Shown here: positions 1 to 64,000 of the stretch, piece by piece
Numbering within the stretch: position 1 is the first letter of the stretch
Layout of the letters: each line of letters starts with the position of its first letter
From: Paenibacillus sp. FSL R5-0912
Lineage (GTDB): Bacteria; Bacillota; Bacilli; Paenibacillales; Paenibacillaceae
Direction of reading: 5' to 3'
DNA: 64,000 bases
Assembly (NCBI RefSeq): GCF_000758605.1
Contig: NZ_CP009282.1
Coordinates: 4,898,001 to 4,962,000 of the forward strand
The notes under the pieces: generated by a model
What the model was told of the DNA's origin: nothing
Databases searched by the model: none
Seen by the model: the letters and a program-made list of their open reading frames with translations, nothing else
Program-made: the position numbers and the translations under genes

Positions 1-296
1 ACCTTGTCATTTTGTGTAGGCTGGGAGTTCTGGCTGTCTACAATATCTACAGTGGCGATGCCTTTGGCAGCAGTATCAATGGCGTTTCGGACACCCGTCA
101 TGAAAGTATCATCAAATTTGTAGATCGCTACGCCAACCTTTGGAGTTTCAGCAGCTGAACCAGAGTTTGCAGTTGCAGGAGCGTTGCCTGTGTTAGCTTT
201 GTTACCAGTGTCAGCAGCGTTATTGTTGCCGCCGCAGCCTGCAAGAGCAGCACCCAGCAAAGCACTAGCAAGTAAAACGGAAGTGATTTTTTTCAT
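1..296 (-). CDS. mglB: Galactose/methyl-galactoside ABC transporter substrate-binding lipoprotein, N-terminal part
   Basis: Only the first 98 codons lie in the window; the gene runs off the left edge. The ATG at 296 has a strong AGGAGGT ribosome site 7 bases upstream. The product begins with a lipoprotein signal (MKKITSV.., lipobox LAGC near residue 20), then an Asn/Thr/Ala-rich tether, then the start of a periplasmic-binding fold (VGVAIYKFDDTFMTGVRNAI, near residues 54-73), typical of MglB-type binding proteins. In that family the protein delivers galactose or glucose to an ABC permease. It follows the YesN/YesM/binding-protein genes on the same strand, which suggests that trio controls its expression. 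The sugar specificity is inferred from family resemblance only. Confidence 0.82.
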   Translation of the reverse strand, partial: MKKITSVLLASALLGAALAGCGGNNNAADTGNKANTGNAPATANSGSAAETPKVGVAIYKFDDTFMTGVRNAIDTAAKGIATVDIVDSQNSQPTQNDK

Positions 297-372
297 AATC
301 AATTGACCTCCTGAGGATATTTCTTTTTTGTTATCCCGGTGTGTCCCGGGTACATCCTTATTATGCCCTACA

Positions 373-386
373 TGAAAACGGTTGCG
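373..386. promoter_or_regulatory. Possible cre (CcpA) site before the mglB-like gene
   Basis: The 14-mer TGAAAACGGTTGCG fits the catabolite-responsive consensus TGWAANCGNTNWCA at 12 of 14 positions. It lies about 80 bp upstream of the mglB-like start, in the gap between the two binding-protein genes. CcpA repression of a sugar importer would be normal in Bacillales; the site call is an inference from consensus match. Confidence 0.4.
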
Positions 387-443
387 AATATAAAATACTA
401 CTCATTTTCATGAAAATTCTAATGTCTAAAATCTGATTTACTC

Positions 444-1466
444 CTATCTGACAAAAGGGAACAGCAGCTTCTGGTTCTCGGGCCATAGCATATTCTCCAG
501 ATCAATCAGCTTGGTACCAGTGTCCACCCGCTCTGGAATAGTCACACCTTCAAGCGCTTCTACGGCGTATTTTACGGCTAAATACCCGTTGCTGAAAGGG
601 TTCTGGATCACGGTCGCCTGCACCGTGCCATCTTGCAGCGATTCCATCATGGAAGGGGAACTGTCAAACGCAACCATCTTTATGTTGCCCATTTTTAAGC
701 TTTGTATGACTTTGGCTGCTCCCTGGGATGCTATTTCATTCAAGGTGGCAATCCCGCGCAGATTCGGATGCTTCTCCAGCATTTCCCGGGTCAGGGTCTC
801 GGCCTCCATCGTGCTTGAGGAAGTGTAGGAGATCTGCACCACTTTGACATTCGGATAACGGGCTGCGTAATTGAGGAATCCTTTCTCGCGCTCATCCGCA
901 TCTCTGGCCCCGTAATCAATGCTGCCTGTAGACCCCGGGCCCGCATTCAAAGAGGAGTTGGTGAAATTGATAATTCCGACTTCGCCATATCCCTGCAAAA
1001 GCTGGATCAGCCTCTCCGCAGATTTCTGTCCCGCTTCATAACCGTTCGACCCTACATAGGCCTGTACCCTGGCTGATCCGACTTCCGCATCAACTGAAAT
1101 CACAGGGATTCTGTAATATGCTGCCTGGTCTACGACCTGAGCCAGTCCCATATAGCTGCTGGCAGCGAGAATAATCACATCCGCCTTCTCTTTAATGGAT
1201 TCCTCCACCATAACCACCTGCTCATCGATATCACTCTCCGAATCCGGCGCTTTGAACGTCAGCTTGACATTGAATTCCTTCGCTGCAGCTTCCGCTCCCA
1301 GCTTCACCGTATTCCAGTAATCCCCTTTATTCATCTTGACGATCAAATGAATATTGCGCGTCTTGTTCGTACTGATGTAAGCAGGTGACGAATTAAAGCA
1401 AGACGACACGGAGATCCAGAGCACCCCGCACAGCAGCAGAGTCAGCCAAAAACGTATGCTTCTCAC
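444..1466 (-). CDS. Accessory sugar-binding lipoprotein of a YesM/YesN sensing system
   Basis: 340 residues. The N-terminus is a lipoprotein signal (hydrophobic residues 6-20, Cys near 23), followed by a type 1 periplasmic-binding fold of the RbsB/MglB class (IHLIVKMNKGDYWNTVKLGA, ADVIILAASS, IPVISVDAEVGS, GIATLNEIASQGA). The GTG start overlaps the stop codon of the upstream histidine kinase as GTGA, so translation is likely coupled to the kinase. Such a coupling fits a sensor partner better than a bulk transport component, because a separate MglB-like gene follows directly. The arrangement resembles the XylFII-LytS/YesN systems of clostridia, where an extra binding protein presents the sugar to the kinase. 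Ligand unknown, probably a monosaccharide. Confidence 0.8.
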   Translation of the reverse strand: MRSIRFWLTLLLCGVLWISVSSCFNSSPAYISTNKTRNIHLIVKMNKGDYWNTVKLGAEAAAKEFNVKLTFKAPDSESDIDEQVVMVEESIKEKADVIILAASSYMGLAQVVDQAAYYRIPVISVDAEVGSARVQAYVGSNGYEAGQKSAERLIQLLQGYGEVGIINFTNSSLNAGPGSTGSIDYGARDADEREKGFLNYAARYPNVKVVQISYTSSSTMEAETLTREMLEKHPNLRGIATLNEIASQGAAKVIQSLKMGNIKMVAFDSSPSMMESLQDGTVQATVIQNPFSNGYLAVKYAVEALEGVTIPERVDTGTKLIDLENMLWPENQKLLFPFVR

Positions 1467-3289
1467 CGGTTTGTCTCCTCCTTCTCCTCTTCCAGTCCTT
1501 CACCGGCCAGGCGGGCCGGGAATGTGATGGTGACGATTGTGCCTTCCTCAATTTCGCTCTGAAAAGCAAGCCCATATTCGCGGCCATAATATAAGCCGAT
1601 CCGTTCATGAACATTCCGTACGCCGACTCCAGACCCGCTTCCGCTTTTAACGCCTCCGCTCAGAATCACGTTCATCGTTTCCATGGACATCCCGAGGCCG
1701 TTGTCACTGACCCTGATGATAATGAGTCCATCCTGAAGCTCAGCGCTGATCGAGATCAGCCCTTCATCCGGCATCATTTCGATCCCATGGTAAAGTGCAT
1801 TCTCAACGATTGGCTGCAGGATCAGCTTAATCGTCTGGTACTGTAATACTTCATCCTGTGCCGTTATTTCGTAACGGAACTTATTTTTGAAACGGAAGCT
1901 CTGAATCACCAGGTAATGGCGGATATGATCCAGCTCCTCCTGGATGGTAATTATATTCTTGCCCTTGCTCAGACTGATCCGGAAAAATTTCGAAAGGGAC
2001 TGAATCATCGTGACGACCTCATCCGTTTTGCCGCGCTCTGCCAGCCGGATGACCGAATTCAGTGTGTTGTATAAAAAATGAGGGTTGATCTGCGACTGCA
2101 GGACTTCAAGCTCGCCTTTGCGTTTGGTCTCCTGCTCATAGATGATCTGATCCATCAGCTGCCGGATACGCTGGAGCATCATATTGAAGCGTTTGGACAG
2201 CTGCTCCACCTCGTAGGCGCCGCTGACATTGATCGGGGTATTGAGATCTCCCTCGCCCACCTGCTTGACCGTACGCTCCAGCTTGCGGATCGGACTTGCA
2301 ATCAGCCAGGACAGGAACACAGATACGGCGGTTACACACACCAGGACAACTGCGAGGAACCAGGACAGAAATTGGTTCAGATCGCGTTTGGTCGTTACAA
2401 TCTCATCATAGTAAGCGACACCGACGATCTTCCAGCCGGTCTGAGCCAGCGTGCGCACGGTAATAAACCGCTTCTCTCCGGTGGACTCATCCAGATAGCT
2501 GCGGAAGGCATATTCCAGCACCGGCTCTACATTCTCATATTTGAGGCCGGCATAGATCAGCTGCTGCTGCGGATGGTAGACGATATTCCCGAGCGGATCG
2601 AGAATGTAAGCGTATCCTCTTTTACCGAGCTTCACTTGCCGGCTTAGCTCATCAATCGTCCTGAAATTGAAATCCAGCAGCAGGACACCGGTTTTCAGCT
2701 CACCCTTCTCCCTGTACTGAATCATTTTGCTGATCGATACGACCCAGGTATACCGTCCCTTGAACAAATTCTGAATATGCGGGGCTGAGTAGGATATCTC
2801 CGAGGTCCGCTTGGCCGTAGTGAACCAGCTCTGGCTCTCCAGCTGAGTGTTCAGGCGCATGCTTTGACCAGGCGTACCTACTACATATTTGCCCTGTGGT
2901 GTAAAAACAGCCATGGATACCAGGTCCTCGCGGCTGCTCATTAGTGTGTACATCCGTTCATAGAGCAACGGAGAGTCAATGGATTGACTCGTGGTGATCT
3001 GCTTCTCCGCCGTCTCAAAAATACTGCCCATCCCTTTAACATACAGCTCCAGATTATAATTCACCTGCTCGATAATCTGCTGCATATTGAGATTGGCATT
3101 CTCCTCCGCCGTGTTGGCAAACTTCCCGTACAGCATAATGCTGACGATCACCGCTACTGCCACAGTGACCGCCGTAAAAGTCAGGGTAATAATTAGCTGA
3201 ATGCTGCGCAGCTTGGACGACAGGCGGATTTTGCCTCTCTTGCGGGGCTGCGGGCGAAGCGGAAAGAAAGTACCCTTCGGCTTATTCAT
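1463..3289 (-). CDS. yesM: YesM-family sensor histidine kinase
   Basis: 608 residues. After a basic N-terminus come TM1 (about 30-53), a large extracytoplasmic Cache-type sensor region (about 55-295), TM2 (about 300-322) and a HAMP linker. The cytoplasmic part carries the His_kinase motif INPHFLYNTLNSVIRLAE with the phospho-accepting His near 397, and an HATPase domain with N-box QPIVENALYHG, G1 box VSDNGLGM and G2 GSGVGVRN. It autophosphorylates and passes phosphate to the adjacent YesN-type regulator, whose stop codon lies 3 bp upstream. The next gene, a binding lipoprotein, overlaps its 3' end by 4 bp and may supply the ligand. The symbol denotes the family, not an ortholog of B. subtilis YesM. 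Confidence 0.9.
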   Translation of the reverse strand: MNKPKGTFFPLRPQPRKRGKIRLSSKLRSIQLIITLTFTAVTVAVAVIVSIMLYGKFANTAEENANLNMQQIIEQVNYNLELYVKGMGSIFETAEKQITTSQSIDSPLLYERMYTLMSSREDLVSMAVFTPQGKYVVGTPGQSMRLNTQLESQSWFTTAKRTSEISYSAPHIQNLFKGRYTWVVSISKMIQYREKGELKTGVLLLDFNFRTIDELSRQVKLGKRGYAYILDPLGNIVYHPQQQLIYAGLKYENVEPVLEYAFRSYLDESTGEKRFITVRTLAQTGWKIVGVAYYDEIVTTKRDLNQFLSWFLAVVLVCVTAVSVFLSWLIASPIRKLERTVKQVGEGDLNTPINVSGAYEVEQLSKRFNMMLQRIRQLMDQIIYEQETKRKGELEVLQSQINPHFLYNTLNSVIRLAERGKTDEVVTMIQSLSKFFRISLSKGKNIITIQEELDHIRHYLVIQSFRFKNKFRYEITAQDEVLQYQTIKLILQPIVENALYHGIEMMPDEGLISISAELQDGLIIIRVSDNGLGMSMETMNVILSGGVKSGSGSGVGVRNVHERIGLYYGREYGLAFQSEIEEGTIVTITFPARLAGEGLEEEKEETNR

Positions 3290-3292
3290 GGG

Positions 3293-4942
3293 TTATCCTC
3301 CCCGCGAGCTGTTCTTATACTCTTTGGGTGACTGTCCGTATTTCTTGCGGAAGCAGAAGCTGAAATAGTTCGGATCGGCAAAACCGATCCGCTCGGCGAT
3401 TTCAAAGGCCTTCAGCTCGGTCGAGCGCAGCATTTCCTTCGCCGCCTCCAGCCGGATCTGCAGCAGATAGCTGACAAAGGTCATCTTCATTTCTTTCTTG
3501 AAAATACTGCTGAAATAACCTGTGCTGATATGCAGATGCTGGCATACCTTGCCGATGGAAATGTCGGACTCCTCATAATGGGCACGGATATAATCCTTGG
3601 CCTGGTCAATCAGCTGCTTATAGCTCGACTGCCGCTCGGATGCAATGGTATCCATCAGCCGGCTGCACACCGTGATAATCCACTGCTTGGCTTCCCCCAT
3701 ATTGTTGAACTTATTAAGCTCGGTCAGCGATGAAATGCCTGAGCCGATAAAGTCATTCGTTTCACTTCCGGATTCCTTGGCCACCCGCAGAATCGATGTA
3801 ATGATCTCCAGCAGGAAAATCTGATAATCCTGTGTCGAGACCTGCGCCGTATCCAGTCCCCCGAACAGCTCGTCCACTACTTCCCGCAGCTCCTGGACTG
3901 TACCCAGCTTGATCGTGCGGATCAGCGACTGCTGGGTCAGCTCATCATAGGCCAGCATCTGGCTGGATCTCGACTCCACATCCTCAATCCAGATCACACG
4001 GTTGTTGCCGAGAATCAGCCGGTAATCCAGTGCCTGCAGTGCATCCCCGAAGGAATTGAACAGCATGGACGGCATCCGGCATACCGTTCCTGCACCTGCA
4101 GTCACTGTGAGTTTCAGGAAACGTTGTACATTCTGGCGGATTTCTTCAAGAATGGTGAAGGTTCTGGCTGTCATTTCGCTCTCATCGGTTCCCTGGCTCA
4201 CGGAGAGCAGCACCACATCATCGCGGTGGATGAACACCTTGCCGAAGCTGTGCTTCTGGCAGATTTCCTCGGCAATATTCAGGACGGCAAAGAGCTGCAG
4301 ATTACGGTCCCCGGTGTCACGCAGGGATACCGGCCTGGCCTCAGGAACGCCGGAGCTTCTGTCCGGACGGATATAATCAATGCTGATAACAGAGGATTGA
4401 AATAGCTCCCCGCTCAGATTGATGCCATATTCTGCGCTTTTCTCGGTAATTTCTACGGAGCGCAGACGGCGTGACACAAGAGAGGACAGGAACTGCTCAC
4501 GCAGCACCGGCAGGCTCTTGCGGTAATGCTCGCTGAGCACGAATACATTCTCCTTCTCGGCAATCTCGGTCTCAATAGCAGCTCTAACCTTCAGCAGGAC
4601 ATCAATCAGCTCCTGAGAAGAGAAGGGCTTAAGAATATATTCATCAATCTGCAGCTTAATCGCCTTCTGGGCATATTCGAATTCATCATAGCCGGTCAGA
4701 ATGATTATCTTCGTGTTAGGGTGACGGCTACGGATCCATTCCGCCAGCTGCAGTCCATTCATGAACGGCATTTGGATATCGGTAACCACCACATCCGGCA
4801 GCAACCGGTCTATCGCATCTGCGGCTTCACGGCCATTCTCCGCCTGTTCCACCACTTCAAATCCGTATTTCTCCCAGTCGATCTGGGCGATAATGCCTTC
4901 TCTTACATCTTCCTCGTCTTCGGCGAGAATTAATTTATACAT
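3293..4942 (-). CDS. yesN: YesN-family response regulator, AraC-type DNA-binding
   Basis: 549 residues. The receiver domain (1-120) has acidic residues at 8-10 (AEDEED), the phosphorylation site Asp55 (VVVTDIQMP) and the conserved Lys of YILKPFS near 105. A middle region of about 300 residues has no clear family. The last 100 residues form an AraC/XylS double helix-turn-helix (ISIGKVCQHLHISTGYFSSI; IAERIGFADPNYFSFCFRKK). It is first in the operon YesN-YesM-binding protein-(mglB) and probably activates the sugar transporter genes that follow. The 630 bp upstream hold no other gene, so its promoter should lie there. Confidence 0.92.
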   Translation of the reverse strand: MYKLILAEDEEDVREGIIAQIDWEKYGFEVVEQAENGREAADAIDRLLPDVVVTDIQMPFMNGLQLAEWIRSRHPNTKIIILTGYDEFEYAQKAIKLQIDEYILKPFSSQELIDVLLKVRAAIETEIAEKENVFVLSEHYRKSLPVLREQFLSSLVSRRLRSVEITEKSAEYGINLSGELFQSSVISIDYIRPDRSSGVPEARPVSLRDTGDRNLQLFAVLNIAEEICQKHSFGKVFIHRDDVVLLSVSQGTDESEMTARTFTILEEIRQNVQRFLKLTVTAGAGTVCRMPSMLFNSFGDALQALDYRLILGNNRVIWIEDVESRSSQMLAYDELTQQSLIRTIKLGTVQELREVVDELFGGLDTAQVSTQDYQIFLLEIITSILRVAKESGSETNDFIGSGISSLTELNKFNNMGEAKQWIITVCSRLMDTIASERQSSYKQLIDQAKDYIRAHYEESDISIGKVCQHLHISTGYFSSIFKKEMKMTFVSYLLQIRLEAAKEMLRSTELKAFEIAERIGFADPNYFSFCFRKKYGQSPKEYKNSSRGG

Positions 4943-5223
4943 GCTTCATCCCTCTTCGGATATCGTTTGGAGTTTTACAGCATTATAATAGCTGATTCAG
5001 TAAGCTCAATCTATGTTTAAATAATGAAAGCTGCAGTAGCGGATCAAGTCAAATATGGGGAGCAATTCACTATATAGGCTGAGTGCATTTATTGCAAGTA
5101 AATATTATGTACATACATAGTGCGAATCCATTACAGAATGAAATTCCCCGGACCGCCTGACGCCGCTACATTCCTGAATCACACTCCTATAGGTGAGGTG
5201 CGGTCCATCCCGCTTCATGAACA

Positions 5224-5445
5224 ATAAGTGGAATTTGGACACTTAATTTCATCATATAATTGGGCACCACCATTGTAAGTGGAATAACAACACTTACTCC
5301 CTTGATTCGAGCGCCAGGTGACGAATGGTGGATAAATAAATGTATTTTTTCCAACTACTGTTCAAGAAACGTCTGTTCCGGCAAAATTAGATGCTCTTTT
5401 TCCACTAATTACTTGAGGAAACGTCTTCGTCGCTGTCAATCATGA
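5224..5445. repeat. Degenerate tandem intergenic repeats, period about 51 bp
   Basis: The gene-free stretch 4943-5520 contains related blocks: TAAGTGGAAT at 5225 and again at 5276, each followed by an ACACTTA segment that forms a short inverted repeat with the TAAGTG; then two blocks with TTTTTTCCA..ACT...GAAACGTCT starting near 5342 and 5392. Spacing between like blocks is about 51 bp. A short open frame across the area lacks a ribosome site and is not a credible gene. The rest of 4943-5224 is AT-rich and should hold the yesN promoter, but no clear -35/-10 pair was chosen. Confidence 0.6.
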
Positions 5446-5520
5446 ATAAGGACTACCGTTTCAGAAGAAAATAGATGGGTATGTTATCGTGTGAGACTTA
5501 TAAATTCTGTGAATCGGCAT

Positions 5521-5551
5521 AAAAAAAACCATCCCGCTTATGCCGGGATGG
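5521..5551 (-). terminator. Intrinsic terminator after the GNAT gene
   Basis: On the minus strand a stem CCATCCCG...CGGGATGG with a short loop is followed by a run of eight T. It lies 24-54 bp past the GNAT stop codon and ends the purT-GNAT operon. Confidence 0.85.
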
Positions 5552-5574
5552 GGATGTTCGGTCACGTATAGGAA

Positions 5575-6039
5575 TTATAGCAATGCTTTGTTGAAGCGGT
5601 AGCCTGTTGTCTTTTCGAACCCGATATGGCGGTAAAAGGCATGTGCCGGTGCACGCTCCACGCGGTTGCCGCTTCGCAGGAACAGCTGGCAGCAGCCTTG
5701 ATGGCGTGCCCATTCTTCCGCTGCGGATACGAGTCTTTTGCCAAGGCCTTGTCCTCTAAGTTCCTCTGATACGATCAGCGCGGTAATTTCCGTAATACAA
5801 TCTGCATGTTTGTAATAGGACTTCACCTGCCGGAGTCCGATCATTCCCACAACTTCGTTATTGAGTTCTGCGACCATTGTGCAGTGGAGCGGATCATGCT
5901 CCATGCCTTCCATTCTCTCTTTCATCACGCTAAGCGTCGTCGGATAGCCGAATTCCCGCAGAAGGGCTGTAACTCTCTCCAGATCATTCATGCCACATTT
6001 GCGAATTTGCAGTACCTGCTCCTGAGTACTACTGTTCAT
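5575..6039 (-). CDS. GNAT-family N-acetyltransferase
   Basis: 154 residues spanning one GNAT fold. Visible elements are [14 protein letters not shown] (beta 4 region), the acyl-CoA pyrophosphate loop motif [19 protein letters not shown] (Q/RxxGxG/A, near residues 94-112) and the terminal [17 protein letters not shown] that ends most GNATs. The ATG start overlaps the last 11 bp of purT, with GGAGG placed inside purT, indicating translational coupling. Substrate cannot be read from sequence; the pairing with purT does not prove a purine role. An intrinsic terminator follows. Confidence 0.85.
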
Positions 6040-7219
6040 CCTCGTATACCTCCACTTTTAGCATAGACGCCGCCTGCTTGGCCGTCGTCCGCGCGATTTC
6101 CACATCTTCCGCTGAACTGAGTGTTACTGCCATCCGCCGTCCAGGGCGGATCTCCGGTTTGCCGAATACACGGACTTGCGTTCGGGGAAAGGTTAGCGCC
6201 TTATCTATCCCGGTTACTGCAAAAGCTTGTCCAGTTCCTTCGGCCTTCAGGGTAGCTGAAGCACCCGGTGTTAACAAACGTACCGATTCCAGCGGAAATC
6301 CAAGAATGGCTCTGACATGCAGAGCAAATTCCGACAAATCCTGCGTAATCATTGTAACCATACCTGTGTCATGCGGTCTGGGTGATACTTCGCTGAACAG
6401 TACCCCGTCCGGGGTCAGAAACAGCTCCACTCCAAAAATCCCATATCCGCCAAGCTCATCCGTAACGGCCCGGGCCATCGACTGTGCTTCGGCAAGCAGC
6501 GCTTCACTCATCTGATGTGGCTGCCAGGACTCCACATAATCGCCATCCTTCTGGATGTGGCCGATCGGCGGACAAAATACGGTTCCGCTAACCGAGCGGA
6601 CGGTAAGTAGTGTAATTTCACTCTCAAAAGTGACAAAAGCTTCTACAATGACGCGTGTACCTTTGGCACGTGCTCCTTCCAGAGCCGTATTCCAGCATTC
6701 TGCGGCATCCTCAGGTGTCCTGCAAATACTCTGTCCCTTGCCGGAAGAGCTCATGATCGGCTTGATCACACACGGTGTTCCAAGCTCACTTACGGCCTGG
6801 TGAAGTTCGTCCAGACTGTCAGCGAACCGGTATCCGGCGGTCGGCAGACCCAACTCTTCAGCCGCAAGGCGGCGGATGCCTTCCCGGTCCATCGTCAGTC
6901 TAGCGCTACGTGCGGTCGGTACCACGAGGAAACCTTCTTCCTCCAGTTCCACCAGCGCTCCGGTAGCAATGGCTTCGATCTCGGGGACAATCAAATCCGG
7001 TTTCTCTGAACGGATTAATTGCTTCAGTGCCTCTGCATCCAGCATATCCAGTACATAAGAGCGGTGGGCTACACCCATCGCCGGTGCAGCTTCATAACGA
7101 TCCACAGCTACGGTCTCTACGCCAAGGCGCTGAGCTTCGATAATGACTTCCTTACCCAGTTCACCGCTGCCGAGCAGCAGCAGCTTCTTACTCCGGGCTG
7201 AAAAAGGAGCTCCCCACAT
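6029..7219 (-). CDS. purT: Formate-dependent phosphoribosylglycinamide formyltransferase
   Basis: 396 residues from the chosen ATG at 7219, which has GGAG six bases upstream; a TTG 12 bp further out has no usable ribosome site. The protein is an ATP-grasp enzyme: N-terminal Rossmann-like part ([21 protein letters not shown], residues about 12-32; [13 protein letters not shown]), ATP-binding part ([14 protein letters not shown], near 150), and Mg-binding segment ([23 protein letters not shown], near 265-287). PurT makes formyl-GAR from GAR, formate and ATP in purine synthesis, bypassing the folate-dependent PurN. The related PurK is excluded by the GELGKE and PRPHDTG motifs. It overlaps the downstream GNAT gene by 11 bp. 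Confidence 0.93.
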
Positions 7220-7367
7220 TGTCGACTCCAACCTCTTTTCGCAAATTTGACTGCCGACTTCTCTATTTCTGTAAATTGTCGCAGTTTCATTGTAAATTTT
7301 CAGGCTTCTTTATTTTCATCCATCAACCAGCAGATTGCAAGCATTCTTCGACATTTTCCTACAAACT

Positions 7368-10300
7368 TCACAGATGACTGTCCACCATATTGACGAAAGA
7401 TTGCTCCATGAGCGATAATTCGCGGGCAATTTGGCCCCAGTGCTGCGCTGAATCACCCCCTTTCAGGAGTTCCGACATGGCCGCTTCCTGCTCGGCCAGA
7501 CCTTCACGCAGCTGCTCTGCGGCAAGGGAAAGTGCCGCCGCTGCCGCACCGGTATAGAAAGACAGCAGCCGTTCTTCCTGGCTTACAGCCGCAGCAGCAA
7601 TAGCCTCCTTGAACCAGTGCTCGGCAGCTGTGCGGATGTCTGCCCGTCCAGGGCCTTCAAAGAAATAACGCGGTGATCTGAAGCGGCTCCACAGTGCTGC
7701 CCAATCCAGAGGGGCTAGGGAGCAATCGAGCTTTGCCGGGACGGGCCAGCGCTCGTCTGAATTCTCCAGAAGCTGAAGCTCCTGACCCGGGATGGAAAGT
7801 TCTGCGGCTGCGGCTGCAGCCGCCTGAGTTACCAGCCTGCGCCCTGCCGCCTCCAGCCGCAGGGTGGTCGCCCACAGCTCCTGCTCCAGTTCACGCAGGA
7901 TACTGCGCTCCAGCTCCCGGCCGCAGGCAATGAAGATGTCTTTCAGATGACCGCCCTCTTCCCGGAGGATAGAGGGATGGAACGATTCCTGAAAGGAACG
8001 GCCGAAGGAGAAGGACAGGCGCTGCCGGACATGATAGAGAAGCTCCTCACCCTCCCGGCGCAGATCCCGGATGGGCCGCTCTTCCCGCTCAAGCTGTGCC
8101 AGCCGGAGGCCTGCGTCATCCCGGCGCTGCCGGAACCGCCGCAGCCCTTCTTCCCGCTGGTCCGCTGCCATAAGCGCCATATGCTGCCATTCCTCCGCGC
8201 GGAGCCGGACCGAGCTTAGGCTATCCCTCGCCGCCGCCAGTGACAGGCGTGGCAGCTCCTCACCCGCAAATTCAGACAGCGCTTCTTCGAAGCTGCTGAA
8301 TCCGGAAGCCTCGTAGGACTCCCGTACCCCGCGCGACTTGCCCTCCAGGGCAAGCAGACTAGACAAGGCATAGATCCGCGGGGAGGTCAGGCCGCCGGCA
8401 CGCAGATTCTGCGTCACATGCTGCTTCACTTCTTCCAGCTCTGCCTCGTCTGAAGCGAGGTCGGACGCATTGATGATGAAGAACATTTTATCTAGGGCAA
8501 AGCTGTCCTTGATTCTTCCCAGCTGGGCCAGGAGACTGCGGTCGGCTTTGGAGAAGGCATGATTATAGTAGGTCACGAAGCAGATCGCATCCGCATTCTT
8601 CATGTAGCCAAAGGTTACACCGGTATGCCGGGCATGTAAGGAATCCGCTCCGGGGGTGTCAACCAATACGATGCCGCTCCGTGTCAGAGGGCTGTCATAA
8701 TATAGGTCAGTACTCTGCACGAAGCAGGCCCGTTTCTCATCGGCTACCAGGCTGCGGTATTCCTGAAGGCTGACTGTACGCTCTGTTCCGAGCAGCGGGC
8801 CGGATTCCTCCCAGCCCGCTGCCGCTGCGCGCAAGAATCCGGCATGCGGCAGCGAGGACGGATGAAGCCCGCTGGTCTGCAGGCGGGCCACCGCTGCAGT
8901 CCAGGTGGTGTGCTGCGGCGGTGCCAGCTGCAGCACACTGAAGGAATGGAGGATATCGTCCCAGAAATCCTCCGCTGACTTCATGGTCACGGCCGCAGTC
9001 GCGTGGGCGAATCCGCCCTCGGGGGCCAGTATGCGGCCGACGGCAGCCGTGGCGGGATGCGGAGACACAGGCAGCACCTCTTCGCCCAGCAGGGCGTTGG
9101 CGAAGGAGGACTTGCCGGCGCTGAACGCTCCGAACAGCGCCATCGTAAAGCGGCCGCCGGCGAGGTCCTCCGCCCGCGCCGCCAGGCTGCGCGCAGCCGA
9201 GGCCATGGCCGGCTCCTCGCGCAGCAGCCCGGCCGCAGCGTGCAGCGCCGCTGCGGCCTGCGTCAGCCGGCGGCGCCCGCCCGCCGGCGAAGCCGTACCC
9301 GCCGCCCACGGTGCGGCGGCGGGGTGAGCAGCCGCTGCGCTGCGCGGCGGCTGCTCAGGGCTGGCGGCGCAAGGCGCGCCAGCCGTAAGGGCCCTCACCT
9401 CCGGCAGGACGCCGGGGGTGAGGGTACGGCGCGGCGGCAGCAGCGCCGCGAGTTCGCCCGCGCGCGCGGCAGCCGCGCGGTCCAGAGCGGCCAGCGCGGC
9501 GTGCGCGTGCGCCTGCCGCTGCAGGGCCGCTTCGCGGCGCGAGAGCTCCGCGCGCCGCTCGTCCAGCAGCGGCGGCAGCTGGGCCAGCAGCTGCTCGCCG
9601 AAGGCCAGAGCCGCGCGGCGGAACTGTGCCTTAATTTCTGCCGCAAGCGTGCGGCAGAAATTAAGCAGCGCCTCGCCCGACGACCCGGTCCCCGGCTTCA
9701 CCTGATCCGCCAGCCACTGCTGGCTCACCGCCGGGAACGCCTGCTTCAGCAGCGGCTCTGCCCCTTCCTGCCACAGCCCTGCGCCTTCAGCCCAGTCACG
9801 CACGAGCTGGAGTATATGCCACTCCAGCTGGGCAGTGATCTCTCTCTGCTGAAGCCCGTGCCAGTGGAGAAGCCGCGTTGCCTGCTCCTTCTCCCGCTTC
9901 GCCGCGGTGAACAATAGCCCGCGCCGGAAACCCGGGCTGCTGCTCTCGATATAAGCTCCAGCAGCATCCCTTACATCGGCTGGCATCAGATTGCTGTTGC
10001 CAAGCAGGGCATCCAGCTTACTGCGCAGCTCCAGCCGCATCCGCTCCGGCAGCTGCACGAGCAGCTCCTCAGCCTGCGAAATTTCCCGGATTTCTGCCTC
10101 CACCGCTTCCTTACCGGCATCCCCGGCCGCTTCCAGTAACTGAGAGCGCTCCTCCTGCTGCTCCTCGCGGTAAGCTGCAAGCACCGCAGCCGCCGTATGG
10201 TGGATGGAACGGGACAGACTGTAGCCGAGCAGTTCTTTTCGCTGCTCCAGCAGAGCTGCAATTACCGCGAGCAGATCATCCCATTGGTTCAGAGGGTGAT

Positions 10301-11042
10301 CCTTCACTTTGAGTGAAGTGAACAACAGACCAGCGGAATGAATCCCCCATTCCCGGAAAGCGCTTTCCACTTGCTGCCGGTATTCCACTATGGAGATTTC
10401 CAGTTCTCTGTGCTTGTCGATCTGATTGATGATAAGGTACAGCGGCTTGCCCCAGTCGCTGAGACTTTTGGCAAACGCCAGATTATTCTCCGATTGCACA
10501 TGGTTGTAATCCATAACGTAGAACACGGCATCAGCCAAATGCAGCGCCGAGTGAGTCGCCGCCTGATGCCCCTCATCGGTGGAATCCACCCCCGGAGTAT
10601 CCATTAGAACGCCGTGCTTCCCCAGCAGCGGGACTTCCTCCCAGACCTCAATCGCTAAATATTCAGCACCCTGGCGGCAGTACTCCTGCAGCCGGTCTGG
10701 TGTAGTTTCTATTGCCGGTGCATGACTCCCAGGTGCCTCCGGATCTGCATGAAGCACTACCCGCGGAGCCCCGCTGCGGATCGATACAATATTGGCGCTG
10801 GTTGGAACCGGACCTGATGGCAGCACAGCTTTTCCGCATAGGCCATTAATCATACTGGATTTACCCGCAGAGAAATGTCCGCAGAAGGCAAGGGTCAATT
10901 CTCCCGCTTGCTCTTTAAGTATCAAATCTGCTGCTATCTGCGCACTATTCTGTTCGCCCCAGCTCTCCAGCTTCTGCTTCAGCAGCATAAGCGTTGACGT
11001 ACTGGATATTACTTCCCTCATCCTGCTCCGTTCTGCTCCCAC
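7368..11042 (-). CDS. dynA: Double dynamin-like GTPase (DynA type)
   Basis: 1224 residues, matching the fused two-headed dynamins of Bacillales (B. subtilis DynA/YpbR is about 1190). Head 1: P-loop GHFSAGKSS (55-63), switch DTPGVDST (148), NQID (206). Head 2: P-loop GAFSAGKSS (about 640), DTPGADS (about 795), NASD in the NKxD position (about 858). Each head is followed by long helical, Ala/Glu/Arg-rich stalk sequence. Known members tether and fuse membranes and aid survival of pore-forming stress. The GTG start has AAGGTGG 7 bases upstream. The inter-head segment encoded at about 9230-9660 is extremely GC-rich and Ala/Arg/Pro-rich, unlike the rest, and probably poorly conserved. Confidence 0.9.
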   Translation of the reverse strand: MGAERSRMREVISSTSTLMLLKQKLESWGEQNSAQIAADLILKEQAGELTLAFCGHFSAGKSSMINGLCGKAVLPSGPVPTSANIVSIRSGAPRVVLHADPEAPGSHAPAIETTPDRLQEYCRQGAEYLAIEVWEEVPLLGKHGVLMDTPGVDSTDEGHQAATHSALHLADAVFYVMDYNHVQSENNLAFAKSLSDWGKPLYLIINQIDKHRELEISIVEYRQQVESAFREWGIHSAGLLFTSLKVKDHPLNQWDDLLAVIAALLEQRKELLGYSLSRSIHHTAAAVLAAYREEQQEERSQLLEAAGDAGKEAVEAEIREISQAEELLVQLPERMRLELRSKLDALLGNSNLMPADVRDAAGAYIESSSPGFRRGLLFTAAKREKEQATRLLHWHGLQQREITAQLEWHILQLVRDWAEGAGLWQEGAEPLLKQAFPAVSQQWLADQVKPGTGSSGEALLNFCRTLAAEIKAQFRRAALAFGEQLLAQLPPLLDERRAELSRREAALQRQAHAHAALAALDRAAAARAGELAALLPPRRTLTPGVLPEVRALTAGAPCAASPEQPPRSAAAAHPAAAPWAAGTASPAGGRRRLTQAAAALHAAAGLLREEPAMASAARSLAARAEDLAGGRFTMALFGAFSAGKSSFANALLGEEVLPVSPHPATAAVGRILAPEGGFAHATAAVTMKSAEDFWDDILHSFSVLQLAPPQHTTWTAAVARLQTSGLHPSSLPHAGFLRAAAAGWEESGPLLGTERTVSLQEYRSLVADEKRACFVQSTDLYYDSPLTRSGIVLVDTPGADSLHARHTGVTFGYMKNADAICFVTYYNHAFSKADRSLLAQLGRIKDSFALDKMFFIINASDLASDEAELEEVKQHVTQNLRAGGLTSPRIYALSSLLALEGKSRGVRESYEASGFSSFEEALSEFAGEELPRLSLAAARDSLSSVRLRAEEWQHMALMAADQREEGLRRFRQRRDDAGLRLAQLEREERPIRDLRREGEELLYHVRQRLSFSFGRSFQESFHPSILREEGGHLKDIFIACGRELERSILRELEQELWATTLRLEAAGRRLVTQAAAAAAAELSIPGQELQLLENSDERWPVPAKLDCSLAPLDWAALWSRFRSPRYFFEGPGRADIRTAAEHWFKEAIAAAAVSQEERLLSFYTGAAAAALSLAAEQLREGLAEQEAAMSELLKGGDSAQHWGQIARELSLMEQSFVNMVDSHL

Positions 11043-11275
11043 ACCAACCCCACCTTCTGCAATCTACAACATGTGCATCCATTTATTTATAGATAAGAAT
11101 AGATAAGCTTCGGGCTTCCACTTATGTGAAGCTATAACATTAGTATGTTTATCTGATCAGCAAGAATAGAATAATTACATTTTATCATCAGATTGTCACA
11201 AATCAACTAGCCACTTTTACAAAATCAGCTATAATCCTTCACGAAAAACAAGACTTCGCTGGACTAATCGACCCC

Positions 11276-11320
11276 TTGACAGATGATTCCAGATTTATTA
11301 CTATATCCATAATGGATATA
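11276..11320 (+). promoter_or_regulatory. padR promoter with overlapping palindromic operator
   Basis: TTGACA (11276-11281), a 17-bp spacer and TACTAT (11299-11304) form a good sigma-A promoter for the PadR gene. The 19-bp near-perfect palindrome TATATCCATAATGGATATA (11302-11320) covers the -10 and start site, and half-site copies (GGATAT) follow to about 11335. A PadR repressor binding here would shut off its own transcription. The remaining part of 11043-11275 holds the promoter region of the divergent dynA gene and shows nothing else. Confidence 0.75.
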
Positions 11321-11388
11321 TCATAGTTGGATATAACCAATTACGATATATATCTTAGGTTCTTCTATTATCGGACAGGAGGTGTGTA

Positions 11389-11739
11389 ATGACCAAGAAT
11401 AACCCATTGCAAACGGAGCAATTATCCGACTCAGCTTATTATATTCTGCTCGCGTTGCTCACTCCGAAGCACGGCTATGCAATCATGAAGTACATCGAAG
11501 AGCTAACCGAAGGCGAAGTCAGGATGGGACCCGCTACACTCTATACACTAATCAAGAAACTGCAGAAATCCGGCTACATTCTATTGAACGAGGATGAGGA
11601 TGAACGGCGCAAGACCTATCAGATTACTTCAAGCGGAACGGGTCTGGTGGAGGCTGAGATTGAACGGAGACTGCGCATGTCGAGGCACGGGAATATAGCA
11701 CAGCTAAATGCTAAGGAGGCGTTGACTCATGAAAACTAA
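11389..11739 (+). CDS. PadR-family transcriptional regulator
   Basis: 116 residues. The winged helix spans most of the protein: SAYYILLALLTPKHGYAIMKYIEELTEGEVRMGPATLYTLIKKLQKSGYI, then the wing with DERRKTYQITSSG. The short C-terminal helix is typical of subfamily 2 PadR proteins. AGGAGG lies 9 bases before the ATG. It overlaps the next gene, a DUF2812-type membrane protein, by 11 bp; PadR-DUF2812 pairs are common in Firmicutes, where the regulator usually represses the pair until an unknown signal arrives. A palindrome over its promoter supports autorepression. Confidence 0.93.
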   Translation: MTKNNPLQTEQLSDSAYYILLALLTPKHGYAIMKYIEELTEGEVRMGPATLYTLIKKLQKSGYILLNEDEDERRKTYQITSSGTGLVEAEIERRLRMSRHGNIAQLNAKEALTHEN

Positions 11740-12286
11740 TAAGCAGACACGGTACATTCCGTCTAAAGGACTGGCTTTTGCCGAGCAGAATGAAATGACT
11801 AAACTAAGCAGGTTGTCGGAGAAAGGCTGGCTGCTGGAGCGGTTCTCCCTGTTTGGTTCTGGCTTCATTGTCCGCAGAGGTCCAGCGCATAAGCAAATTT
11901 ATTGTCTGGACATCCAGCATGTGCCGCAGAAGGACCAGAATGAGTACCGTGAAATGTTCGCTGACAGCGGCTGGGGTTATGTGTGTTCCGCCGGGGATAT
12001 GCATATCTTCGTTGCTGAACCGGGAACCGTTCCCATTCATACAGACCGCTCAACACTCTATGAGAAATACCGCAAAATCACCCGTGCCAGCAAAGTTTTC
12101 GCTATTGTAGTCATGCTGCTGACGCTCATCACTTGTGTGCTGCTATATCTTTCCCGGCAGGTGTGGGACCATCAGCTGCTTCAAAACATCTCGCATGTTT
12201 CCCTGCTGCTGTGTGCCGTGTTCTTCCTGCCTTCTCTTATGGTTTACATTGCCTATTCTCTAAGGCTTAGAGCGTTCTCAGATTAG
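11729..12286 (+). CDS. DUF2812-type membrane protein, PadR partner
   Basis: 185 residues. The soluble N-terminal part (about 1-115) has the DUF2812 look: EKGWLLERFSLFGSGFIVRRGP and YREMFADSGWGYVCSAGDMHIF. Two transmembrane helices follow (about 126-146 and 158-180), with a short loop between. AAGGAGG precedes the ATG, which lies inside the end of padR. The biochemical function is unknown. The constant pairing with PadR suggests an envelope protein made when the repressor is relieved, for instance under membrane or antibiotic stress; that is inference. No gene follows it on this strand, and a bidirectional terminator lies about 100 bp downstream. Confidence 0.8.
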   Translation: MKTNKQTRYIPSKGLAFAEQNEMTKLSRLSEKGWLLERFSLFGSGFIVRRGPAHKQIYCLDIQHVPQKDQNEYREMFADSGWGYVCSAGDMHIFVAEPGTVPIHTDRSTLYEKYRKITRASKVFAIVVMLLTLITCVLLYLSRQVWDHQLLQNISHVSLLLCAVFFLPSLMVYIAYSLRLRAFSD

Positions 12287-12386
12287 CCAACCACGCATAT
12301 AACACCACACTCACTAAGGCCTTATCTTCGATGATTACTCAGGAATTTGCCGGGTCCCAGACATATATATTCTTATCGTTTGACGC

Positions 12387-12413
12387 AAAAAGCCGGCCCT
12401 CGGGCCGGCTCTT
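12387..12413. terminator. Bidirectional intrinsic terminator
   Basis: The perfect stem AGCCGGCCC/GGGCCGGCT (12391-12410) is flanked by AAAA on the left and CTTT on the right. It can end the DUF2812 transcript from the left and the nth operon from the right; the latter stop codon is 20 bp away. Confidence 0.85.
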
Positions 12414-12431
12414 TGTACATATGAATTGCTA

Positions 12432-12698
12432 TTAAGCTGTTTCCAGGACTGGAAGCAGGATTTCGAACACTTTACCGTGCTGCAGAATGGTAAGGCCGCG
12501 GGCTTTGTCCTTCATAACAACCACTTCAGGCTTCACGGACATACGTTCCAGGTAGAACTCAGGCACATCGCCGGAATGGCTGATTGTGATGCCCTCTACT
12601 TCCTGCTCTTCATTTTCTTCCATAGGGCTGTCCACCACACGGTCAAAAATATCGGAGAACGCTTCAAAATTATCGGTGTATACAGAAATGCACTTCAT
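12432..12698 (-). CDS. Small conserved acidic protein of unknown function, co-transcribed with nth
   Basis: 88 residues (MKCISVYTDNFEAFSDIFDR...), acidic in the middle (SPMEENEEQEVEG), no membrane segment, no Cys pair, no motif I can name. It starts 2 bp after the nth stop codon and is followed by a strong terminator, so it is the last gene of the nth operon. From memory, similar proteins occur widely in Paenibacillus and are sometimes mislabelled as transhydrogenase subunits; the sequence gives no support for that label. The clean codon pattern and tight spacing make it a real gene. Confidence 0.78.
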   Translation of the reverse strand: MKCISVYTDNFEAFSDIFDRVVDSPMEENEEQEVEGITISHSGDVPEFYLERMSVKPEVVVMKDKARGLTILQHGKVFEILLPVLETA

Positions 12699-12700
12699 CT

Positions 12701-13411
12701 CTATCCCATCCTCTTCTTCATCTCTAAATCTTTGTTTGATTTCGTATGAACCTTATCTTTCCTGATTACAGCGGTTTTCATACGTTTTTTGCCTTCCCGG
12801 CATACATCCAGCAGCGGGCAGACCTGACATTGCGGATTCTGCGACTTACAGTGATAACGCCCGAAAAAGATCAGCCGGTGGTGCGTTAACGTCCATTCGT
12901 CACGCGGCACCGCCTTCATCAGCTTCTTCTCCACTTCCAGCACCGAATCTTTCCAGCCCGCAAGCGCGAGCCGTTTGGCTACCCGTTCCACATGAGTATC
13001 CACGGCAATGGCCGGTACGCCGAAAGCGTTGGATATGACCACATTCGCAGTCTTGCGGCCGACACCCGGTAAGGTTACCAGCAAATCATGGGCCTGAGGC
13101 ACTTCTCCGCCATACTGCTCAATCAGAATGGAGCAGAGGTTCTGAATATGCTTGGCCTTGTTGCGAAATAAGCCAATCCGCCGGATATCCCGCTCGAGCT
13201 CTTCAAGCGGCACTGAAATGTAGTCGATTGGAGCCTTATACTTCTGAAACAGGTCCTCGGTCACCTTGTTCACTGTTGCGTCCGTACATTGGGCCGAGAG
13301 CAGCACCGCTATAGTTAGCTCAAAAGCGTTACTATGGTTCAGCTCGCAATGCGCATCAGGGAACATGCCTCCGATGGTATCCAGGATGTGGCGGACTTCT
13401 GCAACTTTCAT
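12701..13411 (-). CDS. nth: Endonuclease III, DNA glycosylase/AP lyase
   Basis: 236 residues. The helix-hairpin-helix LVTLPGVGRKTANVV carries the catalytic Lys (near 120), the catalytic Asp is in IAVDTHVERVAKRL (near 138), and the [4Fe-4S] ligands form C-x6-C-x2-C-x5-C (CKSQNPQCQVCPLLDVC, about 189-205). It removes oxidised pyrimidines and cleaves the abasic site in base excision repair. Compared with the usual 210-220 residues it has a basic C-terminal tail of about 30 residues (KKRMKTAVIRKDKVHTKSNK). GGAGGGG lies before the ATG. In B. subtilis nth follows asnS-dnaD; here those genes sit 17 kb away. Confidence 0.96.
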   Translation of the reverse strand: MKVAEVRHILDTIGGMFPDAHCELNHSNAFELTIAVLLSAQCTDATVNKVTEDLFQKYKAPIDYISVPLEELERDIRRIGLFRNKAKHIQNLCSILIEQYGGEVPQAHDLLVTLPGVGRKTANVVISNAFGVPAIAVDTHVERVAKRLALAGWKDSVLEVEKKLMKAVPRDEWTLTHHRLIFFGRYHCKSQNPQCQVCPLLDVCREGKKRMKTAVIRKDKVHTKSNKDLEMKKRMG

Positions 13412-13548
13412 AGCGTCCCCTCCACGGAGTACTTACACCCGCAGTTTCATACGGGCATAACTTCTCTAAATAAAAGAAATATAAGCAAAGAATACATTAT
13501 ATCGTATACTTCCATAGCGTTCAAGTGAACACAGCGCTGTCCTTATAT

Positions 13549-13593
13549 TTCAAAAAAAACGTCTTGATTCAGGACAAAATCCTGAATCAAGAC
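13549..13593 (-). terminator. Intrinsic terminator of the amidase-GerMN-SLH operon
   Basis: A perfect 14-bp stem GTCTTGATTCAGGA/TCCTGAATCAAGAC (13561-13593) with a 5-base loop is followed on the minus strand by T8. It lies about 30 bp beyond the SLH gene stop. Confidence 0.93.
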
Positions 13594-13623
13594 GGTGTTT
13601 CACACGGAAAATCACCAAAACGA

Positions 13624-16434
13624 TTATTGTTTCACTATTTCCACGATCTTGTCGTTGTTGAAATACATTATAATATTATCATTTTCTTTGAGAGATTGCA
13701 CGGGTAAAGTCGTGTCACCTTGATGAATATATGCATTTGCCGCAAGTACAAACTTATAATTTTCATTCAGAGTGGCGCGTTTGGTCATGACTTCACTCGT
13801 TGCACTCTCATAGCGTGCGAAGGTGCGGCTAAGCTGACTGAATACTGAAATAATAATTACTCCACTGGCATCCTTACGCGCTATCACACGGTCCGCTGTA
13901 GTAAGGCCACTCAGATCAGTAGTGGTTACACCGTCACGGGTAATTCTCACCCCAGCACTGGCGGCGAAATTCTGGGACACACCGGAATAATCCTTTACAG
14001 TGAAAGTTCTGGCTGCAGCGTCAACCGCAGAGACTTGACCGGAATACTGCTTAACCGATTGCATCGACAATGCTGTGGCTCCGTCAAAGTTAATATTCAC
14101 ATAATCGCCTGTCTTTATTTCACTAAGTGTGATTGTCTGGCCCGCCTCATTACTAAGAGGAACGGCCGCTACATAAATATCGCTGGTTCCGCTGCCTGAC
14201 TTGACAGTGACTTTGTTAGTATTGGCATTCACTCCTGCAACCTCAAGCTGTACCGATGAGGCTACCCGCAGGACCGAAATTATCTCTTGATTGCCGGTGA
14301 GCACTGCAGTTACTGGTACATTCACCGAAACATCTGCCATAGTCGCACTGGTTTTGCCAAATATATCTACGTTAAGCGGATATCCCATGGTCATCAGCTG
14401 GCCATTGCTCATTTTGAAAACAATGGTCCTAGTCGAGGCATTAATGGCAGTCAGTATACCGGAATATTTGGTAGATAGCTCAACTGACAATGCCCGCTCA
14501 TTAATCGAAGTCACATCTACTTTCCGGTTTTCGGCAAGCCTTGCACCCATACTGGTAATTGATGTTGTCGGGGTACCATCATAAGACATCTTAGTATTTG
14601 TATCGAGCTTGATTACATGTGCTTTGCCAAGATTATCAGTGAAGGTAAGGAATTGGGTCTTCGCGTTAAAATCAACCACTGTTGCTCCGGTAAACTGATT
14701 GATTTGCCGGCTGACCACCTCAATATGGGTCACCTGATCACTGCTGTTCAGCGTAAGCTGAACATTGTCTCCGCCTGTTTTATCAGAGATTAGATCACCT
14801 ATCACAGGATTAGCCACATTTGGAATTACAATTACCGGTTTACTGGCCAGAAGTTTAACTTCACGGCTGCCATCTGTCTTTTGATAGACAATGGTAGAAT
14901 CCGTCAACTCATATATAAAGCCCTTAACAGTACGCTCTATACCAGAAGTAACCTCTACAGAACGGATCAGGTTATCCTTGATCGTGTAGGAGACGGCAGC
15001 ACCTGCCTTCAAATCAGCCGGCAGAAGAATGGAATTCTGGGAACTGAATAATGAAATCCCATCCTCCCACTTAAAGCTTTCCGTTGTTCCGTCTGTATTC
15101 TTGAACGTTATGCTCTTGGAAGCCGCATCTACATTCTGAATCGTGCCGGTTGCAGTCTTATTAACTACGCCAGAGGTCACTTGGACCTTCACCACTTTAT
15201 GAGAACCGCTGAACGTTTCACGGGTCAATCTTATCTTGCTGCCTGCAGTAATCGATGACGGCTGGATCACTGTACCATTCACATCGGTGAATACAGTACC
15301 GGCATCATAGTCATACTGATCATAACCCAATGCTGAATCCACCCAGACAATACCTGAAGAGACCTTGGTAAAAGTACCCTCAGCCTGATCGAGTTGTTGT
15401 GTCGGATCAGTCAGCTCTACATAAGCTGCGCTATACGTTGCACCGATAACGGTCACTTTGGTGTAGGGCTGTATCTCGTTCAGAGAGATGCGGGTCTCTG
15501 AAGTACTTGTGAAATAAGCAGTGTTCGCATTCAAAGTGAAGTCCGTAGTGCTGCCGTTACTAAATAGTGTCAGCTTGCCGTCTTTCAGTGAACTTACCGT
15601 TCCTTTGAATGTATTATCGTAGTCAAGCGTGTTGTGCGCCTCAGCACGGCTGAAGAAGGTGGCAAGCTGGGCACGGGTTACTGCGCCCTGCGGGTCGAAG
15701 CGGTTGCCGTCCAGTCCGTTGGCCAGGCCTAGATCAACTGCGGTGTTAATATAGCCGCGCTTATTCGCAGATACCTTGGAATCATCGGCAAAACCGGTCG
15801 GTTCACCCGCTGCCGCTGCTGCAGATGCACTCTTACCCAGTGCCCGGACCAGTAATTCTGCAACCCACTCTCGGCTGGCCTTGCGTTCTCCCCAAGAGAT
15901 CTTCAGGTTATCTACAGCCATTTCTACCGTCTTATCCAGCAGTCCCTGCTGAAATGCTAGCACAACATAAGGCTTGTAATAGTTAGTTACCATGAAATCA
16001 GCAGGAAGAACCACATCTGTGCTTGTGTTTACGTTGCCCTGCAGTTTCATAAAGCGCAGCGCCATCAGAACAGCCTCTTGCTGGGTAACGGAGTCACCCG
16101 GACGGAATAAGCCGTTATTACCGACAACAATACCTTGGGAAGCCAGCTTGTAAATATGCTTTTCGGCCCAGAAGCCCGTTTTAACATCACTAAATATCCC
16201 TGCAGCTGTTGCTGCACTCTGGGTAGTTACCGCTGCAATTGGTGTTCCGGTTGAGGTACTGTCGGCAAACACCGCTCCTGTACCGCCAAGCACCATAGTG
16301 CCGGCCAGAACAGCGGACACCGCTTTAGCAGAATAAGACTGAACCTTACGCTTTAATTTTTTGTGACCGGACAATTCGATATTCCCCTCTCCATGGCTTA
16401 TCTGAATTTCTATGTTGGCTATTTCGTCAGCCAT
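13624..16434 (-). CDS. S-layer homology domain protein, cell-surface
   Basis: 936 residues. A hydrophilic N-terminal extension of about 34 residues precedes a signal peptide (basic KKLKRKVQ, hydrophobic AVSAVLAGTMVLGG, cleavage near VFADS at 57). Three SLH domains follow (about 78-265), e.g. FSDVKTGFWAEKHIYKLASQGIVVGNNGLFRPGDSVTQQE; these bind pyruvylated wall polymer. The remaining 650 residues are many short Thr/Ser/Val-rich beta modules with recurring phrases (GTIQNVDAASKSITFKNTDG; GQVSAVDAAARTFTVKDYSG), each about 55-70 residues. It is third in the operon amidase-GerMN lipoprotein-SLH. The ribosome site is weak (CAGGAA). Role: surface-layer or wall-attached structural protein; no catalytic motif seen. 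Confidence 0.9.
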   Translation of the reverse strand: MADEIANIEIQISHGEGNIELSGHKKLKRKVQSYSAKAVSAVLAGTMVLGGTGAVFADSTSTGTPIAAVTTQSAATAAGIFSDVKTGFWAEKHIYKLASQGIVVGNNGLFRPGDSVTQQEAVLMALRFMKLQGNVNTSTDVVLPADFMVTNYYKPYVVLAFQQGLLDKTVEMAVDNLKISWGERKASREWVAELLVRALGKSASAAAAAGEPTGFADDSKVSANKRGYINTAVDLGLANGLDGNRFDPQGAVTRAQLATFFSRAEAHNTLDYDNTFKGTVSSLKDGKLTLFSNGSTTDFTLNANTAYFTSTSETRISLNEIQPYTKVTVIGATYSAAYVELTDPTQQLDQAEGTFTKVSSGIVWVDSALGYDQYDYDAGTVFTDVNGTVIQPSSITAGSKIRLTRETFSGSHKVVKVQVTSGVVNKTATGTIQNVDAASKSITFKNTDGTTESFKWEDGISLFSSQNSILLPADLKAGAAVSYTIKDNLIRSVEVTSGIERTVKGFIYELTDSTIVYQKTDGSREVKLLASKPVIVIPNVANPVIGDLISDKTGGDNVQLTLNSSDQVTHIEVVSRQINQFTGATVVDFNAKTQFLTFTDNLGKAHVIKLDTNTKMSYDGTPTTSITSMGARLAENRKVDVTSINERALSVELSTKYSGILTAINASTRTIVFKMSNGQLMTMGYPLNVDIFGKTSATMADVSVNVPVTAVLTGNQEIISVLRVASSVQLEVAGVNANTNKVTVKSGSGTSDIYVAAVPLSNEAGQTITLSEIKTGDYVNINFDGATALSMQSVKQYSGQVSAVDAAARTFTVKDYSGVSQNFAASAGVRITRDGVTTTDLSGLTTADRVIARKDASGVIIISVFSQLSRTFARYESATSEVMTKRATLNENYKFVLAANAYIHQGDTTLPVQSLKENDNIIMYFNNDKIVEIVKQ

Positions 16435-16456
16435 TAGCCTAATTCCTGCGTAATGC

Positions 16457-17113
16457 TTACAATCCGTTATTCTCTCGGGTCATTGGATGCACGAGGTCCA
16501 CATGTCCCATCAGGCTCTCGACTTGTTCTCCGTCTACCAGAACATCGATATTCTTCACTTCTTCAAACTGGAAGAAGGTCTTGGATAACGCGCTGATTGC
16601 CAGGGCTTCACCGCCTGCACCAAGCTGTGCTTCATCCGGCTTATGAATATCCAGAACAATCTGTCCATTCGTGAATTCCAGAGATTTCAGCTCAATTTTG
16701 CTCCAAAGCGGAATCTGGTCGGCATTCTTGCTGCTCTGGAGAGACTTAAAGGCCTCTGAGTATTTTTCTTTGGCATCTGTGAAGCTGACAGAGACTTCGG
16801 CCGCCACCAGATCAGTCTGCTGAGGATCTGTATAATAGACCTGGATATTCTGGCTTTGCTTCTCTGGCGCTGCCGGCTGCTCAGTAGCTACAGGAGCTTC
16901 CGTAGCTGCAGGCTCCGGCGTACTTGTAGCCTGAGGTGCATTAGTGCTATTAGCACTGCTGGCGTTCCCTGCGTCCCCTTCCGCTCCGCTCGATACGGCG
17001 GATGAATCCTGTCCGGCTGCATCGGCCGGTGAGGCGGTTGGTTTGTCACCGCATCCCGAAATTACTGCGAGCAGTAATACTGCTATACCTGCATATGTCA
17101 ATTTCTTGTTCAT
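16457..17113 (-). CDS. GerMN-domain lipoprotein
   Basis: 218 residues from the ATG at 17113, preceded by GGGGG; longer readings add residues that derive from a hairpin and have no ribosome site. The N-terminus is a lipoprotein signal (AVLLLAVISGC, Cys near 20). A Ser/Ala/Thr/Glu-rich low-complexity tether follows to about residue 85. The C-terminal half resembles the GerMN (sporulation/spore germination) domain: QVYYTDPQQTDLVAAEVSVSF, PLWSKIELKSLEFTNGQIVLD. GerMN proteins are often found beside amidases and may bind peptidoglycan at septa. It lies between an amidase and an SLH protein, consistent with a wall-remodelling role. Confidence 0.8.
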   Translation of the reverse strand: MNKKLTYAGIAVLLLAVISGCGDKPTASPADAAGQDSSAVSSGAEGDAGNASSANSTNAPQATSTPEPAATEAPVATEQPAAPEKQSQNIQVYYTDPQQTDLVAAEVSVSFTDAKEKYSEAFKSLQSSKNADQIPLWSKIELKSLEFTNGQIVLDIHKPDEAQLGAGGEALAISALSKTFFQFEEVKNIDVLVDGEQVESLMGHVDLVHPMTRENNGL

Positions 17114-17140
17114 CACTAAATAACCCCCTCCATATGAATA

Positions 17141-17219
17141 CGGGCGGGACAGGGCCGCAAAGTCTCTTTGACCCCAATCCATGGCCGAAATCCGACTTTG
17201 CGGCCCTGGCTACCGCCCG
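17141..17219 (-). repeat. Large inverted repeat between amidase and GerMN genes
   Basis: Arms AGGGCCGCAAAGTC (17151-17164) and GACTTTGCGGCCCT (17194-17207) are perfectly complementary and extend, after a small asymmetric bulge, by CGGGCGG (17141-17147) and CCGCCCG (17213-17219). The loop is 29 nt. There is no T-run, so it is not a plain terminator. It begins 4 bp after the amidase stop and ends 28 bp before the GerMN start, so it is within the operon transcript and may stabilise or process it. Confidence 0.8.
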
Positions 17220-17222
17220 TTG

Positions 17223-18665
17223 TTATTGAACCCCGAGATATTCCTTAATCCCGCTTACCATTGATGCAGCAACTTTGTTCTGAAGTGATTCCGTGAACAG
17301 AAGTGCCTCATCATTCTTGTTGCTGAGGTAGCCAACTTCAAGCAGTACCGCAGGCATCGTTGTCTCGCGTATAACGTGGAAGTTGCCGTAACGTACGCCC
17401 CGGTTACTAAGTCCGGTAGCCTGTACAAGATACTTGTGCATCACATTCGCCAGAGCCTTGCTGGCTTCGCGCTGATAGTAGGTCTCCGTTCCGCTTGCTG
17501 CGGAAGAGCCGCTGCTGTTGGCATGGACAGAGATGAATAAATCAGCCTTGAGGTTGTTAGCAATTGCCGCCCTGTCCTTCAGTTCAAGGAAGGTGTCATC
17601 ACTGCGGGTCAGAACCACGTCAATTTTGTTCTCCTGCTTCAGCAGCTCCGCCGCCTTCAGAATAACAGCCAGATTGAAATTCTTCTCGTATTTACCGGTA
17701 ACACCAACGGCCCCGGAATCCTTGGCGCCATGCCCGGCATCGAGCACCACCAGTTTACGCCCGCTGTTGCCGGGCTGTGTAGAAGTATCTCCAGTGCTCT
17801 GCGCATTCAAATCAATGACAATCAGCTTGGAGACATCGCCCGAAACTTCAACGCTATAATTTCTCGAAGTAGTAAGGTCAATTACAAAACGTACAGTGTA
17901 CGGGGCGGTACTATAGAGCGAGTAACGCACACCGGATACATCCGGATAATCAGTAACCGTAAGCATACCGTTCAGGTTGGGATCCAGCTGTTGTCCTGTA
18001 CCGAATACATCCGAGAAAGTGGCATTCGGCAAGTCAATTACAATCCGGTCCGGTCCGCTCACTTTGGAAACCATCGGCTGGGTGTTGCCCTCAAGTGCAA
18101 TGGTTAGCCTGTTCTCATTGAAGCTGATTCCGTTAATCATGCTCAGGCCGCTTGCCGCATCATCCGGCGGGACTACAACAGTTCCCCCGTCTCCGTTACT
18201 TCCACCTGTTTCTGTGTTAGTATCCGGGATTTCCGGGGTAATAAGATCTACAATCTTATTCGTATTGTCCCATTTGACTGTAAGGCCAAACTGCTCTCCG
18301 ATGAATCTGATCGGCACGAGAGTTGTACCGTTCCGCAGAAGCGGTGACGTCGTCAAGATCACGGTCTTACCGTCTACGGAGGCTGCAGTCTGATTAACGA
18401 TCAGCTGCATAGTCTTACCTTGCTGTTCAATCGTAACGGTCTTGCTTGTCTGATTCCAGTTCACCTTGTATCCAAGGTTCTCAGCGATCATTCTTAGCGG
18501 TACCATAATGGAGTTGTTTACATTTTCCACCGGAACATCCTGCCCTGCGGTCAGTTCCTGTCCATCCAGGAAAATCTTGTTGGTAGCCGCAGCAGCTTGT
18601 CCTTGCCCCGGCAGAATCACAACAAAGAACAACAGCAGCAACAGCATACAAGCAAATTTCTTCAT
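17223..18665 (-). CDS. N-acetylmuramoyl-L-alanine amidase, Amidase_3 with CuAO-N and AMIN domains (copy 1)
   Basis: 480 residues: signal peptide (1-24), copper-amine-oxidase-N-like domain (about 28-140, MVPLRMIAENLGYKVNWNQTSKTVTIEQ and LVPIRFIGEQFGLTVKWD), Gly/Thr linker, AMIN domain (about 170-290, RLTIALEG..DRIVIDLPNATF), then Amidase_3 (about 305-478). Zinc ligands are His in VVLDAGHGAKDSG, Glu in GKYEKNFN and His in FISVHANSSG; the catalytic Glu is in AVLLEVGYLSN. It cuts the bond between muramic acid and the stem peptide. A paralog lies immediately upstream (18829-20403). An ECF-type promoter lies at 18744-18772, so this gene heads the operon that continues with GerMN and SLH genes. Confidence 0.93.
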   Translation of the reverse strand: MKKFACMLLLLLFFVVILPGQGQAAAATNKIFLDGQELTAGQDVPVENVNNSIMVPLRMIAENLGYKVNWNQTSKTVTIEQQGKTMQLIVNQTAASVDGKTVILTTSPLLRNGTTLVPIRFIGEQFGLTVKWDNTNKIVDLITPEIPDTNTETGGSNGDGGTVVVPPDDAASGLSMINGISFNENRLTIALEGNTQPMVSKVSGPDRIVIDLPNATFSDVFGTGQQLDPNLNGMLTVTDYPDVSGVRYSLYSTAPYTVRFVIDLTTSRNYSVEVSGDVSKLIVIDLNAQSTGDTSTQPGNSGRKLVVLDAGHGAKDSGAVGVTGKYEKNFNLAVILKAAELLKQENKIDVVLTRSDDTFLELKDRAAIANNLKADLFISVHANSSGSSAASGTETYYQREASKALANVMHKYLVQATGLSNRGVRYGNFHVIRETTMPAVLLEVGYLSNKNDEALLFTESLQNKVAASMVSGIKEYLGVQ

Positions 18666-18743
18666 TCTTCACCTCTAAGACTCTAGTATTCCGCCCCCAA
18701 ACGAGCGTTCTTGGTGCAATCCTACTGACAATCTTCGACATAG

Positions 18744-18772
18744 TTTAGACGCCCGATGAACCTAAAAGTTGC
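18744..18772 (-). promoter_or_regulatory. ECF-type promoter before amidase copy 1
   Basis: On the minus strand GCAACTTTT, a 12-bp gap and CGTCTAAA, i.e. GCAAC-N16-CGTC, a canonical ECF pattern. The same arrangement is found before amidase copy 2 and, less exactly, before the sigma gene at 62.8 kb. The distance to the amidase start is about 80 bp. Confidence 0.75.
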
Positions 18773-18828
18773 GAATAAATACCATTAAAAATCAGGACTC
18801 TTCACACGCAGCTCCCTTGCCACGTTAT

Positions 18829-20403
18829 TTAAAGCCCAAGATATTCTTTAATTCCCGCCACAATTTCCCGTGCCAGATTATTTTGCATCTGCTCGCTGTA
18901 CATAGCCGCTTCATTTCCCGGATTCGTCAGATAACCTGCCTCCAGCAGTACGGCTGGCATGCTTGTCTCTCTGGTGACATGCAGACTCTTCGATCTGACG
19001 CCGTTATCTTTGAATCCTGTACCGGCAACCAGATGCTTTTGCATGATTTGGGCAAGCGGAAGACTTTCGCTGCGGCTGTAATAGGTTTCACTGCCATTGA
19101 CTTTGTCACGGTTCGGATACCCTACATCCAACGAATTCCCATGCAGCGAAACAAACAGCGTAGCCTTTGCGGCTTCAGCAGTTTTCACTCGGTCCTGCAG
19201 ACCGAGAGTAACATCAGATGTTCGTGTGTATACAACATTCGCCCAACCCTCTTGTGTCAGAATCGCTCCAACTTTAAGGATAACCGCAAGATTGAAGTCT
19301 TTTTCCGCTTTGCCTGTGAGACTGATTGCTCCCGGCTGTGTGCCTCCATGACCTGCATCAAGCGCTACAATTGGCTTGCCGGTAAGTCCTGTATTCACCG
19401 GTGTACCAGCTCCGCTATTCTCCGTATTGAGATCTACTGTCACCAGCCCTGTACTGTCATCCGTACTCAGCTGGTAATTCTGGCTGCCTGCGGTTTGGAT
19501 TACGAACCGGACCGTAGAAGGACTGGTGCTAAATAGCGCATAGCGTATTTCAGATACCAGCGGGTAACCGCTTACGTCCAGCCTTCCCTGCGGACTGCCG
19601 CTGGCAGATACCCCCGGAAAGCTACCGCTGAAATCAGAGGCAAACGCAGCTCCCTGAAAATCAACTACAATCCGGTCAGGTCCGGTAATCTTGGTTACCG
19701 TAGGCTTGGCACCTCCGGCAACCGCAACAATAAGACGGTTCTCACTGAATACAGCCCCCTTAACAGTCGGGGACGTAACTGCTGGAGTCGGAGAGGCCGT
19801 AATGCTGCCCTCGACCTCTTCAGGAATCTCTGTATTGGTCTGAGGCTGCGGTGTCGGAGCAGGGGATTGCACTGCCACCACAGGGCCTGGAGAGGTTGCA
19901 GGCGCCACGGTAGCTGAAGGCAGAGGATCTGCAGATACAGGTGTATCCAGAGTTATTCCGCCGCTTAAGTAAACTGTTTTGTCGGAATTATCCCAGCCGA
20001 CACTGAGTCCGAACTGTTCACTCACGAAACGGATAGGAACCAGTACCGTACCGCCATTCTGCTTGGGAGCGGCATTCAGCAGCAGACTTACGCCATCGGC
20101 TTCAGCCGTCTTGCTACCTACTGCAAGCTGTACCGTCTTGCCGTCCTGCTGGACGGTTACTTTGCGGGTGGTCTGCTCCCAGAGCACTTCAAAACCAAGA
20201 TTCTCCACCACCACCCGGATTGGAATCATAACGCTTCCATTCACGTTTTCAAGGATGACCCCTTTGGGCAGCGCAAGCTCCTTACTGTCCATTACAATCC
20301 TTCCCTGGCTGCTTGCGGCAGCGGCAGTATCATGAACGGGGAATGACAGTAACAAGAGCGGCAGCAGCAGTAGGAATAACATCCGTTGTCCGGCTTTCTT
20401 CAT
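18829..20403 (-). CDS. N-acetylmuramoyl-L-alanine amidase, Amidase_3 with CuAO-N and AMIN domains (copy 2)
   Basis: 524 residues from the ATG at 20403, which follows AAGGAGAGG; a TTG 21 bp upstream is less likely. Domain order is as in copy 1: signal peptide (1-30), CuAO-N domain (VMIPIRVVVENLGFEVLWEQ; LVPIRFVSEQFGLSVGWDN), a longer Pro/Thr/Ser linker (about 155-215), AMIN domain, Amidase_3. Active-site elements: VALDAGHGGTQPG, GKAEKDFN, FVSLHGNSLD, AVLLEAGYLTNPGNE. The divergence suggests an old tandem duplication. It has its own ECF-type promoter. No clear terminator separates the two copies; copy 1 has an independent promoter in the gap. Confidence 0.93.
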   Translation of the reverse strand: MKKAGQRMLFLLLLPLLLLSFPVHDTAAAASSQGRIVMDSKELALPKGVILENVNGSVMIPIRVVVENLGFEVLWEQTTRKVTVQQDGKTVQLAVGSKTAEADGVSLLLNAAPKQNGGTVLVPIRFVSEQFGLSVGWDNSDKTVYLSGGITLDTPVSADPLPSATVAPATSPGPVVAVQSPAPTPQPQTNTEIPEEVEGSITASPTPAVTSPTVKGAVFSENRLIVAVAGGAKPTVTKITGPDRIVVDFQGAAFASDFSGSFPGVSASGSPQGRLDVSGYPLVSEIRYALFSTSPSTVRFVIQTAGSQNYQLSTDDSTGLVTVDLNTENSGAGTPVNTGLTGKPIVALDAGHGGTQPGAISLTGKAEKDFNLAVILKVGAILTQEGWANVVYTRTSDVTLGLQDRVKTAEAAKATLFVSLHGNSLDVGYPNRDKVNGSETYYSRSESLPLAQIMQKHLVAGTGFKDNGVRSKSLHVTRETSMPAVLLEAGYLTNPGNEAAMYSEQMQNNLAREIVAGIKEYLGL

Positions 20404-20445
20404 CCTTTCCTCTCCTTTTGTCAATTGATAGAACCATAGATAAGA

Positions 20446-20474
20446 TTAAGACGACAGAAATCTCCAAAAGTTGC
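20446..20474 (-). promoter_or_regulatory. ECF-type promoter before amidase copy 2
   Basis: On the minus strand GCAACTTTT, a 12-bp gap and CGTCTTAA; the spacing is identical to that before copy 1. It lies about 40 bp before the amidase start codon. Confidence 0.78.
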
Positions 20475-20503
20475 CTTCACAGGCAATGAATATATCGATT
20501 ATA

Positions 20504-20542
20504 GCAAAAAAACTTCTATTTCCGACACCGGAAATAGAAGTT
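20504..20542 (-). terminator. Intrinsic terminator of leuCD
   Basis: A 14-bp stem AACTTCTATTTCCG/CGGAAATAGAAGTT (20511-20542) is followed on the minus strand by T6-7. It lies about 75 bp after the leuD stop and directly upstream of the amidase copy 2 promoter. Confidence 0.92.
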
Positions 20543-20617
20543 TTGTGTAAAAATTGTAAAGTTTACGAATTCTTCGCCAGATGTTCACTCTCTTCCCTGC
20601 AAGCATCCCGACATTGC

Positions 20618-21220
20618 TTAGCCGAAAAGCTTGGCAGCATGACGTTCTTCGTACGCTGCAATCTCATCTGCATGCTGAAGCGTCAGACCGATATCATCCA
20701 ATCCCTGCAGGAGAAACTGGCGGCGGTGCTCATCCAGTTCAAACGTAATGGCAAGGCCGTATTCATCGCTCAATCTGTTGTTCTCCAAATCTACGGTCAG
20801 TGTATAGCCTTCATGCTCTGCGGTACGGCTGAACAGGTCATCCACCTGTGTTTCCGACAGCTTAATCGGCAGAATGCCGTTCTTGAAGCAGTTGTTATAG
20901 AAGATGTCGGCATAGGACGGGGCGATTACCACTCTGAACCCGTAATCCAGGATAGCCCAAGGCGCATGCTCCCGGGAGGAGCCGCAGCCGAAGTTCGCAC
21001 GCGAGATCAGCACGGATGCTCCCTGATAGCGCGGCTTGTTCATCTCAAACGCTGCATTATCATTTCCTGCTTCATCAAAACGCCATTCGTAAAAAAGAAA
21101 TTGTCCAAACCCGGTACGCTCGATCCGTTTCAGGAATTGCTTCGGAATGATTGCATCCGTATCTACATTAACCCGGTCTACCGGGGCTACGACACCTGTT
21201 AATTTTTTAAATTCTTCCAT
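20618..21220 (-). CDS. leuD: 3-isopropylmalate dehydratase small subunit
   Basis: 200 residues, the standard LeuD length. Recognised by [20 protein letters not shown] near the N-terminus, the substrate-binding loop [43 protein letters not shown] (about 73-117), and the usual C-terminal swivelling domain. With LeuC it isomerises 2- to 3-isopropylmalate in leucine synthesis. AGGAGG precedes the ATG; the gap to leuC is 30 bp, so the two form one transcript ended by the terminator near 20.5 kb. Confidence 0.97.
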
Positions 21221-21250
21221 TTTCTGTGTCCTCCTGCTCTCTCAATTATT

Positions 21251-22675
21251 CTATGAGTTGACGGCTTCCGTCTTGTAATTCCAGTCGCGGACATCGGTGA
21301 ACCGTCCTTTAATTGCAGCCGCAGCCGCCATGGCAGGAGAGACCAGATGCGTGCGTCCGCCGCGTCCCTGGCGTCCTTCAAAGTTACGGTTGGAGGTCGA
21401 TGCGCAGCGTTGTCCAGGCTGCAGAACATCCGGATTCATGGCCAGGCACATACTGCAGCCTGCTTCACGCCATTCAAAACCGGCTTCTGTGAAGACCTTG
21501 TCCAGACCTTCCTTCTCAGCCTGCAGCTTAACGCGTCCGGAGCCCGGTACAACAATTGCCGTCACCTTATCGGATACCTTATGGCCTTTGGCTACTTGAG
21601 CCGCAGCCCGCAAATCCTCAATCCGGCCATTGGTGCAGGAGCCAATGAAGACATAGTCAATACCGATTTCAGAGATAGGCGTACCTGGAGCCAAATCCAT
21701 ATATTCAAGCGCTTTTTCAGCGGCTTTACGTTCGTTCTCAGTGGTGAAGTCTGCAGGATTCGGCACACTGGAGTTAATGTCCGTACCCATTCCCGGGCTG
21801 GTGCCCCAGGTAACCTGCGGAATCAGCGTTTCTACATCGAATTCCACTATGGTGTCATATTGTGCGCCTTCATCGCTTACGAGACCTTTCCAGATCTCCA
21901 CAGCAGCATCATACGCTTCGCCTTGCGGCACATATTGACGTCCGCGCAGATAGTCGAATGTAGTCTCGTCAGGTGCGATCAGGCCGGCTCTCGCTCCGCC
22001 TTCGATCGACATATTACAGACTGTCATGCGTTCTTCCATCGACAGTTCACGGATTGCTTCGCCTGTATATTCGATAACATAACCAGTGGCAAAATCCGTA
22101 CCGTATTTGGCGATGACGCCGAGAATCATATCCTTGGCGGTCACTCCCGGATTACGGTTACCCGTAAAGCGTACTTCCATTGTCTTCGCCTTGGACTGCT
22201 GCAGACACTGGGTCGCAAGCACATGTTCAACTTCGCTGGTGCCGATCCCGAAGGCTAGCGCACCAAACGCTCCGTGTGTGGAGGTGTGACTGTCCCCGCA
22301 GACAATGGTCTTGCCGGGATGTGTCAGGCCAATTTCCGGCCCCATAACGTGTACAACACCCTGATCAATATCATTCAGATCGAACAGTCTGACACCGAAA
22401 TCACGGCAGTTCTGTGAAAGGGTATCTATCTGCTGCTTGGAGATCGGATCTGTAATATTGTAGCGGTCCTTGGTAGGCACGTTATGATCCATAGTCGCGA
22501 AAGTAAGCCCCGGACGGCGGACCGGACGGCCGCTCAAGCGCAATCCTTCAAAGGCCTGTGGAGAAGTAACCTCATGAACCAGATGCAGATCGATATAGAT
22601 GATACTTGGCTTGCCTTCCTCTTGATGAATAACGTGATTTTCCCAAATCTTTTCAAACATTGTCTTGTTGCCCAT
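21251..22675 (-). CDS. leuC: 3-isopropylmalate dehydratase large subunit
   Basis: 474 residues from the ATG at 22675, preceded by GAGGTG; the longer upstream reading has no ribosome site and exceeds the family length. The [4Fe-4S] ligands are the Cys of [13 protein letters not shown] and the two of [11 protein letters not shown]. Other signatures: [71 protein letters not shown]. It works with LeuD. In B. subtilis leuCD belongs to the ilv-leu operon; here the pair stands alone with its own promoter and a LysR-type box, so control is probably different. Confidence 0.97.
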
Positions 22676-22743
22676 GAATTTCACCTCATATAGTAGAATC
22701 GTTCCATTTGGATGAGAGCGTGGAGTCTCTCTTGAATGTTCTA

Positions 22744-22811
22744 AATATAACATCAGTACGTTTATAATTCCAAGATATGATTTCTATAGCACTTATAGGT
22801 TCATCCTATAG
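22744..22811 (-). promoter_or_regulatory. leuC promoter with upstream LysR-type box
   Basis: On the minus strand TTGGAA (22768-22773), an 18-bp spacer and TATATT (22744-22749) form the promoter. Upstream, CTATAGGATGAACCTATA (22794-22811) is an interrupted palindrome centred near -65 of the expected start, the usual LysR activation position. A box with the same conserved bases and spacing lies before the lysR gene. Confidence 0.7.
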
Positions 22812-22872
22812 CGCGCGCCTGCAGTACAACCGCCGAAAGTAGTTCCTTACTCTTTTAGCTTCTGCTGTTTCC

Positions 22873-23265
22873 TTATTGATACGTACCCGCAATGATTCCA
22901 CGCTGAATGTCCATTTCCAGCTTAATCTCATTAAAAACATCTTCCAGTGTCCTGCTCGGAAGCAGTGTGTTCTGCCTGATATGACTGAGTACGACAGCCG
23001 TGCTCCGCTCGAATTTGTGATAATGTTCGCTTTTGACATTGACGAGAACTTGGCTGCAGAGAGCGGTTAATTGCAGGTAATCCGCCAGCACATGCTTCTG
23101 CATATAGGCCTGATGAGGCTGTGGCTTAGACCAGAAGCCGGTCTCCCCGTATAGATAGTTATGATTCTCATCCAATGGCTCGATGGCCGAATTATTATGA
23201 ATAAAATACCCCAGCTGTTCTTCGAGCTCGTCAAATGATTGTATTAATCTTGCCAGAACGCCCAT
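22873..23265 (-). CDS. Hypothetical protein, leuC-lysR interval
   Basis: 130 residues (MGVLARLIQSFDELEEQLGYF...), mainly helical by appearance, no signal peptide, membrane helix or recognisable motif. Segments rich in His/Tyr/Gln (KPQPHQAYMQKHVLADYLQL) and an acidic helical C-terminus (TLEDVFNEIKLEMDIQRG). The start is preceded, 4 bases away, by a run of nine G on the coding strand instead of a normal ribosome site. No gene is closely joined to it. I do not recognise the family; coding is judged from length, uninterrupted frame and plausible amino-acid composition. Confidence 0.6.
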   Translation of the reverse strand: MGVLARLIQSFDELEEQLGYFIHNNSAIEPLDENHNYLYGETGFWSKPQPHQAYMQKHVLADYLQLTALCSQVLVNVKSEHYHKFERSTAVVLSHIRQNTLLPSRTLEDVFNEIKLEMDIQRGIIAGTYQ

Positions 23266-23269
23266 AATA

Positions 23270-23278
23270 CCCCCCCCC
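23270..23278 (-). promoter_or_regulatory. Poly-G tract at the ribosome-binding position
   Basis: Nine consecutive C on the plus strand (G9 on the coding strand) end 4 bases before the ATG of the hypothetical gene. There is no other Shine-Dalgarno-like sequence. Homopolymers of this length can slip during replication, which would alter spacing and thus translation. Confidence 0.55.
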
Positions 23279-23454
23279 GTTTATTTCGAAGAACGTATGC
23301 CTAGAGCATGCATAAGGGCTCCTGAAGAATAATTTAAGTATATCCTTATGTTCAAAATAAAGATATTTAATATGCAGATTATGTAAGATTATCAACCTGC
23401 TGAAGCACACCACTCTCTTCGCTGCCAAACATCCACCTATACTAAATCGGATAT

Positions 23455-23472
23455 CTATAGGTTATACTTATA
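23455..23472. promoter_or_regulatory. LysR-type box before its own gene
   Basis: CTATAGGTTATACTTATA, extendable to TCTATA-N9-TATAGA (23454-23474), lies about 40 bp before the LysR start. It shares CTATAGG-N4-AC-Y-TATA with the box before leuC. LysR regulators normally bind such dyads and repress themselves. Confidence 0.7.
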
Positions 23473-23510
23473 GACAGATTATCCATTCTTTTTAATAAAG
23501 GAGCCTATCC

Positions 23511-24422
23511 GTGGAACTCAGACAATTGCAGTACACACTTCAGATCGCTGCAGAAAGAAACTTCTCACGAGCAGCAGACAAGCTGCATATTGCCCAGCCC
23601 TCCTTAAGCCAGCAGCTCTCCAAACTGGAAAAAGAGCTGGGTGTTCTTCTCTTCCAGCGTAATACCAGCTCCGTTGAGCTGACCTATGCCGGGGAGAAAT
23701 TCGTTGAGCAGGCCCAGGCGATCATTGATGCCGTGGAGCTGCTGCGCCAGGAAATGTCCGATATCTCCCAGCTGCGGACCGGACGGGTCGTGGTAGGCAG
23801 CATGCCGATCACTGGTGCGCACCTGCTCCCGCATGTACTGCCGGTATTCAAAAGTACATATGCCGAGGTTGAAATCACCCTGCTGGAGGACTCCTCTATG
23901 AATCTGGAGAAGCTGACCGCCAGCGGCCAGACGGATCTAAGCCTGCTCTCCCTGCCGCTGGAGATTCCGACTCTGGCTTATGAGGTCCTTGGCGAGGAAC
24001 GGATCGATCTGGCGGTCCCGCCTGAGCATCCGTTGGCAGCGCGGAGTGCTCTGGGTATCCGCACCTCACTGCATGAGCTTAAGAATGAACCGTTCATCGT
24101 GCTCAAAGAAGGTCAGGGCTTCCGTAAAATGACCGTTGAACTCTGCCGTGAAGCCGGTTTTGAGCCGCAGATTGTATTTGAAAGCAATAATATGGAGACC
24201 GTTCAGTCGCTTGTAGCCACCGGGATGGGTGTAACGCTGGTGCCCCATTTCATCGCACGTGCTCCGAGGAGTGAATTTGTACCTGTCTACCTGCCTTTGG
24301 CCGATCCGGTACCCAGCCGTACCCTGGTGGTCGCTTACCGGCGCGGACGCTACTTATCCCGGGCCGCTGAAGCTTTCATTGAAACCTTCAAAGCAACGGT
24401 TGCCGGACTGGCGGACGAATAA
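23511..24422 (+). CDS. LysR-family transcriptional regulator, probable leuCD activator
   Basis: 303 residues. N-terminal winged HTH (MELRQLQYTLQIAAERNFSRAADKLHIAQPSLSQQLSKLEKELGVLLFQR, 1-50), linker helix, and two-lobed effector domain (about 90-295) with GRVVVGSMPITGAHLLPHVLPVFK and VQSLVATGMGVTLVPHF. The GTG start has AAAGGAG seven bases upstream. No catabolic gene is adjacent, so the target is not given by simple divergence; the shared box before leuC points to leuCD. Effector unknown; a leucine-pathway intermediate such as isopropylmalate would be a natural guess. Confidence 0.93.
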   Translation: MELRQLQYTLQIAAERNFSRAADKLHIAQPSLSQQLSKLEKELGVLLFQRNTSSVELTYAGEKFVEQAQAIIDAVELLRQEMSDISQLRTGRVVVGSMPITGAHLLPHVLPVFKSTYAEVEITLLEDSSMNLEKLTASGQTDLSLLSLPLEIPTLAYEVLGEERIDLAVPPEHPLAARSALGIRTSLHELKNEPFIVLKEGQGFRKMTVELCREAGFEPQIVFESNNMETVQSLVATGMGVTLVPHFIARAPRSEFVPVYLPLADPVPSRTLVVAYRRGRYLSRAAEAFIETFKATVAGLADE

Positions 24423-24436
24423 ACAGCAGAACAATG

Positions 24437-24490
24437 CAAATACCCATCCGGCACCTGTCTGGAAGCCGGATGGGCATTTGCTGTATTTTT
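24437..24490. terminator. Intrinsic terminator after lysR
   Basis: Stem GCAAATACCCATCCGGC (24437-24453) with GCCGGATGGGCATTTGC (24466-24482), one mismatch, 12-base loop, then TGTATTTTT on the plus strand. It can serve lysR and also the small gene arriving from the right. Confidence 0.85.
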
Positions 24491-24506
24491 CGCGGGAAGT
24501 AATTAT

Positions 24507-24704
24507 TTATTTGCGCAAATTATGCTGCGTGATCAGGCGGTTCTGATCATCCGGCAGACGGCCTGTACTCTCATCAACCGGTCCCCTAGTGCGGGTATCC
24601 CCGGCCTTATCCTCGACAAACTCTCTGATCGCCTTATTTTGAACTTCAGCGGCTTCTTTGGCATTTTGCTTCTGTTCCTGCTGGATATTAGTGCTCTTAC
24701 TCAA
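24507..24704 (-). CDS. Small hydrophilic protein, unknown
   Basis: 65 residues, very rich in Gln, Asn, Lys, Glu, Arg, no hydrophobic segment (MSKSTNIQQEQKQNAKEAAE.. ..GRLPDDQNRLITQHNLRK). The start is TTG with a near-ideal ribosome site CAGGAGGTGG spaced 6 bases away, which strongly supports expression. Size and composition recall small spore or stress proteins of Bacillales, but no SASP signature is present, so I leave it unnamed. It stands alone between lysR and the proBA leader. Confidence 0.7.
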   Translation of the reverse strand: MSKSTNIQQEQKQNAKEAAEVQNKAIREFVEDKAGDTRTRGPVDESTGRLPDDQNRLITQHNLRK

Positions 24705-24811
24705 TTCAATCCACCTCCTGGTAACAGATTATAAATACTTTACCCGCCCCCCTGAAGATCAAACATTAATTTTGCTCCCCTCCATCCCAAAAAAATTCGC
24801 AGGACGGCTCT

Positions 24812-24840
24812 TTGCAAACCCTGCTTGGCCATGGTATCCT
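24812..24840 (+). promoter_or_regulatory. Promoter of the proBA T-box transcript
   Basis: TTGCAA (24812-24817), 17-bp spacer, TATCCT (24835-24840). Transcription would begin near 24847, just before the T-box leader. Confidence 0.7.
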
Positions 24841-24869
24841 AAATGACAAATAGTGAAACGTGCAGACGG

Positions 24870-25100
24870 GACCAGTAAGAATTGACAATGATTCGCGCGC
24901 AGAGAGTAAATTCCGGAAGGCTGGGAGAATTTACCGCGGATGTCCATTCCGAATCCTACCCCCGAGCGGCCTGCCCAGCAGGACGGATACTCCCGTTACG
25001 AGAATGAAGTCGGATGAACCCTCATCAATGAAGGTGGTACCGCGGAAGTTAACCAAGCTTTCGTCCTTTGCTAAGTCTAAGGATGGGGGCTTTTTGTCAT
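24870..25100 (+). promoter_or_regulatory. T-box leader of proBA, probable proline specifier
   Basis: The invariant T-box core AAGGTGGTACCGCG is at 25031-25044, preceded by AATG. Stem I elements are visible: AGAGAG near 24901 and GGCTGGGAG near 24919. The presumed specifier loop reads GAATCCTACC (24951-24960), giving the proline codon CCT (24955-24957) followed by A. The terminator stem (about 25055-25090, GTCCTT...AAGGAT with GGGGGC and T5) overlaps the antiterminator. Uncharged tRNA-Pro would prevent termination and raise proBA expression. The gene context, proline synthesis, agrees with the codon. Confidence 0.93.
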
Positions 25101-25145
25101 TTTCGGGCTTACAGCGATTGAAATTTGAGAGGAAAGTGAAAGACA

Positions 25146-26249
25146 ATGACGACAAGAATCGTGGTCAAAATCGGCAGCAGCTCACTGAGCGGCCCTGAGG
25201 GCGGATTGAACCGGTCTGCGGTCGCCTTCTTCGCCGCCGAGATTGCCGCACTCCGTAAGCAAGGCTGTGAAGTTCTTCTGGTTACCTCAGGAGCGGTGGC
25301 GGCCGGATTCCGTGCTATCGGCTATCCGTCCCGCCCCAAGCTGCTGCACGAGAAGCAGGCCGCAGCAGCGGTAGGACAGGTTATGCTCATGCAGGCTTAT
25401 CAAGAAGCCTTTGCCGGGCACAGTATTCCTACAGCACAGATTCTTCTGACACGCACGGACTTCTGCAGCCGCCGCGCCATGAACAACGCCATGATGACTG
25501 TGGAGGAACTGCTTCGGCAGGGCGCAGTACCCGTGTTCAACGAGAATGACACTGTATCGGTAGACGAATTGAAATTCGGTGATAATGATACCCTGTCGGC
25601 GCTCGTCGCCAATCTCCTGAAGGCCTCACGGCTGTTGGTCCTGACGGATATGGACGGCGTATACAGCGGGGACCCTCGCAAGCATCCGGATGCAGTCCGG
25701 TATCAGCATATAGAAGAGATTACACCGGAGATCTATGCTATTGCAGGCGGCGCTGGCTCAAGCGTAGGCACTGGCGGCATGCGTTCGAAGATCGATGCTG
25801 CCAAGATTGCCACTCGGGGAGGCGTTCCTGTCTTTGTAGGCAGAGTTACGGAGCCTGGTGATCTTTCACTGGCAGCTGAAGGCACAGGCAAAGGCACATA
25901 TTTTGCCACAACCCTCTCCTCCCTGCCTGTCAAGAAACAATGGCTTGGATTCATGTCCACCCCGCTGGGCTCCCTGTATGTTGACGACGGCGCGGTAGAA
26001 GCTCTGCTCCATGGAGGCCATAGCCTGCTGCCGGTCGGGGTCAGACGAATCGAGGGCAGCTTCCATTCCGGAGATGTTGTAGAAGTACTCGGCCCGGATG
26101 CCAAACTGCTAGGACGGGGCATCGTCAATTATGATGATACCCAGCTCCGCAGCATCCAGGGGCTTCCCAGCCGCGAGGTTGTCCCAAGACTCGGCGAAGT
26201 GCACCGGCTCGAGGTTATCCACCGCGACGAATGGATCACACTTCGGTAA
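25146..26249 (+). CDS. proB: Glutamate 5-kinase
   Basis: 367 residues: amino-acid kinase domain (1-260; TRIVVKIGSSSL, VLLVTSGAVAAGFRAIG, PVFNENDTVSVDELKFGDNDTLSALVANL, GTGGMRSKIDAAKIATRGGV) followed by a C-terminal PUA domain (about 280-360; VGVRRIEGSFHSGDVVEV). It phosphorylates glutamate, the first and normally proline-inhibited step of proline synthesis. AGGAAAG precedes the ATG, which lies about 50 bp after the T-box terminator. proA follows after 94 bp occupied by a repeated leader element. Confidence 0.97.
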   Translation: MTTRIVVKIGSSSLSGPEGGLNRSAVAFFAAEIAALRKQGCEVLLVTSGAVAAGFRAIGYPSRPKLLHEKQAAAAVGQVMLMQAYQEAFAGHSIPTAQILLTRTDFCSRRAMNNAMMTVEELLRQGAVPVFNENDTVSVDELKFGDNDTLSALVANLLKASRLLVLTDMDGVYSGDPRKHPDAVRYQHIEEITPEIYAIAGGAGSSVGTGGMRSKIDAAKIATRGGVPVFVGRVTEPGDLSLAAEGTGKGTYFATTLSSLPVKKQWLGFMSTPLGSLYVDDGAVEALLHGGHSLLPVGVRRIEGSFHSGDVVEVLGPDAKLLGRGIVNYDDTQLRSIQGLPSREVVPRLGEVHRLEVIHRDEWITLR

Positions 26250-26254
26250 GCTCA

Positions 26255-26343
26255 CCATACTTAGCGTATGCTTTCAAAATGAGTTTTGTACGAATCAGTT
26301 TCATAGATGCATAATGCCAACATAACTTTTAGGGGGAATCGTC
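26255..26343 (+). repeat. Repeated leader element carrying the proA ribosome site
   Basis: The proB-proA gap has GCGTATGCTTTC, GTTTTGTACGAA and, at its end, ACATAACTTTTAGGGGG 7 bases before the ATG. The same ordered blocks occur before rex and qcrC, and partly before proC. Confidence 0.7.
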
Positions 26344-27591
26344 ATGAGTGAAGTGGTAAACAAAACGACGCTGGCCAAAGCGACCACAGGGGTACTCGCA
26401 AGCTTGACTACCGGTCAGAAGAATGAAGCGCTGCTTGTCATGGCCGCAGCCCTGCGCGCTGAAGCGGATTATCTTATTGCCGCCAACGCCGAGGACTTGA
26501 ATCGCGGGCGGCTAAACGGCACACCGGAGTCGATGCTCGACCGGCTGGCACTGGATGCAGGCCGGATTGATAGCATAGCCGAAGGCTTGCGGCAGATCGC
26601 CGTACTGCCGGATCCGATTGGTGACAATCTGGAAACCATCGAACGCCCGAACGGCCTTTTCATCGAGAAGGTCCGCGTTCCGCTTGGCGTTATCGGCATC
26701 ATCTATGAGGCCCGTCCGAACGTAACCGTTGACGCTGCGGGCCTGTGCCTCAAAACTGGCAATGCCGTGGTCCTGCGCGGCGGCTCGTCCGCTCTTTCCT
26801 CTAACCGTGCGATCGCAGAGGTACTGCACCGAGCTTTGGCGGGAACTGCAGTGCCGCCTGATGCCCTTCAGCTGATCGAAGATCCGGACCGTTCCTCTGT
26901 GGATGAAATGCTGAAGCTGAATGGTCTGCTGGATGTCATCATTCCGCGCGGCGGAAGTTCACTCATTCAGAATGTCGTGCTTAACGCCACGGTACCGGTA
27001 ATTGAAACAGGTGCAGGCATATGCCATACTTATCTGGATGCCACTGCCGAACCCGGGATGGCGCAGCGGATCAGCCTGAATGCGAAGGCGCAGCGTCCTT
27101 CTGTCTGCAACTCTATGGAGACCTTGCTCGTTCACCGTGATTTTGCCGCCAATCACCTGCCGGCTTTGGCGGAGGCCTTCCGCGGTGTCCATGTGGAGTT
27201 ACGCGGCTGTCCGGCTACAATCGCTCTTGTCCCTTGGGCTCTGCCGGTTACACCGCAGGATTTCGCCACGGAATACAATGACTATATTCTCAATGTCAAA
27301 ATCGTGGACACTCTTGAAACGGCTCTCGGGCATATCGCTGAGTACAGTACCAAACATTCCGAGTGCATTGTGACCGAGGATGCCGCGAATGCCGCCCATT
27401 TCCTGCAGGAAGTGGATGCTGCCGCTGTATATCATAACGCGTCCACCCGATTCACTGACGGCTTTGAATTCGGCTTTGGTGCCGAAATCGGGATCAGCAC
27501 CCAGAAGCTGCACGCCCGCGGCCCGATGGGGCTGCCTGCGCTGACTTCATGCAAGTACATTATCCATGGCTCCGGCCAAATAAGGGGATAA
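26344..27591 (+). CDS. proA: Glutamate-5-semialdehyde dehydrogenase (gamma-glutamyl phosphate reductase)
   Basis: 415 residues of the aldehyde dehydrogenase superfamily. Signatures: VPLGVIGIIYEARPNVTVDAAGLCLKTGNAVVLRGGSSA (NADP-binding), the catalytic Cys in RPSVCNSMETLLVH (near 259), and the C-terminal GFEFGFGAEIGISTQKLHARGPMGL typical of ProA. It reduces glutamyl phosphate to the semialdehyde. Translation is served by the GGGGGA at the end of the repeated leader. Confidence 0.97.
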   Translation: MSEVVNKTTLAKATTGVLASLTTGQKNEALLVMAAALRAEADYLIAANAEDLNRGRLNGTPESMLDRLALDAGRIDSIAEGLRQIAVLPDPIGDNLETIERPNGLFIEKVRVPLGVIGIIYEARPNVTVDAAGLCLKTGNAVVLRGGSSALSSNRAIAEVLHRALAGTAVPPDALQLIEDPDRSSVDEMLKLNGLLDVIIPRGGSSLIQNVVLNATVPVIETGAGICHTYLDATAEPGMAQRISLNAKAQRPSVCNSMETLLVHRDFAANHLPALAEAFRGVHVELRGCPATIALVPWALPVTPQDFATEYNDYILNVKIVDTLETALGHIAEYSTKHSECIVTEDAANAAHFLQEVDAAAVYHNASTRFTDGFEFGFGAEIGISTQKLHARGPMGLPALTSCKYIIHGSGQIRG

Positions 27592-27683
27592 GCAAGTGGC
27601 TTCGGATACAAGTTTTAGGGGAAGCAGAAGCGGGAAACTGCAGAGATCCTAAGCTAACATAACTTTTAGGGGGACTACCAGCC
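27592..27683 (+). repeat. Repeated leader element carrying the proC ribosome site
   Basis: The proA-proC gap has GGCTTCGGATAC, AAGTTTTAGGGG and, at its end, CTAACATAACTTTTAGGGGG before the ATG; the last block is nearly identical to that before proA. It is the most diverged of the four copies in the window. Confidence 0.65.
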
Positions 27684-28550
27684 ATGTGTCAGCAACCATC
27701 CATTCCACTTCTCAATATTAATATCGTTTTTTATGGCGCAGGCTCGATGGCTGAGGCAATTGTGCGCGGAATGATCACCCGGAACGTAGTGGAATCCGGC
27801 AAAATCATCATGCTAAACCGCAGCAGCAGCGAACGTCTGGCTGAACTACGCAGCCGTTATGGTGTTCTGGGTTACAATGCTCCTGAGCAAAAAACAGAAG
27901 CTCTGCGTACAGCTCCTGTAATTGTGCTTGCGATGAAACCTAAGGATGCTGCAGAAGCCTTGCGTAATCTGGGCCCGCTGCTGTCACCGGATCAGCTCGT
28001 GATCTCCGTGATTGCCGGACTTACGATCCGCACCATACAGGGTCTGCTGGGTACACAGCAGCCTGTAGTCCGCTCGATGCCCAACACCTCCAGCTCCATC
28101 GGACTGGGTGCAACCGGCATAGCCTTCTCCAGGGAGGTTGACGAGCAGAGCCGCCGCACAGCCCTTAATATCTTCGAAGCTGTCGGGTTAACAGCCGTAA
28201 TTGATGAGGAGCGGATGGAAACCTTAACAGGAATTTCCGGCAGCGGACCGGCCTATATCTACTACATGATGGAGGCCATGATTGCCGCCGGCATCCGCGG
28301 CGGACTGCCGGTTGAGCAGAGCCGCGAGCTTACGGTTCAGACCGTGCTGGGAGCTGCCCGGATGGTGCAGCAGACGGGTGAAGAACCTGCCGCGCTCCGC
28401 AAGAAGGTCACCTCGCCGAACGGCTCTACCCAAGCCGCGATTGAAGTGCTGGAACGCGGAGATTTTTTCGAAACGGTCATCGCTGCAGTTAACCGCTGTG
28501 CCGAGCGTTCCCGTGAAATGGGATCGGCTTTGGAGAAAGAGCTGCAATAA
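27684..28550 (+). CDS. proC: Pyrroline-5-carboxylate reductase
   Basis: 288 residues. Rossmann N-terminus (INIVFYGAGSMAEAIVRGMI, about 12-31), LAMKPKDAAEALR, VISVIAGLTIRTIQGLL, RSMPNTSSSIGLGATGIAFS, then the dimerisation domain with the ProC signature LTGISGSGPAYIYYMMEAMIAAGIRGGL and VTSPNGSTQAAIEVLE. It makes proline from pyrroline-5-carboxylate with NAD(P)H. The first 11 residues exceed the family core and a later start is possible, but none has a better ribosome site. It completes a full proBAC pathway; a terminator follows. Confidence 0.96.
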   Translation: MCQQPSIPLLNINIVFYGAGSMAEAIVRGMITRNVVESGKIIMLNRSSSERLAELRSRYGVLGYNAPEQKTEALRTAPVIVLAMKPKDAAEALRNLGPLLSPDQLVISVIAGLTIRTIQGLLGTQQPVVRSMPNTSSSIGLGATGIAFSREVDEQSRRTALNIFEAVGLTAVIDEERMETLTGISGSGPAYIYYMMEAMIAAGIRGGLPVEQSRELTVQTVLGAARMVQQTGEEPAALRKKVTSPNGSTQAAIEVLERGDFFETVIAAVNRCAERSREMGSALEKELQ

Positions 28551-28596
28551 TTCTTTAGCATTTGTTCATGTTACATTAACCCTATCTCCACAAAAC

Positions 28597-28636
28597 AGCC
28601 CGCAGACCGCTTCCCTGAAGCATCTGCGGGCTATTT
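28597..28636. terminator. Bidirectional terminator between proC and the AAC(3)-like gene
   Basis: Stem AGCCCGCAGA (28597-28606) with TCTGCGGGCT (28623-28632), flanked by CAAAAC on the left and ATTTGTTG on the right. It closes two convergent genes. Confidence 0.85.
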
Positions 28637-28652
28637 GTTGTCTGCCTTCCCC

Positions 28653-29453
28653 CTACCTGTGCTGCTCCATCCAAACCGTTGCCCAATCTACCAATGACCT
28701 GAGTTCCATTAATCTTACCTCTGCATTCCCGGCCCGGTGAATCTGCAGATTCACCGCCTGCTCATACTCCTGCCCCAATGGGACAAAATCACTGTCATCC
28801 ACTGCCTGTGTCGGGTAAGTTAACCACTCGCGGACACCATTCACCAAAACAGCACTGCTCTCATTAACCATCTGCTTCCCCGGATAGTCAGCTCGGGTCT
28901 CGGCCAGATGCAGCGATGTATTCTTGTCATAGCCTACGCCCATCAGAAGAATATGCCCGTTCAGCTGATACAATTTGTCCAGGGGTGAACCGGCGCCAAA
29001 GATATTGCTCAGATCATGGTCTTTTACCAGATACTCCGCATGTTTGCCGAGCGCGGCAAAAGAACGGGCCGGATGATCCGATCTGGTGGCTCCCGGCCAT
29101 TTCCGGAACATTTCTGCCACTACTCCCATCCCGATCGCCGGAGTAACTTCCTTGTCGTACGCAGGCCAGTGCTTACGAATGAGCGGCCACCACTCCGCAG
29201 GCTCTTCCCAGTGCACCCCGGTCTCAGGATCGAGATTCTTCCAGGTCTGCGAAGGCATCATCAGGGTGCCGTTCACACCGACAAGCTCCAGCAGCGCACG
29301 AATTAACGTCTCCGCCCCGCCAATCACGAAACCCAGTCGGCTGAGGGATACATGTACTATCAAGCTCTGTCCTTCCTTGATCCCGCAAGCCCTTAATTGT
29401 TCCACCAGCTCTTCCTTTGTAAGAATCTGCCTGGGTTCTTTACGTTCGGTCAT
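28653..29453 (-). CDS. AAC(3)-family aminoglycoside N-acetyltransferase-like protein
   Basis: 266 residues from the ATG at 29453 (GGGAGTGG upstream). The fold is that of the antibiotic NAT/AAC(3) family: LIVHVSLSRLGFVIGGAETLIRALLELVG (near 28-56), TLMMPSQTW, VAEMFRKWPGATRSDHPARSFAALG, GAGSPLDKLYQLNGHILLMGVGYDKNTSLHLAE. Authentic AAC(3) enzymes acetylate the 3-amino group of deoxystreptamine drugs. Chromosomal members such as B. subtilis YokD are widespread and need not confer resistance. No mobile-element sequence is adjacent, so it looks like a resident gene. True substrate unknown. Confidence 0.88.
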   Translation of the reverse strand: MTERKEPRQILTKEELVEQLRACGIKEGQSLIVHVSLSRLGFVIGGAETLIRALLELVGVNGTLMMPSQTWKNLDPETGVHWEEPAEWWPLIRKHWPAYDKEVTPAIGMGVVAEMFRKWPGATRSDHPARSFAALGKHAEYLVKDHDLSNIFGAGSPLDKLYQLNGHILLMGVGYDKNTSLHLAETRADYPGKQMVNESSAVLVNGVREWLTYPTQAVDDSDFVPLGQEYEQAVNLQIHRAGNAEVRLMELRSLVDWATVWMEQHR

Positions 29454-29490
29454 ACGCTCCACTCCCTTTTCTGAACTCAATATATATACC

Positions 29491-29525
29491 AAAAAGACAA
29501 CCCCGCAGTAAGCTGCGGGGTTGTC
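29491..29525 (-). terminator. Intrinsic terminator of the hbd-ackA-asnS-dnaD run
   Basis: Perfect stem GACAACCCCGCAG/CTGCGGGGTTGTC (29496-29525) with a 4-base loop, followed on the minus strand by T5. About 70 bp after the dnaD stop. Confidence 0.93.
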
Positions 29526-29596
29526 TCCGGTGTACCCTGGAAAGCAGTGCCCTTGAATTCACTTCATTCTATGACAGGCATGGTAACGTTATAATT

Positions 29597-30364
29597 TCAT
29601 CTTCCGCCGCTGCGGAATTTCTGGGAATAGGCTTTGACATCCTGGGCATTCTTCACCCGGTTGCGGGCCCATTCCAGCAGAATGCGGTCAATATAGCGGA
29701 AATGGACTTTCCCGGCGAAGACAGATTCCTTCAGTGCAAGCAGAATCAGCTCTTCTGGATACCTGTCCTCATCGACCCAGCCGGAAATCGACTCACATTC
29801 CATCGGAGACAGCGGACGGCCGAATTCCTTCTCGAAAATACTGAACAGACTGCGGCTCTCCTCGGTTTCCGTGCCCCCCGGCGCGGCCGGCCGGCCATAA
29901 CCGCCCTCCGGAGCAGGTGACCCGGAATAATGGGCAGCAGCTCTGGAACCAGGCTCACTCTCAGCTCGGCTTCGCTTCTCCTCCGAATACTCTTGCGAGA
30001 CTTCGGCCAGATAAGCACCGAGCTTACCATACAGTCCGGAGAAGTTGTAGCGTTCATAATGGATATCGCGAAGCTCGTCGTTATCTCCGTCGATGCTGAT
30101 GAATCCTTCCTTCATGAGCTTCTGCAGCTCACCGGCAATCACTGAGATACTGCGTCCAGTTACGGCCTGCAGCTCCTCGAGCGATGGGAAATCAATTCCC
30201 TCCACTTGCCGGAACGAGAGCAGATGAATCAGCAGCATTGCTTCACTGCCGGTCAGATTCAACTTCCGGTAATATTTCAAGAGTGCATAAGGAATGACGG
30301 CCATTCCGTTCTCCAGGCCGAAGGCTACGCCTTCGCCCCAGGTATTCCATCCTTTTCCGTCCAT
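29597..30364 (-). CDS. dnaD: DnaD-type primosomal replication protein
   Basis: 255 residues from the ATG at 30364 with AAAGGGGG upstream. The N-terminal DnaD winged helix (about 15-115: ALLKYYRKLNLTGSEAMLLIHLLSFRQVEG.., SLEELQAVTGRSISVIAGELQKLMKEGFI) is joined by a low-complexity linker (about 130-175, Ser/Gly/Pro/Glu) to the DnaB/DnaD C-terminal domain (FSIFEKEFGRPLSPMECESISGWVDEDRYPEELILLALKESVFAGKVHFRYIDRILLEW). DnaD helps DnaB load the DnaC helicase at oriC and at stalled forks. The linker is longer than in B. subtilis. It starts 24 bp after asnS, as in B. subtilis. Confidence 0.93.
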   Translation of the reverse strand: MDGKGWNTWGEGVAFGLENGMAVIPYALLKYYRKLNLTGSEAMLLIHLLSFRQVEGIDFPSLEELQAVTGRSISVIAGELQKLMKEGFISIDGDNDELRDIHYERYNFSGLYGKLGAYLAEVSQEYSEEKRSRAESEPGSRAAAHYSGSPAPEGGYGRPAAPGGTETEESRSLFSIFEKEFGRPLSPMECESISGWVDEDRYPEELILLALKESVFAGKVHFRYIDRILLEWARNRVKNAQDVKAYSQKFRSGGR

Positions 30365-30387
30365 ACTTAAGCCCCCTTTGCCCATCC

Positions 30388-31683
30388 TTACGGGTAAAGA
30401 CGGTACAGTGTACGAGGGAAGGCAATCGTTTCACGCACATGGTCCAGACCGCAAATCCAGGCCACGGTACGCTCCAGCCCCAGACCGAAGCCGGAGTGAG
30501 GAACGGAACCGTAAGTGCGGAGATCCATGTACCATTTGTAGGTATCCATCGAAAGATTATGTTCCTTGAAACGGGCTTCCAGGAGCGCTGGATCGTCGAT
30601 ACGCTGTGATCCGCCGATAATCTCACCGTAGCCTTCAGGAGCGATCATATCCGCGCACAGCACCACTTCTGGACGCTCAGGATGCGGCTTCATGTAGAAG
30701 GCTTTGAACGAAGCCGGATAGTGGGTAATGAAGACCGGCTTGTCGCTCATTTCGGCAATAGCCGTTTCATGAGGTGCACCGAAATCATCGCCCCAGGCGA
30801 TTTCATAGCCTTTTTCATTCAGGAACTTGATCGCATCATCGTAAGAAATACGCGGGAACGGCGCTTTGATGTTCTCAAGCTTCGAGACATCGCGGCCAAC
30901 CGCTTCCAGCTCAGCACGACAGTTCGTAAGTACAGACTGTACCACAAAGCTGATGAAATCTTCCTGCACGCGCAGGCTTTCTTCATGATCCGTGAACGCC
31001 ATCTCCGGTTCAATCATCCAGAACTCGATTAAGTGGCGGCGGGTTTTGGATTTCTCCGCACGGAAGGTAGGTCCGAAGGAATATACGCGTCCAAGTGCCA
31101 TAGCTGCGGCTTCCATGTACAGCTGTCCGCTTTGGGTCAGGTACGCATCCTCTTCGAAGTACTTCGTATGGAACAGGTTGGTCGTCCCTTCAGCTGACGT
31201 TGGTGTCAGAATCGGCGGGTCAACCTTCGTGAATCCACTCTCATTGAAGAACTGCTGAACCGCACGGATAATCTCTGCACGAATCACCATTACTGCCCGC
31301 TGCTTGGAAGAACGCAGCCAGAGATGACGATGATCCATTAGGAAGTCGACACCATGCTCCTTGGGCGTAATCGGATAATTCTCAGTAAGATGCAATACCT
31401 CTATGCCTGTAACCGTCATTTCATAACCTGACTGGCTGCGGGGCTCTTCACGGATAATTCCGGTAACATACAGCGAGCTTTCCTGAGTTAGGCTCTTGGC
31501 ATCATCCCAGACCTGCTCAGGTACTTCCGATTTGACCACAACGCCCTGGATATAGCCTGTACCATCCCGAAGCTGCAGGAACTGAATTTTACCGCTGGAG
31601 CGCTTGTTGTTAACCCAACAGCCGATAACAACGCTCTCTCCGACATGCTCATTCACGCTCTTGATTACACTCTTGTTAGCCAT
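30388..31683 (-). CDS. asnS: Asparaginyl-tRNA synthetase
   Basis: 431 residues, class IIb synthetase. OB-fold anticodon-binding domain (about 15-110: [32 protein letters not shown]), then the catalytic domain with motif 1 (near 135-165), motif 2 ([28 protein letters not shown], about 205-232) and motif 3 ([33 protein letters not shown], at the end). It lacks the insert of archaeal AspRS-like forms. The ribosome site is GAGGAGAG. No T-box is present in the 21-bp gap to ackA. Confidence 0.97.
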
Positions 31684-31704
31684 GCCTAAGATCTCTCCTC
31701 TAAT

Positions 31705-32913
31705 TTAGCCGTTAATTCCTTGCACAATACTGTAAGTATCGCGTGCAATGACAAGCTCTTCGTTTGTCGGAACCACAAGCACCTGAACCTTGGAACCAGC
31801 CGTAGAAATGCGGCGCGGATCGCCGGAGCGAACCTTGTTCGCTTCTGCATCCAGTTCGATTCCGAGGAACGTAAGATTGTTCAGTACTTTTTCACGCAGC
31901 AGGGAAGCATTCTCGCCCACACCGGCAGTAAACACGATCACATCTACGCCGTTCATAGCAGCTGCATAAGAGCCGATGTATTTACGCAAACGGTACTCAT
32001 ACATTTCAAAAGCAAGCGTAGAATTAGGCTCGCCTTTCTCCGCACCGTCAATAATATCACGCATGTCACTGCTAACGCCAGAAATAGCCAGCAGTCCGCT
32101 GTGCTTATTCAGCATGGAATTCACTTCACCGACAGACAGCTCTTCCTTGTTCATCACATAAGGAACGATTGCCGGGTCAAGGTCACCGCTGCGTGTACCC
32201 ATCATCAGGCCTTCAAGCGGAGTCATACCCATGGAAGTATCTACCGACACTCCGCCAGCAACTGCAGTTACGCTGGCACCGTTACCGATGTGGCAAGTGA
32301 TAATCTTAAGTTCGCCCAGAGGACGGTCCAGATAATCTGCAGCAGCTTTGCTGACGAAATCGTGGGAAGTTCCGTGTGCGCCGTAGCGGCGGACTTTGTA
32401 TTTGTTGTACAGCACTCTTGGAATAGCATACATATAAGCCTTCTCTGGCATCGTCTGGTGGAAGGCAGTGTCAAATACAACAACCTGCGGTACTCCAGGC
32501 ATATTCACTTCAGTTGCCGTAATCCCCATCATCGCAGCCGGGTTATGCAGCGGCGCAAGGTCAAACAGCTGGCGGATCTTTGTCTTCGCATCTGCATCCA
32601 CAAGTGCGGAAGCTTTGAAGAATTCCCCCCCGTGTACTACACGGTGGCCGACAGCATTGATTTCGTTAATGGAAGCAATCACGCCATGCTCTTTGTCAGT
32701 CAGACAAGCAAGCACTTTGCGGATTGCCGTGTTGTGTTCAAGAATTTCACTTACTTCTGTTACTTCCTGTTTGCCGGTTGGCTTATGGTTCAGAATGGAG
32801 GAATCCATTCCGATCCGTTCTACCAGACCTTTGGCAAGTACAGATTCATCAGTCATATTGTACAGCTGGTATTTCAATGAAGAGCTGCCGGAGTTAATTA
32901 CTAAAATATTCAT
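31705..32913 (-). CDS. ackA: Acetate kinase
   Basis: 402 residues of the ASKHA fold. Signatures: NILVINSGSSSLKYQLYNM, NAVGHRVVHGGEFF, PLHNPAAMMGI, VFDTAFHQTMPEKAYMYAIP, RYGAHGTSHDFVSKAAADYL, CHIGNGASVTAVAGGVSVDTSMGMTPLEGLMMGTRSGDLDPA, VFTAGVGENASLLREKVL. It interconverts acetate and acetyl phosphate with ATP. Its ATG overlaps the hbd stop by 4 bp, indicating coupling. pta is not in the window. Joint expression with a hydroxyacyl-CoA dehydrogenase hints at overflow or short-chain acyl-CoA metabolism. Confidence 0.97.
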   Translation of the reverse strand: MNILVINSGSSSLKYQLYNMTDESVLAKGLVERIGMDSSILNHKPTGKQEVTEVSEILEHNTAIRKVLACLTDKEHGVIASINEINAVGHRVVHGGEFFKASALVDADAKTKIRQLFDLAPLHNPAAMMGITATEVNMPGVPQVVVFDTAFHQTMPEKAYMYAIPRVLYNKYKVRRYGAHGTSHDFVSKAAADYLDRPLGELKIITCHIGNGASVTAVAGGVSVDTSMGMTPLEGLMMGTRSGDLDPAIVPYVMNKEELSVGEVNSMLNKHSGLLAISGVSSDMRDIIDGAEKGEPNSTLAFEMYEYRLRKYIGSYAAAMNGVDVIVFTAGVGENASLLREKVLNNLTFLGIELDAEANKVRSGDPRRISTAGSKVQVLVVPTNEELVIARDTYSIVQGING

Positions 32914-33782
32914 ATACGGTCACCATCCTTGTCATACTTGAAGAAGCCTTCGCCCGATTTCGCACCCAGTTGTCCTGCACGTACCATCTTCTTAAGAATC
33001 GTTGAAGGACGATACTTCAGCTCGCCGTATTCGCGGAACATGTTCTCAAGTGCGGCAAGGACGGAGTCCAGACCAAAGCGGTCTGCCATTTCAAGCGGCC
33101 CGTTCTGGAACTGATAACCGATACGCATAGCATCGTCAATATCTTCAGGGGAAGCAACACCTTCCTGCAGAACGTGCATAGCCTCGTTGATGAACAGGCA
33201 AATGAGGCGTGAGCTTACAAATCCGGGGGATTCATAAATCATAACGCCTTTTTTCTCAACGATCTCATCAACAAAAGTTTTGGTATCTTCAAAAGTGCTG
33301 TCGGAAGTTTTCAGTCCGCGCACAATTTCAACCAGATCAACCTTCGCTACAGGATGTATGAAGTGCATGCCGATTACGCGTTCCGGATACATTGTCGAGC
33401 TTGCAAGCTCAGTCAAACTTAAAGTTGACGTGTTGCTGGCAAGGATAATGTGGCTCGGACACACCTGATCGAGCTGATTGAATACCTTTTGCTTCGCTTC
33501 CAGATCTTCAACGATGGTCTCAATGACCATATCGCACGAGCTCAGTTCAGCGAAATGTGTTACTTTCTGGATACGGCTAAGAATAAGCTTCTTCTCCGCT
33601 TGGGTAATAGCCCATTTCTCCAGCTGCTTGTCGAGACTGGTCTCGATCATTTCGTAGGAGTAGTTCAGTCTGTCTGCAGTTTTCTCCACCAGCATTACAT
33701 CCAGGCCCTTGGCTGCCAGCATTTCAGCAATCCCTTGACCCATTGTGCCACCGCCGATGACACCAATTTTTTTAAAGTTCAT
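32910..33782 (-). CDS. hbd: 3-hydroxybutyryl-CoA dehydrogenase
   Basis: 290 residues. NAD-binding Rossmann domain (IGVIGGGTMGQGIAEMLAAKGLDVMLVEK, 6-34; VIETIVEDLEAKQKVFNQL; ILASNTSTLSLTELAS; RVIGMHFIHPVAKVDLVEIVRG with catalytic His), then the helical C-terminal domain (FVSSRLICLFINEAMHVLQEGVASPEDIDDAMRIG). It oxidises 3-hydroxybutyryl-CoA or reduces acetoacetyl-CoA. It heads the run hbd-ackA-asnS-dnaD on the minus strand. No thiolase or crotonase is nearby, so the direction in vivo is open. Confidence 0.94.
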   Translation of the reverse strand: MNFKKIGVIGGGTMGQGIAEMLAAKGLDVMLVEKTADRLNYSYEMIETSLDKQLEKWAITQAEKKLILSRIQKVTHFAELSSCDMVIETIVEDLEAKQKVFNQLDQVCPSHIILASNTSTLSLTELASSTMYPERVIGMHFIHPVAKVDLVEIVRGLKTSDSTFEDTKTFVDEIVEKKGVMIYESPGFVSSRLICLFINEAMHVLQEGVASPEDIDDAMRIGYQFQNGPLEMADRFGLDSVLAALENMFREYGELKYRPSTILKKMVRAGQLGAKSGEGFFKYDKDGDRI

Positions 33783-33889
33783 TTAAAAGTCTCCATCCTT
33801 TCAGGTATCTATACTTTTGTATTGTACCTTGTCTGTCGTAAAAAATATGTAGCCCGACATATAATGATATCTTAGCATGTCTGAAAAGT

Positions 33890-33924
33890 AAAAAAAAATA
33901 ACCGGCATAAAGAATTATGCCGGT
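33890..33924 (-). terminator. Intrinsic terminator overlapping the end of the FtsH-like gene
   Basis: Stem ACCGGCATAA (33901-33910) with TTATGCCGGT (33915-33924), followed on the minus strand by a T-run (about T8). The last three codons and stop of the FtsH-like gene form one arm of the stem. Confidence 0.9.
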
Positions 33925-35417
33925 AAAAGGACACTGTCACGAAATTGACAACGAAATTGCTCTCCGGAGAGAACTTCTTCCTTCATTAAAATGTCAAGAG
34001 AGTAATCAAATACATTTCTTTGCTTATTGAGCAGGTCATTCGTGCGGACCATCAGTTCATCCAGAATTTTACTATTCTCTTTCATCAGCTCTTCAGTGGT
34101 TACCATTTGCAGATTCGCTATTCCGAGAGAGGTGAGTCCTGACTTCATCATCGTCTCTACAATATTCAGCGCCTGGTCAAAGTCTCCGCGTGAACCGGTA
34201 CTGCGTCCGCCGTAATACATCTCTTCGGCAGCTGCTCCGCCCAGGGCAATCATGATCTGATTCTCCAGATAATCCTTCGTGTACAAATACTGCTCGGTCT
34301 GCGGATTATGTCTTACATATCCGAGAGCCTGTCCACGCGGAGTCAGAGTAACCTGGCTAACGCTTCCCGGACGCAGCAGTTCAGCCATAATAGCATGTCC
34401 CAGCTCATGAATCGCTACCCGCTGTTTCTCTTCATGATTCGTTTCCCGGTCGGTCTTCTCACCCATCATCACTTTGTCAATGGCCATCGAGAGATGACGC
34501 TGCTCTACCTGGGTCAGATTCTCACGCATCATGTAAATCGCCGCTTCGTTCATCACGCTTTCCAGCTGCGCACCTGAGAAGCCATAAGCTTCCTCGGCGA
34601 TTTTATCCAGACTTACCGTTTCATGCAGCGGTTTGTTCTTGGCATGCAGATCGAGAATCGACTTGCGGCCTTTCTTGTCCGGCATGTCCACATGGATGTG
34701 ACGGTCGAACCGGCCCGGACGAAGCAGTGCGGAGTCCAGCATTTCCTTGCGGTTCGTTGCTGCTACCAGCAGAATGCGCGGGGTTTCATTGTTATAGATC
34801 CCGTCCATCTCGGTCAACAGCTGATTAAGCGTCTGATCGTATTCACGCTGCTGTCCGCCTTCACGCTTGCCGCCGATGACATCAATCTCATCGATAAAAA
34901 TAATGGCACTTTGCTTATTTTCCTTAAGCGCACGGGTACGGGCATCCTTGAACAAATCACGGACACGTCCGGCGCCGACACCGACATACATTTCCACGAA
35001 CTCACTGCCTGATGCAGCCACAAAAACTGAGTTGGTATAATGTGCCGCAGCCTTGGCCATCAGCGTCTTGCCGGTTCCCGGAGGGCCGGTCAGCAGAATC
35101 CCCTTCAGCGGGCGAATCCCGAATTTGCTGATTTCTTCATGCCGGATCAGAAAGTCCAGTGCTTCCCGCAATTCCTGCTTAGCGTTGTCCTGGCCGCCGA
35201 TTTCTTCAAAAGTCAGCTTGGAGGGCCCATTCTTCTTACGTTTCTTATCTGCGCCTGCATTTACCGTCAGACCGCCGCGAGCGTGGGCAATAAACAGGAG
35301 GGCAGCGACCATGCCGAATGCAATAATCACAGGGAAAATGTTAATCCCGACAAAAACCATAAAAATCAGCATGACCGGAACAAATCCGGCCAGCACCTCT
35401 TTCCAATACTTAGGCAT
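33915..35417 (-). CDS. FtsH-like membrane AAA+ zinc protease, short form
   Basis: 500 residues from the ATG at 35417 (GGGAGTG upstream). N-terminus: two closely spaced hydrophobic segments (about 8-45) with almost no external loop. AAA+ domain: Walker A GPPGTGKT (near 107), pore loop FVEMYVGVGAGRVRDLF, Walker B IIFIDEID, second region of homology ATNRKEMLDSALLRPGRFDRHI. M41 protease: HELGH (near 348) and the third zinc ligand Asp in GSRGDFDQALN. True FtsH has about 70-80 extracytoplasmic residues between its two helices; they are missing here. The upstream gene encodes a membrane-anchored external domain and overlaps the start by 8 bp. Probably a second, specialised FtsH paralog, possibly sporulation-related. 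Confidence 0.87.
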   Translation of the reverse strand: MPKYWKEVLAGFVPVMLIFMVFVGINIFPVIIAFGMVAALLFIAHARGGLTVNAGADKKRKKNGPSKLTFEEIGGQDNAKQELREALDFLIRHEEISKFGIRPLKGILLTGPPGTGKTLMAKAAAHYTNSVFVAASGSEFVEMYVGVGAGRVRDLFKDARTRALKENKQSAIIFIDEIDVIGGKREGGQQREYDQTLNQLLTEMDGIYNNETPRILLVAATNRKEMLDSALLRPGRFDRHIHVDMPDKKGRKSILDLHAKNKPLHETVSLDKIAEEAYGFSGAQLESVMNEAAIYMMRENLTQVEQRHLSMAIDKVMMGEKTDRETNHEEKQRVAIHELGHAIMAELLRPGSVSQVTLTPRGQALGYVRHNPQTEQYLYTKDYLENQIMIALGGAAAEEMYYGGRSTGSRGDFDQALNIVETMMKSGLTSLGIANLQMVTTEELMKENSKILDELMVRTNDLLNKQRNVFDYSLDILMKEEVLSGEQFRCQFRDSVLLPA

Positions 35418-35970
35418 TGTTCCACACTCCCATCGTAGCCGCCGCACGCGGCAGAATGATGAACTTACTCTCTGTACCGTTGCTTAGACTCACATACACG
35501 TTGTTGTCATCAATTTCCGTTGTTGCTGTAACCCCGCTGTACTTGCTGTCTTGCGTCTTCAGACCATCCAGCTTAGCAGGTATTAATGTATACTTCCGGC
35601 TCTCCATCGCCTCTGCAACAGAGAACATGGCTTTATCCCAATACTCATCCAGCAAAGCGCTGGAGTTCTGCTGCACATCCAATTTGAGCGTCCGGCCGTT
35701 GATAGCTGAGCTGCCCTCTTTGGATACATACTGCACGAGCTCACGTAATTTCGTGCCTGGCTGCAAATCAAGTTTCAAAGTAACCTCATTGCGTTTAATA
35801 CTAATATGGGAATCCTTCACTCCCTCATAGGATGACACAAGCTTTTGCAGCGGCTCCTGCACAGCGAACTGGCGGTACGAATACCAGCCACCGAATAACA
35901 ATGCAGCGGACAGCAGAGACGTTAGCAGTACAGGCATAAGACGCAGTTTCAAGAAACGTCCTCCTCTCAA
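35410..35970 (-). CDS. Membrane-anchored extracytoplasmic protein, FtsH-like protease partner
   Basis: 186 residues. A single N-terminal helix (about 11-31, MPVLLTSLLSAALLFGGWYSY) is followed by an external domain of about 150 residues (VSSYEGVKDSHISIKRNEVTLKLDL, GTKLRELVQYVSKE, SALLDEYWDKAMFSVAEAME). The family is not recognised. Tight overlap with the FtsH-like gene, and the absence of an external domain in that protease, suggest that it supplies the missing domain or acts as an adaptor. The ending IILPRAAATMGVWNNA is encoded in the overlap region. Upstream, a perfect palindrome at 36034-36053 may be its operator. Confidence 0.72.
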   Translation of the reverse strand: MRGGRFLKLRLMPVLLTSLLSAALLFGGWYSYRQFAVQEPLQKLVSSYEGVKDSHISIKRNEVTLKLDLQPGTKLRELVQYVSKEGSSAINGRTLKLDVQQNSSALLDEYWDKAMFSVAEAMESRKYTLIPAKLDGLKTQDSKYSGVTATTEIDDNNVYVSLSNGTESKFIILPRAAATMGVWNNA

Positions 35971-36033
35971 AAATGACCGAGCATAAATCTATAATAATGA
36001 CCAAACTAGCGTGTCTAGCGCCCTTCCGAGACT

Positions 36034-36053
36034 GACATGCTCTTAAGCATGTC
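36034..36053. promoter_or_regulatory. Palindrome upstream of the FtsH-like operon
   Basis: GACATGC-TCTTAA-GCATGTC, 7-bp perfect arms, about 65 bp before the first gene. It may be an operator or a small hairpin; no promoter elements are certain around it. Confidence 0.5.
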
Positions 36054-36212
36054 TTGATACAAGTAGTAGTATATCATAAGTGTATATACCATTTTACATA
36101 AAAGTGTGAATATATTTAAAATTTTTGATTCTAATTTCTGGATGATCCAGTAGATTATCTTTCTTATCGGCAATACATGTGGACAGATTTAGCTTTGCTG
36201 GTAAGGGTAACA

Positions 36213-36262
36213 GAAAAAGAGCGCCCTCTAGGCAATATATATGCCTGTGGCGCTCTCTTTTT
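36213..36262. terminator. Bidirectional terminator-like hairpin
   Basis: AAAAAGAGCGCC...GGCGCTCTCTTTTT with an internal AGGCA/TGCCT stem makes a strong hairpin flanked by A5 and T5. No gene on the plus strand ends here; it may close read-through from the nucleotidyltransferase side. Confidence 0.7.
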
Positions 36263-36329
36263 GTATGACATGGACTTAGGAGTCGCATTAATTCCTCCAG
36301 GACCAAAGCTGAAGCGGCTTTACCCTCTT

Positions 36330-36560
36330 TGTGAGGGTCGTCGCTTCCATTATCCGTCTGCCGCTGGTGCGGACTCAGGTTCCGTTAATTGTGCAGATTA
36401 GGCGGATTTGCGGGCCCAGCGGACTCAGGTTCCGTTAATTGACCGATTACAACCCATTTCAGGCTCAAATGAACAAGATAACAGAATCTCAGTCCGCTTT
36501 GATGCCAAAATAAGCTTTTTAGAAGAAATAGGGGCTTCTCAGTCCGCTTCACTCAGCGAT
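36330..36560. repeat. Period-50 intergenic repeats
   Basis: GGACTCAGGTTCCGTTAATT occurs exactly at 36371 and again at 36421, 50 bp apart. TCTCAGTCCGCTT occurs at 36487 and 36537, also 50 bp apart, in the opposite sense of the core (CGGACTGA). A diverged array of the same core and period lies at 63.44 kb. A short plus-strand frame through the array has no ribosome site. Between 36054 and 36569 I see no gene. Confidence 0.82.
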
Positions 36561-36569
36561 AGTTTGAAT

Positions 36570-37337
36570 TTACACTTTAGCTTGATGCTGTCTGATTTCG
36601 CCGGCCATGTATTCTGCATAATCAATTAATAACGCATGATCATATCCGCCGCCGCTTATCCCTCCGCTATATTCATCCAGGCATTGCTTAAGCAATCCGT
36701 GATATTTAGCCGGCAAATGCTGCAGGCCCCACTCCCCGCCTTCCTTTTTGGAAGACACAGCTTCTTCCCGCACAAAATACAGCACCCGGCACAAATTCAG
36801 TGTGTAGTACACTGGAGAATCTATGATTTGCTGAGCTGCATCCCCAATATCACCAAGGATAGAATCCAGGTAATATTGCCGGTCCACCGGCAGAAACGCA
36901 TCGCGGATAGGTTCGCCGTACAAAATAAATCCCCGCTGATAGACTACGGCAAATTGAGCCGCAAGATCTCTATCCTCATAACCGCCGCACAGATAATGCT
37001 CATCCTTTCTGTACCGGTCCAGATGAAAGTCCGAGAAATGAAACTCAAAAGGAGTAGGATGTACAAAGTTCTTCAGGTATTGCTTCAGTACAACAGTTAG
37101 CTCAATCCCGCGCTGGTTAGGCAGACTGTCGTGATAAGCTATCACTTTCTTGGCCAGTTTCCGGCTGACCTCTACAGGCAGCTTGTCGTGTATGACAATC
37201 AGCAGATCAATATCACTTTTATCCGGATGAAAGCAGCCCATCGCCAGCGAACCGTGCAGATAAATCCCGGACAAATTTGTCCCCAGCTCCTCTTTGAACA
37301 ACGTTACCGCCTGATCTAAATAGGCTAGAATTTCCAA
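36570..37337 (-). CDS. Aminoglycoside adenylyltransferase-like nucleotidyltransferase
   Basis: 255 residues. Nucleotidyltransferase motif GS-x9-DxD is intact (YLHGSLAMGCFHPDKSDIDLLI, near residues 27-48). The C-terminal helical part with LNLCRVLYFVREEAVSSKKEGGEWGLQHLP is that of the AadA/ANT(9) class (DUF4111). In that family the enzyme adds AMP to streptomycin or spectinomycin. It may be a resistance determinant or a housekeeping relative; the residues I can see do not decide. It is bounded by repeats and a terminator on one side, with no integron or IS sequence. Confidence 0.85.
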   Translation of the reverse strand: MEILAYLDQAVTLFKEELGTNLSGIYLHGSLAMGCFHPDKSDIDLLIVIHDKLPVEVSRKLAKKVIAYHDSLPNQRGIELTVVLKQYLKNFVHPTPFEFHFSDFHLDRYRKDEHYLCGGYEDRDLAAQFAVVYQRGFILYGEPIRDAFLPVDRQYYLDSILGDIGDAAQQIIDSPVYYTLNLCRVLYFVREEAVSSKKEGGEWGLQHLPAKYHGLLKQCLDEYSGGISGGGYDHALLIDYAEYMAGEIRQHQAKV

Positions 37338-37562
37338 CTTCGTGATCCTCCTGAATGTCAGTTATGGTTGAAGCAGATGCCGGGAATGAATACTTCCGAT
37401 ATGACAATCCGGTATGTATCATCGCATATACTGAGATGCTATCCAGCTGTCAAGCCATCGAAATGGATTCATCTATTCCTCCCCTATTATTAAGCCATAG
37501 CTCCAAGTAGGCTACAAGTCCAAGAATGGTTATAGATTGTTCTCTCCCTTGAAGAACCATTT

Positions 37563-37598
37563 AAAAAAGCGGGAGAACAGTTCAACTGTCCCCCCGCT
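37563..37598 (-). terminator. Intrinsic terminator after ypmB
   Basis: Stem AGCGGG(A)GAACAGTT with AACTGTCCCCCCGCT, followed on the minus strand by T6; about 30 bp after the ypmB stop. The gap 37338-37562 shows nothing else. Confidence 0.85.
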
Positions 37599-37625
37599 CC
37601 TGCTGTAGTCCATTCTTGCTGCCGC

Positions 37626-38147
37626 TTACCGGTTGGGCAGGCTATACCCTTCACCGATGGCACTGCCGTCTGTGAAGCGATAGAAGCTGTAATAGAACCT
37701 GCCGTCCTTTTTGTAGAACAGCTGCCAGGCATATTCTCCGTTATACACTCCCGGCAGCAGCCGTTTAATCGTAATACCCGGAAGCTGGGCAGCTATACTA
37801 TCACGGATCTGCGCCTCCGAAGTCCCTTTGCTGAGCTCCTCCGCATATAAATCATTTTCGCCTCCGGCTGGCTGGCCTTCCTTGGTAAAGCGGACCCAAA
37901 CCATCAGCTCGGTTCCAGCATCATTTTTTCCGGTAAGCACCCAGTAAATCGCATTTTCATCCCAGACGGATTTCTGTGCTTTGGATACCTCAGTTAAGCC
38001 AGCCCGTGCTCTGGCAATCTCTTTGGCTTCACTCCGCTCGTTCCACTGATCCTTCATAATGTAGGCATAAAACTGGCTTAGTCCGAACAGAAGGAGCAGA
38101 ACCAGGGAAATCCCCAGCGGAAGCCATTTTCTCCTCTTCTTCAACAT
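37626..38147 (-). CDS. ypmB: YpmB-like membrane-anchored protein (DUF5590)
   Basis: 173 residues: one N-terminal helix (about 9-29, LPLGISLVLLLLFGLSQFYAYIM) after basic residues, then an external domain with two PepSY-like halves (EIARARAGLTEVSKAQKSVWDENAIYWVLTGKN; LPGITIKRLLPGVYNGEYAWQLFYKKDGRFYYSFYRFTDGSAIGEGY). B. subtilis ypmB lies between dinG and aspB-asnS; here it follows mtaD and rex, still close to dinG. Function unknown; PepSY-like folds often modulate enzymes at the wall. Confidence 0.82.
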   Translation of the reverse strand: MLKKRRKWLPLGISLVLLLLFGLSQFYAYIMKDQWNERSEAKEIARARAGLTEVSKAQKSVWDENAIYWVLTGKNDAGTELMVWVRFTKEGQPAGGENDLYAEELSKGTSEAQIRDSIAAQLPGITIKRLLPGVYNGEYAWQLFYKKDGRFYYSFYRFTDGSAIGEGYSLPNR

Positions 38148-38173
38148 GCAGCTTCCTTTCCAAATAACCTAAA

Positions 38174-39475
38174 TTACCGTTTCAGCAGTCCTTCGAACGT
38201 TTCCTGCGCTTTGCGGCGGATAGCCTCTTCATCTAGTGTCAGACATTGTCCGTGCTTCACAATCTGTTTACCGTTGACCCAGACATGTTCCACATCCTTG
38301 GCACTAGCCGAATACACGGCATGGGACAAGAGGTCGGTATGCGGCAGCAAATGCGGCTGATCAATATCAATCGCAATGAAGTCAGCCTTCATCCCTGCTG
38401 CAAGCCGGCCTACCTGGTTCAGGAAAATCGAATGTGCACCATATTCTGTCGCCATGAGCAGCGCCTCAGGAGCAGGTACTGCCGTTGGATCACCGCTTAC
38501 GCCTTTATGAATCAGCGCGGCCAGCCGCATTTCCTCAAACATATCCAGATTGTTGTTGCTTGCCGCGCCGTCCGTACCCAGGGAGACCTTAACTCCTGCT
38601 CTAAGCAGCTCAGGAACACGGGCTACTCCGCTGGCCAGCTTAAGGTTGCTGCCGGGATTATGAGATACGCCAACATTATGGCGGGCCAGAATCTCAATCT
38701 CTTCATCGTTCAGATGAACACCGTGGGCGATCAGGGACGGCCGGGTGAACATTCCCAGCTTCTCCAGATGCGCGACCGGTCGCAGGCCGTAATCGGCCAC
38801 ATTCTGCTCCACTTCATGGCGCGTTTCGGACATATGCGTGTGCATCGGCAGATCAAGATCATGTGCCGCCTGAACAAACTTCATGAAAAACTGCGGAGGA
38901 CAGGTGTAAGGCGCATGGGGCGAGAGCATTGCAGTAATTCTGCCGTCAGCCTTGCCATGCCAGTTCCGGGCAAAAGCAATCGCCTCCGCCAGCTTGTGGT
39001 TCTGCACCTCTTCCGGACACAGGCCAATAACACCGCGCATAAGTACTGCACGGATGCCTGACTGCTCCGTAACCTCAGCAACCCGGTCCATATGATCATA
39101 CATATCGAGGAAGGTCGTAGTGCCGCCCTTCAGCATCTCAAGAACGGATAGTGAGGTGCCCCAGTATACATCTTCACCGGTGAATTTCTCTTCCATCGGC
39201 CACATTTTTTCCTGCAGCCAAGCCTGCAGCACCATATCATCGCCGTAGCCGCGCAGCAGCGACATCGCCGCATGGCCGTGGGTGTTGACGAGACCCGGCA
39301 TGAACAGCAGCCGGCTACCGTCAATAACCTCGGCATCCTCTTCAATTACAGGCTTCGCTTCACCTATGTAAGTAATCAGATCATTTTCGATGGTCATATA
39401 ACCGCTCAGCACCGGCTTATCGCTGCCAGGAACCAGAAAACGGCCGTCTTTAATAATGGTTTTATTGCTGCTCAT
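38174..39475 (-). CDS. mtaD: 5-methylthioadenosine / S-adenosylhomocysteine deaminase
   Basis: 433 residues from the ATG at 39475; longer readings run into rex. Amidohydrolase with metal ligands in PGLVNTHGHAAMSLLRGY (near 65), HTHMSET (near 210), HGVHL, and GTDGAASNNNLDMFEEMRLA (near 295). The W/P-rich stretch AWLQEKMWPMEEKFTGEDVYWG is characteristic of the MtaD/SahH-deaminase class. It deaminates 5'-methylthioadenosine or SAH to the inosyl forms. It overlaps the rex stop by 14 bp, indicating translational coupling with the redox repressor. Confidence 0.9.
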   Translation of the reverse strand: MSSNKTIIKDGRFLVPGSDKPVLSGYMTIENDLITYIGEAKPVIEEDAEVIDGSRLLFMPGLVNTHGHAAMSLLRGYGDDMVLQAWLQEKMWPMEEKFTGEDVYWGTSLSVLEMLKGGTTTFLDMYDHMDRVAEVTEQSGIRAVLMRGVIGLCPEEVQNHKLAEAIAFARNWHGKADGRITAMLSPHAPYTCPPQFFMKFVQAAHDLDLPMHTHMSETRHEVEQNVADYGLRPVAHLEKLGMFTRPSLIAHGVHLNDEEIEILARHNVGVSHNPGSNLKLASGVARVPELLRAGVKVSLGTDGAASNNNLDMFEEMRLAALIHKGVSGDPTAVPAPEALLMATEYGAHSIFLNQVGRLAAGMKADFIAIDIDQPHLLPHTDLLSHAVYSASAKDVEHVWVNGKQIVKHGQCLTLDEEAIRRKAQETFEGLLKR

Positions 39476-40115
39476 CTTCAGCTTCGTCCTTTCCGTCATG
39501 CAAATAATAAGCCAGACTCTGCAAATCCGTAGTGAAATCGGCGGCATGAATCCGGATATTGGATGGAGTCTTAAGAATTACAGGAGCAAAATTCAGGATC
39601 GCCTCAATACCCGAATCCACCAGAATGTCAGCAACGTTCTGTGCTTCACTGTCCGGAACGGTAATAATCCCAATGCGGATGCCCTGTGCACGGATGGTAT
39701 CCCCCAGCTCACTCATCGGCTGGACAGTCAACGAGTTGATCTGCTGGCCTACCTTAGGCTCATAAGCATCAAATACAGCTGTAATCTTCATCGTATCCTT
39801 CAAGTAGGCATTGTAATTCGACAAGGCGTGGCCGAGATTACCTGCACCTACAAGAGCTACATTAATCTGCTGGTCCAGCTTCAGAATATGCCGGATCTTC
39901 TCAATCAGATAAGAGACATCATAACCAATGCCCTTTCTGCCAAAATCACCAAAATAAGCCAGGTCCTTGCGGATCTGGGCGGGGTTGAGATCAAGCTTCT
40001 GTCCCAGCTCCTGAGAAGAAACTGTTGAGATTTCACGTTTTTGGAGATCGTTCAGGAAACGCAGGTACACTGGGAGTCTGCGAACGACGGCCTCCGATAT
40101 TTTATCCGATTTCAT
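39462..40115 (-). CDS. rex: Redox-sensing transcriptional repressor Rex
   Basis: 217 residues from the ATG at 40115, which follows GGAGGAG; an apparent 35-residue N-terminal extension is the translated repeated leader and is not part of the protein. Winged helix (ISEAVVRRLPVYLRFLNDLQKREISTVSSQELGQKLDLNPAQIRKDLAYFGDFGRKGIGY), Rossmann domain (VALVGAGNLGHALSNYN; ITAVFDAYEPKVGQ) and C-terminal domain-swap helix. Rex senses NADH/NAD+ and represses fermentation and respiration genes. ackA and the qcr operon in this window are plausible targets, but I found no convincing Rex box before them. Confidence 0.95.
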   Translation of the reverse strand: MKSDKISEAVVRRLPVYLRFLNDLQKREISTVSSQELGQKLDLNPAQIRKDLAYFGDFGRKGIGYDVSYLIEKIRHILKLDQQINVALVGAGNLGHALSNYNAYLKDTMKITAVFDAYEPKVGQQINSLTVQPMSELGDTIRAQGIRIGIITVPDSEAQNVADILVDSGIEAILNFAPVILKTPSNIRIHAADFTTDLQSLAYYLHDGKDEAEDEQQ

Positions 40116-40200
40116 GTTTTCTCCTCCTAAAAGTTTTGATAGCATATACTTCTTGAATGACTTCGCAAAACTTGCTTCGTAAGCATACGCTTGTTTTGAA
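40116..40200 (-). repeat. Repeated leader element carrying the rex ribosome site
   Basis: On the minus strand: AAGCGTATGCTTACGAAGC, AAGTTTTGCGAAG, GAAGTATATGCTATCAAAACTTTTAGGAGG, then the ATG (blocks are separated by a few bases; the last block runs about 30 bases). It is the longest-conserved match to the qcrC copy. A partial extra block (AGCATATGCTTTCAAAAC) lies just outside. Confidence 0.75.
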
Positions 40201-40250
40201 AGCATATGCTGCTTGATCAAGCTTCACTGCTGTTAAGCCGATTATAGGAA

Positions 40251-40295
40251 CCGTGCTCCAGGCCTGCCCGTTTAGGCAGGAGCCGTGGAGCGCGG
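40251..40295. repeat. Cruciform-like inverted repeat between dinG and rex
   Basis: Nested stems CCG, GCTCCA and CCTGCC pair with GGCAGG, TGGAGC and CGG around a 6-base loop (CGTTTA). No T-run follows on either strand, so it is a structural or processing element rather than a normal terminator. Confidence 0.6.
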
Positions 40296-40345
40296 GACTT
40301 CAGAACAATAATTACTTATACATAATATCAGCCGCCGACGGATTA

Positions 40346-43204
40346 TTAAACCCCGCCATCTTCAAGCCATTCTGCAATCCGCGGAACGATCTGATCCGTC
40401 AGCATATGCTCCATCTTGGGTCCGGGCAGCGAATACAGGAAATACTTCCCATAATAAGATTCGATTACCCTGGTATCATATACAATAACGATTCCGCGGT
40501 CCTGCGCGGTGCGTACCAACCGCCCGAAGCCTTGCTTGAAGCGGATTACGGCCTGCGGGACGGACAGCTTCATGAACGGATTCTTCTTCTGTGCCTGAAG
40601 CAGCTCAGACTTCGCTTCAGCCAGCGGATGATTGGGCGGCTGGAACGGCAGTCTGACAATAGCCAGACAGGTCAAAGCATCCCCGGGAATGTCTACACCT
40701 TCCCAGAAGCTGCTCGTCCCCAGTAAGACTGACGCCGAGCTGTCCTGGAACCGACGGATCAGCTTGCTCCGGCTACCGCCTTCTACGCCTTGTCCAAGCA
40801 CAGCGATATCCTGCGAAGTCAGGGCTTCTTTGAGCGGATCATAGACCTGGCGCAGCATCTTGTAGGAGGTGAACAGCACCAGCATCCGCCCGCGGGTAGC
40901 CACAGCAGTTTCTGCCAGAGAATGAACCAGTGTGTCCACAAAGCGGGCATCCCCAATGCTTCCCTTGACACTAGGGAAGTCACGTGGAATGACAAGCAGT
41001 GCCTGCTCACGGTATTTGAACGGTGACGGAAGCAGAGCTGTCTGTAGACGTCCCTGCTCTGCAGCCTCACCAAGACCGAGATTATCGATCATGAACTGGA
41101 ATGACTTATCCACAGACAAGGTAGCCGATGTCAGGATGATACTCTTCTTCTTATCGAAGAACAGTTCCCTGAGCTGAGTGCTCACATCCACCGGAACGGC
41201 ATACATCTGCAGCGACTTGCCGCGGTAATTGCCGCTCCCCTCCAGCCAGTACACGATATTCTCGTCATTCAGTCCCATAAAGAAACGGATCTGCTCCCGG
41301 ATGGAGGCCAGGTCCTTGAACAACCCGCCGATATCCGTCACAAGACTGTCCGAAGAGGACTGACTGTCCGTATCACGCATCTCACTGAGCATTTTATCAC
41401 CCTTGCGGATGATATCGCTCAAGCTGAGATGGAGTGTATTCTCCAGAGCGGCCAGCTCCTCCCACTCTTTGGGCTTCTTGCCCGGCTGCAGGCGTACGAC
41501 CAGTTGGCCGGCTTCACCGGCTCCGGCATCGCTGCGTTCAGGCAGCAAGCCGAAGAGCTTGTCGCTGAGCGTATCCCAGGACTCCTTGACAGTAAGCAGA
41601 TCCGGATAGATCCGGTCGATAACGCCGCTCCATTCCGAAGCCTGCTCACTGCCGGACGATTGCAGGGTCTGGCGCAAGGCCGGCAGCTGTCCGCTCCGGC
41701 TGTCCTTGTACAGACGGGTGAGCGTATGCGCCACGGTAAAATATTTCATCTGCATTCCGAGATGTTTGCCGGCAATGTCCTCCAGATGATGAGCCTCATC
41801 AATTACGAGATGCTCGTAAGCCGGAAGCAGCTGATGCCCGGCCTTAACATCTGCGAATAACTTGGAGTGGTTGGTCACCACCACATCGGAAATACCGGCT
41901 TCATGCTTGGCCCGGTGATAATAACATTTCCGGAACCATGGGCATGAGCGTCCCAGACAAGAGTCGGTATCACTGGCTACGGTCTCCCAGAAATCACCGC
42001 CGCGTCCGCTTAAGTTCAGCTCTTCATCATCGCCAGTCTCCGTCTGGGTCAGCCAGACCATCATCTGGGCGGCCGTAAGCGCTTCTTCCCTGGGACTTGT
42101 GAAGTCCCTTTTATTCATTCTATGTTCAAACTTGCGGAGACACAGATAGTGACCTCTCCCCTTAAAGATCGCTGCCTTGAACGGGAAGGGCACAACACTC
42201 GTCAAAAGAGGGATGTCGCGCTCACGCAGCTGATCCTGAAGATTGATCGTATGCGTGCTGACCATGACCTTCTGATTACTGCGCACACTGTGATATATGG
42301 CTGGAAGGAGATAGCCCAGCGATTTGCCGGTGCCGGTTCCTGCTTCAATCAGCAGATGCTTATCCTGATCAAGCGCCGTCATGACCTCCTGGATCATCAG
42401 TTCCTGGGCTTCACGGCTCTCATACTGCGGCAAGGTATCCTTCAGGCGCTTGGTTACCTCTTCCATATACTCCCTGAAGGTAATATTCTGCAGAGGGTTG
42501 TCAGATCCTTCCTCCCGGGGAGGAGCCAGCTCTGCCCAGTCGCCTACAGCAAGGGCCAGCTGGCGGTAGAAGGTCAGCTCCCCTTCCGGCTGGAAGGTCT
42601 CCATTTCGCGCTCACGCAGCAGACCGTCGAAATACCAGGCCAGGTCACTATCTTCATCGGCGAATAGCTCATTAAGCCGCTGGATGGTCAGGAGAGGCAG
42701 GCTGTCCAGCTCCTCCAGACATTTCAGCAGCACAAGCGCAGTCGCGAGGGCATCACTGTCCGCCTGATGGGGACGCTCATGCGTAAGGCCGAAATGGCTG
42801 CTCACGGACCCAAGCTGATAGGTAGTCAGCGAGGGAAAGCATATTTTGAGAAAATCGATCGTATCCAGAATCCGGCCCTGAAACGGCAAATAACCACAGC
42901 GGTCCAGCGCATTCTGCAAGAAATGAAAATCAAACGCCACATTATGTCCAACCAGCACAACATCATCGAGCAGCGGCACCAGTTCCATCATCATCTCATC
43001 AAGTTCCGGCGCATCCTGCACATCACTGTCTGTAATTCCGGTCAAGCCCGTAATAAAAGGAGGAATGGGTGCTCCGGGCTTGACATAGGAACCATACACC
43101 CGGGAGATGGACCTGTCTTCCTCTATAATGGCAAGGCCAACCTGGATGATCTCTCCCACAGATTGGGTTCCCGTAGTTTCAAAATCAAGCACGGCAAATT
43201 TCAT
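40346..43204 (-). CDS. dinG: DinG-type ATP-dependent helicase with N-terminal DEDDh exonuclease
   Basis: 952 residues. N-terminal DnaQ-like 3'-5' exonuclease (1-170: AVLDFETTGTQSVGEIIQVG; VGHNVAFDFHFLQNAL; ERPHQADSDALATALVL). Helicase: Walker A EAGTGTGKSLGYLLPA (near 285), DEAH box VIDEAHHLEDIA (near 468), SATLSVDKSF, GTSSFWEGVDIPG, and QGFGRLVRTAQDRG. Between Walker A and DEAH lie four Cys: one in YLCLRKF, then C-x4-C-x5-C (CLGRSCPWFRKC), with the same spacing as the iron-sulfur ligands of E. coli DinG. As in B. subtilis it follows panBCD, here with a TPR gene between. Confidence 0.94.
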   Translation of the reverse strand: MKFAVLDFETTGTQSVGEIIQVGLAIIEEDRSISRVYGSYVKPGAPIPPFITGLTGITDSDVQDAPELDEMMMELVPLLDDVVLVGHNVAFDFHFLQNALDRCGYLPFQGRILDTIDFLKICFPSLTTYQLGSVSSHFGLTHERPHQADSDALATALVLLKCLEELDSLPLLTIQRLNELFADEDSDLAWYFDGLLREREMETFQPEGELTFYRQLALAVGDWAELAPPREEGSDNPLQNITFREYMEEVTKRLKDTLPQYESREAQELMIQEVMTALDQDKHLLIEAGTGTGKSLGYLLPAIYHSVRSNQKVMVSTHTINLQDQLRERDIPLLTSVVPFPFKAAIFKGRGHYLCLRKFEHRMNKRDFTSPREEALTAAQMMVWLTQTETGDDEELNLSGRGGDFWETVASDTDSCLGRSCPWFRKCYYHRAKHEAGISDVVVTNHSKLFADVKAGHQLLPAYEHLVIDEAHHLEDIAGKHLGMQMKYFTVAHTLTRLYKDSRSGQLPALRQTLQSSGSEQASEWSGVIDRIYPDLLTVKESWDTLSDKLFGLLPERSDAGAGEAGQLVVRLQPGKKPKEWEELAALENTLHLSLSDIIRKGDKMLSEMRDTDSQSSSDSLVTDIGGLFKDLASIREQIRFFMGLNDENIVYWLEGSGNYRGKSLQMYAVPVDVSTQLRELFFDKKKSIILTSATLSVDKSFQFMIDNLGLGEAAEQGRLQTALLPSPFKYREQALLVIPRDFPSVKGSIGDARFVDTLVHSLAETAVATRGRMLVLFTSYKMLRQVYDPLKEALTSQDIAVLGQGVEGGSRSKLIRRFQDSSASVLLGTSSFWEGVDIPGDALTCLAIVRLPFQPPNHPLAEAKSELLQAQKKNPFMKLSVPQAVIRFKQGFGRLVRTAQDRGIVIVYDTRVIESYYGKYFLYSLPGPKMEHMLTDQIVPRIAEWLEDGGV

Positions 43205-43259
43205 TATAAGTTCTATTCCCTTTCACTTGAGACTCTTTATCAGCATAACAGAAGTTACG

Positions 43260-43302
43260 AAAAAAGGCGATGCACACCCTGGTGAAGCAGGGCCACATCG
43301 CT
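43260..43302 (-). terminator. Intrinsic terminator after the TPR gene
   Basis: GGCGATG..CACCCTG and CAGGG..CATCGCT arms around a short loop, followed on the minus strand by T6. It separates the pan-TPR transcript from dinG. Confidence 0.8.
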
Positions 43303-43320
43303 TGAATGGATGAATATTAA

Positions 43321-43962
43321 TTATAAAAGCGAGACCAGCTGTTGTCCGAACTGAAGCTTCCCGCCCCGCTTGCGGCAAACCTCCAGGTTAACGTTCGGCT
43401 CAGGAAGAGCGGGATCATGCAGCAGAGAAAGACTGAACAGCTCACTAGCTTCATTAAAACGTTCCTGAGAAGCTCTGATGCAGCCAAGCGCATTATAAAT
43501 CATCGCCTTCAGCTTCGCTTCACGGATGAGGCCGAGCATATGATTCAGATGCCCCCATGCCGTCTCCCCTTCACCCTCCTGCAGATTAGCCATGGCCAGA
43601 TACAGCCGGGCAGCCAGACTGTCCGGATGCCGTGCAGTGACTTCCTTGAACTGCTCAATACATTTGCGGTACATAAGCAGCTTATAATACCCCTGACCCC
43701 TGACAAAAGCATCCATAGCAAGCTCTGGCGCTTCCTCCTCAGGGATTTCCTGCTCCGGCTGTGGCTGAAAATCTGCCTGATCGCGGAACTGGCTAAGCTT
43801 CTCAGCAAAGGCCAGCCATTCATCCATTACATCATCGCTGATCCTGTGGAGCATATTATATTTGGATAAAAGGTCGTTGCGGCGGGCACCCTCCGCAGTA
43901 GGATAGTCAGCACTGATCTCCTGCAGCATCTTGTTCATCTCAGCAAATAAATGTTGAAACAC
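43321..43962 (-). CDS. TPR-repeat protein
   Basis: 213 residues from a GTG at 43962 with AAGGGTGGG nine bases upstream; an ATG 54 bp further upstream is possible but has no ribosome site. Helical throughout: an N-terminal coiled region (LFAEMNKMLQEIS..LLSKYNMLHRISDDVMDEWLAFAEKLSQF), an acidic Pro/Glu linker, then tetratricopeptide-like pairs (GQGYYKLLMYRKCIEQFKEVTARHPDSLAARLYLAMANLQEGEG; IYNALGCIRASQERFNEASELFSLSLLHDPALPEPNVNL). Such proteins act as adaptors. Position between panD and dinG does not show its partner. Confidence 0.8.
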   Translation of the reverse strand: MFQHLFAEMNKMLQEISADYPTAEGARRNDLLSKYNMLHRISDDVMDEWLAFAEKLSQFRDQADFQPQPEQEIPEEEAPELAMDAFVRGQGYYKLLMYRKCIEQFKEVTARHPDSLAARLYLAMANLQEGEGETAWGHLNHMLGLIREAKLKAMIYNALGCIRASQERFNEASELFSLSLLHDPALPEPNVNLEVCRKRGGKLQFGQQLVSLL

Positions 43963-44076
43963 CGGACATCCCACCCTTACTGATAATGAAGTCAGCTTAA
44001 GCTTGCCTGACTTCATTTTTCACAAGTCGGGGTGTCTTCATCCCTGCCATTGATTACATGGCTCAAACAGCGGGAT

Positions 44077-44460
44077 TTAGGCAATCGTCGCGTGAATCTC
44101 ATGATCCGCCAGCTTCACCGGCTGATTGTCGGCATCTACAAATACAACAGTCGGCTTATGGTCCGCCAATTCTTCGGATGACAGCATCGCGTAGGAAATG
44201 ATGATAACGGTATCCCCCGGCTGCACGAGGCGAGCGGCTGCACCGTTCAGACAAATAACGCCGCTGCCGCGCGGGCCCGGGATTACATAGGTTTCCAGCC
44301 GGGAACCATTGTTGTTATCCACGATTTGCACTTTCTCGTTCTCCAGCAAATCCGCGGCTTCCATCAGATTCTCATCTATGGTAATGCTGCCGACATAATT
44401 CAAATTGGCTTCGGTGACGGTAGCACGGTGAATTTTGGATTTCATCATATGTCTAAACAA
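44077..44460 (-). CDS. panD: Aspartate 1-decarboxylase precursor
   Basis: 127 residues from a TTG start at 44460: AAGGAGG stands 9 bases upstream, and the resulting N-terminus ([15 protein letters not shown]) aligns with the MYRTMM.. start I recall for B. subtilis PanD, also 127 residues. The self-cleavage site Gly-Ser is in [11 protein letters not shown] (Ser 25 region gives the pyruvoyl group), with catalytic Tyr/Arg in [27 protein letters not shown]. It makes beta-alanine for pantothenate. The start overlaps the panC stop by 8 bp. Confidence 0.95.
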
Positions 44461-45343
44461 GAGCGTGAGCCTCCTTGGGAATAAATACATTATTGTCGAT
44501 CAGGCGGGTTCTGCCAAATTTCACAGCAAGTGCCATAATCACCTCTCCGCCGGCAGCACTCAGCTTACTGCCGCCTTCCAGGCTCTCCAGATCCGGGAAA
44601 GTCAGGATTTCCGCGTAATCGATGACCGCAAGCGGGGATTCAGCAATAACCGAAACCAGCATCTCCCGCGCCTCATTCACTGTTCTCACCTTGCCGTCTT
44701 CCAATGCCTGGCGGACTTCGCGCAGGGAACGGGACAACACCAGTGCCTGTCTGCGTTCTTCAGCGCTCAGATATACATTGCGTGAACTGAGAGCCAGTCC
44801 GTCTTCTTCCCGCACGATCGGGCAGGCGATAATTTCAACATTCATATTCAGGTCCGCTACCATCCGGCGGAGAACAGCTACCTGCTGGGCATCCTTCAAC
44901 CCGAAGAAGGCATAATCCGGCTGTACAATATTGAACAGCTTGCTGACCACCGTAGTCACTCCGTCAAAATGTCCCGGACGCGAAGCTCCGCAGAGCTGTG
45001 TAGTAAGTGAAGATACCGATACTCCCGTGCGGATCGGCTGGGGATACATTTCCTCGACACTAGGTATAAATACAATATCCGCACCCTCGCGTTCAGCAAG
45101 CGCCAGATCACGCTGCTCATCGCGGGGATAGGAAGCGAAATCCTCATTAGGGCCAAACTGCAGCGGATTGACAAATATACTCATCACCACTGTGCCGCTC
45201 TTCTCACCTGCTGCGCGCAGCAGGCTGGCATGGCCTTCATGCAGATAACCCATGGTAGGTACAAAACCGACCGGCCCATGGCCGCCTTGACGCATATATT
45301 CCAGCGCTTCACGCATCTGTGCAATCGTTCTGACTACTCTCAT
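44453..45343 (-). CDS. panC: Pantothenate synthetase
   Basis: 296 residues from the ATG at 45343 (AAAGGAG, 9-base spacing). Motifs: [19 protein letters not shown] (HIGH-type nucleotide site, near 30), [77 protein letters not shown] (KMSKS equivalent). Joins pantoate and beta-alanine using ATP. The panB stop lies 1 bp before its start codon; panD overlaps its end. Confidence 0.97.
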
Positions 45344-45344
45344 C

Positions 45345-46211
45345 TTATTTCGCTCCTTTGCCGGTACCGCCGTATAGGGATTCCAGTACCGTTTCATCCG
45401 CATTAAACACATGTTCCTCTGCCGGGAAGGAGCGGTCTTTCACTTCCCGTACATAGCTGCTGATGCCTTCACGGATCAGACTGCCGACATCGGCATAGGT
45501 TTTGACAAACCGTTTCTCCCGGTAAGGGGAGGCATAGCGCAGCACATCATGGAAGACCAGGACCTGACCGTCACAATAGCGGCCAGCGCCAATACCGATG
45601 GTCGGAATACTGATTGCTTTGGAGATGGCTGCGGCCACTTCTTCCGTCACCAGTTCAAGCACGATACCGAAGGCTCCGGCAGCTTCAAGCGCCTTCGCTT
45701 CATCGATCAGCCGCTGTGCATCCTTGGCATCCTTGCCCTGGATCCGGTAGCCGCCGATCATATTCACCGATTGCGGAGTCAAGCCGATATGTCCGAGAAC
45801 AGGCACGCCGGCGGCAACTACAGCGGAGACCGCATTGCAGATTTCAAGGCCGCCTTCCATTTTGACGGCATGGGCCTGGCCTTCCTGCATCAGCCTGCGC
45901 ACCCCGCGCAAGGTCTCATCCACACTTCCGTGATAGGTCATAAAAGGCATATCCGCGATGATAAATGTGTTCTGCGCCCCGCGCTTCACCGAACGGGTAT
46001 GGTAGACCATATCGTCTATGGTAACCGGCAGGGTGGTATCGTAACCAAGCACGACATTCCCGAGCGAGTCGCCTACCAGAATCAGGTCGACACCTGCCTC
46101 CTCGGCGAGCAGGGCTGATGGATAGTCATAAGCGGTCAGCATGCTCAGCGGCACACCTTCCGTTTTCATTTTTTTCATTTTGATAATATTCAGCGGATGT
46201 TTCTCAGCCAT
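45345..46211 (-). CDS. panB: 3-methyl-2-oxobutanoate hydroxymethyltransferase
   Basis: 288 residues, TIM-barrel. Mg and substrate residues in SMLTAYDYPSALLAEEAGVDLILVGDSLGNVVLGYDTTLPVTIDDM (20-65), VKMEGG (near 112), GHIGLTPQSVNMIGGYRIQGKD, LELVTEEVAAAISKAISIPTIGIGAGRYCDGQVLVFHD. It hydroxymethylates ketoisovalerate with methylene-THF, the first step toward pantothenate. It heads panBCD and is preceded by a structured leader with an intrinsic terminator. Confidence 0.97.
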   Translation of the reverse strand: MAEKHPLNIIKMKKMKTEGVPLSMLTAYDYPSALLAEEAGVDLILVGDSLGNVVLGYDTTLPVTIDDMVYHTRSVKRGAQNTFIIADMPFMTYHGSVDETLRGVRRLMQEGQAHAVKMEGGLEICNAVSAVVAAGVPVLGHIGLTPQSVNMIGGYRIQGKDAKDAQRLIDEAKALEAAGAFGIVLELVTEEVAAAISKAISIPTIGIGAGRYCDGQVLVFHDVLRYASPYREKRFVKTYADVGSLIREGISSYVREVKDRSFPAEEHVFNADETVLESLYGGTGKGAK

Positions 46212-46472
46212 TAGCTCTCATTCCCCTTTTCCATAAAATACGCGTTACCGCGCAAACAAAAAAACCTTTTAGCATGGTCCGCTAAAAAGGTCCGAAGGGC
46301 AAAAAAGAGTCACTCGCGATCGTCCCTTCTGTCTCGGTCCTTACGGCTCAGAGCAGAATCCAACGTAACCGTTACATACAGTTATGAAGGTAAATCCGGT
46401 AAAACAATTCTATAAAAATTCAGTTGCTTAAGTACAGCTCGCCATAGCGATGCCGCCTCTGAGGCTATTATA
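46212..46472 (-). promoter_or_regulatory. panB promoter and structured leader, candidate attenuator
   Basis: An extended -10 (TGTTATAAT; TATAAT core at 46467-46472) starts a leader of about 250 nt. Within it: a hairpin AACTG/CGGTT near 46385; a stem TTCTG/CAGAA (46327-46358) enclosing CTC/GAG and a CC-GTAA-GG tetraloop; a stem GAAGGG/CCCTTC (46324-46299) that shares its GAA with the previous stem and so excludes it; and an intrinsic terminator CCTTTTTAGC/GCTAAAAGG plus T7 (46258-46290), 47 bp before the panB ATG. It lacks the T-box core and known Bacillus riboswitch signatures. Part may simply terminate birA; the mutually exclusive stems favour regulation. Confidence 0.6.
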
Positions 46473-46530
46473 ACAAAATCTGCAGACAATTACACCTAAA
46501 AATATGACATAAGGCGGCATGTCTTGACGC

Positions 46531-47331
46531 TCAGATCATTTCGATTTCCCCTGACAGCACGCTGGTAATCTCACCTGCGCTATTGCGCAGCCGCAGTCCT
46601 CCGTTGTCATCCAGACCAACGGCCGTGGCTTCGGTGCGGCCTTGCGGCGTATTCACACACACCTTGCGGCCCAGCGTAACCGACATCGACTCCCAGAGCT
46701 CCCGAATAGGCCGGAAGCCCTGCTCTATGTATTGAATGTACAGAAATTCGAGCTCAGCCAGCACCGCTTCCGCAAGCCTAGTACGGTCAACGGGAATGCC
46801 GCCCCCTTCAATCAGCAGGGAGGTTCCCACCTCCTGCAGTTCAGAAGGGTAATCTTCACGGGTCAAATTAACGGCAATGCCGATTCCGGCGATACAGTAA
46901 TGAAGGCCGCCTTCCCTAAGTGAGGATTCAAGCAGAATGCCGCAAATTTTGCGTCCGCCGGCCAGCAGATCATTAGGCCACTTGATGCCGGCAGGAACCC
47001 CGGTAACCTCACGGATCGCCGTGCAGACAGCTACACCTGCCAGCAGAGTCAGCTGCGGGGTCAGGGACAGCGGGAGATTCGGACGCAGCACCAGGCTCAT
47101 CCAGATTCCCTTGCCGCGCGGGGAATGCCACTTGCGGCCCATTCTGCCCCGGCCGCCGGTCTGCTCCTCGGCCATAATCGCGGTGCCCTCAGGGGCACCG
47201 TTCTCGGCCAGCTTCTTGGCCTCCTCTTGTGTAGACGCCACCGAATCCATCCGTACGATTTCGCCAGGCCAGCTTGAAACAAAGGTCTCCCGCTTCATAT
47301 GGCCGGACGGCAGCGTATCATCACTCTTCAT
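46531..47331 (-). CDS. birA: Biotin-protein ligase without DNA-binding domain
   Basis: 266 residues from the ATG at 47331 (AAAGGATGG upstream). Catalytic core: MDSVASTQEEAKKLAENGAPEGTAIMAEEQTGGRGRMGRKWHSPRGKGIWMSLVLRP (biotin/AMP loop GGRGR), KWPNDLLAGGRKICGILLE, YCIAGIGIAVN, then the small C-terminal SH3-like domain. It attaches biotin to acetyl-CoA carboxylase and pyruvate carboxylase. B. subtilis BirA (about 325 residues) has an N-terminal winged helix that represses biotin genes; that domain is absent here. The gene overlaps the end of cca by 11 bp, as in a coupled operon. Confidence 0.93.
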   Translation of the reverse strand: MKSDDTLPSGHMKRETFVSSWPGEIVRMDSVASTQEEAKKLAENGAPEGTAIMAEEQTGGRGRMGRKWHSPRGKGIWMSLVLRPNLPLSLTPQLTLLAGVAVCTAIREVTGVPAGIKWPNDLLAGGRKICGILLESSLREGGLHYCIAGIGIAVNLTREDYPSELQEVGTSLLIEGGGIPVDRTRLAEAVLAELEFLYIQYIEQGFRPIRELWESMSVTLGRKVCVNTPQGRTEATAVGLDDNGGLRLRNSAGEITSVLSGEIEMI

Positions 47332-48769
47332 CTCTATCCATCCTTTGTGCTTCCTGCAGCAATAATTGTTTGTCATTCGCAGTGTCGCCGGCAGCTGCTG
47401 CCAGCAGCAGCTTGTTCAGCAGCACGCCAAGCCATGGCCCGGGCTGCTTCTGCAGCAATTCTGCCAGCTCGTGGCCCGTCACCGCCAGCTCCGCAAGACT
47501 GCGGAGCGGCATAGCTGCGGTCCAGGAGCGCAGAAGCCGGGCTTGTGTGCTGGCTGTGCCGGGGGCTGGCCGGGCAGGCGCATCGGCGGAGGGGCTGGCT
47601 TCGCCGGGGGCTGGCCGGGCAGGCGCATCGGCGGAGGGGCTGGCTTGGCCGGGGGCACGACTGGCTAGCGCCGCGCCCGCTAAGCCCTGCGCCAGATCCG
47701 GCGCAGGGACAGGCCCCGCGGCGGCATCCTCAGCCGCCGCAAGCAGTGTCAGCCACCCTTCGGCGGCTGACTGGCCATGGGCCAGCACGGCGGCGATCCA
47801 CCGCCGCCGCAGGCCTTCGGTGGCACCCGGAGCCTCCGGTGCCACCGAAGACAGCGCCGCGTCCCAGGCTTCGCGGACGCGCAGCACGGCGACGACGCTT
47901 ACCCGCGTCGTCCCCGGGAACGTCCATGCCCGCAGGAGCTCATCCGCCGCAGCGGCGGACGAGCCCAGGGCATGCAGCAGGAGCGCCCACCGCAGGCGGG
48001 CGTCCTGCAGGTTCTCCAGACCGGCTGTACGGGCGGCGGCTGCCGCCAGGTCATTGCCGGTCCACGGGAACGGCGCTTTGCCGCGCGGCAGCAGACCGCT
48101 GCGCAGCAGGAGGGCCAGCCCGCGCTGCGGATGCGGGCCCTCTACGATGCGCTCGACCTCCGCGCGCACCCGCTCCACAGCAATATGCGCCAGCTTATCC
48201 CGCTGGCGCATCAGGCCGCGCCACGTATTCTTGGCGATAGCGAAATCAAGAACGGAGGCGAAGCGCACACAGCGCAGCATCCGCAGCGCATCCTCGCCGA
48301 AGCGTTCCTCCGCCTGGCCCACACAGCGGATACGGCGGAGCTGCAGATCCCGCTCCCCGCCAAAGGGATCAATCAGCACACCATTAAGCCCGGTGCACAT
48401 GGCGTTGATCGTGAAATCGCGGCGGCGGAGGTCCTCCTTCACATCACTCACAAAAAAGACGTGCTCCGGACGGCGGTGATCGGCATAGCCGCTCTCCGTC
48501 CGGTACGTCGTAACTTCAAAGCTATAACCATTCTGCAGCACAGTTACCGTGCCATGAGCCAGCCCGGTAGGAACACAGCGCGGAAACAGGGCCATAACCG
48601 CCTCCGGCAGAGCAGAGGTGGTCAGATCCATGTCATGCACCGGTCTGCCCAGCAGTTCATCGCGCAGGCAGCCGCCCACGAAATAAGCTTCATGCCCGCC
48701 CGCCAGCAGACCGGTGATGACGGTGCCGGCGGCTTCCGCCATGCCGGATGATGCCATTGTCCATTCCAT
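47321..48769 (-). CDS. cca: CCA tRNA nucleotidyltransferase
   Basis: 482 residues from the ATG at 48769 (AAGGAG, 6-base spacing). Catalytic head with FVGGCLRDELLGRPVHDMDLTTSALP (GG and DxD), RRRDFTINAMCTGLNGVLIDPFGGERDLQLRRIRCVGQAEERFGEDALRMLRCVRFAS, typical of class II bacterial CCA-adding enzymes. It adds or repairs the 3' CCA of tRNAs. The C-terminal part is unusually Ala-rich and carries a 15-residue duplicated segment rich in Pro/Ala/Ser. Local GC content there is far above the neighbours. Order bshA-cca-birA matches B. subtilis. Confidence 0.94.
   Translation of the reverse strand: MEWTMASSGMAEAAGTVITGLLAGGHEAYFVGGCLRDELLGRPVHDMDLTTSALPEAVMALFPRCVPTGLAHGTVTVLQNGYSFEVTTYRTESGYADHRRPEHVFFVSDVKEDLRRRDFTINAMCTGLNGVLIDPFGGERDLQLRRIRCVGQAEERFGEDALRMLRCVRFASVLDFAIAKNTWRGLMRQRDKLAHIAVERVRAEVERIVEGPHPQRGLALLLRSGLLPRGKAPFPWTGNDLAAAAARTAGLENLQDARLRWALLLHALGSSAAAADELLRAWTFPGTTRVSVVAVLRVREAWDAALSSVAPEAPGATEGLRRRWIAAVLAHGQSAAEGWLTLLAAAEDAAAGPVPAPDLAQGLAGAALASRAPGQASPSADAPARPAPGEASPSADAPARPAPGTASTQARLLRSWTAAMPLRSLAELAVTGHELAELLQKQPGPWLGVLLNKLLLAAAAGDTANDKQLLLQEAQRMDRDEE
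47563..47652. repeat. 45-bp tandem duplication inside cca
   Basis: Two nearly identical 45-bp units (GGGCAGGCGCATCGGCGGAG within each) encode PAPGxASPSADAPAR twice. The reading frame is kept, and a third partial unit flanks it. Confidence 0.85.
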
Positions 48770-48779
48770 GCCCTGCTCC

Positions 48780-49937
48780 TTACCCCCGGATATGATCCAA
48801 TCCGAGTACCTTGCGTCCAAGCACGCGGTAATATATATCTTCATATTGATTCGTAATCATATCTCTGCTGAAATCATGACAGGCCCGTTGCAGACAGGCG
48901 CATCTGAAGCTTTCTGCCATCGCATCGTCCGAGAGCAGTTGAACCGCATAGTCAGCCATCGCCTGAGTATCTCCGACCGGCGCGAGGAATCCGGTTTTGC
49001 CATGCTGAATCAGCTCTGGAATCCCGCCGGTCTGGGACCCGATGGTCGGAACGCCGCAAGCCATCGCCTCCAGGGCAACGAGCCCGAAGCTCTCCTTCTC
49101 TGAAGGGAGCAGCAGCAGATCAGCCAGTGAAATCACCTGGGCAATTTCATCCTGCTTACCCAGAAACCGCACTTTGTCATCCAGGCCCATCTCGCTGATT
49201 TTGGCCTGGATCTTCGGCAGATCAGGCCCTTCCCCCACCAGAAGAAGACGTGAAGGCAGATGTTTATTCACCTTCGCGAATACATCCACCACATCACTTA
49301 CCCTTTTAACCGGACGGAAGTTGCTGATATGCATCAGGATTTTTTCATCCGGAGCAGCGAAGTCGCCGCGCAGGTCCGTTACATCACGGGGATAATACAC
49401 CCGTTTGTCCACGAAATTATAGGTCAGATCAATCTCCCGTGTAATATCAAGCGCCTTACGAGTCTCCTTGATGAGATCCTGGGAGACGGCAGTCACCGCG
49501 TCACTCTCGTTAATGCCCAGGCGGATCAGATCCTTCAGGGATTCATCCTGGCCCAGTACCGTAATATCCGTGCCGTGCAGGGTCGTAACCACTTTTATGT
49601 CGTTGCCCAGGATCTGCTTGGCCAGAAAAGCACAGACGGCATGCGGCACCGCATAATGCACATGGAACAGATCCAGCTTCTGCATCTTGGCTACCTGAGC
49701 CATCTTGGTCGCCAGCGCCAGATCATAAGGCGGGTAACGGAACACATAATAATCGTTAACCTCTACCTCATGATAAAATATATTTTTTTGAAACGTTCCC
49801 AGCCGGAACGGGATGCTGTGTGTAATAAAGTGGACCTCGTGGCCCTTCTCGGCCAAAAGCTTGCCCAGTTCAGTTGCCACTACGCCCGAGCCGCCAAGAG
49901 ACGGATAACAAGTGATGCCTATTTTAAGCCGGTCCAT
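48780..49937 (-). CDS. bshA: N-acetyl-alpha-D-glucosaminyl L-malate synthase (bacillithiol)
   Basis: 385 residues, GT4 glycosyltransferase. N-terminal: LKIGITCYPSLGGSGVVATELGKLLAEKGHEVHFITHSIPFRL; middle: HVHYAVPHAVCAFLAKQILG, TTLHGTDITVLGQD; C-terminal: HISNFRPVKRVSDVVDVF, and the E-x7-E motif PSEKESFGLVALEAMACGVPTIGSQTGGIPE. It joins GlcNAc from UDP-GlcNAc to malate, the first step of bacillithiol synthesis. cca starts 10 bp after its stop. bshB1 lies just upstream; bshC is not in the window. Confidence 0.96.
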   Translation of the reverse strand: MDRLKIGITCYPSLGGSGVVATELGKLLAEKGHEVHFITHSIPFRLGTFQKNIFYHEVEVNDYYVFRYPPYDLALATKMAQVAKMQKLDLFHVHYAVPHAVCAFLAKQILGNDIKVVTTLHGTDITVLGQDESLKDLIRLGINESDAVTAVSQDLIKETRKALDITREIDLTYNFVDKRVYYPRDVTDLRGDFAAPDEKILMHISNFRPVKRVSDVVDVFAKVNKHLPSRLLLVGEGPDLPKIQAKISEMGLDDKVRFLGKQDEIAQVISLADLLLLPSEKESFGLVALEAMACGVPTIGSQTGGIPELIQHGKTGFLAPVGDTQAMADYAVQLLSDDAMAESFRCACLQRACHDFSRDMITNQYEDIYYRVLGRKVLGLDHIRG

Positions 49938-50029
49938 AGCTCCGCCCCTTCATTTTACATCAATCTATTACTTCAAGTAATGACATGGATTTATTATAGT
50001 TGTTTTTCGGTCTTTTTCAAATCTGCGCC

Positions 50030-50734
50030 TTATTTACCGGCAACACGGAAGTAATCCACCGTATGCGGCACCTTGCTGGCGAACCCTTCTGCATAAGGAA
50101 TGAGCCTCCGCTGTCCGAGCAGCATATCTCTCGAACGGACGCGCTCGATATACCCTTCTGTCAAAGGGGTCTTCACAGCATCCTCACCAGGGAGTATGCC
50201 AAATTGCGACCGGTAGCAGGACAACGCCTGCTCTTTGAGCGGATATTGTTCCGATACATCGATAATCAGATCGGTACGGCCCAGATCGTTAATGAAGTAG
50301 AAATATAATTGCGGTTCAGGGATAGAAGGCATGTCCGGCATATACTTACGCAGCTTGGCGTTAAATACGGCTTCTTCCACCAGCTTGCTGCAGGCGATAT
50401 GATCCGGGTGCCTGTCCTCCCAGTAAGGGGCGAACACTATGGAAGGGGCATAGCGGCGGATTTCCGCAGTCACTGCCGCCAGATAGTGCTCTGTCATATA
50501 GAGCCCCCTGTCAGGAAGTCCCAGGTTCGTACGCACCGCAGCCCCCAACACGTCTGCAGCCTGCTGAGCCTCAAGTTTACGGAGCTCCACCGTACCGTTC
50601 GAAGACATTTCCGCCTGTGTCAGATCACACATCCCCACTTTGAAGCCGGCAGCCGTATGTTTGGCGATGGTTCCCGCCATGCCGATCTCCGCATCATCGG
50701 CATGAGCACCGAATACCAGAATGTCGAGTTTCAT
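50030..50734 (-). CDS. bshB1: N-acetylglucosaminyl-malate deacetylase (bacillithiol)
   Basis: 234 residues of the LmbE/PIG-L family. Zinc-binding AHADDAEIGMAGTIAKH near residue 10 and the distal His in YWEDRHPDHIACSKLVEEAVF (near 110). Removes the acetyl group from GlcNAc-malate before cysteine addition. Its start shares one base with the mgsA stop (TAATG type), so the genes are translationally linked, as in B. subtilis. A 92-bp gap separates it from bshA. Confidence 0.95.
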   Translation of the reverse strand: MKLDILVFGAHADDAEIGMAGTIAKHTAAGFKVGMCDLTQAEMSSNGTVELRKLEAQQAADVLGAAVRTNLGLPDRGLYMTEHYLAAVTAEIRRYAPSIVFAPYWEDRHPDHIACSKLVEEAVFNAKLRKYMPDMPSIPEPQLYFYFINDLGRTDLIIDVSEQYPLKEQALSCYRSQFGILPGEDAVKTPLTEGYIERVRSRDMLLGQRRLIPYAEGFASKVPHTVDYFRVAGK

Positions 50735-51156
50735 TATTCATCCACACCCGGTTTGTATTTATGTACCAGCTCGCGCCAGCCGAAATCTCCGCGGTCGATT
50801 GCCTTTACCAGAATTTCCGCTGTGGCAATATTGGTAGCCACCGGGATTCCATATACATCACACAGGCGGAGCAGCGCCGTGATATCCGGTTCATGCGGCT
50901 GTGCCATCAGCGGATCACGCAGGAAAATAATTAAATCAAGCTCATCCGTCGCCACCATGGAGCCAATCTGCTGATCTCCGCCCAGCGGGCCGGACATATA
51001 GCGGTGAATGACAAGTTTGGTTGCTTCCATAATCCGTTGTCCGGTCGTTCCGGTGGAATATAACTGATGCCCTTCAAATACATGCTCATAGGCGGTTACG
51101 AAATTCACCATCTCATCTTTTTTGCGGTCATGTGCGATAAATGCGATTTTTAACAT
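50734..51156 (-). CDS. mgsA: Methylglyoxal synthase
   Basis: 140 residues, the family length. [17 protein letters not shown] at the N-terminus (phosphate and catalytic region), [42 protein letters not shown] with the catalytic Asp, [20 protein letters not shown]. Converts dihydroxyacetone phosphate to methylglyoxal, relieving phosphate limitation. Methylglyoxal detoxification in Bacillales uses bacillithiol, so the neighbourhood with bshB1 and bshA is metabolically sensible. Confidence 0.97.
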
Positions 51157-51171
51157 GTTGCTCTCCCCCGT

Positions 51172-51975
51172 CTATTCTATAAAATGCTCAAATCCGTAAA
51201 TCAAACCGGTATATCCCATCACCTTCTGGATTCCCATCTTGACTCCAGGCATATACCCGGCACGCTCGTATGAATCATGGCGGATCTTAAGCGACTGTCC
51301 AAACCCGCCGAACACCACTTCCTCCTGGGCAAAAACACCGGGAAGACGTACGCTATGAATCCGGAACCCGTTATAGTAACCGCCGCGCGCCCCCTCAATA
51401 ATCTCTTCTTCCCCAGGGTGCCCCTGGCGAAGCTCCTGCCGTGCCTCAGAGATCATCTCAGCCGTCTTAATGGCTGTTCCTGACGGCGCATCCAGCTTCT
51501 GGTCTCCATGATACTCGATTATTTCCAGGTGCGGGAAATATTTGGCAGCCTGAGCCGCAAATTTCATTAGAAGAATGGCTCCGATGGAGAAGTTCGGTGC
51601 AATGAGTCCACCGATTTCCTGATCCTGGCATTGCTTGTCCAGCTCGGCGATCTGTTCAGGCGTAAATCCTGTAGTCCCGATCACCGGACGAACGCCATAT
51701 TTAATAGCCAGGGCAGTATTGCTGTAGGCAGATTGCGGAATGGTAAAGTCCACCAGCACATCTGCAGCAGCTCCTGCAAGAGCTGCCTCCAGGTCCGAAG
51801 TAACCCGAACACCACTATCCTCAAGGCCAACCATCCGGCCGGCATCGCTGTCGCCCGCAGAGCGGTCGACAGCTGCAGCCAGCTCCAGTTCATCATCCTG
51901 CAGCACCAGCTTCACAACTTCTTTGCCCATTCTCCCTCCGGCTCCGGAGACAATAACCCTGATCTTGTCGCTCAA
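51172..51975 (-). CDS. dapB: 4-hydroxy-tetrahydrodipicolinate reductase
   Basis: 267 residues. NAD(P)-binding GAGGRMGKEVVKLVLQDDELELAAAVDR, VDFTIPQSAYSN, VIGTTGFTPEQI, APNFSIGAILLMKFAAQAA, and the signature EIIEYHGDQKLDAPSGTAIKTAEMI with catalytic His and Lys; C-terminal FGGFGQSLKIRHDSYERAGYMPGV. Makes tetrahydrodipicolinate for lysine, diaminopimelate and spore dipicolinate. The start is TTG, seven bases after GAGGAGG. mgsA follows after 15 bp. Confidence 0.97.
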   Translation of the reverse strand: MSDKIRVIVSGAGGRMGKEVVKLVLQDDELELAAAVDRSAGDSDAGRMVGLEDSGVRVTSDLEAALAGAAADVLVDFTIPQSAYSNTALAIKYGVRPVIGTTGFTPEQIAELDKQCQDQEIGGLIAPNFSIGAILLMKFAAQAAKYFPHLEIIEYHGDQKLDAPSGTAIKTAEMISEARQELRQGHPGEEEIIEGARGGYYNGFRIHSVRLPGVFAQEEVVFGGFGQSLKIRHDSYERAGYMPGVKMGIQKVMGYTGLIYGFEHFIE

Positions 51976-52008
51976 ATGAATTCCTCCTCGCTTTCCCTGG
52001 CTCTGATA

Positions 52009-52530
52009 TTATTGTATATATTTTTGCAGTGATTTCTGCAGATCCTTCATCAGTTGACGCAGACCGGTATCATCCGGATGCAGCGACATCACTTCTTTCA
52101 GTACAGCTATGGCCTGCAGATGCTCGTTCATCCGGCTGTGTGCAATAGCCAGCCATACATAAGCATCCCCATATAAGGGGTCAAGCGATACCGCTTCTTT
52201 GAGCAAGGTAACCGGACGGTATGGATTCACCGGTACCGCCGCCTCATCCTCCAGCAGCCGTTTCGCTTCCTGCACCAGCTGCAGCGCCTGCAAATGCTGG
52301 AGGTGCAGCTCATACTCCGGTTTGGAATCATCCAGTTTGCGCGCTGCTATAGCGTGTTCAAGAGCCTTCTCCAGCATTCCGCTGCGGGCATAGGTGATAG
52401 AGCAGCGGTACCTTACCTCAGCATCATCCGGACTGGCCGCAATGGCCGCTTCGAACAAAGTGATGGCCTCAGCGAAGTCACTGCGCAGAATAGAGCGGTA
52501 TGCCGCTTTTACATAGTCGTTATGATTCAT
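52009..52530 (-). CDS. TPR-repeat protein
   Basis: 173 residues composed of tetratricopeptide motifs: AYRSILRSDFAEAITLFEAAIAASPDDAEVRYRCSITYARSGMLEKALEHAIAARKLDDSKPEYELHL (1-85), a connecting helix, and AVSLDPLYGDAYVWLAIAHSRMNEHLQAIAVLKEVMSLHPDDTGLRQLM. No signal peptide. It is inserted between ypjD and dapB relative to B. subtilis. Partner unknown. Confidence 0.85.
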   Translation of the reverse strand: MNHNDYVKAAYRSILRSDFAEAITLFEAAIAASPDDAEVRYRCSITYARSGMLEKALEHAIAARKLDDSKPEYELHLQHLQALQLVQEAKRLLEDEAAVPVNPYRPVTLLKEAVSLDPLYGDAYVWLAIAHSRMNEHLQAIAVLKEVMSLHPDDTGLRQLMKDLQKSLQKYIQ

Positions 52531-52589
52531 ATCCTCACCATCCTCACGGCTAATTCCCGTTCGTTTGGTACAGCATATGTAGTGAAGGC

Positions 52590-52919
52590 CTAATCGGTGT
52601 TTTTGAGCGTCCAGCGCCCGGCATCGCGTGTATTGAACTTATGCATAACCTTGTTATGGGCTTCAGTGAGGTCTATGCCCAGTGAATTGGCGAAACAAAC
52701 GGTAATGAAGAGAATGTCGCCCAGCTCCAGCTCGATCGAATTATCGGCTTCATTCGCTTTTTTCGGTTTCTCGCCAAACTGATGGTTTACCTCCCGGGCC
52801 AGCTCTCCAACTTCCTCGGACATCCGGGCCAGCATGGACAGCGGGCTGAAATAGCCTTCTTTAAATTGTGAGATATACTGATCAACCTCACGCTGTATAT
52901 CACTAAGACTTTTTTCCAT
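52590..52919 (-). CDS. ypjD: MazG-type nucleotide pyrophosphohydrolase (YpjD)
   Basis: 109 residues from the ATG at 52919; a GTG 15 bp upstream abuts its own possible ribosome site and is less likely. MazG motif: ARMSEEVGELAREVNHQFGE (ExxE) and IELELGDILFITVCFANSLGIDLTEAHNKVMHKFNTRDAGRW (ExxD). It hydrolyses nucleoside triphosphates to monophosphates and is thought to clean the pool. Its place before dapB and near ypjC follows B. subtilis. Confidence 0.93.
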   Translation of the reverse strand: MEKSLSDIQREVDQYISQFKEGYFSPLSMLARMSEEVGELAREVNHQFGEKPKKANEADNSIELELGDILFITVCFANSLGIDLTEAHNKVMHKFNTRDAGRWTLKNTD

Positions 52920-53086
52920 AAATTGTTGTTTCACCCCCCGTATGTTCTTGCCATCTGTTTGCCCCTATGTTATCGTAAAGACGTTTTGAAGACAAATCTT
53001 TTTTGAAAGTCTTCGTGAATTTGCAGCTGTATCCGTGAGAGTAAATACCTATAAACTGCCCATTAGAGGCATAGGCGAGGGATTAT

Positions 53087-53959
53087 ATGAAATCATCAAT
53101 TAAATTCAGCACCATCAGCAAAACCATTGCCCCAATCATGCTGGGAGCTGCAATCTACGCCTTTGGACTTCTGTACTTCATTGTACCCAATCAGCTGATG
53201 GAAGGCGGCGTTACAGGGATTACCATCCTGCTCAACTATGCTTTTAGCATACCGATCTTTTTGACCACACTGCTGCTGAATCTCCCGCTCTTCCTGCTTG
53301 GCTGGAAGGTGCTGGGGGCGAATCAGATCGTCTACACAGGCGTGGGTATCGGCGCCCTGTCCTTTTTCCTCTGGCTGTTCGAACGAATGATTAATGCAGG
53401 CTGGATTGTAACGTTCAGTACGGAGCATGATTTTATTCTTGCTTCATTATATGCCGGGGTAACACTGGGGTTGGGACTGGGGATTGTCTTCCGTTTCGGC
53501 GGCACCACCGGCGGGGTAGATATTGTAGCGCGGATCCTCGGACGCAAGTTCGGCTGGAGTATGGGACAGATTATCCTGGCAGTCGATGTGATCATTATTG
53601 GCGCATCCCTGCTCTATATCCCCCGCGAAAAAATATTGTACACCCTAGTCGCCGTCTTTATTGCTTCACGTGTCATTGATTTCATTCAAGAGGGCGCTTA
53701 TGCCGCCAAAGCGTTCACCATCATCAGTGATGATGCTCCGCAGATAGCCGAGCTGATTACCGCAGAGATGGAACGCGGCGTCACATTAATCCCGGCGATT
53801 GGAGCCTATTCCAAACAGGCCAAACACATGGTGTACTGCGTTGTTTCCAGACAGGAAATCCGCCGGCTCAGCCTGCTGGTTAAGTCTGTTGACCCTAAGG
53901 CCTTCGTCATTATCAGCGATGTCCATGATGTACATGGCGAGGGCTTCCGGGAGACCTGA
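53087..53959 (+). CDS. ypjC: YitT-family membrane protein (YpjC), inverted in the conserved block
   Basis: 290 residues. Five to six membrane helices in the first 185 residues (MLGAAIYAFGLLYFIVPNQLMEGGVTGITILLNYAFSIPIFLTTLLLNLPLFLLGW; ASLYAGVTLGLGLGIVFRFGGTTGGVDIVARIL; GQIILAVDVIIIGASLLY), then a cytoplasmic DUF2179 domain (AFTIISDDAPQIAELITAEMERGVTLIPAIGAYSKQAKHMVYCVVSRQEIRRLSLLVKSVDPKAFVIISDVHDVHGEGF). Transported substrate unknown. All its neighbours of the block are on the minus strand; this one alone is reversed. Confidence 0.92.
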   Translation: MKSSIKFSTISKTIAPIMLGAAIYAFGLLYFIVPNQLMEGGVTGITILLNYAFSIPIFLTTLLLNLPLFLLGWKVLGANQIVYTGVGIGALSFFLWLFERMINAGWIVTFSTEHDFILASLYAGVTLGLGLGIVFRFGGTTGGVDIVARILGRKFGWSMGQIILAVDVIIIGASLLYIPREKILYTLVAVFIASRVIDFIQEGAYAAKAFTIISDDAPQIAELITAEMERGVTLIPAIGAYSKQAKHMVYCVVSRQEIRRLSLLVKSVDPKAFVIISDVHDVHGEGFRET

Positions 53960-53975
53960 CAGGCTGAGGGGAAGC

Positions 53976-54104
53976 TTATAACATGAAATACTGCCCACAG
54001 TACCACATTTGCCTCATGATCTTGGTTAATACCCAGAATTGTTGAATAAAAGATAGCAATCCGCTTCCTTCAAGCAGCTTAGCAGTGGAATTGTTGTATT
54101 CCAT
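53976..54104 (-). CDS. Small protein, 42 residues, with strong ribosome site
   Basis: The product begins MEYNNSTAKLLEGSGLLSF and continues IQQFWVLTKIMRQMWYCGQ to a YFML end: an amphipathic or weakly hydrophobic C-terminal half with one Cys. AGGAGG lies 8 bases before the ATG, and a 17-bp perfect palindrome with promoter-like elements lies 40-60 bp upstream. It is not part of the B. subtilis block. Too short for family recognition; it could be a regulated small membrane-active or signalling peptide. The convergent YitT gene ends 17 bp away. Confidence 0.55.
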   Translation of the reverse strand: MEYNNSTAKLLEGSGLLSFIQQFWVLTKIMRQMWYCGQYFML

Positions 54105-54144
54105 ACAATAATCCTCCTGAATACTCCTGTATTTACATATCCAA

Positions 54145-54161
54145 GTTGTAATACTTACAAC
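54145..54161. promoter_or_regulatory. Palindromic operator before the 42-residue gene
   Basis: GTTGTAA-TAC-TTACAAC, perfect 7-bp arms. On the minus strand it lies within TTGTTG...TATGTA, a possible -35/-10 pair with 18-bp spacing, so a bound repressor would block transcription. Confidence 0.6.
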
Positions 54162-54219
54162 AATTGGTTTGTACCGTGCAAACTTAAGATACTTAGGTTC
54201 AGTCAGCAGCATTGTACTC

Positions 54220-54262
54220 AAAAAGCTCCCTTCATCCGCCTAAGCGGGAAGGGAGCTTTTGT
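54220..54262. terminator. Bidirectional terminator after ypjB
   Basis: AAAAGCTCCCTTC and GAAGGGAGCTTTT arms with an inner CCGC-CTAA-GCGG stem; A-run and T-run flank it. It ends the qcr/ypjAB transcript coming from the right and isolates the small regulated gene. Confidence 0.93.
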
Positions 54263-54326
54263 GAGTATTGAGGATTCATATGCCTGAGGGGAAGTACTCC
54301 AGCTTCAGCGGATAGTTCCCTCCCAG

Positions 54327-55232
54327 CTACACAGCCTTCCAATCCCCGTTCTGGCCCCGGTACTTGCGGTAAGCGGCATAGGCCAGCACGGTAAGGATGA
54401 ACGCACCTGCCAGCAGTCCCCAAGCCCCGTACGGCTGCGGGGCGAGCGGTAGCGACAAGGCCGGCTCATCGCGCTCTTTGCCAAACATGACCCGGGCTGC
54501 ATCCTGCCCGTAAGACACAATCTCCAGCAGCCGGGCCCGTTCCACCGGCTGCGCGGAGGTGGCGATTCCCTGGGCATACGAGATCCAGGAATCAAACGCA
54601 TTGACGGCCTCCGGCGGCCGGGAGATGATCACCGCAGGCCGGATATTATCGTACCGGCTCTGCAGTCTGGCCAGAGCGTCCTTCCAGCTCTTCAGATCGT
54701 TAGCGGCAGCGCCTTGCTCCATATTATTCAGATCCTCGCGGACCAGCTTGTAATACTGCAGCCACATGGGCTGCCGGGGGTGATTCAGACTGTTCGCGGC
54801 GAGCCGGAGCCTAGCTGCGGCAGCTTCCCACCGCTGGGGAGAAGTCTCTACAGCAGCCACTGCAGACTTCATGTCCATAATTACTGTAGAGAGCGCATGG
54901 ATTCCCTCTACCGATGTCAACCCTTCGAAGGAAGAAGAGATAAAAATCTGCGAGATCTCCTCACTCTCCTGCCTTGCCTTGACCACATCGCCTTCAAGCA
55001 CATAAGCATATAAGGCATCCGCTGCCTGCTCCAGCCGCTGTGCCCCGCTTCTGCCGGTGAGGGCAGCGGGATCACTGACGGTGACTCCTGTTGCCTCTAT
55101 GTATGCTTCAGTTCCTGAATTCGCACCGGCAGCCGCTGCTTCTGCTTCGGCCAGAACTCTTCCTCCATTCACTCCGGCCAGCAGCCAGCACAGCACAATC
55201 CCTGACAGTATGAACCTTCTCCTGCGCGGCAT
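54327..55232 (-). CDS. ypjB: YpjB-like sporulation membrane protein
   Basis: 301 residues from the ATG at 55232 (GGAGGG upstream). Signal peptide or anchor (RRRRFILSGIVLCWLLAGVNGGRVLAEA), helical external region (about 30-260; YAYVLEGDVVKARQESEEISQIFISSSFEGLTSVEGIHALS), C-terminal helix (GAWGLLAGAFILTVLAYAAYRKYRG). Family members are annotated as sporulation protein YpjB; the role is not defined. Follows ypjA by 55 bp as in B. subtilis. Confidence 0.85.
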   Translation of the reverse strand: MPRRRRFILSGIVLCWLLAGVNGGRVLAEAEAAAAGANSGTEAYIEATGVTVSDPAALTGRSGAQRLEQAADALYAYVLEGDVVKARQESEEISQIFISSSFEGLTSVEGIHALSTVIMDMKSAVAAVETSPQRWEAAAARLRLAANSLNHPRQPMWLQYYKLVREDLNNMEQGAAANDLKSWKDALARLQSRYDNIRPAVIISRPPEAVNAFDSWISYAQGIATSAQPVERARLLEIVSYGQDAARVMFGKERDEPALSLPLAPQPYGAWGLLAGAFILTVLAYAAYRKYRGQNGDWKAV

Positions 55233-55287
55233 GTGACATCCCTCCCACCTTAATGTATGGCGGAGGGACAAGAGTTAGAACAGCCTG

Positions 55288-55935
55288 TCAATGCCTGTCA
55301 GCAGATTTGGCGGGAAGAGCCGGACGCCTTGTTCTGCCGCCGGATAACCACGCCGCAGCTGTGCTGAACAAGGTAAGACCCATAGTGAAATACTGAACGG
55401 CGCTGATATCATCATCAAGCACTGAAGGCAGCCACGGAAATACGCCCTCTGAATAATCGATCATATCATTCGCGAAAGTCCATAACAGCGCAATGGGCAG
55501 CATTCTGCGGAACGAGAAGAAACGGGCATAGATTAACGCTTCAACTGCCATCCCGGTATGGGATATCATCAGCATCCAGTCTTTCCAGGTGACCGTATCC
55601 CCTTGATAACCGCCGGCAACAATCATACTGACCGCCCAGATGCCATATTTCACCGATGTGACTACAGCCAGCGCCTCGATCAGCTGGCGTACCAAAGTTC
55701 CGGTAAGCCCCTTAGGCGGATACAGCAGCAGCAGTAATGCAGCGGTAAAGAACAGGCTGGCTGTAGGACTGTCCGGAACAAAAGGAAGCAGCCAGTGCGG
55801 ATAATTATCAGCGGTAAACGCCAGCTGATTGCCATACCACATGTATCCGTAAACCGTACCCAGAAGATTCACGATGAACAGTAGCCAAATGATCCTTCTG
55901 TCCCTGAATAATCTGTCAAACCAATGAACCGGCAT
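55288..55935 (-). CDS. ypjA: YpjA-like membrane protein (DUF1405)
   Basis: 215 residues, about six membrane helices (IIWLLFIVNLLGTVYGYMWYGNQLA; PTASLFFTAALLLLLYPP; LIEALAVVTSVKYGIWAVSMIVAGG; WMLMISHTGMAVEALIYARFF; ALLWTFANDMIDYSEGVFPWLP; FTMGLTLFSTAAAWLSG). Conserved between qcrC and ypjB in Bacillales. Function unknown; a link to the cytochrome bc complex is suggested only by gene order. An intrinsic terminator lies between qcrC and this gene, so its expression may be partly independent. Confidence 0.88.
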   Translation of the reverse strand: MPVHWFDRLFRDRRIIWLLFIVNLLGTVYGYMWYGNQLAFTADNYPHWLLPFVPDSPTASLFFTAALLLLLYPPKGLTGTLVRQLIEALAVVTSVKYGIWAVSMIVAGGYQGDTVTWKDWMLMISHTGMAVEALIYARFFSFRRMLPIALLWTFANDMIDYSEGVFPWLPSVLDDDISAVQYFTMGLTLFSTAAAWLSGGRTRRPALPAKSADRH

Positions 55936-55973
55936 ATAGACAACTTCCTCCCGACTGTAAGCAGCCTCAATCT

Positions 55974-56012
55974 AAAAAAAGCAAAAACCTGACCGCATGC
56001 ACGATCAGGTTT
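55974..56012 (-). terminator. Intrinsic terminator between qcrC and ypjA
   Basis: AAACCTGACCG pairs with CGATCAGGTTT (one wobble) around a short loop; on the minus strand TTTTTGC then T7 follow. It probably ends or attenuates the qcr transcript. Confidence 0.8.
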
Positions 56013-56026
56013 GCGTTAATTTTATT

Positions 56027-56902
56027 TTACTGTTCGCTTTTTTGTTTGGCAAGCCAGCCGGCCAGATCATCAATATCCTGCTCGGACAGCCCCGCTCCCA
56101 TCGCGGTCTCGTACATCGGAGGCATTTGTCCTTTGCCTTCTTTAATAATAGTAAGAATCGCTGCCTTATCATGCTTATCCCCGACCCCGCGCAGTGAAGG
56201 CGGCCCTCCGGTACCCTTCATATCTACCGCGTGGCAGGATACACAGCTGGCTTGCTTATAGAGTGCCATCGCCGGATCATCCTTGTCCACAATGGCAATG
56301 TCCTTTGTCTGGACGACAGTTGTGGTAGGCAAGCCAGCCGCCCTGTTTTCGGCCGCTTTCTCCTCACGCTGCACATCCTCCGGAATCTGTCCTGTCTCCG
56401 CCATTTCGTGCTTGTATTCCGTCCAGGCGGTATTGGTGAGGTACACAATGGCCGCCAGGGACAGGAACATAAGGGAGGAAGCAATCGGTCTGCGGTAGAA
56501 CCGGCGCTCACGGCCCGTATCCAGAAAAGGGGCCAGGAGCAGTGATCCAAACGCCACACCGGTCACGCCAAGCGTTCCCAGCACGATATAATCTCCCGAT
56601 GCATAGGGCAGCTTGAGATACTGATAGAGAAACAGAAAGTACCAGTCCGGGATAGGAATTACTGTTGCTGTGGCATTTGCGGGAAATCCAAGCGGAGCCG
56701 GCTCCGATATCGTCAGAACCAGAATACCCACCAGCACTACTACGCCAACCATCCATTCCTTAAGCAGAAAGTTAGGTATAAAAGCCTCAGACTTGCCCGG
56801 ATAGGCCGAATAGTCAGGCGGAGTAATGAACCCGTTGCCCCTGCGGACCCGGGAATCCCCTACGAATACCACCTTCTCTTTGGAGTCGTCTTTATGCGCC
56901 AT
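56027..56902 (-). CDS. qcrC: Menaquinol:cytochrome c reductase, fused cytochrome b (subunit IV)/cytochrome c subunit
   Basis: 291 residues. The first part is like subunit IV of b6f complexes, with membrane helices near 50-70, 105-130 and 140-160 (WMVGVVVLVGILVLTISEPAPLGFPA; IPDWYFLFLYQYLKLP with the PDWY motif of the quinol site). The C-terminal part is a cytochrome c domain with heme site CVSCH (near 222) and Met ligand in GKGQMPPMYE. It passes electrons from menaquinol to cytochrome c. The ribosome site GGAGGA is donated by the repeated leader upstream. Confidence 0.96.
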   Translation of the reverse strand: MAHKDDSKEKVVFVGDSRVRRGNGFITPPDYSAYPGKSEAFIPNFLLKEWMVGVVVLVGILVLTISEPAPLGFPANATATVIPIPDWYFLFLYQYLKLPYASGDYIVLGTLGVTGVAFGSLLLAPFLDTGRERRFYRRPIASSLMFLSLAAIVYLTNTAWTEYKHEMAETGQIPEDVQREEKAAENRAAGLPTTTVVQTKDIAIVDKDDPAMALYKQASCVSCHAVDMKGTGGPPSLRGVGDKHDKAAILTIIKEGKGQMPPMYETAMGAGLSEQDIDDLAGWLAKQKSEQ

Positions 56903-56990
56903 GACCGTTCCTCCTAAAAGTTTTGTGAGCCTCTGCTTCTCGAACCGCTTCGTACAAAACCCGCTTCGGAAGCATACTCTTAAGTTTTGG
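56903..56990 (-). repeat. Repeated leader element carrying the qcrC ribosome site
   Basis: On the minus strand: AGAGTATGCTTCCGAAGC, GGGTTTTGTACGAAGC, GAGAAGC, then ACAAAACTTTTAGGAGGA before the ATG. Matches the rex copy block by block and the proA copy in several blocks; it lies inside the qcrB-qcrC gap. Confidence 0.75.
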
Positions 56991-57000
56991 TGAGCCTAAG

Positions 57001-57681
57001 TTACAATGGGCCGGAAATTCCTTGTCTGCGGATCATAATGAAGTGTCCCACAAGCAGTATAAGCAGGACCGCCGGGAGGAAGAATACATGGAGGGCGAAG
57101 AAGCGGGTCAGCGTCTCGGCGCCTACAATCGTCCCCCCTTGCATCAGTTCCTTCAGCACCGGCCCCATAACCGGAACAGAGTTCGCGATCTCCAGGGTAA
57201 CCTTGGTTGCAAAGTACGCCTTGTTATCCCAAGGCAGCAGGTAGCCGGTTAATCCCAGCCCAAGCATAACGAAGAAGATCAGCATCCCGACCACCCAGTT
57301 CATCTCGCGCGGAGCCTTATAGGAGCCGGTGAAGAACACACGCATCGTATGAAGAAACATCATGACAATGACCAGACTCGCTCCCCAGTGATGCATCCCC
57401 CGGACAATCTGGCCGAAGGCGACTTTGGTCTGAAGATACTCCACACTAGCATAGGCATTTATGATATCGGGTACATAATACATTGTCAGAAACATGCCTG
57501 ACAGAATCTGAATGACGGTTATGAAAAAAGTAAGTCCACCGAAGCAATAGACAAAGGCTGAGAAGTGATGGGCAGGATTGACATGCTCGGGAACCTCGTG
57601 GTCGGCAACATCTCTCCAGATCGGCGTAATATCCAGACGTTCGTCAATCCAGTTATAGACATTTTTAAACATTGGATTCAC
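57001..57681 (-). CDS. qcrB: Menaquinol:cytochrome c reductase, cytochrome b subunit
   Basis: 226 residues, b6-type. Four membrane helices with the two heme-ligand His pairs (GMHHWGASLVIVMMFLHTMRVFFTGSYK; FFALHVFFLPAVLLILLVGHFIMIRRQG). The conserved Cys region of b6 covalent heme (QIVRG before MHHWGAS) is in place. Start overlaps the qcrA stop by 4 bp (ATGA). Works with QcrA and QcrC in the respiratory chain. Confidence 0.96.
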   Translation of the reverse strand: MNPMFKNVYNWIDERLDITPIWRDVADHEVPEHVNPAHHFSAFVYCFGGLTFFITVIQILSGMFLTMYYVPDIINAYASVEYLQTKVAFGQIVRGMHHWGASLVIVMMFLHTMRVFFTGSYKAPREMNWVVGMLIFFVMLGLGLTGYLLPWDNKAYFATKVTLEIANSVPVMGPVLKELMQGGTIVGAETLTRFFALHVFFLPAVLLILLVGHFIMIRRQGISGPL

Positions 57682-58232
57682 GCCTCCTTCTTAGCTTCAG
57701 TATTTGGAACGATGTCGCCCAGATACACCCAGCCGCCGTCAATCTTGGTGGTGTACTGGTCAAGCGGCTTCGGGGCTACTGCCAGATTCTTGCCCAGTTT
57801 CGTATAACGCGCTCCGTGGCAAGGACAGTGATATTCATCCGGAAAAGCCTTATCATTGTTCCAGCCTACCGTACAGCCAAGGTGCTTGCATACCGGTGAA
57901 AGCGCATAAATTTGTCCGCTCTCATCTTTACGGATCCACGCCGTCAGCATTGCTGTACTGGCATACCATCCGTCCTGCTGCGGCAGTTCAAAGGTGAACT
58001 CCTGTGGCACATCGGTAATCTTGGACGTTTCCGCTACCTTGATAAAGTCTCCTTCGCCTTTTTTATGTAATATCGGGTCTACAGCAAAACGAATCATCGG
58101 CAGAATGGCCCCGGCTCCCATAAAAGCGGTGGCACCGCCTAGGGTATAGGCCAAAAACTGTCTACGCGATATATCCTTCCGTTGGGGCTGTTCTTGCGGA
58201 AGCGGTTCCTGTTCTTCATTAAGGCTGCTCAT
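57678..58232 (-). CDS. qcrA: Menaquinol:cytochrome c reductase, Rieske iron-sulfur subunit
   Basis: 184 residues. Twin-Arg-like anchor DISRRQFLAYTLGGATAFMGAGAILP (about 18-43), then the Rieske domain with cluster motifs CKHLGC and CPCHGARYTKLG (about 112-150). Accepts electrons from menaquinol. AGGGGGTT precedes the ATG. It heads qcrABC; the gap 58233-58456 should hold the promoter, but I could not fix it. Confidence 0.97.
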   Translation of the reverse strand: MSSLNEEQEPLPQEQPQRKDISRRQFLAYTLGGATAFMGAGAILPMIRFAVDPILHKKGEGDFIKVAETSKITDVPQEFTFELPQQDGWYASTAMLTAWIRKDESGQIYALSPVCKHLGCTVGWNNDKAFPDEYHCPCHGARYTKLGKNLAVAPKPLDQYTTKIDGGWVYLGDIVPNTEAKKEA

Positions 58233-58456
58233 ACTGTGTGTAACCCCCTTTTCAAAATTTGAGAAGGCACCTGCAGAGTCCGTTGAAAGACAATTATGGT
58301 AATTAATTCGTTTTCAATGAAAAAAATCACATGACATATAAGTTCAACCTAATCATAGCTTAGGCTCCAAAACCCGTCAAGAATATTGTCTAAATTGTGA
58401 CAGGCATTTGTGGCTGATTTCATAATAATTGTTGATTTTTCGTCACATTTAACTCA

Positions 58457-58879
58457 TTATCTATTTAACCATAATCTCTGGATTTCATCCCGTATACGGG
58501 AGCTCACAGGAGTATCCGAATTCCTCTTCAATTCAGGCAGGCAAAGGAGTAAATCGCTTTCATAAACCTCTTGTGTTAAAAGCACTTCATTCGCAGAAGA
58601 CACAATAACATATTGGAAACCAATGGATTTGACTTTTTGGCAAAGATCGTTAAGTAAAGCTATACTTTCTGCTCCTGCATACTGTACCGCCGGATACGTT
58701 ACCACACGCCCTTGAAAAGGCTTCTCGACTAAATCGAGGAAATCACGCTGACGCTCCAGCGCTGCAACGGTCTCGGGAGGTGTCTCTGTCCCTTGAAGTC
58801 CTGTATACGGGATTACACAGGTATCGTAGAAATGTCCACCCGCTTCCCAAGTCTCACGGTCAAAATCACTGAATTTCAT
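58457..58879 (-). CDS. ypiF: YpiF-like protein (DUF2487)
   Basis: 140 residues from the ATG at 58879 (AAGGGGGC upstream). Starts MKFSDFDRETWEAGGHFYDTCVIPYTGLQG, then an alpha/beta fold (RDFLDLVEKPFQGRVVTYPAVQYAG; VKSIGFQYVIVSSANEVL) and a conserved end SRIRDEIQRLWLNR. Found before qcrA throughout Bacillales. Function unknown; gene order suggests a link with the bc complex. Confidence 0.88.
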   Translation of the reverse strand: MKFSDFDRETWEAGGHFYDTCVIPYTGLQGTETPPETVAALERQRDFLDLVEKPFQGRVVTYPAVQYAGAESIALLNDLCQKVKSIGFQYVIVSSANEVLLTQEVYESDLLLCLPELKRNSDTPVSSRIRDEIQRLWLNR

Positions 58880-58929
58880 CGGCTCGCCCCCTTCTTGCCG
58901 CTTATGCAGCATTTAGAACATCATAAATG

Positions 58930-58958
58930 TAAAAAAAGAAATGCGCCAGGCGCATTTC
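58930..58958 (-). terminator. Intrinsic terminator after the IDEAL gene
   Basis: GAAATGCGCC (58938-58947) pairs with GGCGCATTTC (58949-58958); T7 follows on the minus strand. The stem begins right after the upstream gene's stop codon. Confidence 0.9.
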
Positions 58959-58959
58959 C

Positions 58960-59139
58960 TTATGCCAAACTTTTCAGTTCTTCAGTCAGATTCCGGAAAG
59001 CTGCCTCATCTCCGGCAGCCAGCGCCGTGTCAATCTTCCGGTACAAGATGTCGGTACGACGCTTTCTTAACGCTTCATCCCAAACCATTTCTGCAGCAAG
59101 CCCCAGCATCACTTCATAAGTAGCCTTCATTTTGTCCAT
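58960..59139 (-). CDS. Stand-alone IDEAL-domain protein
   Basis: 59 residues from the ATG at 59139 (GGAGGTG, 6-base spacing). Nearly the whole protein is one IDEAL-type unit: ILYRKIDTALAAGDEAAFRNLTEELKSLA. In B. subtilis YpiB, next to ypiF, this motif is the tail of a UPF0302 protein of about 180 residues. Here the UPF0302 part is missing. IDEAL tails bind partner proteins. It follows the gamma-CA gene by 18 bp. Confidence 0.8.
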   Translation of the reverse strand: MDKMKATYEVMLGLAAEMVWDEALRKRRTDILYRKIDTALAAGDEAAFRNLTEELKSLA

Positions 59140-59157
59140 TCGATACACCTCCGCTGT

Positions 59158-59664
59158 TTAAGAGTTTCCGTATTCCAATGCCTTCTTCACATAGCTTTCA
59201 CTAGTAAGTGCCATCCTCAGCAGATCCTGCTGCGTCAACTCACGGATCACTTTGGCTGGGGTGCCTAAGGAGAGCGTGTACGGCGGAATGATTTTGTTTT
59301 CGGTTACAATGGAGCCGGCTCCTATTAAAGCATATTCACCAATCTCTGCTCCGTTCAATACAATTGCTCCCATTCCGATTAATGTGCCTTTGCCTATCCG
59401 GCAGCCGTGGATAATCGCGGAATGGCCGACCGATATATCATCACCCAGAATCAGCGGTAAACCCTCAGCCACATGACCCACCGTACCATCTTGAATATTG
59501 CAGCGCTCTCCGATTAGTACCGGAGCCAAATCTCCTCTAAGCACAGCATTGAACCAGATACTGGATTGTTTCCCCATTCTTACATCGCCAACGAGCTTAG
59601 CGCCTTCCGCCACATAGACTGATTCATCAAGCTGCGGTATGTAATTCCCATAAGCTATCCGCAT
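59158..59664 (-). CDS. Gamma-carbonic-anhydrase-like hexapeptide protein
   Basis: 168 residues, left-handed beta helix: hexapeptide turns from GAKLVGDVRMGKQSSIWFNAVLRGDLAPVLIGERCNIQDGTVGHVAEG to IVLNGAEIGEYALIGAGSIVTENKIIPPY. Metal His are in QDGTVGHVAE and SVGHSAIIHGC. The family includes YrdA, PaaY and CamH; enzymatic carbonic anhydrase activity varies among members. GGGGGAG precedes the ATG. The IDEAL gene follows closely. Confidence 0.9.
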   Translation of the reverse strand: MRIAYGNYIPQLDESVYVAEGAKLVGDVRMGKQSSIWFNAVLRGDLAPVLIGERCNIQDGTVGHVAEGLPLILGDDISVGHSAIIHGCRIGKGTLIGMGAIVLNGAEIGEYALIGAGSIVTENKIIPPYTLSLGTPAKVIRELTQQDLLRMALTSESYVKKALEYGNS

Positions 59665-59675
59665 CTCTCTCCCCC

Positions 59676-60764
59676 TTACTTAAGCAGCAGCTTCGGTACG
59701 GCCGCTTCACTTCCCCAGGGCGTCATCATAACCACCGGCCCTTCGGCACCTTCACCGAGTCTGATCATACCCAGATGCAGCATCATCCGCAGAATACGTT
59801 GTTCGAGTATGGCGCCGGCATCATCATAATAGAACGGCTTAATCAGCCAGCCCAACCCTTCGGATAGCGAAGCCACGGTAACCCATCTGCTTGCACTAAG
59901 ACTGATCCAATAGACTAGCGATGGCAGGTTAGGAATTGCGCCTTTATACAGTCTTAACCAAAAGGAGAATAACTGCATCAGCTTTTCCGATTTCCCTTCC
60001 TCCAGGAATTGCTCCCCTGACGTTGTGAGCTTCAGACGGTAGCCCTCTTCCGAGATCCAGCGGCGGTGGCGGGCATAATCATACAGCAGGGCAAATCTCG
60101 GCGGATAGTGCTCACAGGCCCTTCCGTAGCCGAATCTCCACCCGCCTTTGCCCAGCAGGGGCTCAGCAATTTGTAAGGCATTCATCACTCCCTGCTGATT
60201 GCGTTTATACAGCGCCCCCTCCTGCCCAAGTTCAGGCTCGTTATCCTTAACATAGCGCAGGAAGAGCAGCAGATCGCCCGCCAGCAGATCGCCCTCGCCC
60301 CGGTACATTGCCGGTTCAGGACTTGGAGTAATCCCTTCCTTCAGGTGCTCCCCCATCCTGTCGCGGAAGCGGATCTTCAGATCCAGCGGGACCTGAAACA
60401 GATACCTGCTCTGCTGCGATGCACCGGTAAAGAGCCAGCCGCCATTTTTGAACCTGCTGACCATATCGCGATAGCTGCCGCCTTTACCGGAGGGTGTGTC
60501 AAAACATGCCTGCCTTGCGGCGGCAAGAAGATCTTCCAGACTGAAGTGGCTGCGCTCATCAAATAGCAAAGTGTTCAGGAACCGCAGTTCCTCCGGAGTA
60601 CAGCCCCGGATATGAGACTCCATAAACTCACGGCTGCCCAAGGTAATGAGAATACTCTGAATCAAATCATGTTTGGAATTCCGTTTGCACTCACATTCAT
60701 AGCGTCCCGCAATGGCGGTAAGCTGACCAATGTCTGCGTAAGTGAGCATATCCGCCAGATTCAT
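59676..60764 (-). CDS. Unknown protein with helicase-accessory-like winged-helix segments
   Basis: 362 residues, soluble, mixed helix. It begins MNLADMLTYADIGQLTAIAGRYECECKRNSKHDLIQSIL, a pattern that recalls SAP/HeH-type or XPB N-terminal-like accessory regions, and has later parts resembling winged helices (YARHRRWISEEGYRLKLTTSGEQFLEEGKSEKL). No ATPase motif. No reliable family name; the helicase-accessory idea is a weak analogy. It sits 11 bp upstream of the gamma-CA gene and is likely co-transcribed. Confidence 0.65.
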   Translation of the reverse strand: MNLADMLTYADIGQLTAIAGRYECECKRNSKHDLIQSILITLGSREFMESHIRGCTPEELRFLNTLLFDERSHFSLEDLLAAARQACFDTPSGKGGSYRDMVSRFKNGGWLFTGASQQSRYLFQVPLDLKIRFRDRMGEHLKEGITPSPEPAMYRGEGDLLAGDLLLFLRYVKDNEPELGQEGALYKRNQQGVMNALQIAEPLLGKGGWRFGYGRACEHYPPRFALLYDYARHRRWISEEGYRLKLTTSGEQFLEEGKSEKLMQLFSFWLRLYKGAIPNLPSLVYWISLSASRWVTVASLSEGLGWLIKPFYYDDAGAILEQRILRMMLHLGMIRLGEGAEGPVVMMTPWGSEAAVPKLLLK

Positions 60765-60830
60765 CTTTTATCGCCTCACCGTTTTACTACCATTATGGGA
60801 AATATAGCCCTTTTTATTCCTTATTACTCA

Positions 60831-60856
60831 AAAAAAATAACCCGAGGGCCGGGTTA
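60831..60856 (-). terminator. Intrinsic terminator overlapping the phosphatase stop
   Basis: AACCCG and CGGGTT arms with loop AGGGC; T8 follows on the minus strand. The stop codon of the phosphatase gene is in the outer stem. Confidence 0.85.
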
Positions 60857-61441
60857 ACGCTGATTCTGCAAGATATGACGGGTACAGTTGTACAATACCG
60901 GATTCCATTCCTGCTCGATTTTCTCCAAAATCGTCAGGGAGAGGTTACCGAGACGTTCAGAATACTTGTCTTTATATAATGCGGTGTACAGTTGTGCAAG
61001 AAACCCTCCATGAGAGATGACCAGTACATTCTGATCCGGATAACGGGCCGAGAGATCCTCAAGAAAAGCAAGCCCGCGTACCTGAAGCGCCGCATCGCTC
61101 TCCTGCCCCAATGTTAACTGATTCCAATCCTTACCCCATTTAGCTTCACGGGCTGCAGCCGTCATTCCTTCTACCTGGCCATAAGCGCGCTCGCGGATCC
61201 GATGATCAGGTTCCAGCAAAGGAATTCCCAGCTTAGCGGCAACGATCTTTCCTGTCTCAGCTGCGCGGGAAAGACTGCTCGTAATGCAATAGTCCCAGTG
61301 GTAGGGCTCCTGCAGAAGCCGGTCACCCAGCATCTCAGCCTGCCTGCGGCCTTCGTCGTTAAGCGGAATGTCACTTTGTCCCTGAATCTTACCTTCCGCG
61401 TTCCAATCCGTCAGCCCGTGGCGTATTAAGCCGATCAGCAT
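60854..61441 (-). CDS. Histidine phosphatase family protein (phosphoglycerate-mutase-like)
   Basis: 195 residues. Catalytic LIGLIRHGLTDWNAEGKIQGQSDIPLNDEGRRQAE (RHG, His 9) and the second His in NVLVISHGGFLAQLYTAL (near 148); the acid residue is in IRERAYGQVEGMT. Members include PhoE-type broad phosphatases, CobC and true mutases; the length and RERAYGQVEG favour a phosphatase. AAAGGTGAT lies before the ATG. Single-gene transcript by appearance. Confidence 0.93.
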   Translation of the reverse strand: MLIGLIRHGLTDWNAEGKIQGQSDIPLNDEGRRQAEMLGDRLLQEPYHWDYCITSSLSRAAETGKIVAAKLGIPLLEPDHRIRERAYGQVEGMTAAAREAKWGKDWNQLTLGQESDAALQVRGLAFLEDLSARYPDQNVLVISHGGFLAQLYTALYKDKYSERLGNLSLTILEKIEQEWNPVLYNCTRHILQNQR

Positions 61442-61561
61442 TGCCTATCACCTTTCCCTTCCATTTATGTTTGCTTAATAATGTAACACGAATGAAAACA
61501 AATGTCTTCTTTTTTAACAAAATTACAGGTCTATTCCTCACTTGAAGCTCATATCCGGATA

Positions 61562-61600
61562 CGAAAAAGCCCTCTTCACTATTTAAGTAAAGGGGCTTTC
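61562..61600 (-). terminator. Intrinsic terminator of the sigma/anti-sigma operon
   Basis: AAAGCCC(T)CTT with AAGGGGCTTT arms, loop of about 16, T5 after it on the minus strand; it begins at the stop codon of the anti-sigma gene. Confidence 0.8.
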
Positions 61601-62189
61601 ATTGTCTGCGGTAACGGTTCAGGCGCACCAGCAGGAATATAGACAACCCGACACCCAGCGTCGATAACACCATCCAGTATTGCGGGTGGGAGGGGCCCAT
61701 ATTGGCAACAAGCGGTTCAATAATACCGCCTTCTGACTCGACCGGATAAGAAGATGACCAATCCAATGTCAGTCCTGCCACACCTGTTTCTACAATTCCG
61801 CTCTGGGCTGCAGTAGTATTCGAGGGTGTTTTGAACATGGTGAAATATAAAAAGCTGGAGATAAACACTGCCAGAAAACAGGCAATCCACAGGCTCAGCC
61901 TACGGCGGAAAACAGCGGAGCTGCCCGCAGACTTACCGTCCCCAGGCATAAGCCAGGGACTTTCCAGATAGATCCGCTCCATAACCTTAAGGTTAATCGC
62001 TTCTGCACGTTCATCACTGACTTCAAACCTTGAGTCCTGCATAAGCTCACTTGTCTCCTGCCACAACGCCCATTCGGCACTGCAATAGGAACAAGCCGCG
62101 ATATGTTTCTCAAGTCTAATCCGTCTGGGATCTGTGGGGGGAGCGTCCCACAAGAGCGGAATGGAATCCTGCGCTTCCCTGCAATTCAT
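61599..62189 (-). CDS. Zinc-finger anti-sigma factor (membrane)
   Basis: 196 residues. N-terminal ZAS/zf-HC2 motif (MNCREAQDSIPLLWDAPPTDPRRIRLEKHIAACSYCSAEW: Cys 3, His-x3-C-x2-C). One clear membrane helix (LWIACFLAVFISSFLYFTMF, about 102-121), an external loop, and a second helix at the C-terminus (MVLSTLGVGLSIFLLVRL). Follows the sigma gene by 5 bp; it should hold the ECF sigma inactive until an envelope signal. Confidence 0.9.
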   Translation of the reverse strand: MNCREAQDSIPLLWDAPPTDPRRIRLEKHIAACSYCSAEWALWQETSELMQDSRFEVSDERAEAINLKVMERIYLESPWLMPGDGKSAGSSAVFRRRLSLWIACFLAVFISSFLYFTMFKTPSNTTAAQSGIVETGVAGLTLDWSSSYPVESEGGIIEPLVANMGPSHPQYWMVLSTLGVGLSIFLLVRLNRYRRQ

Positions 62190-62194
62190 TGGCC

Positions 62195-62782
62195 TTACAC
62201 CCTCTCAGCCTGCTCTTCAAATTCAGGCTCATAGAAATAGGATTCGAGCTGGAGCTTCACACTGCTCCTGGCGCGGAACAATAGTGATTTCACGGAGCTG
62301 ACACTCTGATCCAGAATCACTGCAATTTCCTGATAATCCATCTGATCATATTCACGCAGAATGAGCGCAGAACGCTGCTTCTCCGGGAGATTGTTAATGG
62401 CTTCACGGACCAGATTCATCCGTTCTTTACGTAATGCCGCCTGTTCCGGGGCAACGTCAAGCGGTGCCACAGGAGTATAACCGCTCTCTTCAAGCGATAC
62501 ATTTCCGGCACGGTTCTTGCGCAGCTCACTCAGCACCGTATTACGGGCAATAGTGTACAGCCAAGTAGAGAAAGAAGCATCCACTTCACGGAACGAATGA
62601 AGACTCCGGAAAGCCTTGTAGAAGGTCTCAGAACAAAGGTCTTCGGCAATCAGCTCCATATGGGAGTTCTTAAGCATATGATACACAAACGCCAATATTT
62701 TGCGTTGATAACGTCGCATCAATTCCGAGTATAATTCTGTATCTCCTTGCTTGATAAGCTGGATCAACTGGGAATCCGTCAT
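62195..62782 (-). CDS. ECF-type RNA polymerase sigma factor
   Basis: 195 residues. Region 2 (ELYSELMRRYQRKILAFVYHMLKNSHMELIAEDLCSETFYKAFRSLHSFREVDASFSTWLYTIARNTVLSELRK) and region 4 (INNLPEKQRSALILREYDQMDYQEIAVILDQSVSSVKSLLFRARSSVKLQL). The 19-residue stretch after region 2 (AGNVSLEESGYTPVAPLDV) is the usual linker. GAGGAGG lies 13 bases before the ATG. Its upstream region carries an ECF-type site like those before the two amidase genes, implying autoregulation and a cell-wall regulon. It is not identifiable as a specific B. subtilis sigma from sequence alone. Confidence 0.93.
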   Translation of the reverse strand: MTDSQLIQLIKQGDTELYSELMRRYQRKILAFVYHMLKNSHMELIAEDLCSETFYKAFRSLHSFREVDASFSTWLYTIARNTVLSELRKNRAGNVSLEESGYTPVAPLDVAPEQAALRKERMNLVREAINNLPEKQRSALILREYDQMDYQEIAVILDQSVSSVKSLLFRARSSVKLQLESYFYEPEFEEQAERV

Positions 62783-62837
62783 GGTGAGTTCGGCCCTCCT
62801 CGCCCTTGCACGATTAATCCCGTCCGGTCCGTACCTA

Positions 62838-62866
62838 CTTATACCGGTCAGGTAAGAAAAAGTTGC
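62838..62866 (-). promoter_or_regulatory. ECF-type promoter before the sigma gene
   Basis: On the minus strand GCAACTTTT (same nine bases as before both amidases), 12-bp gap, GGTATAAG in place of CGTC(T/A)-AA. Distance to the sigma start about 55 bp. Confidence 0.65.
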
Positions 62867-63146
62867 GGCATTGCTACAAATTCGTACAAATAAATGAAAT
62901 ACTTCCTATGTATATTCAACCAGCCGTTAATTAAGGCATACTGTATGTAAATACAGAAAGAAATTCGCATCTTTACAAATTTCTAATACTGTTCAGATAG
63001 GCATATGGCTCCCTATACTTGGAAGAAATCTATAAACATACTTAACCCAGTATAGCATACATTCTAACAGGATGACATTAATAGACTTTTAGATTCAGCG
63101 GGAAGTCGAATATTGAAAGCGGTATTATTAATGTTTGAGAAAGGGG

Positions 63147-63175
63147 TTGACAGAATGTAACCGTATACATATAAT
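63147..63175 (+). promoter_or_regulatory. Consensus sigma-A promoter of a predicted small RNA
   Basis: TTGACA (63147-63152), exactly 17 bp, TATAAT (63170-63175): a perfect match to the vegetative consensus. Transcription would start near 63182. Confidence 0.85.
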
Positions 63176-63181
63176 AAAAGT

Positions 63182-63270
63182 ACAGTATGGTTTCTCTCCA
63201 CTCCTATCCAAACACTGCACGGTTCCAATACATTGTGAACTGTAACCGCTTATTATGTAAGCGGTCTTTT
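63182..63270 (+). ncRNA. Predicted small non-coding RNA
   Basis: Between a perfect promoter and the terminator ACCGCTTA-TTATG-TAAGCGGT plus T7 (about 63244-63270) lies about 88 nt. No ribosome site is present and the only ATG runs through the terminator, so it is unlikely to encode a peptide. The 5' half has a pyrimidine-rich single-stranded stretch (TTTCTCTCCACTCCTATCC) that could pair with purine-rich ribosome sites, as RoxS/RsaE-type RNAs do. No known RNA family is recognised. Confidence 0.7.
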
Positions 63271-63439
63271 TTTGTCCATTTTTACGAACAATTGGATAAT
63301 TTATAGGCGCATTATACTCCCCTAACCTAATCATCCGAAACGCAGTCCGTAACGACACAGATACGCTCCGCGAAATCTTCCGCTCTGCGTCATTGACCGT
63401 TGAGAGTGACCGCAACCTTTCATAACCTGCCCGTCAGTG

Positions 63440-63590
63440 AGGCGACTGAGAATCCGTTATTTGAGTAAAATCAGCGAATTTGCCGGTTAATCGGACTCAG
63501 AATCGCTTAATTGACCTGAAAAGTGTATTACAGTATATTTTAGGAATATAGGAATCTCAGTCCGTTTCAGGATATATGGATCTGGGGAGG
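63440..63590. repeat. Period-50 intergenic repeats (second locus)
   Basis: GACTGAGAATCCGTTATTTGA (starts 63444; core GACTGAG) and GACTCAGAATCGCTTAATTG (starts 63494) lie 50 bp apart; GAATCTCAGTCCGTTTCAG follows at about 63552 in the reverse sense. The same core and period occur at 36.37-36.56 kb. The stretch 63271-63440 shows no gene. Confidence 0.7.
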
Positions 63591-63629
63591 GGTGGCTGGC
63601 CTGACAGTTTGCTATCAAGTGGAAACGGC

Positions 63630-63656
63630 TATGCCGTCCTTTAAAGGACGGTGCTT
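63630..63656. other. Strong hairpin of unknown origin
   Basis: GCCGTCCTTT-AAAGGACGG(T)GC with flanking CTAT and TTTT. It lacks a long T-run and follows no gene on the plus strand. It could be the end of a decayed mobile element or a structural repeat. Confidence 0.5.
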
Positions 63657-63711
63657 TTCAGCGAGAAATAGAAGGACAAGTAATCATGCGCAGCAAATAA
63701 ATTCTTACATT

Positions 63712-63740
63712 AAAAAAAGCCGGGGAACCACTCCCCGGCT
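63712..63740 (-). terminator. Intrinsic terminator after tyrA
   Basis: AGCCGGGGA/TCCCCGGCT stem (63718-63740), 5-base loop, T7 on the minus strand; 6 bp after the tyrA stop. Confidence 0.93.
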
Positions 63741-63745
63741 CTTCG

Positions 63746-64000
63746 CTACACATATACCGTATAATCATTCTGCTGCAATACAACCTTGGCCCGCTCCATA
63801 TCATGCTCCTGGCGGAACGACAGGCGCATGATCCCGGGAACATCCTCCCGGCTCTCAATAATCTGCACGTTGCTAAGGTTGATGCCCTGGTCGCCAAGCT
63901 CTGTGGTGATGCGTCCGATAATCCCGGGATGATCGGGGACATCAATATGAAGGTCGAACAACGGGACAATCATTCCTTTGCGGCGCTCAGGCAACTGGCT
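63746..64000 (-). CDS. tyrA: Prephenate dehydrogenase, C-terminal ACT domain (partial)
   Basis: The last 84 codons of a gene that enters from the right edge. It reads SQLPERRKGMIVPLFDLHID, then an ACT domain: VPDHPGIIGRITTELGDQGINLSNVQIIESREDVPGIMRLSF. The LPxRKKG linker plus ACT domain is the C-terminal end of Bacillus-type TyrA, where tyrosine acts as allosteric inhibitor. Gene order (tyrA upstream of the ypiB-ypiF-qcr block) agrees with B. subtilis. An in-frame TTG at 63994 is the Leu of the linker, not a start. Confidence 0.85.
   Translation of the reverse strand, partial: SQLPERRKGMIVPLFDLHIDVPDHPGIIGRITTELGDQGINLSNVQIIESREDVPGIMRLSFRQEHDMERAKVVLQQNDYTVYV

Follow-up and report, generated by a model that had tools for sequence, protein, structure and literature searches.

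A candidate trans-acting small RNA of the Bacilli with a nearly invariant CU-rich loop and CcpA-type operators

We describe, in a 64-kb stretch of Paenibacillus DNA (the window, meaning the whole stretch that was analysed), a gene that probably encodes an ancient trans-acting small RNA (sRNA) of the Bacilli, repressed by CcpA in the lineage of the window and pairing through a CU-rich loop with ribosome-binding sites (RBSs). The reality of this stand-alone gene is strongly supported by comparative genomics, which bears out the proposal of the initial annotation that a promoter of its own, a CU-rich segment of the anti-Shine-Dalgarno type and a terminator make up a small RNA. Comparison of the homologous loci delimits the transcription unit and brings out its conservation, its loop, its synteny and its cre sites. 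That annotation did not notice that a cre site lies in the promoter spacer, that the element is ultraconserved throughout the class and syntenic, or that the CU-rich segment falls in a predicted hairpin loop.

A stand-alone transcription unit

The initial annotation reported a perfect vegetative promoter and, about 70 bp further, a strong terminator, lying alone between an ECF sigma operon and tyrA. All of these are in place:

62195..62782, - strand: ECF sigma factor gene, syntenic neighbour, upstream of the sRNA in the window
63147..63152, + strand: -35 hexamer TTGACA, exact consensus; TTGACA in 48 of 74 diverse homologues
63170..63175, + strand: -10 hexamer TATAAT, exact consensus; TATAAT in 54 of 74 diverse homologues
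63182..63274, + strand: predicted sRNA of ~90 nt, from promoter spacing and terminator; 5' end inferred (63180-63184)
63245..63273, + strand: intrinsic terminator, with a 9-bp stem (63245-63265) and T7 (63267-63273)
63746..64000, - strand: 3' end of tyrA (ACT domain), syntenic neighbour, downstream of the sRNA in the window and convergent

The promoter, TTGACA-N17-TATAAT (63147-63175), is the only exact consensus sigma-A promoter on either strand of the window, where 0.03 are expected from shuffles. The terminator begins ~70 bp past the -10 box, and the whole unit, promoter through terminator, covers 63147-63273. Mechanically called open reading frames overlap the sRNA (e.g., 63187-63306, 39 aa), but they lack both a ribosome site and coding conservation. 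The locus has what is generally expected of an sRNA gene, namely an independent promoter and an intrinsic terminator with no conserved open reading frame, from which we infer that it is transcribed. Between the sRNA and tyrA there is also a second promoter-like site, TTGACC-17-TATATT, at 63511-63539.

In the window, the ECF sigma gene upstream of the sRNA is accompanied by an anti-sigma gene. Across the loci analysed, tyrA is near the sRNA in 242 of 286. In most loci it lies upstream on the same strand, either directly or behind aroA, with ypiA-like or ECF genes next. The syntenic position of the unit is after hisC/tyrA/aroA; in the clade of the window and a few others, the unit is inverted relative to tyrA from promoter to terminator. 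The positional orthology of the locus supports vertical descent, and the inversion of the unit as a block indicates that it is self-contained. In family f38, two genomes (G133 and G247, loci L388 and L360) carry the gene twice, and the second copy also has a cre-like site; at L388, this copy is just upstream of clpP.

Conservation across the class Bacilli

Used as a DNA query, positions 63130-63290 matched 99 of 101 relatives, and the promoter-core part alone matched 209 of the 399 sampled genomes of the class Bacilli. A sequence model identified the element in 216 of these 399 genomes at E<=0.1, the majority of them far below 1e-5. The sample of the phylum outside the class gave near-chance fragments only (best match, E = 2e-4). 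Taking the search of relatives and the class search with the sequence model together, about 40 family labels have a match at E<=1e-3. Among the matches listed, an exact core 20-mer occurs in Paenibacillus, Cohnella, Saccharibacillus, Brevibacillus, Aneurinibacillus, Ammoniphilus, Shouchella, Alteribacillus, Halalkalibacter, Fictibacillus, Pseudalkalibacillus, Geomicrobium, Marinococcus, Melghirimyces, Thermoactinomyces, and Caldalkalibacillus.

The conserved core and the predicted structures of the RNA are as follows:

63184..63209, + strand: ultraconserved 26-nt block AGTATGGTTTCTCTCCACTCCTATCC, ~99% mean identity across the class
63183..63217, + strand: hairpin 1 (predicted), CAGU/ACUG and UGG/CCA stems closing the CU-rich loop
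63191..63207, + strand: 17-nt CU-rich loop UUUCUCUCCACUCCUAU, the presumed seed, mostly unpaired in folding
63219..63243, + strand: hairpin 2, found in most homologues, with variable sequence

The block is exact in 226 of the 257 loci where it was found, counts that are biased by similarity-based retrieval. Among 30 loci of the genus, the 26-nt core is 100% identical versus 27% for the ungapped upstream flank, and among 40 loci from outside the Paenibacillales the values are 98.9% and 26%, the latter being the level of random identity; similarity retrieval somewhat inflates the core identity, and mismatch-tolerant searches nonetheless recovered diverged members. The initial annotation had suggested comparing the conservation of the sRNA with that of its flanks, and the result (~99% versus ~26%) is the opposite of the pattern it had named as contrary to a gene. 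We regard this conservation as the decisive support for the reality of the feature. The diverged families f17, f24, f29, f38, f46/f47, and f59 retain only the 16-nt loop TTTCTCTCCACTCCTA, and several of the sequences inspected from them still show a cre-like site as well as a promoter of the TTGACA type and a terminator. Unlike the stem of hairpin 1, the terminator is repeatedly rebuilt among the homologues: 68 of the 74 diverse members have a hairpin directly against the T-run, and 46 different ends of its stem occur.

The CU-rich stretch that had been noted in the 5' half is located at 63191-63207, and its first 16 nt (63191-63206) persist in the most distant homologues. When 213 distinct homologues were folded, the closing pairs GG and CC flanked the loop and most of its positions were unpaired with probabilities of 0.8-0.98; the CCA at 63198-63200 has a lower mean (~0.65) because of a competing small hairpin. 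The stem columns of hairpin 1 are nearly invariant (82% of cells pair versus <=50% when slid), and we looked for compensatory changes across the homologues and found none, so this hairpin is compatible with the data but not proven by covariation. The whole predicted sRNA folds at -23.5 kcal/mol (z = -3.8 versus shuffles). Most of this signal comes from the terminator and hairpin 2, and z is -1.3 once the terminator is left out.

Some loci contain complements of the loop in their own vicinity. In L064, L065, and L084 (Caldalkalibacillus-like and family f43), a GGAGTGGAGAG-like sequence in the promoter spacer is complementary to the locus's own loop, so that the two form an inverted repeat in the DNA that spans the -10 box. 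In Marinococcus L175, ATAGGAGAGAAAC, a near-complement of the loop, lies just 5' of the -35 box, ~45 nt upstream of the core.

CcpA-type operators

The operator of CcpA, cre, has the consensus TGWNANCGNTNWCA. Near the sRNA, we identified one site of this type and a possible further one:

63156..63169, + strand: cre-like CcpA operator TGTAACCGTATACA in the promoter spacer, matching 9 of the 10 specified positions
63114..63127, + strand: TGAAAGCGGTATTA, lying 5' of the -35 box and possibly another cre-like site

Among the 74 diverse members, which are representatives with dissimilar 3' halves, 57 (77%) have a cre-like match of >=9/10 within the unit, versus 1.2% of dinucleotide shuffles. The position varies. 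Most Paenibacillales homologues have the site in the promoter spacer, as in the window, in many relatives one overlaps the -35 box or immediately precedes it, family f17 has it right after the -35 box, and Cohnella-like species have it also upstream of this box. In Brevibacillus and several alkaliphiles it is found inside the terminator stem. This recurrence at positions that differ per lineage is the pattern expected from selection for one regulator. The site is mostly absent from families f22, f28, and f41, and members in Thermoactinomycetaceae and Aneurinibacillus lack it, which means that control by CcpA is not universal. A cre operator at the promoter and kept in relatives, as expected of a member of the CcpA regulon, is thus what we find outside some families, and we infer that CcpA binds there. 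A site between the -35 and -10 boxes implies repression when preferred sugars are present, and the sRNA would then be made once such sugars run out.

Search for targets

The complement of the loop, AUAGGAGUGGAGAGAAA, corresponds to a Shine-Dalgarno sequence plus spacer, and the AUGG adjoining the loop is complementary to CCAU at the start codon. Together, these pairings make a block of translation the simplest action. Prediction of targets with the CU-rich seed, as advised in the initial annotation, succeeded in part: it revealed lineage-specific RBS complementarity (acdA of Aneurinibacillus), whereas a class-wide target sought by RBS complementarity was not found.

The best evidence comes from Aneurinibacillus, a lineage lacking cre, where the predicted pairing of the loop with the RBSs of two tandem acyl-CoA dehydrogenase genes lies 3.5-3.8 standard deviations beyond composition controls (mean z of -3.8 and -3.6). 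Only the second gene is independent evidence, since the first was picked for its own match. We rejected acdA/mmgC-like acyl-CoA dehydrogenases as a general target, as the signal outside Aneurinibacillus is weak after composition control (p = 0.04 and 0.7). We also rejected galE, for which RBS pairing is strong in two families only and the mean does not differ from the background. The window's own genome has a 16-of-17 complement of the loop before an LplB-like sugar-ABC permease gene, a candidate that was discarded because its counterpart is absent from the other genomes of the genus that were sampled.

Overall, 17-nt near-complements of the loop are no commoner than in the control, and the mean affinity of the loop for RBSs is only slightly better than that of shuffles, with 16 of 100 shuffles equally good. 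The RBS and start-codon pattern GGAGRGAAACCATG has 75 sites versus 6 control matches in 310 genomes, although genome size and the usual composition of RBSs confound this difference; its sites are mostly in genomes bearing the sRNA, and the genes concerned are diverse. Sugar ABC permeases, PMT-like glycosyltransferases, galE, and Cof-type HAD phosphatases are leads from single lineages, without a matched control. For the Cof-type HAD phosphatases, RBSs complementary to the loop occur at L395, L547, L621, L626, and L629, under four family labels, a complementarity that resembles the SgrS-yigL pair of enteric bacteria. Separately, seven Brevibacillus genomes (L539-L540, L542-L546) have an ABC-transporter ATPase gene with the RBS AGGAGTGGAGAGA, which may be a lineage-specific target.

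Relation to known small RNAs

The initial annotation had recognised no known family, and at the curated thresholds of Rfam 15 neither the window nor 20 homologous loci matched one; the window has no match at E<=10 either. The RsaOG and RsaE families are in Rfam. Strings of the core sequence did not occur in the searchable open papers, and an unnamed transcript could stand in supplements, transcriptome tables, or subscription papers. Among open papers, our search for a conserved CcpA-linked sRNA returned only RosA and RsaI.

According to PMC8216469, RsaI (RsaOG) of Staphylococcus is a stand-alone, CcpA-regulated sRNA that binds mRNAs through a C-rich region and other sRNAs through G-rich regions; it is reported to be restricted to this genus. 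On that description it resembles the present sRNA in being stand-alone and of CcpA type, its C-rich region being akin to the CU-rich loop. However, the sRNA of the window has no RsaOG match at E<=10, and Staphylococcus-sized genomes gave chance-level matches only. RosA of B. subtilis (~229 nt) is a stand-alone sRNA under repression by CcpA; it contains G-rich sponge regions but nothing C-rich (PMC8216469). It shares with the present sRNA the stand-alone arrangement and a cre site near the transcription start, recognised here from sequence, but the present RNA is much shorter (~80-90 nt), has a CU-rich loop, and lacks RosA's G-rich sRNA-binding regions. RoxS/RsaE, FsrA, and CsfG, which are C-rich sRNAs of Firmicutes, also expose pyrimidine-rich stretches that presumably pair with ribosome sites, and have a role in the control of central metabolism. 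They differ in sequence and control, and the present sRNA has no Rfam match; according to PMC8216469, RoxS is under Rex/ResD, FsrA under Fur, and CsfG under sigma F/G. The kind of molecule is known, a CcpA-controlled, pyrimidine-rich sRNA of Firmicutes. The family itself appears to be new, and is unusual in how widely it occurs and how little it varies.

Proposed mechanism and alternatives

In the lineage of the window, CcpA with its co-repressor would occupy the cre between the -35 and -10 boxes and keep RNA polymerase off while preferred sugars are abundant. Its release would yield an RNA of ~90 nt ending at its own terminator, whose 5' part would form a hairpin presenting the 17-nt loop, complementary to an AGGAG/GGAG ribosome site and the spacer that follows. 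With the neighbouring AUGG, pairing could extend to CCAU at the start codon, and it would mainly block translation of a set of mRNAs specific to each lineage.

The nearly invariant 26-nt block would seem to exceed the apparent needs of such variable RBS targets. One could suppose instead that the block serves chiefly to bind a single conserved partner, either another RNA or an RNA-binding protein, and that the complementarity to RBSs is secondary. Its invariance over 26 nt across the class goes beyond an ordinary seed, no constant mRNA target was found, and Saccharibacillus retains most of the block despite a differing 3' arm. However, the loop is predicted to be accessible and is shaped like the complement of a ribosome site and spacer, RBS pairing is strong in at least one lineage, and no partner was identified, and we find this explanation rather unlikely. 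That the sRNA works by sponging one or several further sRNAs, as RosA does in B. subtilis, is very improbable: the two look alike in their control, RosA being CcpA-repressed and stand-alone, but the sponge regions of RosA are G-rich and bind C-rich sRNAs (PMC8216469), the opposite of a CU-rich sRNA, which would need a G-rich RNA partner, and none was found.

We give even less credit to a cis-acting element, be it the 5' leader of a gene or an antisense or terminator element for tyrA. This gene is indeed a constant neighbour, convergent in the window, but nearly all members have their own terminator, in most other loci the unit follows tyrA on the same strand or stands 1.5 kb off behind aroA, and the second copy in family f38 is beside clpP. 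Finally, we rejected as hardly credible a dual-function RNA or a tiny peptide (MVSLHSYP...) translated almost without a leader. The idea is suggested by an AUG that most members have ~5 nt from the presumed 5' end, but a ribosome site is missing, conservation is as strict at third codon positions as at the others, the frame enters the terminator in many members, and the distant f17 members keep the loop while the ATG context is gone.

Conclusions

To our knowledge, conserved trans-acting sRNAs of Firmicutes are few and mostly of narrow range. The candidate described here stands out for a loop that hardly varies over about 40 families of the Bacilli, for its single ancestral locus, and for operators that are mostly of the CcpA type. 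It raises the question of what holds a 26-nt segment of RNA constant while the visible mRNA partners vary. As a tentative idea, on which we would not insist, the block might be a Bacilli-wide riboregulatory hub that ordinary seed pairing would not explain, addressing either a conserved protein or RNA partner or many RBS and start-codon sites at once, and coupling carbon catabolite control to translation. If our preferred reading of a CcpA-repressed, RBS-pairing sRNA is true, this RNA would belong to the core machinery that controls carbon use in Paenibacillus, Brevibacillus, Cohnella, Halalkalibacter, Fictibacillus, and others.
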